Below, piece by piece: positions 1-27,411 of a DNA stretch of 27,411 nt; the first letter of the stretch is position 1, and each line of letters starts with the position of its first letter. Position numbers and translations under genes: made by a program. This DNA is from an uncultured bacterium (lineage in GTDB: Bacteria; DUMJ01): positions 1 through 27,411 of the forward strand of contig CALGNK010000007.1 in NCBI GenBank assembly GCA_937958695.1, read 5' to 3'. The notes beneath the pieces are model-generated. The model had not been told where the DNA came from and searched no databases. It saw nothing but the letters and a program-made list of their open reading frames with translations.

Positions 1-2130
1 GTTTCCTTCGTAGTCCATCACCTCTTCATATCTTCCAAAAATTTCAATAGAAGAGCCTATGGCAGAGATAAAATAATCTGCACCTGAGATACCTTCCTCC
101 CATAGCCTATCAAGCTTTTTATAGATATATCTTTTTATTTCCTCTTTTACTTCACTAAACCAACCTGTCTTTTCTCTTTTTATCTTTCTTGCCACAAGAT
201 AAATTGAAGATGCCAATGCCGCAGATTCTTGAGCTCTTAGGCGTGATTTCATCTCAGTATCAATGGGCCAAGAGGCGGTTACCACTAATCCTGAATCTAG
301 GAGTGAATTTATTAAGGTTTCCCAGCCAGAGGTAGATTTGTGGGTATAAACTATAACTGCAATGCCGTTAGGTTTTAAAACCCGATAAATCTCTTGAAAT
401 GCTTTTTTCAGATTTTCTTCAAAATAGGATTTTGCCTCTTCCCAGGTTTTCCCATGAGTATATGCTACAATCTCTTTGGATTTTGGAGTTAACAGAGTGG
501 GGAAAAGATCTGGATATAGCTCTCCAATTGTCCTTTTTAGCCATACATAGAAAAAGTCAGAAAGATAAGCATATGGGACATTGTCATAATACGGTGGATC
601 AGTAAATACCGCATCAAAATAATCATCAGGATAGGGCAATGATGTGGCGGAGGATTGGGTGATGGTGGAAAATTGAGTAATTTTCGAGGTATGTTTTATT
701 GCATCTAACATTGGTTCTAAGTCCCATTGTCCTCTTGCATTACTAAATGGATTAACCTCCCCATAATCCCAAATCATAGGTAAAGCTTGTCTATCAAATG
801 CTCTTTCAAAAGAAATAACATCAGGCCTCCATCTTGTTAATACAACTAAACATGTTGCCAACCTATCCACCCCTAACGCCAAATAACTCACCACTGCCTT
901 AGCATATTCCTTATCATATCCTTCTTCTAACATTTTTTGATATGCCTCTCTTACCTTTTCTACAAAGGTAATCAGTGCTAGCTTTTGACGTGAGTTAAAA
1001 AGATCACCCCATCTCGACATTCCATAAAGCCACATTCTTCTTGGTTCAACAGAATTTTGATCAATCTCTTCATCCGGTACAGGATCAATTCCCCATTTAT
1101 CAAATAACTCTTGTCTCTTTATCTTTAAGTATTCCTCTGCTTTTTCGAAAATCTTAACATCCTTCTCTGTTGCAAGACGATACCTTTTGCCCTCTCTTTT
1201 GGGATTATGTAGTACTACCGCTACCATTCTTTGACTTGCCTTTTTCTCTTGGAATAATTTCCTCACTTTTTTGTCATCAATAGTAAATCCACAAACAGGG
1301 CAAGTGGCAATTGCCCTTGAAACTGTACCCTTTTCCGGATCAAAATCTTTTGGAAAATCGCTGTTTTGTCCTACTATTTCAAACTCCACTTTTCCTTCTT
1401 TTACATATGGTTTTAAGGCTATCTTCTTATTATCCTTTTTGGCAAGCCAGAATTGACGCATTAATGGAATTTCCGCATTGCAAGAGGGATTTTGGCAGGG
1501 TATAGTCCTTGCCCAGATATACCCAACAGGTATATAACCATCTTCATCTTGGGGATAAAACTTTCCAATCTCCTCTTTTGCTTTTTCTAAAACCTGCTCC
1601 CCCCACTTTTTTACATCCTCAAGCAAGATGTTCTGAACCTTGGTCTTTTCCCTTTTTCCAAGATGTTCTATTTCAATCTCACCTGGTTTACCATACTTTT
1701 GAGGATATTCAAGGGTGCACTTTAAAATCAAAATAGCCACAGGGTTGTACTCATTAGCATAGGTTTCAAGGCCAAGCCTTAGACATTCAAGGGGTATAGA
1801 TCCGCCACCTGCAAAGGGGTCTAAGACTTTTAATGTCTTACCTCCATTTGCATTTAAAATATCCTCTCTTGCCTTATTGATTATGGTAGGATTCAAAGAG
1901 TTTTCCCATTTAGAAAGCTCTATAATAAATTGTCTTTTCTTTTCCCACTCAGTTTCATCCTTAGGTGGAGGAATTAAAGCGGTATAAGAGGTAGCTCTTG
2001 AAGATGCCAAGGGACGTCTTGCCCACCAGATGTGTAGTGTGGAAATGTGTCCCTGCCTTATATTCTTCTCTCTTACAGATTCCTTACTTACTTCTTTAAC
2101 TGGAAAGCTTTCTTCTATAAATCTTTTCAT
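1..2130 (-). CDS. DUF1156-type adenine-specific DNA methylase with Zn ribbon (C-terminus beyond window)
   Basis: An open frame of 710 codons starts at the ATG at 2130 and runs off the left edge, so the C-terminus is missing. The N-terminus carries the DUF1156 signature [12 protein letters not shown] (residues ~35-46). A SAM-binding motif DPFAGGG is at 104-110, two Cys pairs of a zinc ribbon (CxxxxC and CPVCG) are in the middle, and the catalytic DPPY is at 511-514 (TDPPYYDN). This is the COG1743 family, predicted to methylate adenine N6 in DNA. In defence islands these enzymes usually sit beside a SNF2-type helicase and often a DUF499 ATPase; a DUF499 gene just past the left edge would be expected, which is inference. 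AAAGGGAG lies 7 nt before the ATG. The start codon is embedded in a copy of the end of the helicase gene (see the 66-bp repeat), implying that the two genes once overlapped as ATGA. The methylation role is well supported; the target site is unknown. Confidence 0.9.
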
Positions 2131-2194
2131 AGCTTAACTCCCTTTATTATACTCTCATTTTTATTTTTCCATTCATTTAACGGAATTATATATC
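2129..2194. repeat. 66-bp direct repeat, left copy (remnant of the helicase 3' end)
   Basis: This segment matches 2925-2990 at 64 of 66 positions (differences at 2133 and 2172). Read on the minus strand it still encodes the last ~20 residues of the helicase in frame, ending V-K-L and a TGA at 2127-2129 that overlaps the methylase ATG at 2128-2130. It therefore looks like the original helicase-methylase junction, left behind when the HEPN/nucleotidyltransferase cassette entered. Confidence 0.95.
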
Positions 2195-2221
2195 ACCGAA
2201 GTAATTTGATAGATATCGGTG
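2194..2221 (-). other. 6-bp inverted repeat at the edge of the inserted cassette
   Basis: CACCGA (2194-2199) and TCGGTG (2216-2221) are separated by 16 nt, directly after the HEPN stop and abutting the left 66-bp repeat. It could form a weak hairpin in the mRNA between the HEPN and methylase genes. No T-run follows on the minus strand, so it is not an obvious terminator. Confidence 0.35.
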
Positions 2222-2231
2222 TTAAGATATT

Positions 2232-2585
2232 TCATACCTTCTCCCTTTGGATATCAGAAAGGATTTTCTTTATTTTAGGTTTAAGCTTTGGTATTTCAAT
2301 TTTTATGGTATTCCAAACTATCTCATATTTGATTCCAAAATAAAGATGAATAAGTTTATCACGAAAACTAGCCATTTCCCTCCATGGGATGTCTATATAA
2401 TTTCTTTTTATAGTTTCTGGAATATTTTTTACTGCCTCACCAATAATCTCAAACTTTCTTATAACTGCGCTAGACGTTTTATCATCCGATTTGAAATCTT
2501 TAAAAGTCATATCTTCTACAAATTTTTCTATAGACTCCATTGCTTCTAAGATGTCTTTTATATACAAGTTTATATCTCTTTTCAT
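2232..2585 (-). CDS. hepT: HepT-type HEPN toxin (DUF86)
   Basis: This 117-residue all-helical protein matches the DUF86/HepT family. The HEPN ribonuclease motif is complete: R75-D-K-L-I-H80-L-Y82 fits Rx4HxY. In characterised type VII toxin-antitoxin pairs this Tyr is AMPylated by the partner nucleotidyltransferase, which inactivates the RNase. The start ATG overlaps the stop of the upstream nucleotidyltransferase gene as ATGA, the usual coupling for mntA-hepT. The pair lies between the helicase and methylase genes inside a 66-bp direct duplication. It may act as an abortive-infection arm of the defence operon or simply as an addiction module that stabilises it; the sequence does not decide. 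Family assignment is firm. Confidence 0.9.
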   Translation of the reverse strand: MKRDINLYIKDILEAMESIEKFVEDMTFKDFKSDDKTSSAVIRKFEIIGEAVKNIPETIKRNYIDIPWREMASFRDKLIHLYFGIKYEIVWNTIKIEIPKLKPKIKKILSDIQREKV

Positions 2586-2893
2586 ATATGTACCGCTTCT
2601 TTAAAGATTCTTTCTTTTAATTCTGGTCTTACAACATCATACGGAACAACATCAACCTTTTTTATCCCAAGCTTTTCTTCAAGAAAAAGGGCAAGTCCAA
2701 CAAAGTCAAATAATGTTGCCCCTTTATAAAATTTTACAAGCACATCAAGGTCGCTCCTCTCTTTCTGCTCTCCACGAACATAAGAGCCAAAAATCCCAAT
2801 TATCTCTGCTTTATATCTTTCTTTTATTTCTTTTTCTAACCCTTTGATATCTTGAATAATTTCATTAAGCTGTTTACCCTTTTTTGATCTCAT
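2582..2893 (-). CDS. mntA: MntA-type minimal nucleotidyltransferase antitoxin
   Basis: A 103-residue protein with the polymerase-beta-fold motif GSx10DxD: G36-S37 and D48-L-D50. These residues bind nucleotide and metal in MntA-like AMPylating antitoxins, which modify the partner HEPN protein. I chose the ATG at 2893 (AAGGGA nine bases upstream). A TTG at 2911 would add six residues and also has a purine-rich site, AAGGA, so it cannot be excluded. The gene follows the helicase stop by 26 nt, or 8 nt from the TTG, and its stop overlaps the hepT start. It is probably transcribed from the helicase promoter, as I see no good promoter of its own. Confidence 0.9.
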   Translation of the reverse strand: MRSKKGKQLNEIIQDIKGLEKEIKERYKAEIIGIFGSYVRGEQKERSDLDVLVKFYKGATLFDFVGLALFLEEKLGIKKVDVVPYDVVRPELKERIFKEAVHI

Positions 2894-2919
2894 ACTAAAA
2901 CTTCCCTTCAATCATATCC

Positions 2920-5900
2920 TTATAATAGTTTAACTCCCTTTATTATACTCTCATTTTTATTTTTCCACTCATTTAACGGAATTATATATCTTACTACTTC
3001 AACCTTTTTTTCTACTTTTAGTTCTTCTGCAGGGTTATTAATTATGTAAAGGTTAGGGTTTGTAACCGCATTTGCAACAATGTATAGCCAATATTCTTCT
3101 TTTAGCATCTTTGCCCTAAACCATTCATTTTTGGTAAGAGCTACATCACCTTCATCTTTTCTTGCCTTAACCTCTATATACCTTATTTCTTCCTTACCTT
3201 TAGATTTAATATCAAATCCTAAATTCTTACTTGAAACATCTTCTGGTTCCCTTCCTTGAGATCTCTCATATTCCATTGCAATCCTAATAGCTATTTTATC
3301 TATCTCTTCATCACTTACCATTTCGGTAGAAACTTTTGGTTTAACATAGATCGCGCCAAGAAATTTAGGCATAGATTGATATAAAGCTATTTCATGTTCT
3401 ATGTCTTTTTTTAACCTCTTTAATGATTCCTCGTAGTTTCTTTTCCTTTCCTCTTTATTTTTTATTACAATATCTACTTTCTCTCCCTTCTCTCCTCTCT
3501 CATATAATTTTACCAATTCCTCATCAAGCTTATTTATAAGATATTCCAAAGACCTAACTCCATACTTCTTTTTTATTTCAGCTTGTCTTTTTCTCTCTTT
3601 AAGGAGAGCTTGTCTATACTCACCAAGTAAGGAAATGGCATATTCTTGTGCTCTATCTTTTATTGTACTTTCTATCTGTATTGAATTTTCTGAATGAGCA
3701 GGAACAAGATCCCATAGAATTGCTGGATTTATACTTTTTAACTCTTTCCCATCATCATAGATTGCTATAAGGGTTTTTCCTGCTGTTTTCCCTTTTCCAT
3801 CCTTTACCTCACCTTCAAAAAACCATATAATTCCACTGTATCTACCTTCTGGATCTTCAAATACCGCTCCCTTTTGTAATGAAGAAGCGTAATTTTTGAT
3901 GGTCCATTCAATTAATGCTTCAAGGAGAGGATGTCCAAAGGAGATAAACTCTGCATCAGGATTTTTAAAAGCTAATTCCTTATCAAAGGTAACTTTTGTA
4001 TATGTCCTGGAAAGAACTCCATAGCGAGTTTTAAAATCGAATTCTTCTCCTATTCTTCTTATTTCATAAGGAATTGAATCTATTGAAATAAAGCCATCTT
4101 TTCTGGATTTGAGTTTTCCACCAGCTTTTTCAAAAGCCCTTATAAAAAATTCTTCTACATATTCTGGGATTAGTCTGTTTTCTTTTGCCTTTTCTGCCAT
4201 CTCTTTTATTCTTGTAAAATCTATATACCTTGTGGCAAGACTTTCGCCTAATGCCTCTTTAATCTTTTTTATATATTCTTCATTCACTCTAATATCTAAT
4301 TCTTTTATTATCTCATCCATGGTTCTTGCATTGGTTACCGCATCTAAAATAAGCTGGTAGAGATCTTTTTCGTAAAAAATATCTCCAATGACATCAAATA
4401 CTTTGTCGCTTCCCATAGCCTCTCTAATTTCCTCAAGTTTATCGAAAATTTTGGAAAGTACTTCACCCTCTTTAGTATCTTCAGCTATTAGGTTGTAAAT
4501 GTAGACGTCTTTTTGCTGTCCGTACCTATGGATTCTACCAATTCTCTGTTCGAGCCTATTAGGATTCCAAGGTATGTCATAGTTTATCATAAGGTGACAG
4601 AACTGAAGGTTTATTCCCTCTCCAGCTGCTTCAGTTGCAACCATAACCTGAGTTTCATGTTTAAAAATTACCTCTGCTTTTATCCTTTCTTCTAAATTCA
4701 TACCACCATGGATGAAATTAACAGAGTATCCCCATGAGCTAATTTTTTCTACTAAGTATTCCATTGTATCTTTAAATTCTGTAAAAATTAGAATCTTCTC
4801 ATTTCCTTTTATTTCTCTTATTTTCTTAAATCCCTCTTCTAACGCTTTATTTAATTGCTTTAATTTAATCTCTTCTTCGTTTTTTAATATTTCTTGTGCC
4901 TTTTTCATCAGTGTGTTAAGGGTATTAATCTCTTCTTTTAGTTCTTCTTTGTTTTCTGATATGTTTAAAGTCTCCAACTCTTCTTCTTTTTCCCATCGTT
5001 CTTTTTCTTCATAATCCTCAATCTCTTCAAGATTAATGGGAGTTATTTCTCCTTTAGTAAGATTAGATTCTTTAAGCAATTCTTCGAGCTTTTTCTTTCT
5101 CCTTTCTAGAGATTTGAAAAGCGCATAGGTGCTTGATGCCATTCTTCTTTGTAAAATTAGAGGCGCATAGACTAGATTCCTCCTTTTATCACTTTGCAAT
5201 GCCTTATTATACTGAGAAACAACATATTTTGAAAGCTCATTATAAAGCTTCTTTTCGTTATCTAATAAGCTAAACTTAATTGTTTTAGCATAGCGATTTG
5301 GGAAAAGAGGTTTTCCATGAAAGTCTTTTAAATCCTCCTTCATTCTCCTTATAAATAGAGGATTGTCCTTACTTTGAAGAGATTCAATAATCATCTCCTT
5401 TGTGGCAAAGAAGCCAGGCACTAAGAGGTCTAGAAGTAGTCTGAAATTTTCAGGATCGCCTTTGTGGGGTGTTGCAGTAAGAAAAATAAGATGTTCACTG
5501 GTTCTTGAAAGAACCTCTCCTAACCTATATCTTTCAGTCTTTTCTATCTTTTTAAATTCGTCTCCACCATAGACATAGGCTGACATTTTGTGCGCTTCAT
5601 CAACTATAACAAGGTCCCAGTGAACACTGTTAAGAGAGGGCAAAATATCCTCCTGTTTTGCAAAATCAATAGATGTTATAACTTGACTTTCTTTTTGCCA
5701 TACATTTTCTCCATAAGTGTTTTTAAATACGGATCTATCAATTACATAGAAAGACTCCTGGAATTTTTCTTTTAATTCTCTTTTCCACTGATCCTTGAGG
5801 TGACCAGGAACAATAATTAATATTCGCTTTACAACTCCTCTTATCTTTAGTTCTTTGATTATAAGTCCAGCCATTATAGTTTTACCTGCACCTGGGTCAT

Positions 5901-6279
5901 CGGCAATAAGGAATCTAATAAGAGGAAGCTTTAGAATATAACCATACACTGCCTCTATTTGGAAAGGAAGAGGATCTATCTTTGAAGCACCCATAGCTAA
6001 GAAAGGATCGAAAATGGATGCATATCGAAAACGAGTAGCCTCTAAAGCTAAGAATACATCAGTACCATCGGCGGAAAAGTCCAAAATAAGCTTTTTAACT
6101 TTTATTTTTTCAATTTCTTCTTTTGGAATTAAGGAATCTACATGTTCGTTAGAATATATAGTTTTGCCTATAATGTGAATATAGTCTTGCCTTTCAATAG
6201 CGTTTTTTTCTAAGATCACCGATTCGTTCCAAAAAGGACCTTCTATTATTGTTCCTTCTTTAAACATATCTAAATCCAT
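2920..6279 (-). CDS. SNF2-family helicase with C-terminal DUF3883 (DrmD-like defence helicase)
   Basis: A 1119-residue superfamily 2 helicase. Motif I is DDPGAGKT (127-134), motif II is DEAH (226-229), motif III is LTATPHKG, and the C-terminal RecA lobe has motif VI as EQRIGRIHRYGQ. A long charged, probably coiled segment (~400-480) interrupts the two lobes. The C-terminus (~1000-1080) resembles DUF3883, with GFDI followed by E1036-V-K, a pattern seen in PD-(D/E)xK-like folds; a nuclease role is inference. DISARM DrmD and helicases beside DUF1156 methylases have this layout. It would translocate on DNA and cooperate with the methylase in discriminating foreign DNA. The gene opens the minus-strand defence operon, and its last residues come from the duplicated 66 bp. 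The first in-frame ATG at 6279 is used; no strong ribosome site precedes it. Confidence 0.9.
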   Translation of the reverse strand: MDLDMFKEGTIIEGPFWNESVILEKNAIERQDYIHIIGKTIYSNEHVDSLIPKEEIEKIKVKKLILDFSADGTDVFLALEATRFRYASIFDPFLAMGASKIDPLPFQIEAVYGYILKLPLIRFLIADDPGAGKTIMAGLIIKELKIRGVVKRILIIVPGHLKDQWKRELKEKFQESFYVIDRSVFKNTYGENVWQKESQVITSIDFAKQEDILPSLNSVHWDLVIVDEAHKMSAYVYGGDEFKKIEKTERYRLGEVLSRTSEHLIFLTATPHKGDPENFRLLLDLLVPGFFATKEMIIESLQSKDNPLFIRRMKEDLKDFHGKPLFPNRYAKTIKFSLLDNEKKLYNELSKYVVSQYNKALQSDKRRNLVYAPLILQRRMASSTYALFKSLERRKKKLEELLKESNLTKGEITPINLEEIEDYEEKERWEKEEELETLNISENKEELKEEINTLNTLMKKAQEILKNEEEIKLKQLNKALEEGFKKIREIKGNEKILIFTEFKDTMEYLVEKISSWGYSVNFIHGGMNLEERIKAEVIFKHETQVMVATEAAGEGINLQFCHLMINYDIPWNPNRLEQRIGRIHRYGQQKDVYIYNLIAEDTKEGEVLSKIFDKLEEIREAMGSDKVFDVIGDIFYEKDLYQLILDAVTNARTMDEIIKELDIRVNEEYIKKIKEALGESLATRYIDFTRIKEMAEKAKENRLIPEYVEEFFIRAFEKAGGKLKSRKDGFISIDSIPYEIRRIGEEFDFKTRYGVLSRTYTKVTFDKELAFKNPDAEFISFGHPLLEALIEWTIKNYASSLQKGAVFEDPEGRYSGIIWFFEGEVKDGKGKTAGKTLIAIYDDGKELKSINPAILWDLVPAHSENSIQIESTIKDRAQEYAISLLGEYRQALLKERKRQAEIKKKYGVRSLEYLINKLDEELVKLYERGEKGEKVDIVIKNKEERKRNYEESLKRLKKDIEHEIALYQSMPKFLGAIYVKPKVSTEMVSDEEIDKIAIRIAMEYERSQGREPEDVSSKNLGFDIKSKGKEEIRYIEVKARKDEGDVALTKNEWFRAKMLKEEYWLYIVANAVTNPNLYIINNPAEELKVEKKVEVVRYIIPLNEWKNKNESIIKGVKLL
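2925..2990. repeat. 66-bp direct repeat, right copy (functional helicase 3' end)
   Basis: This is the in-frame partner of the repeat at 2129-2194 and encodes the last residues of the present helicase. Here the frame continues past V-K-L into one extra Leu and a TAA at 2920-2922, instead of the TGA overlapping the methylase start. The unit between repeat copies is 796 bp. Confidence 0.95.
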
Positions 6280-6297
6280 GATTTACATTTATTTATC

Positions 6298-6314
6298 TGG
6301 GTTAATCTAACCCA
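6298..6314. promoter_or_regulatory. Palindromic operator candidate in the helicase leader
   Basis: TGGGTTA and TAACCCA form a perfect 7-bp inverted repeat around a 3-nt centre. It lies 19-35 bp upstream of the helicase ATG and downstream of the putative -10 box, a position suited to a repressor site or a small leader hairpin. No dedicated regulator gene is visible in the window. Confidence 0.4.
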
Positions 6315-6360
6315 TTCCCCAAAATGCACCTGCCACTGCTTTATTATATGCTTTCTTAAT

Positions 6361-6390
6361 ATTATAGCACAAAAATGTGACCTTTCTTAA
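6361..6390 (-). promoter_or_regulatory. Putative promoter of the helicase-mntA-hepT-methylase operon
   Basis: On the minus strand TTAAGA (6385-6390), an 18-bp spacer and a perfect TATAAT (6361-6366) lie 80-110 bp before the helicase start. The -35 box is weak (4 of 6), so the call rests mainly on the -10 and position. Confidence 0.45.
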
Positions 6391-6617
6391 AAAATAATCT
6401 ATCGCAGAATAACACTCATTTCCGTTTAAAGATGGGGTATTCGACTCCTATATAACATTATGGAGTCCCTTATAAATCTAGGAAACACCATAATAATCTA
6501 GAAATCCTTTATAGGATTAACATTTTCCTGAAGAAGAGTACGAATGTTTATTAATCCTAGCTCTAGATCAACTGAGAAGTCTTATAAGAAGAGGACTTGT
6601 GTTTACCAAGGATGCAG
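6391..6617. other. Non-coding spacer with several short inverted repeats
   Basis: This is most of the 338-bp gap between the second HEPN stop and the helicase start, and I see no gene in it. It holds GACTCC/GGAGTC (6443-6448 and 6462-6467) and AATCCT-TTAT-AGGATT (6503-6518). An AAGTC/GACTT pair also lies near 6578-6597. The second could end the HEPN transcript, but no clear T-run follows on the minus strand. CTAG occurs four times between 6470 and 6560, like the right side of the window and unlike the helicase gene, so the compositional boundary appears to fall near here. Confidence 0.4.
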
Positions 6618-7034
6618 TTAATCCCCAAACTTAACCCCTAAATCCAGATTTTTTAGATATTCTAGAACTTCTTCTATAAATTCCTTACCTTCTTTTAGGG
6701 CTTTTTCTGCAGTTTCTCTATCTATATATGATAAGATTTCGTAATCTCCACTTTCTCTATCATCCTTTAGGTTTGCTAAATATCTCCCTAGGTCTTTCGT
6801 GAACCTTCCAGTCTTAATAAAGAGAAGTCCAAATAGAGTGACTATTCCCTTATGTGTTTCTGCTTTTTCCACTTCTGTTAGAAGAAGAGCTTGAACAATA
6901 TGAAATACTGCATAGTATACCCTAGAAACTGCATCTTCATAGTAGCCCAAATCAAAAAGTTTTTCTGCCGCCTCTAACTTTTTCTGAGACTTTTCTATGT
7001 AGCCTATTATTAACTCCTTAGTAACTTTATCCAA
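6618..7034 (-). CDS. HEPN-domain protein of a second nucleotidyltransferase-HEPN pair
   Basis: This 138-residue helical protein resembles the COG1895/COG2250 HEPN families, a group distinct from the DUF86 protein at 2232-2585. Conserved features are SRVYYAVFH (~38-46), an HKG after the second helix, and RESGDYE (~93-99). The only Rx6H spacing is inside RVYYAVFH. Whether it is an active RNase is uncertain, because many COG1895 members lack the canonical C-terminal Rx4-6H. The start overlaps the upstream nucleotidyltransferase gene by 8 bp, so they are co-translated. Likely a toxin or a partner subunit of the nucleotidyltransferase. Confidence 0.85.
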   Translation of the reverse strand: MDKVTKELIIGYIEKSQKKLEAAEKLFDLGYYEDAVSRVYYAVFHIVQALLLTEVEKAETHKGIVTLFGLLFIKTGRFTKDLGRYLANLKDDRESGDYEILSYIDRETAEKALKEGKEFIEEVLEYLKNLDLGVKFGD

Positions 7035-7341
7035 TCCTTATACCCTCATTTAACACGTTACTTATAAATGGAGTCTGGAGAGATTTTAGTCTATTAAACT
7101 CTTTCAGAGAGAATATCTTTAGTGATATTAACTTACCTGTTGAAAGTAATATGTCTATAACAGCATCGTAAAGTTCATCTATAACCTCGTCTTTCTTATT
7201 CTCGAGTACTATTAGTATATCGTAGTCAGAATCTGGCCTCCAATCGTTCCTTGCTCTAGAACCAAAAAGATATATTTCTAAAATCTTTCCCCTTATAGGG
7301 GCTATCCTTTGCAGAAACTCTTCTATCACTTTATCTTTCAT
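7027..7341 (-). CDS. Minimal nucleotidyltransferase of a second HEPN pair
   Basis: A 104-residue nucleotidyltransferase with GSx10DxD: G27-S28 and D39-Y-D41. It shares no obvious similarity with the first antitoxin (2582-2893) outside this motif, so the two pairs are separate acquisitions rather than a recent duplication. It is read from a near-consensus promoter whose expected start lies only a few bases before the ATG, so the mRNA would be almost leaderless; no Shine-Dalgarno sequence is visible. It probably modifies or neutralises the HEPN protein encoded by the overlapping next gene. Confidence 0.88.
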   Translation of the reverse strand: MKDKVIEEFLQRIAPIRGKILEIYLFGSRARNDWRPDSDYDILIVLENKKDEVIDELYDAVIDILLSTGKLISLKIFSLKEFNRLKSLQTPFISNVLNEGIRIG

Positions 7342-7351
7342 TTTACTTAGT

Positions 7352-7380
7352 ATTATAATTCATTAGAAACATTGCGTCAA
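7352..7380 (-). promoter_or_regulatory. Strong sigma70-type promoter of the second nucleotidyltransferase-HEPN pair
   Basis: On the minus strand TTGACG (7375-7380), a 17-bp spacer and TATAAT (7352-7357). The predicted start near 7345 leaves about 4 nt before the ATG at 7341, which predicts a leaderless or nearly leaderless message. Confidence 0.75.
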
Positions 7381-7454
7381 ATAATTTTTTATTTGCTTTA
7401 GAAATTGCTTATTTTGACTTTTTACTTTACCAGTCTTTTTAATCCTAGGGCGTC

Positions 7455-7483
7455 TTGCAAATGAGCTTATTGGAGTGTAAAAT
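7455..7483 (+). promoter_or_regulatory. Promoter of tRNA-Val (and possibly the glp operon)
   Basis: TTGCAA (7455-7460), a 17-bp spacer and TAAAAT (7478-7483), ending 10 bp before the tRNA 5' end. Both boxes are good matches. It is divergent from the promoter at 7352-7380. Confidence 0.65.
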
Positions 7484-7493
7484 ATAGAATAGT

Positions 7494-7569
7494 GGGCGAA
7501 TAGCTCAGCGGTTAGAGCACCTGCTTCACACGCAGGGGGTCACAGGTTCAAGTCCTGTTTCGCCCACCA
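7494..7569 (+). tRNA. tRNA-Val (anticodon CAC)
   Basis: A 76-nt cloverleaf: acceptor stem GGGCGAA/TTCGCCC, D arm GCTC/GAGC, and anticodon stem CCTGC/GCAGG around the 7-nt loop TTCACAC with anticodon CAC at 7527-7529. The T stem is ACAGG/CCTGT with loop TTCAAGT, followed by discriminator A and an encoded CCA (7567-7569). It reads GUG valine codons. A terminator-like hairpin follows and then glpK in the same direction. Confidence 0.97.
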
Positions 7570-7584
7570 TAGTGGAATATGGGG

Positions 7585-7612
7585 GCTACGCCTGGTGTGC
7601 GTAGCTTTTATT
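7585..7612 (+). terminator. Terminator-like hairpin between tRNA-Val and glpK
   Basis: GCTACGC (7585-7591), loop of 7 nt, GCGTAGC (7599-7605), then a T-rich run. It is a good rho-independent terminator for the tRNA. It ends only 23-30 bp before the glpK ATG, with no clear promoter in between, so it may also act as an attenuator for the glycerol operon. Confidence 0.75.
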
Positions 7613-7634
7613 ATATTTGATAGGAGAAAGACTT

Positions 7635-9119
7635 ATGGGATATGTACTAGTTATTGATCAGGGAACTACAAATAGTAGAGCAATTGTCTTTGATGAGTTT
7701 GGTAATCAATTGGGGGAGGGTAAAAAGGAATTACCTCAGATATTTCCAAAGCCAGGTTGGGTAGAGCAAAATCCAGAAGATATCTGGTCTACTGTTCAAG
7801 AGGCGGTTGTAAGTGCTATTAAAAATTCAAAGATAGATATAAAAGATATCTCTAGTATAGGTATAACCAATCAGAGAGAGACGACAATACTTTGGGATAG
7901 AATTACTGGTAAGCCTCTTTATAATGCTGTAGTCTGGCAGTGTAGGAGAAGTGCTGATATATGTGAAGATCTTAAAAATAAAGGTTACGAGGATATTATA
8001 AGAAAAAAGACTGGCTTACTCTGTGATGCCTATTTTTCTAGTACAAAGGTTATCTGGCTTATAAAAAATATACCGGAGATAAAGTCTCTATTAAAAGAGA
8101 ATAGGGTATGTTTTGGCACTGTAGATAGTTGGCTCCTCTGGAATCTTACTAAAGGTAAGATCCATGCAACGGATGCTACTAATGCATCTAGAACGATGTT
8201 ATTTAACATAGAAAAAGGGGAATGGGATGATGACCTCCTAGAGATGTTTGATATACCAAAGGCTATTCTCCCAACTGTTGTGGATTCTGCAGGGATAGTT
8301 GGATATACAGAGGATTTTCCTAGAAACGGCATTCCAATAGCTGGAATTGTAGGAGACCAGCAGGGAGCTTTAGTAGGGCAGTGTTGTTTCTCTCCTGGTA
8401 TGCTAAAGGTTACCTATGGAACTGGATGTTTCCTCTTGGAGCCTATAGAAAGAGTAATTATTAATGAAACGGGAATGCTTACCACTGTTGCCTGGAGTAT
8501 AGATAGAGAGTTGAAATATGCCATAGAGGGAAGTGTATTTACAGGAGGTTCTGTAGTCCAATGGCTTAGGGATAATCTTGGGCTTATAATAGATTCCGCA
8601 AGTTCTGAGGTCTTTGCAAGGGCTGTTGACGATACAGGGGATGTATACTTTGTCCCAGCCCTTACTGGTTTGGGAGCTCCTTACTGGGATATGTATGCTA
8701 GAGGGATGATTATTGGTATAAGTAGGGCAACTAGGAGAGAGCACATTGTTAGATCTGCCTTAGAAGGTATAGCATATCAGATTAAGGACCTATTAGTCAC
8801 CATGGAAGAAGCTACTGGCGTTAAAGTAAAAGAACTGAGGGTTGATGGTGGTGCAACTAGTAATAACTTTCTACTCCAGTTCCAGAGCGACCTGTTAGGT
8901 ATACCAGTAATAAGGCCCAAGATAATAGAGACAACAGCTTTAGGTGCATTTATATTGGCTTCGGTAGGAATTGGTACCTTTAAGAATCTAGAAGAGGCAA
9001 GCAAGATATGGAAGATAGACCGTATATTTACACCTGAAAAGAGTAAGGAAGAGATGGATAAACTTTATAATAGATGGAAGGAGGCAGTAAGACGTAGTTT
9101 AGGATGGACAAAGAGCTAG
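7635..9119 (+). CDS. glpK: Glycerol kinase
   Basis: A 494-residue FGGY-family kinase that phosphorylates glycerol with ATP to give sn-glycerol 3-phosphate. It has the N-terminal phosphate loop DQGTTNSRA, GITNQRETT, the WQCRR substrate-site motif, YGTGCFLL, LTGLGAPYWD and DGGATSNNFL, all typical of GlpK. I start at the ATG at 7635, preceded by TAGGAGAA; an upstream in-frame TTG at 7617 would add six residues and leave the ribosome site inside the gene. Length is normal for the family. It is the first gene of a five-gene operon whose members all overlap; the next begins 16 bp before this stop. Expression may depend on read-through past the tRNA-Val terminator. Confidence 0.96.
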   Translation: MGYVLVIDQGTTNSRAIVFDEFGNQLGEGKKELPQIFPKPGWVEQNPEDIWSTVQEAVVSAIKNSKIDIKDISSIGITNQRETTILWDRITGKPLYNAVVWQCRRSADICEDLKNKGYEDIIRKKTGLLCDAYFSSTKVIWLIKNIPEIKSLLKENRVCFGTVDSWLLWNLTKGKIHATDATNASRTMLFNIEKGEWDDDLLEMFDIPKAILPTVVDSAGIVGYTEDFPRNGIPIAGIVGDQQGALVGQCCFSPGMLKVTYGTGCFLLEPIERVIINETGMLTTVAWSIDRELKYAIEGSVFTGGSVVQWLRDNLGLIIDSASSEVFARAVDDTGDVYFVPALTGLGAPYWDMYARGMIIGISRATRREHIVRSALEGIAYQIKDLLVTMEEATGVKVKELRVDGGATSNNFLLQFQSDLLGIPVIRPKIIETTALGAFILASVGIGTFKNLEEASKIWKIDRIFTPEKSKEEMDKLYNRWKEAVRRSLGWTKS

Positions 9120-10543
9120 ATATTATTATTATTGGTGGTGGAATAGTAGGGACAGCAATTGCCAGAGAGTTATCTAGATATCAATTAGATGTGGCTTTAG
9201 TTGAAAAAGAATCAGATGTAGGTTGGGGGACAACAAAGGCTAACAGTGCAATTGTCCATACTGGATATGATCCAAAGCCAGGAACATTAATGGCAAAGCT
9301 TAACGTTCAGGGGGCTAGACTTTTCCCTTCCGTATGTGAAGAGTTAGATGTGCCTTATAAAAGATTAGGCTCTCTTGTTCTTACGCCGGATGAAGAGGGT
9401 TTTAAGGTATTGGAGGATTTGAAAGAGAAGGGAAAGATAAATGGTGTTACAAATCTAGAGATAATTAAACAGGAAAAACTTTTTGATTTAGAACCAAATC
9501 TCTCTAGGGATATAAAGGGAGCTCTTTGGGTGAAGGATACTGCTATAACTTCTCCTGTTGAGCTTGCTATAGCCTTTAGAGAGAACGCTCAAGAGAATGG
9601 TGTAAGGTTTATACTCGATACAACGGTGGTTGGTTTTGATTTAGAGGGTAAAAGGATAAAATCTGTCAAGACAGATAAAGGATCTATTCGGGCTAAATGG
9701 GTAATAAATGCTGGAGGAGTTTATTCTGATGATATAGCAAGACTTGCCGGAGACGATTCATTTAGTATAACACCTGTAAAGGGTGAGTATGCCCTATTTG
9801 ATAAAGAGATAGGTAGTTTGGTAAGACGTGTAATCTTTCCTCTGCCTACAGAAACGACTAAGGGTATCCTTGTGTTACCTACGGTGGATGGGAACCTTCT
9901 AGTTGGTCCTAATGAGCATATAACAACAAAGGATGATACGAATGTTACAGAAGAAGGACTTAAGCAGGTTATCTCTTTTGTTAAAAGAGAAGTTCCTAGC
10001 CTACCGCTCAATATGATCATAACAGTATTTGCTGGCTTAAGAGCTAAGGAACTGAATAGGAAAGACTTTGTTATTGAGCCTTCACCTGTGGTAGAAAATC
10101 TGATAAACGTAGGCGGAATCCAATCGCCAGGACTAAGTTCTGCCCCAGCCATAGCAATTTATGTAGCTGAGATACTAAAAGATAGAGGGGTTGAGCTTAA
10201 TAAAAAGAAGCATTTTATTCCTGAGAGGAAAGCTATCCCAAGATTTGCCAATCTCTCTTGGGAAGAAAGGACTAAGCTGATAGCTAAAGATCCAAGCTAT
10301 GGTGAGATTATATGTAGATGCGAATATGTAACTGTAGGTGAAATAGTGGAGGCTGTAAGGCGTGGAGCTAATACATTAGATGGTATAAAGTTTAGGACAA
10401 GGGCTGGCTCTGGTAGATGTCAGGGAGGATTCTGTGGTCCTAGACTTATACCGCTTCTTTCTCAGCTCTTAGAAATTTCTCCGGAAGAGATAACCAAAAA
10501 GGGCAAAGAATCTAGATTGGTCATAGGAGAGACGAAGAGATGA
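9104..10543 (+). CDS. glpA: FAD-dependent glycerol-3-phosphate dehydrogenase with C-terminal BFD-type [2Fe-2S] domain
   Basis: A 479-residue DAO-fold flavoprotein that opens with the Rossmann motif IIGGGIVGTAIARELSRY. After the oxidase domain (to ~385) comes a BFD-like domain with C404-x-C406 and C439-x4-C444, the expected [2Fe-2S] ligands. This matches the anaerobic-type dehydrogenase that oxidises G3P to DHAP and hands electrons to partner subunits, which fits the next two genes. It overlaps glpK by 16 bp and the following gene by ATGA, so translation is coupled. Some relatives oxidise other 2-hydroxyacids (LhgO family), but the glpK neighbour makes G3P the likely substrate. The symbol is by function and context. 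Confidence 0.88.
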   Translation: MDKELDIIIIGGGIVGTAIARELSRYQLDVALVEKESDVGWGTTKANSAIVHTGYDPKPGTLMAKLNVQGARLFPSVCEELDVPYKRLGSLVLTPDEEGFKVLEDLKEKGKINGVTNLEIIKQEKLFDLEPNLSRDIKGALWVKDTAITSPVELAIAFRENAQENGVRFILDTTVVGFDLEGKRIKSVKTDKGSIRAKWVINAGGVYSDDIARLAGDDSFSITPVKGEYALFDKEIGSLVRRVIFPLPTETTKGILVLPTVDGNLLVGPNEHITTKDDTNVTEEGLKQVISFVKREVPSLPLNMIITVFAGLRAKELNRKDFVIEPSPVVENLINVGGIQSPGLSSAPAIAIYVAEILKDRGVELNKKKHFIPERKAIPRFANLSWEERTKLIAKDPSYGEIICRCEYVTVGEIVEAVRRGANTLDGIKFRTRAGSGRCQGGFCGPRLIPLLSQLLEISPEEITKKGKESRLVIGETKR

Positions 10544-11778
10544 AAGAGATAAAGACAGACATAGTTGTAATAGGTGGTGGACCAGCAGGATTAGCTGCTG
10601 CATTAAGATCTGGAGAAGCCGGAGCAAATGTCATCCTTGTAGAGAGGGATTTTGAGCTTGGGGGTATATTAAACCAGTGTATTCATACTGGTTTTGGACT
10701 TAGTCTTTTGGGAGTAGAGTTAACTGGTCCAGAGTATGCAGAAACATTTATAGAGAAGGTCCTTTCTCTAAGTAACGTAAAGGTCCTTTTGTCTACTATG
10801 GTCTTGGATATAAAAGAAAAGACAGTTTACGGTGTAAATAAGAAGGATGGGGTTGTGGCAATTAAAGCAGGAGCCATAGTACTTTCTATGGGTTGTAGAG
10901 AGAGAACTAGAGGAGCACTTGGAATTCCTGGAGAAAGACCTGCTGGAATATATACAGCTGGTTCTGCACAAAGGTTGATAAATATAGAGGGCCTTATGCC
11001 TGGTAAGAGGATTGTTGTCCTTGGTTCTGGAGATATAGGAATGATTATGGCTAGGCGACTACTACTTGAGGGGGCAGAAGTCTTAGGTGTCCTTGAGAAG
11101 CTACCCTATCCTGGAGGATTGACCAGAAATGTCGTTCAATGTCTTGAAGACTTTGGCATTCCCTTATACCTCAACCATACCATAACAGAGATAAGAGGGA
11201 AATACAGGGTAGAAGGGGTAATAGCAGAAAATCTATTGACAAAAGAAAGGTTCTCTATGGATGTGGATACAATACTTCTGTCAGTTGGGCTTATACCGGA
11301 GAATGAGCTTTCAAAGAAGATAGGGGTCAGGTTAGACCCAAGGACAGGAGGACCTATAGTAGACCAGTACAGAGAGACAAATGTAGATGGAGTATTCGCC
11401 TGTGGTAATGTCCTTCAGGTTCATGATCTGGTTGATGAAGTTACTAGAGAATCTTATATAGCAGGAGAAGGTGCTATAAGGTACATATCGGGTAAAAGAA
11501 GAGTTGAGGGGATTATAAACCTAAGACCAGGTGAAAATATAAGGTATATTGTTCCACAGAGGTTGTCTCTACCCGTAGATTCTCCGCCCTATATATACTT
11601 TAGACCTCAGGAGCCTTTTGTAAACTGTCAGATAATAGGTAAGTCTAATGGAAGAGAATTTACCCTTGGGAGTTATGAATATGCCAGGCCTGGAGAGATG
11701 ATAAAACTTAGATTAAAGAGAGAATTATTGGATAGCAGTTTGGATATAGAGGTAAGCTTAGTGGGAGAGAAGGAATGA
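10540..11778 (+). CDS. FAD/NAD(P)-dependent oxidoreductase, electron-transfer partner of G3P dehydrogenase
   Basis: A 412-residue two-dinucleotide-binding flavoprotein. The FAD site is IGGGPAGLAAALRSGEAG at the N-terminus; the NAD(P) site is VVLGSGDIGMIMARR (~165); the FAD-closing VDGVFACGN is near 285. The segment GCRERTRGALGIPGERPAG is typical of the HcnB/SoxA-like group, which lacks the CxxC disulfide of classical reductases. It likely moves electrons between the [2Fe-2S] of the previous subunit and NAD(P) or another carrier. Start and stop overlap both neighbours as ATGA. The role is inferred from the conserved trio of GlpA-like, FAD-reductase and DUF1667 genes seen in anaerobes. Confidence 0.87.
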   Translation: MKEIKTDIVVIGGGPAGLAAALRSGEAGANVILVERDFELGGILNQCIHTGFGLSLLGVELTGPEYAETFIEKVLSLSNVKVLLSTMVLDIKEKTVYGVNKKDGVVAIKAGAIVLSMGCRERTRGALGIPGERPAGIYTAGSAQRLINIEGLMPGKRIVVLGSGDIGMIMARRLLLEGAEVLGVLEKLPYPGGLTRNVVQCLEDFGIPLYLNHTITEIRGKYRVEGVIAENLLTKERFSMDVDTILLSVGLIPENELSKKIGVRLDPRTGGPIVDQYRETNVDGVFACGNVLQVHDLVDEVTRESYIAGEGAIRYISGKRRVEGIINLRPGENIRYIVPQRLSLPVDSPPYIYFRPQEPFVNCQIIGKSNGREFTLGSYEYARPGEMIKLRLKRELLDSSLDIEVSLVGEKE

Positions 11779-12122
11779 AGATACTTACATGTATAGTATG
11801 TCCAGTTGGTTGTAAGATAAAGATAGATGAAAATGGAAATGTTCTGGGGGCTAGGTGTGATAGAGGATTAAGTTTTGTAAAGAGGGAACTTCTTAGTCCA
11901 GAGAGGATTCTAACCACTACTATTAGGGTGGATGGAGGAATAGTAAAGGTAGTTCCAGTTAAATCTACCAAGCCAATCCCTAAGGAGAGGTTGAGGGAGA
12001 TAGTTAGAAAGATTTCTAATATTTCTATAAAGGCGCCTATCCGTAGAGGGGATATGGTTTATAAAGACGAAGAGGTAAGTCTTATAGCTACCAGAAGCGT
12101 GGAGGAGGCAAAGGATGTATGA
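11775..12122 (+). CDS. DUF1667 iron-sulfur protein of the glycerol-3-phosphate oxidation complex
   Basis: A 115-residue protein with an N-terminal cysteine cluster C6-x2-C9-x3-C13 and C28, suited to a [4Fe-4S] cluster, and the DUF1667 (COG3862) hallmark CPVGC. Members nearly always follow an FAD-reductase and a GlpA-like gene and are taken to be a small electron-transfer subunit. Overlaps the previous gene as ATGA and the next by 8 bp. No membrane segment is present, so the complex appears soluble. Confidence 0.9.
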   Translation: MKILTCIVCPVGCKIKIDENGNVLGARCDRGLSFVKRELLSPERILTTTIRVDGGIVKVVPVKSTKPIPKERLREIVRKISNISIKAPIRRGDMVYKDEEVSLIATRSVEEAKDV

Positions 12123-13260
12123 GTTTGTAACCTCCAATAAGATTATATTTGGTAAAGGGGCGTTTGATCGCCTAGCGGAAGAGATAAAGGATATAGGGAA
12201 GAAAGCACTTATAGTCACTGGTAAGAGGTTTTTAAAGGAATCAGGGCTTAAGGAGAAACTGGAAGGAATTCTTTTAGCAAACAAGATTGAATGGGTATAC
12301 TTTGATGGAATCCCTTCAGACCCAGGGGTTAAATTGGTAGATGAAGGAAGACTTCTAGCTAGAGAGAATGGGTGTGACTTTGTTATAGGTATAGGTGGAG
12401 GAAGTAGTATAGATGTAGCTAAGGCTATAGCTGTCCTTTTTGATAAGCCATTAAGGACTATAGATTATATAAACGGAGCTAAGATTGGGAAGAAGGGTAT
12501 ACCTTGTATAGCTATACCCACAACTGCTGGGACAGGTTCTGAAGTGACAAAGAACTCTGTACTTACAGATCCGGAGAGGAGGGCAAAGAGGAGCCTAAGA
12601 GAAAATGTTGTTGTACCAGATATAGCTATTGTAGATCCGTTACTTACTCTAACTCTTCCTCCTGATCTAACTGCTTGGACAGGACTAGACGCATTAGTCC
12701 AGGCTATAGAAGCCTATGTATCTAAAGGTTCTAATCCTCTTACCGATCCTATAGCTCTTCATGCTAGCGTCCTTATCCTTAAAAATATCACTAAAGCAGT
12801 TGAAGATGGAAATAATATAGATGCTAGAGAGGCTATGAGTATAGGAAGTCTAATGGCAGGTATAGCACTTGCCAATGCTAGACTTGGTGCAGTCCATGGC
12901 TTGGCACATCCTTTAGGTATTAACTATAATATTCACCATGGGCTTATATGTGGAGTCTTACTTCCTTCGGTCATAAGATTTAACATGCCTGTTGTAGAAA
13001 GGAAATATGCGGATATCTATAGAGCCATAGAGCCTTCTAGCAGTCAGCTATCAGATAGAGAATGTGCCCTAAAGTTTTTAGAAACAATAGAAAATCTATT
13101 GAGTTACCTCGAGATTCCTAGAAGACTCAGAGAATTTGGGGTAAAAGAAGAGGATCTAGAAGGTATAGCTATTCAATCTCAAAGTTCTGAATCATTAAGG
13201 GCAAATCCTAGACTAGCTACCCCTGAAGACCTAGTAGATATAATGAAAAACATACTATAG
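12115..13260 (+). CDS. Iron-type (group III) alcohol dehydrogenase with one altered metal ligand
   Basis: A 381-residue member of the FucO/GldA/butanol-dehydrogenase superfamily. NAD(P)-binding GGGSSID is at 95-101 and PTTAGTGSEVT at 135-145. The metal site is expected at D192, 196, H261 and H275. Position 196 is Gln (DALVQAIEAY) where classical iron enzymes have His (DALTHAIEAY); similar Gln variants occur in the superfamily, so activity is not ruled out, but metal choice may differ. It ends the glp operon and overlaps DUF1667 by 8 bp. It could reduce a fermentation aldehyde with NADH made upstream, or oxidise an alcohol; the substrate cannot be read from sequence. Its last 6 bp overlap the end of the convergent DUF151 gene, leaving no room for a terminator. 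Confidence 0.88.
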   Translation: MYEFVTSNKIIFGKGAFDRLAEEIKDIGKKALIVTGKRFLKESGLKEKLEGILLANKIEWVYFDGIPSDPGVKLVDEGRLLARENGCDFVIGIGGGSSIDVAKAIAVLFDKPLRTIDYINGAKIGKKGIPCIAIPTTAGTGSEVTKNSVLTDPERRAKRSLRENVVVPDIAIVDPLLTLTLPPDLTAWTGLDALVQAIEAYVSKGSNPLTDPIALHASVLILKNITKAVEDGNNIDAREAMSIGSLMAGIALANARLGAVHGLAHPLGINYNIHHGLICGVLLPSVIRFNMPVVERKYADIYRAIEPSSSQLSDRECALKFLETIENLLSYLEIPRRLREFGVKEEDLEGIAIQSQSSESLRANPRLATPEDLVDIMKNIL

Positions 13261-13752
13261 ATACTTATCTATGTCGTCAATCTTAAGATTGTTTAAGAAT
13301 TTACGAAACTCTTCCTCTTCACTATCTTGTTGGGTATTCTGTTGTTGAATATTCTCACTCAATATGAATGCCTCTTCAGCTACCTTTTCATCTACATAGA
13401 TAGGAGCGTTCATTCTAATCGCTAAAGCTATAGCATCGCTTGGTCTTGAATCTATAAGATATATCTTCCCATTAAGGATAAGAGTTATAGTGGCATAATA
13501 GACCCCGTCCTTAAGGTCTACTATGCATACATCCTTTATAGTAACATTCAATTCATTTAAGATGTTCGCCATAAGGTCATGTGTAAAAGGTCTAGGTGGA
13601 ACAGACTGTTGCAGTTGCATAGCTATAGATTGTGCTTCGGGTAATCCTATCCAAATGGGTAAAAAGTTTTTCTCTTCAAAATCAGAGAGTATAACTACTG
13701 GCGACATAGAGTTTACATCCATTCCTACTGCTTTAATCTTTACCTCTATCAT
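13255..13752 (-). CDS. DUF151 bifunctional nuclease family protein
   Basis: A 165-residue protein whose first ~130 residues are a classic DUF151 domain: VVILSD, LPIWIGLPEAQSIA, R-P-x-THDL and SRPSDAIALAIR. The Gln/Glu-rich tail (~130-165) is variable and lacks a UVR motif. Characterised relatives (BFN) cleave RNA and DNA, but the true role in bacteria is unsettled. The ATG at 13752 has GAGGTGAT upstream. A TATAAT box is at 13783-13788 on this strand with a poor -35, so it may have its own weak promoter or be read through from the galactosidase operon 53 bp upstream. Confidence 0.9.
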   Translation of the reverse strand: MIEVKIKAVGMDVNSMSPVVILSDFEEKNFLPIWIGLPEAQSIAMQLQQSVPPRPFTHDLMANILNELNVTIKDVCIVDLKDGVYYATITLILNGKIYLIDSRPSDAIALAIRMNAPIYVDEKVAEEAFILSENIQQQNTQQDSEEEEFRKFLNNLKIDDIDKYL

Positions 13753-13805
13753 TTAAATCACCTCTAATCTAATACACTATAGATTATACCATAGTATACT
13801 ATTTT

Positions 13806-15095
13806 TTAATATCCAAAACCAACCCATTCTTTTTCCGCTTTAAACATCTCGTCTACCATCTTCTTTATGTCTCTGGGTTCTAGAATACTTGCAGTTAGAG
13901 GGTCCAATGCTATTGCCTGAAATGCCTTACGGGGGTTCTTTTCTAAGGCAGCTATGACTGTTAGTTCCTGAAGATTTATATTAGTCCTATTTAAAGCAGC
14001 GCACTGTGGTGGTAAATCTCCTACAAAACAGGGGTGTATTCCTGTCTTATCTACTAGACAAGGAACCTCTACACAGCAATCCTTTGGAAGGTTTGTTATA
14101 AGGTTATCATTATTTACATTGCCGTTTATACGGCTTAGAGCTCCAGTCTCCATAGAGTATATAATACTTGCTGCATACTCATTAGACCTATCTATTACTA
14201 TGGGTTCTTCACCAGATGCCTCTTTCTTTATCTTTTCATAGTGAGGTTGCCATCTATTTTTACAAATCTCTAGGTAGTCCCATCTATTTGGTATGAGCTC
14301 TTTTGTTCTCTCTGGGTTTCTCCTAAAATATGGCACATACTCTGACATATGATGTGTAGACTCTGTCACAAAATAGTCAAAGTATTTCATTATCTCAAAT
14401 CTGACCGCATCTTTTATATATATCTCTGGGTCTTCCATAGCCTTCCAGAGTCTAGGATATAGGTCTTCATTGCCTAATTTGAACTCTAAGAACCAAGCCA
14501 TATGATTTATACCTGCTACCCAGTATGATACCTGATTCGGATCTACCCCAACATAGGTTGCCAATTGATGTGCTGTGCCTTGGACGCTATGGCATAAGCC
14601 AACATTTTTAATCTTAGTAGCTTTATTCAGAGCCCAACAGTTTATAGCCATAGGATTACTGTAGTTTATAAATAGGGCATCTGGACATAGCTCCTCCATA
14701 TCCTTGGCTATATCCAATAAGACTGGGATGGTCCTTAGCCCTCTAAATACCCCTCCCGGTCCAACGGTATCCCCTACAGTCTGGTCTATCCCGTATCTTC
14801 TTGGTATTTCACAGTCTACCTCAAACATCTCTAACCCGCCAACTTGGATCATATTTATTACATATTTTGCAGAGTCTAGCGCTTCTCTCCTATCTAGAGT
14901 GGCAGTTACTCTTGCATTACACCCCAATGTTTCTATCAACCTTTTAGTTAGGGCATAGATCAGGTCTAGCCTTTCTTTGTCTATATCCATAAGTGCTATC
15001 TCACTATCAGAAAGCTCAGGATAGGAGAGTATATCCATCAATAGCCTCTTAGCAAAAACTACACTACCAGCTCCTATAAAGGTGATCTTTGCCAT
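13806..15095 (-). CDS. melA: GH4 alpha-galactosidase (NAD- and metal-dependent)
   Basis: A 429-residue GH4 enzyme. The NAD fold is ITFIGAGSVVFAKRL (4-18); NYSNPM (144-149) and the metal-site motifs CHSV (168-171) and GINHMAW (195-201) are intact. GH4 enzymes cleave glycosides by an oxidation-elimination route needing NAD and Mn. The CHSV variant points to alpha-galactosidase or alpha-galacturonidase rather than alpha-glucosidase (which has CHG/CHN), and the GH42 neighbour favours galactose. No signal peptide, so substrates are small intracellular oligosaccharides such as melibiose or raffinose types. It is the third gene of the GH42/URO-D/GH4 operon, 3 bp after the URO-D stop, with AAGGAGG just inside that stop. 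Confidence 0.92.
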   Translation of the reverse strand: MAKITFIGAGSVVFAKRLLMDILSYPELSDSEIALMDIDKERLDLIYALTKRLIETLGCNARVTATLDRREALDSAKYVINMIQVGGLEMFEVDCEIPRRYGIDQTVGDTVGPGGVFRGLRTIPVLLDIAKDMEELCPDALFINYSNPMAINCWALNKATKIKNVGLCHSVQGTAHQLATYVGVDPNQVSYWVAGINHMAWFLEFKLGNEDLYPRLWKAMEDPEIYIKDAVRFEIMKYFDYFVTESTHHMSEYVPYFRRNPERTKELIPNRWDYLEICKNRWQPHYEKIKKEASGEEPIVIDRSNEYAASIIYSMETGALSRINGNVNNDNLITNLPKDCCVEVPCLVDKTGIHPCFVGDLPPQCAALNRTNINLQELTVIAALEKNPRKAFQAIALDPLTASILEPRDIKKMVDEMFKAEKEWVGFGY

Positions 15096-15098
15096 ACC

Positions 15099-16166
15099 CT
15101 AAAACCTCCTTATACTTTTAATAAAATCTTTTGCACTTGTCTCATCTTCCATCCAAACAGAAATAAGTATCCTTCCCTTATTTGGAAGCTCTTCTAATAT
15201 TTTGGGGACATTGTTTATGTTGTCAAAGGTCTGAAGAACGAGAAGTTTATTACGGTTTAGTATCTTTTTATACATATCAAACCATTTTGGAGAGTCACAC
15301 TGTGGGTTGCCTGAGCCCGGTACCCATTGAATACCAGTTAACTCTGGTATATCTAGGAGGATATCTAGATGAGGGATTTCTCCTGGACCGTCTAGATGGT
15401 ATATACTATAATCCAGCCATTTGCATTGTTTTTCTAGATGAGGAGCTACAAATTTTTCAAACATTACAGGCGATATCATATAGGAAAAATCGCATTGCAA
15501 TGGATACCATCTCTTATGACACCATATCCCCATCCAGGCAGATGTCCCTTCCTGAGATTCCTTTATTATATCATATAGCTCTTCATAAACCTTAAACCAG
15601 CTAGATAAAATTTTATCTAGCATAGATAATACCCGATCGGGTTCTTCGATTAGATCTAACAGGAGATTCTTAGTGCCTCTAAATGAGGCAAGGACATCTA
15701 GAACACCTCCAATATCAGTTGTTCCCACTATAAATCTATCTTTCCCCCTTTGTGTAGATAATCTTGTAATACGCTTTGTATAGAGCCACCATTTGTTATC
15801 TCCCCTAAATTCTAGACTTTCTACCTCCTCCCAAGGTAACGGATTTTCAAACCAGGCAGTATTGGTTGTCCCGTCAAACTTTAAAAATCCAGTAAAGTAT
15901 GCTGCTAGAGATCCAGGTCCTAGGTTCATCCATAGATTTGGAAAGGCTTCTCCACCAAAGTATGTATCCTTACATCTTTCCTCAAAAATATCTATTACCT
16001 TCTCTGGAAAGTCTTTGTACCTTAGAAATCCCCAACCATCATATCCTCTATATTCCTTTATGCCTTCTTTAGGACTTGCTACCTGTATTAGAGGATAATC
16101 TAGCTCCTTATTCCACCAGGCTTTGTATATCTCTTTTACATTATTCCAATCCTCTTTATATAGCAT
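15099..16166 (-). CDS. URO-D superfamily protein (corrinoid methyltransferase-like) in a galactosidase operon
   Basis: A 355-residue TIM-barrel protein related to uroporphyrinogen decarboxylase and MtaA/MtbA corrinoid methyltransferases. In place of the usual H-x-C-G zinc motif it has H257-L-D259-G-P, followed by C290 (NPQCDSPKW), which may complete a metal site. True HemE is unlikely, since the N-terminal arginines that bind porphyrin are absent and there are no heme genes. It lies one base from the GH42 stop and 3 bp from the GH4 gene, so it acts with them. It might demethylate or rearrange part of a glycan, but the reaction is unknown. The second URO-D protein (18997-20106) shares the HxDGP...C pattern. 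Confidence 0.82.
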   Translation of the reverse strand: MLYKEDWNNVKEIYKAWWNKELDYPLIQVASPKEGIKEYRGYDGWGFLRYKDFPEKVIDIFEERCKDTYFGGEAFPNLWMNLGPGSLAAYFTGFLKFDGTTNTAWFENPLPWEEVESLEFRGDNKWWLYTKRITRLSTQRGKDRFIVGTTDIGGVLDVLASFRGTKNLLLDLIEEPDRVLSMLDKILSSWFKVYEELYDIIKESQEGTSAWMGIWCHKRWYPLQCDFSYMISPVMFEKFVAPHLEKQCKWLDYSIYHLDGPGEIPHLDILLDIPELTGIQWVPGSGNPQCDSPKWFDMYKKILNRNKLLVLQTFDNINNVPKILEELPNKGRILISVWMEDETSAKDFIKSIRRF

Positions 16167-16167
16167 C

Positions 16168-18117
16168 CTATACCTCCAATATCATAACTCCAAATGGTAA
16201 AAGCATTACTCTTCCTTGTATATACTTCTCAGATATTAAGTCAAACATATCTCGCTTTATTTCTATAAAGACTTCTTTATCAGAGAAATTATTTACAAAA
16301 ATAAACCTTTTACCATCTTTTTCTCTTATATTTACCTCTACCTCTTCAGGAAAGATCACTTCTTTAACCTCGTACTCTGAAAGAAGTTCTTTCATTATTA
16401 AATCATAGAATTCTTGTTCCAATCCACATCCTATATAGTAGGCTTTACCTTTTCCGTACGCATTTAACGTAATGGCAGAATACCCTTTATACCAACTACT
16501 GTTATACCAAGCTAGTGTTTCTGCTCCCTCAGGTGTTATTAGGTCAGCAAATGTGTCTCCTCTATATATCCTTCCTTCTTTATCCCTTATCTCTACCGTC
16601 CTATCTCTTATATTGTCCCAGGCGTATATACCTATACCAAAGAGATCTCTTAGTTTACCCGGTAAGACATCTTTTAGCATATTACTATTCTTATCTTTTA
16701 TGGCGCATCTAAATCCAGCAATAAAGATACCTCCTTTTGAAACATATCTCTTTATGTTCTCTGCAATCTCATCGGTCATCACATAGAGTAATGGGGCAAT
16801 TACCACCTTGTATGAACTAAAGTCGTCTGTAGGTCTTACTGTATCTACATTTATGCCTAACTTCTTTATAGCTTTATAGAATCTAAGTATTTCTCCCGGA
16901 TAGTCATACATAGGTTTTTCTGTATAGGCACAGTTTACCCATATATTTTCATAGTCATATATTATAGCTACAGGCGAAACTATCTTGGTTCCCTCAATCT
17001 TAGGTCCAACCCTTCTTATCTCATCTTTCATCTGTAAAAGTTCTCTATAGCTTATAGATTTGTCTGTTCCATCATGCTGTAGTATTCCAGAGTGGAACTG
17101 CTCTATACCGAAGTTACATGCCCTCCATCTAAAGTAGACTACTGTTTCTGCCCCATGCGCAAAACAGTGATATGTCCAAAGTCTCATCTCTCCAGGAGGG
17201 AATGTTCTAGTAATATCCTCTCTTGTCAGATAACTGCACTGTTCCTCCATTACCCAAAAGTTTTTCTTCTTTAATCCTCTCATTACATCATGTGCCAAAG
17301 CAGAACGATATCTATTCTCTGGACCTCTTGGATAGTTATCCCATGATACAAAGTCGTACTCTTTTGCTAACTCATAGTAATCCAGTTCAGGGAATAGCCC
17401 CATAAAGTTATGTGTTACAAACTTATCGGGATTTAACTCTTTAAGTAATCTTATCTGCATATTACTGTATCTAACCGTCATATCAGAGAAGAATCTTCTA
17501 AAGTCAAGATCAAAGGCTGGGTTATGGTAATAGACAATTGGGAGAGGTATCTGCTCCCATGAGGTATAGTCGTGACTCCAAAATGCATTTCCCCAAGCCT
17601 TATTAAGGTTATCTAGAGTTTTATACCTATTCTTCAGCCACAACTGAAACTCCTTCCTACAATTTTCACAGTAGCACTTTGGACCTCCAAATTCATTATC
17701 TACCTGCCATCCTATAACTTGCGGATTATCTTTATAATGTTTCGCCATCTTTCTAATAATTCGCTCTGAATAGTAATAGTAGACCTTGTTTGTTATACAA
17801 TAATGTCTTCTAGCTCCGAATGACATCCTCTGTCCATTCCTATTTACTGGTAATATATCTGGATGTTTTTCTATAAGCCAGGCAGGAGGAGAAGCTGTAG
17901 GGGTGCAGAGAACGACCTTTATATGATGTCTATCTAGGATAGATATAACTTCATCAAGCCAGGAGAAATCATAAACTCCATCGTCAGGCTCTAGTTTACT
18001 CCATGCAAATTCTGCTAACCTTACTACCTCTATACCTGCCTTTTCCATAAGACTTGCATCAATGTCCCATCTCTCCTTCTCCCAATGCTCAGGATAATAA
18101 TCTACTCCTAGATACAT
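16168..18117 (-). CDS. GH42 beta-galactosidase
   Basis: A 649-residue GH42 enzyme with the family layout: TIM barrel (1-~380), trimerisation domain (~385-590, VVIAPLLYVMTDE) and a short beta C-terminal domain. The acid/base is E142 (QVDNEFGG) and the nucleophile is probably E291 (WVMEEQ). The zinc-binding cysteine cluster CYCENC follows E142. It hydrolyses beta-galactosides from oligosaccharides. No signal peptide, so it is cytoplasmic. GAGGAGG precedes the ATG at 18117. It leads an operon with the URO-D-like and GH4 genes from a promoter that overlaps the divergent HAD operon promoter. Confidence 0.94.
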   Translation of the reverse strand: MYLGVDYYPEHWEKERWDIDASLMEKAGIEVVRLAEFAWSKLEPDDGVYDFSWLDEVISILDRHHIKVVLCTPTASPPAWLIEKHPDILPVNRNGQRMSFGARRHYCITNKVYYYYSERIIRKMAKHYKDNPQVIGWQVDNEFGGPKCYCENCRKEFQLWLKNRYKTLDNLNKAWGNAFWSHDYTSWEQIPLPIVYYHNPAFDLDFRRFFSDMTVRYSNMQIRLLKELNPDKFVTHNFMGLFPELDYYELAKEYDFVSWDNYPRGPENRYRSALAHDVMRGLKKKNFWVMEEQCSYLTREDITRTFPPGEMRLWTYHCFAHGAETVVYFRWRACNFGIEQFHSGILQHDGTDKSISYRELLQMKDEIRRVGPKIEGTKIVSPVAIIYDYENIWVNCAYTEKPMYDYPGEILRFYKAIKKLGINVDTVRPTDDFSSYKVVIAPLLYVMTDEIAENIKRYVSKGGIFIAGFRCAIKDKNSNMLKDVLPGKLRDLFGIGIYAWDNIRDRTVEIRDKEGRIYRGDTFADLITPEGAETLAWYNSSWYKGYSAITLNAYGKGKAYYIGCGLEQEFYDLIMKELLSEYEVKEVIFPEEVEVNIREKDGKRFIFVNNFSDKEVFIEIKRDMFDLISEKYIQGRVMLLPFGVMILEV

Positions 18118-18133
18118 ATTAGAAACCTCCTCT

Positions 18134-18162
18134 TTGAAAAAGGGTCTTTTTACTATTATAAT
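18134..18162 (+). promoter_or_regulatory. Promoter of the HAD-URO-D-BKACE operon
   Basis: TTGAAA (18134-18139), 17-bp spacer, TATAAT (18157-18162). The predicted start near 18169 gives a leader of about 16 nt that begins at the ribosome site. It overlaps the opposite promoter at 18155-18183. Confidence 0.75.
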
Positions 18163-18183
18163 TATTCACAGAGGTGATTACAA
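18155..18183 (-). promoter_or_regulatory. Promoter of the GH42-URO-D-GH4 operon
   Basis: On the minus strand TTGTAA (18178-18183), 17-bp spacer, TATAAT (18155-18160). The -10 shares four bases with the plus-strand -10, so the two promoters cannot be occupied at once. The -35 abuts the GTG start of the HAD gene. Confidence 0.7.
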
Positions 18184-18184
18184 G

Positions 18185-18982
18185 GTGAAGATAAAGTTAC
18201 TGGCATTTGACTTTGATGGTACTATCTTAGAGGAAGGGATGGTAATACCAGAATCTACAAGAGAAAGGCTTGATATGGTAAAAGACCTTGGTATAAAGAT
18301 ATCAACCGCTAGTGGACGTAAACTGGAGGATCAATTTAGGATACTTGATCTTAATTTACTTGGAGACAAATCGGGTTATCCTCATTTCCTTATAGTTGAT
18401 GAATCTCGGATATACCTCTTAGATGGAAAAGGATATACCCCCCTAGAATCTTGGAACGATAAGGTTTCAAATGAGTGGAGGGAGCTTTATCCATTGGCAG
18501 AAGAGATATTGCTAGAAGAGATAGAAGGGCTTAAGATTAAAGGGGAAGAGGTATCTATACATATAATAGGAGAGACTGCTCTTATTAGAAATATGGTAGC
18601 TATGAGATTTAGTTCTATCGAAAAGGCAAAGGAGTATGAAAAATACTTAAGTGAAAAATTAAAGAGTATCAACAGCCCATTCTGGTGTAATCGTAATTTC
18701 AGCCTTGTACAGATACTGCCACCATCAGCAGGTAAGGGTAATACAGTCTTAGCCCTTTCTAGATATCTAAATATTTCTCCTAATGAAGTGTTGGTGATTG
18801 GGGATTCGGGAAATGATGTTGATATGCTCGATGGTAGGTATGGTTTTAGATCTGCTACAGTATCAAACGCAGATCCAGAGATAAAAGATGTGGTTAAGAA
18901 GAATGGAGGGTATGTAGCTAGAAATCCTATAAGTAGAGGTATAATAGAGATTATAGATGAGTTAATCCTTAAAAACCTATAG
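18185..18982 (+). CDS. HAD-superfamily sugar-phosphatase-like hydrolase (Cof type)
   Basis: A 265-residue HAD hydrolase with all four motifs: D9-x-D11-G-T (FDFDGT), STASGR, the Lys of SAGKGNT, and GDSGNDVDM. The cap domain between motifs II and III is the C2 type of Cof, sucrose-phosphate and mannosyl-3-phosphoglycerate phosphatases. I start at the GTG at 18185, preceded by AGAGGTGA; an upstream in-frame TTG at 18134 is in fact the -35 box of the promoter. First gene of an operon with URO-D and BKACE genes, and divergent from the galactosidase operon. The phosphorylated substrate cannot be named. Confidence 0.87.
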   Translation: MKIKLLAFDFDGTILEEGMVIPESTRERLDMVKDLGIKISTASGRKLEDQFRILDLNLLGDKSGYPHFLIVDESRIYLLDGKGYTPLESWNDKVSNEWRELYPLAEEILLEEIEGLKIKGEEVSIHIIGETALIRNMVAMRFSSIEKAKEYEKYLSEKLKSINSPFWCNRNFSLVQILPPSAGKGNTVLALSRYLNISPNEVLVIGDSGNDVDMLDGRYGFRSATVSNADPEIKDVVKKNGGYVARNPISRGIIEIIDELILKNL

Positions 18983-18996
18983 AAGGAGGCAATTAT

Positions 18997-20106
18997 ATGA
19001 TAGATTTTGAACCTGAGGAGTATCTATCACAGATAGAGGAATCTAAAAGAAGATTAGAGATCGCTAGAAGTTTCAAGGAGCCAGATAGGGTTCCTATAAC
19101 TATAAGTACTGGTGGAAGCTTCTACTCTAAATTGTTTGGCTATAACATAAGGGACTACTATACAAATTTGGATGTACAGATAGAGGTTCAACTAAAAGGT
19201 TTAAAGTGGGCATTTGAAGAGCTAAGGGATGATAGAGTTAGCTATGGAATTCACCTAGATTTAGGTCCTATTTATGAGGGTATTTACTTTGACCTACCAA
19301 TAGAGTATCCTGATGATACCTCTCCTTGGATAGTAAGAACTATGAGCCTACCTGAGGCGGTGGAGAAATTAAAAACTCCAGATCCAGAAGATCATCCTGG
19401 GGTTTTGGAGTTTTATAAGAAGTATGAACTTTTAAAGGAGAAGGTTTCTAAACTGGGCATCAATGTACCAGTTGGTGGAAGACTAGGAATTCATCCACCT
19501 CTTTCTGCTGCTTGTGGTATCTTAGAGCCAAACGAGGTCTTTATCTATCTATTGGAAGAGCCTCAGCTAGTTCATAGATTATTTGAAAAGCTTTTAATTG
19601 CATTTATAAAGTTACAAGATTTTGCTGACAAATATTTTGGGACTAAGACAACATATTTAGGTTTAGCTGATGACCATTCTGCCTTTATCTCAGATGAAAT
19701 GTATAGACAGCATGTTATGCCATACAATATGATTCTCTATGCTAGGTACGGTATAAGAGGGAGATATCTCCATGCAGATGGACCAAATGACCATCATTTT
19801 AAGACATATGCGGATATAGTAAAGTTGACCTCTATGGATATAGGTGGTTTTAGTGATATAGCTAATGCAAAGCCTATATTTAAGGATAAGGTTTTCTTTA
19901 GTGGTGGGTTAAACTGCAAAGACCTATATTATGATTTAGAGAGAGCCAAGCCTGCTATAGAAAGGGCAATTAAGATTGGAGCTCCGGGAGGTGGCTATGC
20001 CCTTGCCGTTGGTGGAGAAACATATGCCGGAGTAAACCCAGATACACTTATCCAGGCAGTAGAGTATGCAAAGCAGATTGGCAAATATCCGATATCAATA
20101 GAGTAG
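18997..20106 (+). CDS. URO-D superfamily protein (corrinoid methyltransferase-like), second paralogue
   Basis: A 369-residue TIM-barrel protein of the uroporphyrinogen decarboxylase superfamily. It keeps H259-A-D261-G-P263 and a later C307 (SGGLNCKDLY), the same HxDGP...C arrangement as the protein at 15099-16166, though the two are otherwise quite different. Likely role is a methyl transfer or C-C cleavage on a small substrate; heme synthesis is improbable in this setting. AAGGAGG sits 7 nt before the ATG, 14 bp after the HAD stop. It is followed 3 bp later by the BKACE gene, so substrate or product may be shared. Confidence 0.85.
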   Translation: MIDFEPEEYLSQIEESKRRLEIARSFKEPDRVPITISTGGSFYSKLFGYNIRDYYTNLDVQIEVQLKGLKWAFEELRDDRVSYGIHLDLGPIYEGIYFDLPIEYPDDTSPWIVRTMSLPEAVEKLKTPDPEDHPGVLEFYKKYELLKEKVSKLGINVPVGGRLGIHPPLSAACGILEPNEVFIYLLEEPQLVHRLFEKLLIAFIKLQDFADKYFGTKTTYLGLADDHSAFISDEMYRQHVMPYNMILYARYGIRGRYLHADGPNDHHFKTYADIVKLTSMDIGGFSDIANAKPIFKDKVFFSGGLNCKDLYYDLERAKPAIERAIKIGAPGGGYALAVGGETYAGVNPDTLIQAVEYAKQIGKYPISIE

Positions 20107-20109
20107 AAA

Positions 20110-20895
20110 GTGGATAAGATTATTGTATCTTTAGCGCCCATTGGGAATATAACAGGGGAGATTGATGTTGATGGATTGATAGAAGAGATAATAAACTGTA
20201 AGAAGTTAGGTGCATCTATGGTTCATCTTCATGTGGTAGATAGATTTGGTAGACCAACTGATAAACTTGAGGTCTTTGATAGTATCGCTAAAAGGGTAAA
20301 AGAGATGGAGGATATTATTATTGAAGGTTCTACTGGTGGACTTTCAGACTTAGGGGCAAAAGAGAGAAGCGTATGCCTAGAACACCCATTAATTGAAGCT
20401 TCTTCTCTCAATATGGGTTCTGTAAATATGGGAGATAGTGTATATATAAATAAACTGCCTGATATAAGATGGTGGGCAGAATTAATAGGCAAAAGAAAAC
20501 TCAGTTATCAGTTAGAGATCTTTGACCTATCAATGGTCTATACTGCAGAGAGGCTTATACAGGAAGGATTAATAAGTGAAAATGCTATTTTTAATCTCTG
20601 CCTAGGGTTCGATTCTGCTTTGCCAGCTAATCAGGATGTATTATTAACCATAGTGAGTTCTATTCCCAAAAAGAGGAGGTGGGGATTTATTCATCATAAC
20701 TTTAGTGATTTTAGATTGATTGCCACCGCTATAGCCTTAGGAGCTACTATTATAAGAGTAGGTAGAGAAGATTGTAAGGATTTGGAGAAAAGTAACATAG
20801 AATTGGTAGAAAAGGTCATCAGATTGATTAGAGAGATAGGTAGAAACATAGCTACTGTAGAAGAATCTAGGTCAATACTAGGATTAAAGGTATGA
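20110..20895 (+). CDS. Beta-keto acid cleavage enzyme family protein (BKACE, DUF849)
   Basis: A 261-residue TIM-barrel protein with the BKACE zinc motif H39-x-H41 (VHLHVVDRFGRP), STGG (74-77) and RVGREDC (216-222) carrying the C-terminal metal Glu. Characterised BKACEs condense a beta-keto acid with acetyl-CoA; the acceptor varies widely between subfamilies. It starts with GTG at 20110, 3 bp after the URO-D stop and without a strong ribosome site, so translation is probably coupled. The neighbours (HAD phosphatase, URO-D-like) suggest it acts in an undescribed catabolic route rather than in lysine or carnitine breakdown. Confidence 0.87.
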   Translation: MDKIIVSLAPIGNITGEIDVDGLIEEIINCKKLGASMVHLHVVDRFGRPTDKLEVFDSIAKRVKEMEDIIIEGSTGGLSDLGAKERSVCLEHPLIEASSLNMGSVNMGDSVYINKLPDIRWWAELIGKRKLSYQLEIFDLSMVYTAERLIQEGLISENAIFNLCLGFDSALPANQDVLLTIVSSIPKKRRWGFIHHNFSDFRLIATAIALGATIIRVGREDCKDLEKSNIELVEKVIRLIREIGRNIATVEESRSILGLKV

Positions 20896-21014
20896 TTGAA
20901 GATTTAGAAGACCTTAGTGTATTACATCGAAATAGATTATCCCATATAGATTATAAGCATCATGGTTTAAGAAGTGCCAGTTGGGGCATGGTCCGCCTCC
21001 TCAGTATACCTTAA
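20892..21014 (+). pseudogene. Possible 40-codon ORF coupled to BKACE, maybe a gene fragment
   Basis: An ATG at 20892 overlaps the BKACE stop as ATGA and opens a 40-codon frame ending at a TAA at 21012-21014. The peptide begins MIEDLEDLSVLHRNRLSHID; the VLHRNRL part resembles the N-terminus of some GH2 beta-galactosidases, so it could be what is left of such a gene. It may equally be a real small protein or chance. AAAGG lies just upstream. Confidence 0.3.
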
Positions 21015-21031
21015 AGTTAAGCAATTTTGAA

Positions 21032-21060
21032 TTTATAAGTAAGGTTTAGACCAATATAAC
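21032..21060 (+). promoter_or_regulatory. Candidate promoter of the DUF2271 gene
   Basis: TTTATA (21032-21037), 17-bp spacer, TATAAC (21055-21060), ending 18 bp before the ATG at 21079. Each box is an imperfect match. Confidence 0.4.
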
Positions 21061-21078
21061 TTTTAGGAGGGGAGTATT

Positions 21079-21672
21079 ATGAGTTTTTTAGATGGGTTTA
21101 GAGCTTTAATAATTATAGTTTTACTATCTTTTGTCATCTTTAATGGCGAAGTCCTAAGTTCTTCTAGAACTTCTCAGGAAGATAGAAGTAGAGGATTACT
21201 TGAGATATCATTTGACTTTAAGAGGCAAGGGACTATAGCATCAAACCAATATGCTGTCTGGATTGAGGATGAAAAAGGTAATCTGGTAAAAACTCTCTAT
21301 GTAACAAGATTTACCGCTAAAGGAGGTTATCTCACTAGGAAGGACTGCTTGCCAATTTGGGTAGAAAAAGCCAAACCATCCTCATTATCTTCTAACATTA
21401 TTGATGCTATAACTGGTGCTACACCTTCTACTGGCATTAAGAAATATACCTGGGATGGTAAAGATGAGAATGGTAACTATGTTTCTCCTGGAAAATATCG
21501 ATTCTATATTGAGGCTACGCTATACTGGAAGAATAGAGTCTTATACAGTGGAACGTTCCAGTACGGCGGAGAAAGTCAAGAGAGTATTCCTATTTCAGTT
21601 AAATACTTTGAAGGAGAATCAAACAAGGATATGATTCAGAATGTAAAGGCAAAGTATATCGCCTCTAAGTAG
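21079..21672 (+). CDS. Secreted or membrane-anchored DUF2271 protein with flavinylation-like motif
   Basis: A 197-residue protein with an N-terminal hydrophobic segment (~8-22) that acts as a signal peptide or anchor. The rest is a DUF2271 domain with an Ig/FlgD-like beta pattern; YTWDGKDENGNYVSPGKYR is its typical end segment. D109-A-I-T-G-A-T115 fits the Dxx(S/T)GA(T/S) pattern at which ApbE attaches FMN covalently, so it may be an extracytoplasmic flavoprotein; that is inference, as no apbE lies in the window. AGGAGGGG precedes the ATG. It appears to be a single-gene unit between the BKACE and phoU operons. Confidence 0.82.
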   Translation: MSFLDGFRALIIIVLLSFVIFNGEVLSSSRTSQEDRSRGLLEISFDFKRQGTIASNQYAVWIEDEKGNLVKTLYVTRFTAKGGYLTRKDCLPIWVEKAKPSSLSSNIIDAITGATPSTGIKKYTWDGKDENGNYVSPGKYRFYIEATLYWKNRVLYSGTFQYGGESQESIPISVKYFEGESNKDMIQNVKAKYIASK

Positions 21673-21685
21673 GGTAAGTTTTGCC

Positions 21686-21714
21686 TTGCCTATGTTATAC
21701 TGTTCTGATATACT
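21686..21714 (+). promoter_or_regulatory. Candidate promoter of the phoU operon
   Basis: TTGCCT (21686-21691), 17-bp spacer, TATACT (21709-21714). The predicted start near 21721 gives a leader of about 28 nt containing GAGGAGGGG. Confidence 0.6.
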
Positions 21715-21748
21715 ACTAAAGTAATATTGCCGAGGAGGGGAGAATCCT

Positions 21749-22423
21749 ATGGAAAAAAGATTTCAACCAGATTTACTTAAAGAACTTACTCTAAAGATGC
21801 TTTCTACAGCCAAGAAGAATATAAAAGAAGGGGTAGATTCTCTTGCTAATAAAGATGCGGATTTAGCAGAGAAGATCATATCAGAGGATAGATTAATAGA
21901 TGACCTTGAATTAGAAATAGAAGAGTTCTGTATAAAATCTCTGAAAACTGTTAGTAGGGATGAAGATATAAGGTTAGTTAGTGGTATCTGGAAACTTATT
22001 ACAGATATAGAACGTATTGGTGATTATGCTACCCATGTAGCTGAAGCTGCTAAAGTTTTAGCTAGTAAACCTACTTTAAAACCTCTCATAGATATACCTG
22101 CTATGGCTGATAGTGTTGTAGACATGATATCAAAGTGTGAATCTGCTTTAAGTAGCTATGATGTTACATACTTAGATTCTATCTGGGAGACCGATGCTAG
22201 AATAGATGCGCTTTATGATCAGGTTTTTAGGGAGCTATTGAGTTATATACTGGAGACTCCTAGACTTATTACTAACGCTATTTATCTTGCTCAGGTGGCT
22301 AGATATCTAGAAAGAGCAGGGGATCATGCAACTAATATAGCGGAGAGGATATTTTATATAGTTACTGGTAAGAAGATAAAAAGGGGAAAACCTTACTATA
22401 AAAGTTTAGTGGAGGAGGTATAG
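21749..22423 (+). CDS. phoU: PhoU-family phosphate signalling protein
   Basis: A 224-residue protein made of two PhoU three-helix repeats, each with its metal-binding signature: ERIGDYATHVAE (~88-99) and ERAGDHATNIAE (~191-202). PhoU proteins damp phosphate uptake and signalling with the Pst transporter or Na/Pi symporters. No pst or pho genes are in the window, so this copy is detached from its usual partners. GAGGAGGGG precedes the ATG. The next gene begins on the base after the stop, suggesting a shared transcript with the isomerase and permease. Confidence 0.93.
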   Translation: MEKRFQPDLLKELTLKMLSTAKKNIKEGVDSLANKDADLAEKIISEDRLIDDLELEIEEFCIKSLKTVSRDEDIRLVSGIWKLITDIERIGDYATHVAEAAKVLASKPTLKPLIDIPAMADSVVDMISKCESALSSYDVTYLDSIWETDARIDALYDQVFRELLSYILETPRLITNAIYLAQVARYLERAGDHATNIAERIFYIVTGKKIKRGKPYYKSLVEEV

Positions 22424-23236
22424 ATGAAATTAGGCGTGGTAGTATCTCTAGCTGAGGGAATAGAACTATCTATAAAGAAGGTAAAGGATTTAGATTTATC
22501 TACCTGTCAGGTTGTATGTTGGGAGCCGGAATTATTTACTAAGGAGAATGCTCAAAAACTTAAGGACTCTGCTAGAGAGTCTGGGATAGAGATAACTCAT
22601 CTTTGGGTGGGTTGGCCAGGTCCTAGGGTTTGGAATTTTATAGAGGGTCCTATAACACTTGGTCTGGTTCCCCTTGAGTATCGCTATGTTAGATTGGAGG
22701 CTCTTAAAAAAGGTTCTGATTTTGCTAAATTAATAGGGGTAGAAAACTTAATAACACATGTAGGATTTATACCTGAGAATCCTAACGATTCTCTATACCC
22801 TGGTCTTATATCAGTGCTTAGAGAGATAGTGAGATATTGTAGGAATAATGGACAGTACTTCTGCTTTGAAACAGGGCAAGAAACACCAACTACTCTACTT
22901 AGAACCATAGAAGATATTGGAATGGATAATATTGGAGTAAACCTAGACCCTGCAAATCTTCTTATGTATGGTAAGGCAAACCCAGTAGATGCCCTAGATA
23001 TAATTGGAAGATTTGTAAGAGGGGTTCATGCGAAAGATGGGGAGTATCCTATTGGAGGTAGGACTTTAGGTGTAGAGAAGCCTTTGGGTGAAGGTAGAGT
23101 TAACTATCCTCTATTTATTTCTAAACTAAAGGCTTATGGCTATGATGGTTCTTTGACTATAGAAAGGGAAATCTCTGGTGAACAGCAGATAAAAGATATA
23201 TTAAAGGCTAAGGAATTTTTAAGTAGACTAATATGA
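22424..23236 (+). CDS. Sugar phosphate isomerase/epimerase-like TIM barrel (AP endonuclease family 2 fold)
   Basis: A 270-residue xylose-isomerase-like TIM barrel. The likely divalent-metal ligands are visible as the Glu of FETGQET, the Asp of NLDPANL, the His of GVHAKDG and the Glu of TIEREI. Such proteins isomerise or epimerise sugars or inositols, and some have other roles, so the substrate is open. The start codon directly follows the phoU stop, with GGAGGAGG inside phoU as ribosome site, and the stop overlaps the permease start as ATGA. Its presence suggests that the transporter next door serves a sugar-related need, but this is weak. Confidence 0.88.
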   Translation: MKLGVVVSLAEGIELSIKKVKDLDLSTCQVVCWEPELFTKENAQKLKDSARESGIEITHLWVGWPGPRVWNFIEGPITLGLVPLEYRYVRLEALKKGSDFAKLIGVENLITHVGFIPENPNDSLYPGLISVLREIVRYCRNNGQYFCFETGQETPTTLLRTIEDIGMDNIGVNLDPANLLMYGKANPVDALDIIGRFVRGVHAKDGEYPIGGRTLGVEKPLGEGRVNYPLFISKLKAYGYDGSLTIEREISGEQQIKDILKAKEFLSRLI

Positions 23237-24228
23237 TAAATAAAGGTCGCTTTATCGTCTTCTTTAGTCTTTCTGTGTCAGTATTTATAACGTTTCTCCT
23301 TTCTATATCTATAGGAACTGTAAGGGTTTCATTTCTTAATATTATAAAGAGCTTATTCTACTATAGTGATACTATAGGAACTAGCACTATTATTAAGCAG
23401 ATAAGATTACCTAGGGTAATCCTCTCTCTATTGGTAGGAGCATCGTTAGGTGGGGCAGGGACGGTTTTTCAGTCTCTATTTAGAAATCCCATGGCTGATG
23501 CTTATATTATTGGTATATCCTCCGGTTCTGCTTTAGGTGCAGTATTAGCAATAGCTTTCAGACTAAGGTTTTATATACTTGGATTTAGTCCCATCCCTCT
23601 ATTTGCCTTCATAGGAGGTATCAGTACAGTATTTCTTGTATATGCAATCTCTTCTAGAGGACGTCATAATCAGATGTTGAACCTTTTACTATCAGGGCTT
23701 GCAATAAATTCATTCTTATCTAGCTTGATGTCATTCTTGCTTCTGATGAGCGATACCTCTTTACATGAATCTATATACTGGCTAATGGGTGGATTTTCTG
23801 GAAGGGGTTGGGAGCATATAAGGATTGTAGTACCATATTTCATAACCTCTATCTTAGTGTTATTCTTATTTACCAGAGAATTGAATATACTTCTCCTTGG
23901 TGATGAGCAGGCAAAGAACTTAGGTGTAAATGCGGAGCAGGTAAGAAGAATTATTATAATCTTTACCTCGTTGTTAACTGCCAGTGCGGTGTCTGTAAGT
24001 GGGGTTATAGGTTTTGTAGGTCTAGTTGTGCCTCACATTCTTAGACTTGTGATAGGTCCAGACAATAGGACTCTGTTTCCTGCGAGTCTATTTGGAGGAG
24101 CCATACTACTAACGCTTTCAGATCTTATAGCTAGGATTGCCCTATCTCCTAGCGAGATACCTGTAGGTATTGTAACCTCATTAATAGGCGCACCGTTCTT
24201 CCTTTCTTTACTTGTCAAAAGAGGTTAA
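23233..24228 (+). CDS. FecCD/BtuC-family ABC transporter permease
   Basis: A 331-residue polytopic membrane protein with about 9-10 hydrophobic segments and the family signatures LGGAGTVFQSLFRNPMADAY and GVIGFVGLVVPHILRLVIG. These permeases import vitamin B12, iron-siderophores or heme with a periplasmic binding protein and an ATPase. Neither partner gene follows: the next gene is a GH78 enzyme with its own promoter. The permease is thus an orphan here, or its partners lie elsewhere. Cobalamin is an attractive cargo given the two corrinoid-methyltransferase-like proteins nearby, but that is inference. The start overlaps the isomerase stop as ATGA. Confidence 0.92.
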   Translation: MINKGRFIVFFSLSVSVFITFLLSISIGTVRVSFLNIIKSLFYYSDTIGTSTIIKQIRLPRVILSLLVGASLGGAGTVFQSLFRNPMADAYIIGISSGSALGAVLAIAFRLRFYILGFSPIPLFAFIGGISTVFLVYAISSRGRHNQMLNLLLSGLAINSFLSSLMSFLLLMSDTSLHESIYWLMGGFSGRGWEHIRIVVPYFITSILVLFLFTRELNILLLGDEQAKNLGVNAEQVRRIIIIFTSLLTASAVSVSGVIGFVGLVVPHILRLVIGPDNRTLFPASLFGGAILLTLSDLIARIALSPSEIPVGIVTSLIGAPFFLSLLVKRG

Positions 24229-24241
24229 TTAGGCGTAAAAT
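24212..24241 (+). promoter_or_regulatory. Promoter of the alpha-L-rhamnosidase gene with AT palindrome
   Basis: TTGTCA (24212-24217), 18-bp spacer, TAAAAT (24236-24241), starting inside the end of the permease gene. A perfect 12-bp palindrome, ATTTAATTAAAT, spans 24240-24251 over the expected start site and could be an operator, though AT-rich palindromes arise easily by chance. Confidence 0.55.
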
Positions 24242-24276
24242 TTAATTAAATATCGAGGATAGGAGGTAATGGAAAT

Positions 24277-27081
24277 ATGAAACAGATTGGACCTTTGGCA
24301 CCGGATAATCTGAGATGTGAGTACTCTGTAAATCCTTTAGGGGTTGATAGGAGAAATCCTAGATTGTCTTGGTTTTTATCTCATTCTGAGCGGGGTGAAA
24401 AACAGACCGCCTATCAAGTGATAGTATCTAGTTCTTTAGAAAATATAAATAACGACGTCGGAGACGTCTGGGATAGTGGTAAGGTTTTATCTAACTCTCA
24501 ATTAATTCTTTATAACGGTTCTCCTTTGGAAGCCAAAAAAGGATACTATTGGAAGGTTAGATGGTGGGATAGTAAAGGCCGTGTAAGTCCATTTAGTAAA
24601 GTAGCTTACTTTGAGATGGGACTTTTAGATGAGTCAGACTGGAAAGCCAAGTGGATAGGACGTGATACTTATGAGCACATTACTATAGAGTCTAAAGATA
24701 TCCCATTTGGTAGATCTTATACGATACCATATTCTGCTCTTTTTAGAAAAGGATTTTTACTTAGAGGACAGATAAAGAGAGCAAGGGTATATGTGTCTGG
24801 TTTAGGTCTATATGAGCTTTATATTAACGGTTGCCGGGTTGGAGATAAAGTCTTAGATCCAGGGCAGACAGATTATAAAAAGAAGGTGTTCTATTCTACA
24901 TATGATGTAACCTGCCTTTTAAAAGAAGGTAAAAATGCTTTAGGAGTGATCTTAGGTAATGGAAGATATGTGAAGGATTATGGATATGACTTCCCTAAAT
25001 TAATCCTACAGCTTGAGGTAGAATATACTGATGGTAAAACTGAGATTATAACCAGCGATGAAACCTGGAAGACTAGTTATGGACCTATACTTGCTAATGG
25101 GATATACTATGGTGAAGTGTATGATGCAAGAAAAGAGATCCCAGGTTGGAATCTAGCAGAATTTGATGATAGCAATTGGGAAGATGTAAAATTAGTAGAA
25201 TCTCCAGGTGGTAAGCTAGTATCAGAAATTATGCCTCCAATCAAGGTTATTAAGACTTTAAAGCCAGAAAAGATAATCAATCCAAAGCCAGGAGTGTATG
25301 TGTATGACTTTGGCCAGAACTTTACTGGTTGGGTAAGACTATTCATAAAAGCTCCTGAGGGTAAAGAGATTAAACTTAGGTTTGCCGAACTTATAGATGA
25401 AAATGGTAATATAAATATATTACCAAATAGAGGAGCCTTAGCTACCGATACATATATAACTAAAGGTGAAGGATTGGAGGTATATGAACCTAGATTTACA
25501 TACCATGGCTTTAGGTATGTTGAGCTTACTGGTTACCCAGGAGTTCCAACACTTGAAACACTTGAAGGACGTGTAGTTCATTCTGCAGTTGAGCCAGTGG
25601 GAGAGTTTAACTGCTCTAACGATTTGATAAATAAGATCCATAGAAATATCCTATGGGGACAACTTAGTAATCTGATGAGTGTTCCTACAGATTGTCCTCA
25701 GAGAGATGAGAGAATGGGGTGGATGGGAGATGCACAGCTTACTGTAGAAGAGGCAATTTATAACTTTGATATGGCAGGATTCTATATAAAATATCTAGAT
25801 GATATAAAACTAGCCCAGAAGGATGATGGTAGCGTCTCTGATGTTGTTCCTCCATACTGGAGTTTATACCCCGCGGATCCGGCTTGGGGAACAGCATATA
25901 TAACAATAGCTTGGTATCTATATCAATATTATGGAGATATAGAGGTCCTAAGAGAACACTACGAAGGTCTAAAGAAGTATGTGGACTTTTTGTCAGGACT
26001 TGCTCCTGATAATATATTAAGATTTTCTAAGTATGGAGATTGGTGCCCTCCTGGTACTATAAGGCCTAAAGATTTCTCCGGTGAACTTGTTTCTACTTGG
26101 TGTTACTACAACGATACTCTTACCCTATCTAAGATAGCTAAAGTCTTAGGCATAGATGATGATTACTCTAAGTATTCGAAACTAGCAGAAAATATAAAGG
26201 ATGCATTTAACAAAAGATATCTTAAAGAGAGATTTTATGCGGTTTCTATTAAGCCTGATATCCCGGAAGATATAGCTTCTAAGATTTTAGAAGCTGTTTT
26301 ATCTAGTATGCCTCCAGACCAGAGAGAAAGGATGAAGCGATTTATTGAGCAAAACCTTTCTTATACCTCTCTTACAAGTCAGACGATAAATACCCTTCCA
26401 TTATACCTAGATATGGTTCCTGAAGATAAGAAAGAGACTATCTTAAAGAGCCTTATAGATGACATAGTGGTTAGTCACGACTATCATCTAGATACGGGAA
26501 TAGTAGGAACTAGATATATATTCGATGTCCTTACCGATAATGGCTATATTGATATAGCTTACAAGATAGCTACGCAGGAAAGTTATCCAAGCTGGGGATA
26601 TATGATAAAAGAGGGAGCTACTACCGTATGGGAAAGATGGGAAAAACTAACATCTACCGGAATGAATTCTCATAACCATATAATGTTTGGAACAGTAGAT
26701 CCATGGTTCTACAAAGCCCTTGGTGGTATAAAGTGTGTGGCTCCTGGCTGGGATAGAGTATTAATAGAGCCACATATAGTTGGAGGATTAAAATATGTAA
26801 AGGCTGGGACTAGGACTCCTAAGGGTTATATAGGTGTAGATTGGGAGATCTTAGAAGATTCGGTAAGTTTTGTAATAAGTATACCTGCTAATATAGAAGG
26901 CGAGATTAGGATTCCTAAGTTATATAAAGATATGGTGATAGAAGAGGGGGATAAAGTAATCTGGTCTAATGGGTCCTTGGCTGAGAAGGTTGAAGGGATA
27001 TATACGGCTAAAGAGGAAAAAGATTATGTAAGCTTTTCTTTAGGCTCAGGGAGATTTGTCTTTAAGGTCAAATCAAAGTAA
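24277..27081 (+). CDS. GH78 alpha-L-rhamnosidase
   Basis: A 934-residue GH78 enzyme with the usual domains: N-terminal Ig-like domain (~15-110, NPLGVDRRNPRLSW), two beta-sandwich domains (~150-425), an (alpha/alpha)6 catalytic barrel (~430-790) and a C-terminal beta domain. The catalytic motif DCPQRDERMGWMGDAQ is at 472-487, with E478 the likely general acid, and W785-E-R-W788 supplies the second acidic residue. It removes terminal alpha-L-rhamnose from plant glycosides and pectic side chains. No signal peptide, so it acts on imported oligosaccharides. GGAGGT lies 9 nt before the ATG. No rhamnose catabolic genes are in the window. Confidence 0.95.
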   Translation: MKQIGPLAPDNLRCEYSVNPLGVDRRNPRLSWFLSHSERGEKQTAYQVIVSSSLENINNDVGDVWDSGKVLSNSQLILYNGSPLEAKKGYYWKVRWWDSKGRVSPFSKVAYFEMGLLDESDWKAKWIGRDTYEHITIESKDIPFGRSYTIPYSALFRKGFLLRGQIKRARVYVSGLGLYELYINGCRVGDKVLDPGQTDYKKKVFYSTYDVTCLLKEGKNALGVILGNGRYVKDYGYDFPKLILQLEVEYTDGKTEIITSDETWKTSYGPILANGIYYGEVYDARKEIPGWNLAEFDDSNWEDVKLVESPGGKLVSEIMPPIKVIKTLKPEKIINPKPGVYVYDFGQNFTGWVRLFIKAPEGKEIKLRFAELIDENGNINILPNRGALATDTYITKGEGLEVYEPRFTYHGFRYVELTGYPGVPTLETLEGRVVHSAVEPVGEFNCSNDLINKIHRNILWGQLSNLMSVPTDCPQRDERMGWMGDAQLTVEEAIYNFDMAGFYIKYLDDIKLAQKDDGSVSDVVPPYWSLYPADPAWGTAYITIAWYLYQYYGDIEVLREHYEGLKKYVDFLSGLAPDNILRFSKYGDWCPPGTIRPKDFSGELVSTWCYYNDTLTLSKIAKVLGIDDDYSKYSKLAENIKDAFNKRYLKERFYAVSIKPDIPEDIASKILEAVLSSMPPDQRERMKRFIEQNLSYTSLTSQTINTLPLYLDMVPEDKKETILKSLIDDIVVSHDYHLDTGIVGTRYIFDVLTDNGYIDIAYKIATQESYPSWGYMIKEGATTVWERWEKLTSTGMNSHNHIMFGTVDPWFYKALGGIKCVAPGWDRVLIEPHIVGGLKYVKAGTRTPKGYIGVDWEILEDSVSFVISIPANIEGEIRIPKLYKDMVIEEGDKVIWSNGSLAEKVEGIYTAKEEKDYVSFSLGSGRFVFKVKSK

Positions 27082-27180
27082 GTCTTTCTAAGGGGGGTAG
27101 GATTGGATGTAGATTTTAAATAAGGCACTTATCTCTTGCAACAACACAGATCTATACACATCTAACACAAAAAACATTAA
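27082..27180. other. Spacer between the convergent GH78 gene and 6S-like RNA
   Basis: No gene is seen. On the minus strand a run of six T (27169-27174) follows the ncRNA closing helix, and ATAAG-TGC-CTTAT (27123-27135) is a weak 5-bp hairpin. The 9-mer GGCACTTAT occurs at 27124-27132 and again at 27371-27379, flanking the RNA gene. No convincing terminator for the GH78 gene is visible. Confidence 0.4.
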
Positions 27181-27373
27181 GCCGTAGGTCCCCAACGAAT
27201 CTTTGAAAACCTATTACCAAAGTTTCTTAAGCATTTTGCCTATCTACCTTTGGGTTCCTTACTAAATTCCAGAATAACTTCTAGAACTTTAGCAGGTTTC
27301 CCTTAGTAGCCTAGGCTACTAGCCTAAGTTTCTTTGGTTTTAAGGTCTTCTAGACCCCTTAGAAACCTACGGC
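27181..27373 (-). ncRNA. ssrS: 6S-like regulatory RNA
   Basis: A stretch of 193 nt folds into one long rod on the minus strand. The closing helix is a perfect 9 bp (27365-27373 with 27181-27189). Next is a symmetric central bubble of 27 nt on each strand. Above it are CCAAAG/CUUUGG (27332-27337 with 27217-27222), CUUAGGC/GCUUAAG (27322-27328 with 27226-27232), GCCUA/UAGGC and CUAC/GUAG, and then an apical hairpin (27262-27292) of about 13 bp with one bulged G. This is the architecture of 6S RNA, which holds sigma70 RNA polymerase by mimicking an open promoter. A U-run follows the 3' end. No reading frame explains the region. Primary-sequence identity to known 6S RNAs is not obvious, so the call rests on size, fold, promoter and U-run. 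Confidence 0.68.
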
Positions 27374-27379
27374 ACTTAT

Positions 27380-27408
27380 ATCATACCCCCCTTATAAAAT
27401 GCTGTCAA
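27380..27408 (-). promoter_or_regulatory. Near-consensus promoter of the 6S-like RNA
   Basis: On the minus strand TTGACA (27403-27408, perfect), 17-bp spacer, TATGAT (27380-27385). The predicted start at about 27373 is exactly the first base of the 9-bp closing helix of the RNA. Confidence 0.8.
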
Positions 27409-27411
27409 TAC

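Follow-up and report, generated by a model that had tools for sequence, protein, structure and literature searches.

The end of contig CALGNK010000007.1 (assembly GCA_937958695.1), whose 27,411 nt are the whole stretch of DNA analysed and are called the window here, carries on its minus strand what appears to be the gene of an RNA of about 193 nt that folds into a long rod. The preferred reading, to which we give a probability of about 0.6, is that this RNA represents a new family borne by mobile elements (integrative plasmids or prophages), that it would be transcribed independently from a repressor-controlled promoter, and that it would act by binding protein. The rod adds to a poorly studied lineage an RNA family that is absent from Rfam 15, without any clue from proteins, and the joint conservation of operator, promoter and rod, linked as they are to replication initiators, offers a testable case of a structured-RNA effector of plasmids or prophages.

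Promoter and fold of the rod RNA

The promoter that a sequence-only reading of the window had proposed, TTGACA-17-TATGAT, is indeed present, with the -35 element at 27408-27403, the -10 element at 27385-27380 and 11 of 12 consensus bases (these and all further coordinates of the gene are on the minus strand). The TTGACA is identical in all eight full copies of the gene and the 17-nt spacer is kept in all of them, the -10 element reading TATTAT, TACTAT or TACCAT elsewhere. The 193-nt rod (27373-27181) was rightly placed directly behind this promoter; it would begin 7 nt after the -10 element, and its minimum free energy of -92.7 kcal/mol compares with -46.9 +/- 4.2 in shuffled sequences (z -10.84, none of 200 shuffles being as good). 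A closing helix joins the two ends through 21 pairs between 27373-27352 and 27202-27181, 18 of which are invariant, and the expected apical hairpin of roughly 13 bp (27296-27257) belongs to the fastest-changing parts of the rod. The 5' arm contains a perfect 18-bp palindrome, TAGTAGCCTAGGCTACTA (27321-27304; TGGTAG-CTTAGA-CTACCA in relatives). The alternative local hairpin GGUCU-AGA-AGACC (27356-27344), also predicted from the letters alone, can form in competition with the rod, and is possible in the remaining copies as well (GGUCUAGAGGACC).

Refolding upheld the strong rod of the sequence-only reading but not its symmetric central bubble of 27 nt on each strand. Single-sequence folds and the eight-sequence consensus agree on a nearly continuous chain of helices separated by small loops, with internal loops of at most 5+5 nt. 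The notion that such a bubble opens at thermophilic temperatures was rejected, since the minimum-energy folds of three rod copies are still rods at 60, 70 and 75 C. As for the 3' end, a run of six T does follow the rod (27174-27169) and is the likely end of the transcript, but the terminator is a weak intrinsic one: the 6-nt spacer TTAATG intervenes, the run is absent from one copy, and a terminator scan made no call at this site. Folding energies are -88 to -96 kcal/mol for the sense strand against -55 to -67 for the antisense strand, a difference of 22-35 kcal/mol, and each copy holds 9-13 G-U pairs, which together argue for selection on an RNA of the promoter's orientation.

Copies, conservation and the putative operator

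DNA searches recovered eight full copies of the rod, four in the window's own genome (G000) and two in each of two other genomes examined from the same phylum (G001 and G002). The other three copies of G000, on contigs C5, C8 and C45, are 87-90% identical to the window rod, and partial copies lie at G000:C8:40451-40512 and on G001:C51. A covariance model built from the eight copies found matches in 3 of 290 genomes, all of one genus; scanning the contig collection of GTDB for an exact pattern returned contigs matching G001 and G002 and one further contig, L023, and the rod was absent from the phage, plasmid and viral collections searched. The closest solved relative of the product of the adjoining alpha-L-rhamnosidase gene (24277-27081, plus strand) is PDB 6i60, which we take to be a Dictyoglomus enzyme, and on that ground the host genus is likely placed in Dictyoglomota. 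As these searches portray it, the rod RNA is a new family, multicopy in its genomes and occurring in one small group of bacteria that resemble thermophiles.

The eight copies align from an upstream TATACCCCC across promoter and rod to the T-run, beyond which they are unrelated. Standard pairs occupy 97.9% of the pair cells of the rod alignment (A2), and the proportion drops to 32-56% when the register is slid. Covariation among relatives, which the sequence-only reading had proposed to look for, was found: seven pairs changed on both sides against 3.0 in shuffles, none of 500 shuffles doing as well. Because the comparison comprises eight sequences from three genomes that fall into two main groups, and because the shuffle control ignores relatedness, this gives the rod good but not overwhelming support. 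Conservation is concentrated in the helices, 105 of 144 paired columns (73%) being invariant as opposed to 21 of 55 unpaired ones (38%), and the preponderance of invariant paired columns, together with the kept G-U pairs, points to a helix that is recognised as such rather than to loops that pair as antisense. No Rfam 15 family reached its gathering score for the rod, nor was any rod copy matched in the scan of the loci; at E<=10 two rows appeared, both far below their cut-offs and neither of them 6S, so that the search yielded no better match to another family, the outcome named beforehand as speaking against the sequence-only reading. Conservation, covariation and the empty Rfam search support the view that the rod is an undescribed, apparently independent structured RNA with its own promoter.

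The putative operator is a palindrome, ATACCC-N5-GGGTAT, that overlaps the -35 element; an extra GGG-TAT lies near the -10 element, and in the window the half-site-like repeat GGGGGGTAT (27391-27383) overlaps the -10 element itself. The contig end cuts the palindrome off in the window copy; the other copies retain it, as does L023. Searching the three genomes for the combined operator-promoter pattern with up to two mismatches gave the RNA genes and one other site, G001:C118:5447; the window copy was missed because the contig end removes its upstream part. The additional site (L091:1501) consists of a perfect palindrome, ATACCCC-ATT-GGGGTAT, followed by TGATAA, and is the sole operator-like match away from a rod gene. 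It might be one more site at which the same regulator acts.

Mobile-element surroundings and proposed role

Replication and integration genes recur beside the rod. On G001:C154 a plasmid initiator of the RPA/TrfA type is flanked by two rod copies, and 8.6 copies of a 22-bp iteron lie between the initiator gene and the promoter of one of them, copy G1a. The rod on G002:C40 has an RPA gene roughly 2 kb upstream and, at a distance of some 9 kb, an S24 repressor; copy G2_287, on G002:C287, has the end of a tyrosine integrase gene about 50 bp away. In the three genomes, RPA genes that score above the cut-off occur solely on rod-bearing contigs. The further contig, L023, breaks off within a rod; over the 110 nt that the two share, promoter included, this rod is identical to the window copy. 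The contig encodes a replication-initiator-like protein, a primase-helicase, a DNA methylase, an ImmA/IrrE protease and an S24 repressor; the first of these has no Pfam or PHROG match, and the initiator label is our own reading. L023 may continue the window, an unproven join that relies solely on the 110-nt identity, the contig being absent from the G000 assembly. Relatives of its initiator-like protein and primase-helicase adjoin the partial rod copy on G001:C51, and no relatives of the Rep and primase proteins were found in IMG/VR. Around the C5, C8 and C45 copies there are toxin-antitoxin-like genes or IS remnants, with no replication or integration gene within the few kilobases read.

The rhamnosidase gene next to the window rod has orthologues in G001 and G002; what comes after them is a cluster of tRNA genes (Thr-Tyr-Gly-Thr) and a tuf-like gene, and no rod RNA. 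A search for the far side of the window's insertion did not find the tRNA cluster and the second tuf copy joined in the G000 assembly. Similarly, the gene neighbouring the C5 copy is conserved in relatives without the rod RNA beside it, and at C45 the conserved block stops between the rod RNA and a GH2 gene. Since neighbouring genes are conserved without the RNA in relatives, the rod copies are, as far as gene order can tell, at variable, non-syntenic, island-like sites.

A dispersed repeat, TGAAGTTCGGACATCTGGATTCAGATAAA-ATACCCCC, occurs at L023:7518 and at about ten other places in G000; it is probably the left end of an insertion sequence with several truncated copies. The L023 copy abuts the RNA operator and shares its ATACCCCC.

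In the preferred reading, a repressor of the element, either an S24 protein or a MerR-like one such as G001:C154 encodes, would control the rod promoter through the operator; upon derepression the rod RNA would accumulate and act in trans as a double-helical RNA that binds protein. Its most likely target would be the element's own replication or maintenance machinery, or else a host protein that the rod sequesters. A role in replication or maintenance, which is read from the neighbourhood, is favoured because initiators recur as neighbours of the rod. A short-word blastn of the rods against the loci, meant to reveal Watson-Crick complementarity to the leaders of replication genes, gave rod copies and fragments alone among its best 60 matches.

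Alternative readings and related RNAs

The likeness of the rod to 6S RNA explains how it came to be called an undescribed 6S-like RNA. Like 6S/SsrS (RF00013), it is one long hairpin in the range of about 180-200 nt with its own sigma-70 promoter. The first half of that label stands, namely an undescribed RNA with a promoter; the second is not supported, for in contrast to 6S the rod lacks a central bubble, is multicopy and associated with mobile elements, and has no match to the RF00013 model, even at E<=10. 6S RNA genes usually number one or two per genome, and genuine ones (RF00013, cut-off 46.4 bits) were found at G000:C8:2081-2258 (50.5 bits) and G001:C14:22044-22221 (59.5 bits); no 6S RNA was found by RF00013 in G002, a fragmented assembly. 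Unlike the rod, the genuine 6S folds with larger unpaired stretches at 60-75 C. The two 6S genes (L028:1501-1678, that is G000:C8:2081-2258, and L027:1501-1678) lie upstream of what seems to be the same gene in both genomes. The rod as its genome's 6S gene was rejected on the RF00013 miss, the missing bubble, the true 6S elsewhere and the four rod copies in one genome. Thus a 6S-like outline in raw sequence is insufficient, and copy number, context and the true 6S decide the label. A functional mimic is a different matter: an element-encoded rod might bind RNA polymerase and shift host transcription without descent from 6S. The similar size (193 versus 178 nt), the single long hairpin, the strong sigma-70 promoter and the GGUCU/AGACC hairpin that all copies can form are consistent with mimicry, but no central bubble is open at 37-75 C, RF00013 similarity is lacking, the genome encodes a genuine 6S elsewhere, and the unpaired columns of the rod are its least conserved, whereas 6S needs its bubble; we consider such mimicry unlikely. 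Somewhat less doubtful, and still tentative, is the broader conjecture that plasmids or prophages of a deep-branching thermophile make a repressor-controlled rod that binds and reprograms a host protein, be it RNA polymerase, a ribonuclease or a defence protein, as an independently evolved, element-encoded counterpart of the protein-sequestering RNAs of the 6S type. Within the literature searched, one paper concerns a 6S-like RNA in Streptomyces; no study linked 6S with Dictyoglomus, and none dealt with 6S mimics encoded by mobile elements.

GOLLD- and ROOL-type RNAs are linked to phages and, like the rod, are structured non-coding RNAs tied to mobile elements and without assigned function. 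They and other large RNAs are several hundred nucleotides long, branched and multimeric (PMC12286853), unlike a single 193-nt rod. The Ms1 RNA of Actinobacteria, which binds core RNA polymerase (PMC9130861), resembles the rod as a standalone structured RNA of the 6S size class and differs in being actinobacterial and core-polymerase-binding, a comparison made for the rod solely through its absent Rfam matches.

A serious alternative, if one of small probability, is that the rod gene matters chiefly as DNA, its transcription being secondary: it could be where the element's tyrosine integrase attaches or recombines, or a single-strand hairpin origin. It is serious because of the internal palindrome TGGTAG-CTTAGA-CTACCA, the integrase adjoining copy G2_287 and the truncated copies G001:C51 and G000:C8:40451-40512, which break at rod positions 76-84; in addition, copies G1b and G1a are near-identical up to position 71 and diverged beyond it. 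A DNA site would not, however, call for the perfect -35 element and 17-nt spacing that all copies keep, the kept G-U pairs and the strand asymmetry fit RNA rather than DNA, no paired left and right half copies mark an attL and attR, and most copies have no integrase near them. The Rcd RNA of ColE1 cer, a plasmid-borne RNA whose gene may be linked to a recombination site, is a parallel by description alone, and is far shorter than the 193-nt rod. Slightly less probable still is a non-functional dispersed repeat, a MITE-like hairpin whose promoter is fortuitous. The copies are multiple and non-syntenic, fragments exist and IS remnants are close by, yet compensatory changes separate the copies, promoter geometry and operator are conserved, and the eight aligned copies with their flanks show no terminal inverted repeats at the unit ends and no evident target duplications, the latter judged by eye.

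The least probable of these readings, very unlikely in our estimate, makes the rod an anti-defence decoy; it might imitate the CRISPR repeats of the host, for instance, or be a double helix that lures a defence protein or one of the RNase III type. RNA-based anti-CRISPRs (Racr) are likewise small RNA genes on mobile elements. Besides the mobile-element context, rod positions 51-75 partly resemble the host repeat GTTTGTAGCTAACCTATAAGGGATTGAAAT in three of the four G000 copies (shuffle p 0.006-0.008, the repeat being taken from G001 since the G000 array is unassembled). Against a decoy, the remaining five copies show no significant resemblance (p 0.06-0.40) in what was one of several tests tried, and the rod does not carry the conserved GATTGAAA end of the repeat. 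Mimicry of the Racr kind was accordingly rejected, with local-score p values spanning 0.006-0.40 and the GATTGAAA 3' handle absent; the resemblance is weak and lacks the repeat's 3' end.

Several smaller features accompany these loci. On L037 (G001:C47) a CRISPR-leader-like stretch and one degenerate CRISPR repeat lie directly upstream of the gene for a tyrosine integrase that shares 82% identity with the one beside copy G2_287. A segment able to form a hairpin (GTGCTGGGGATCGACAGAAAA...) lies downstream of the S24 repressor and of its truncated, pseudogene-like copies (L023:7473-7513; L064, L065) and turns up again between the cas genes and the CRISPR array of G001 (G001:C143:5572). About 2.3 kb from rod copy C8, the minus strand of L015 carries a fluoride riboswitch at 465-527 (RF01734, 39.7 bits), and a seemingly frameshifted ADP-ribosylglycohydrolase follows that copy (L015 ~3130-3966); a gene of the same family is also found near copy G1a on G001:C154. 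In the window itself, the minus strand at 2920-6279 encodes an SNF2/DEAD helicase of 1119 aa that carries a NOV_C (NO VEIN) domain at its C terminus and may be a defence protein.
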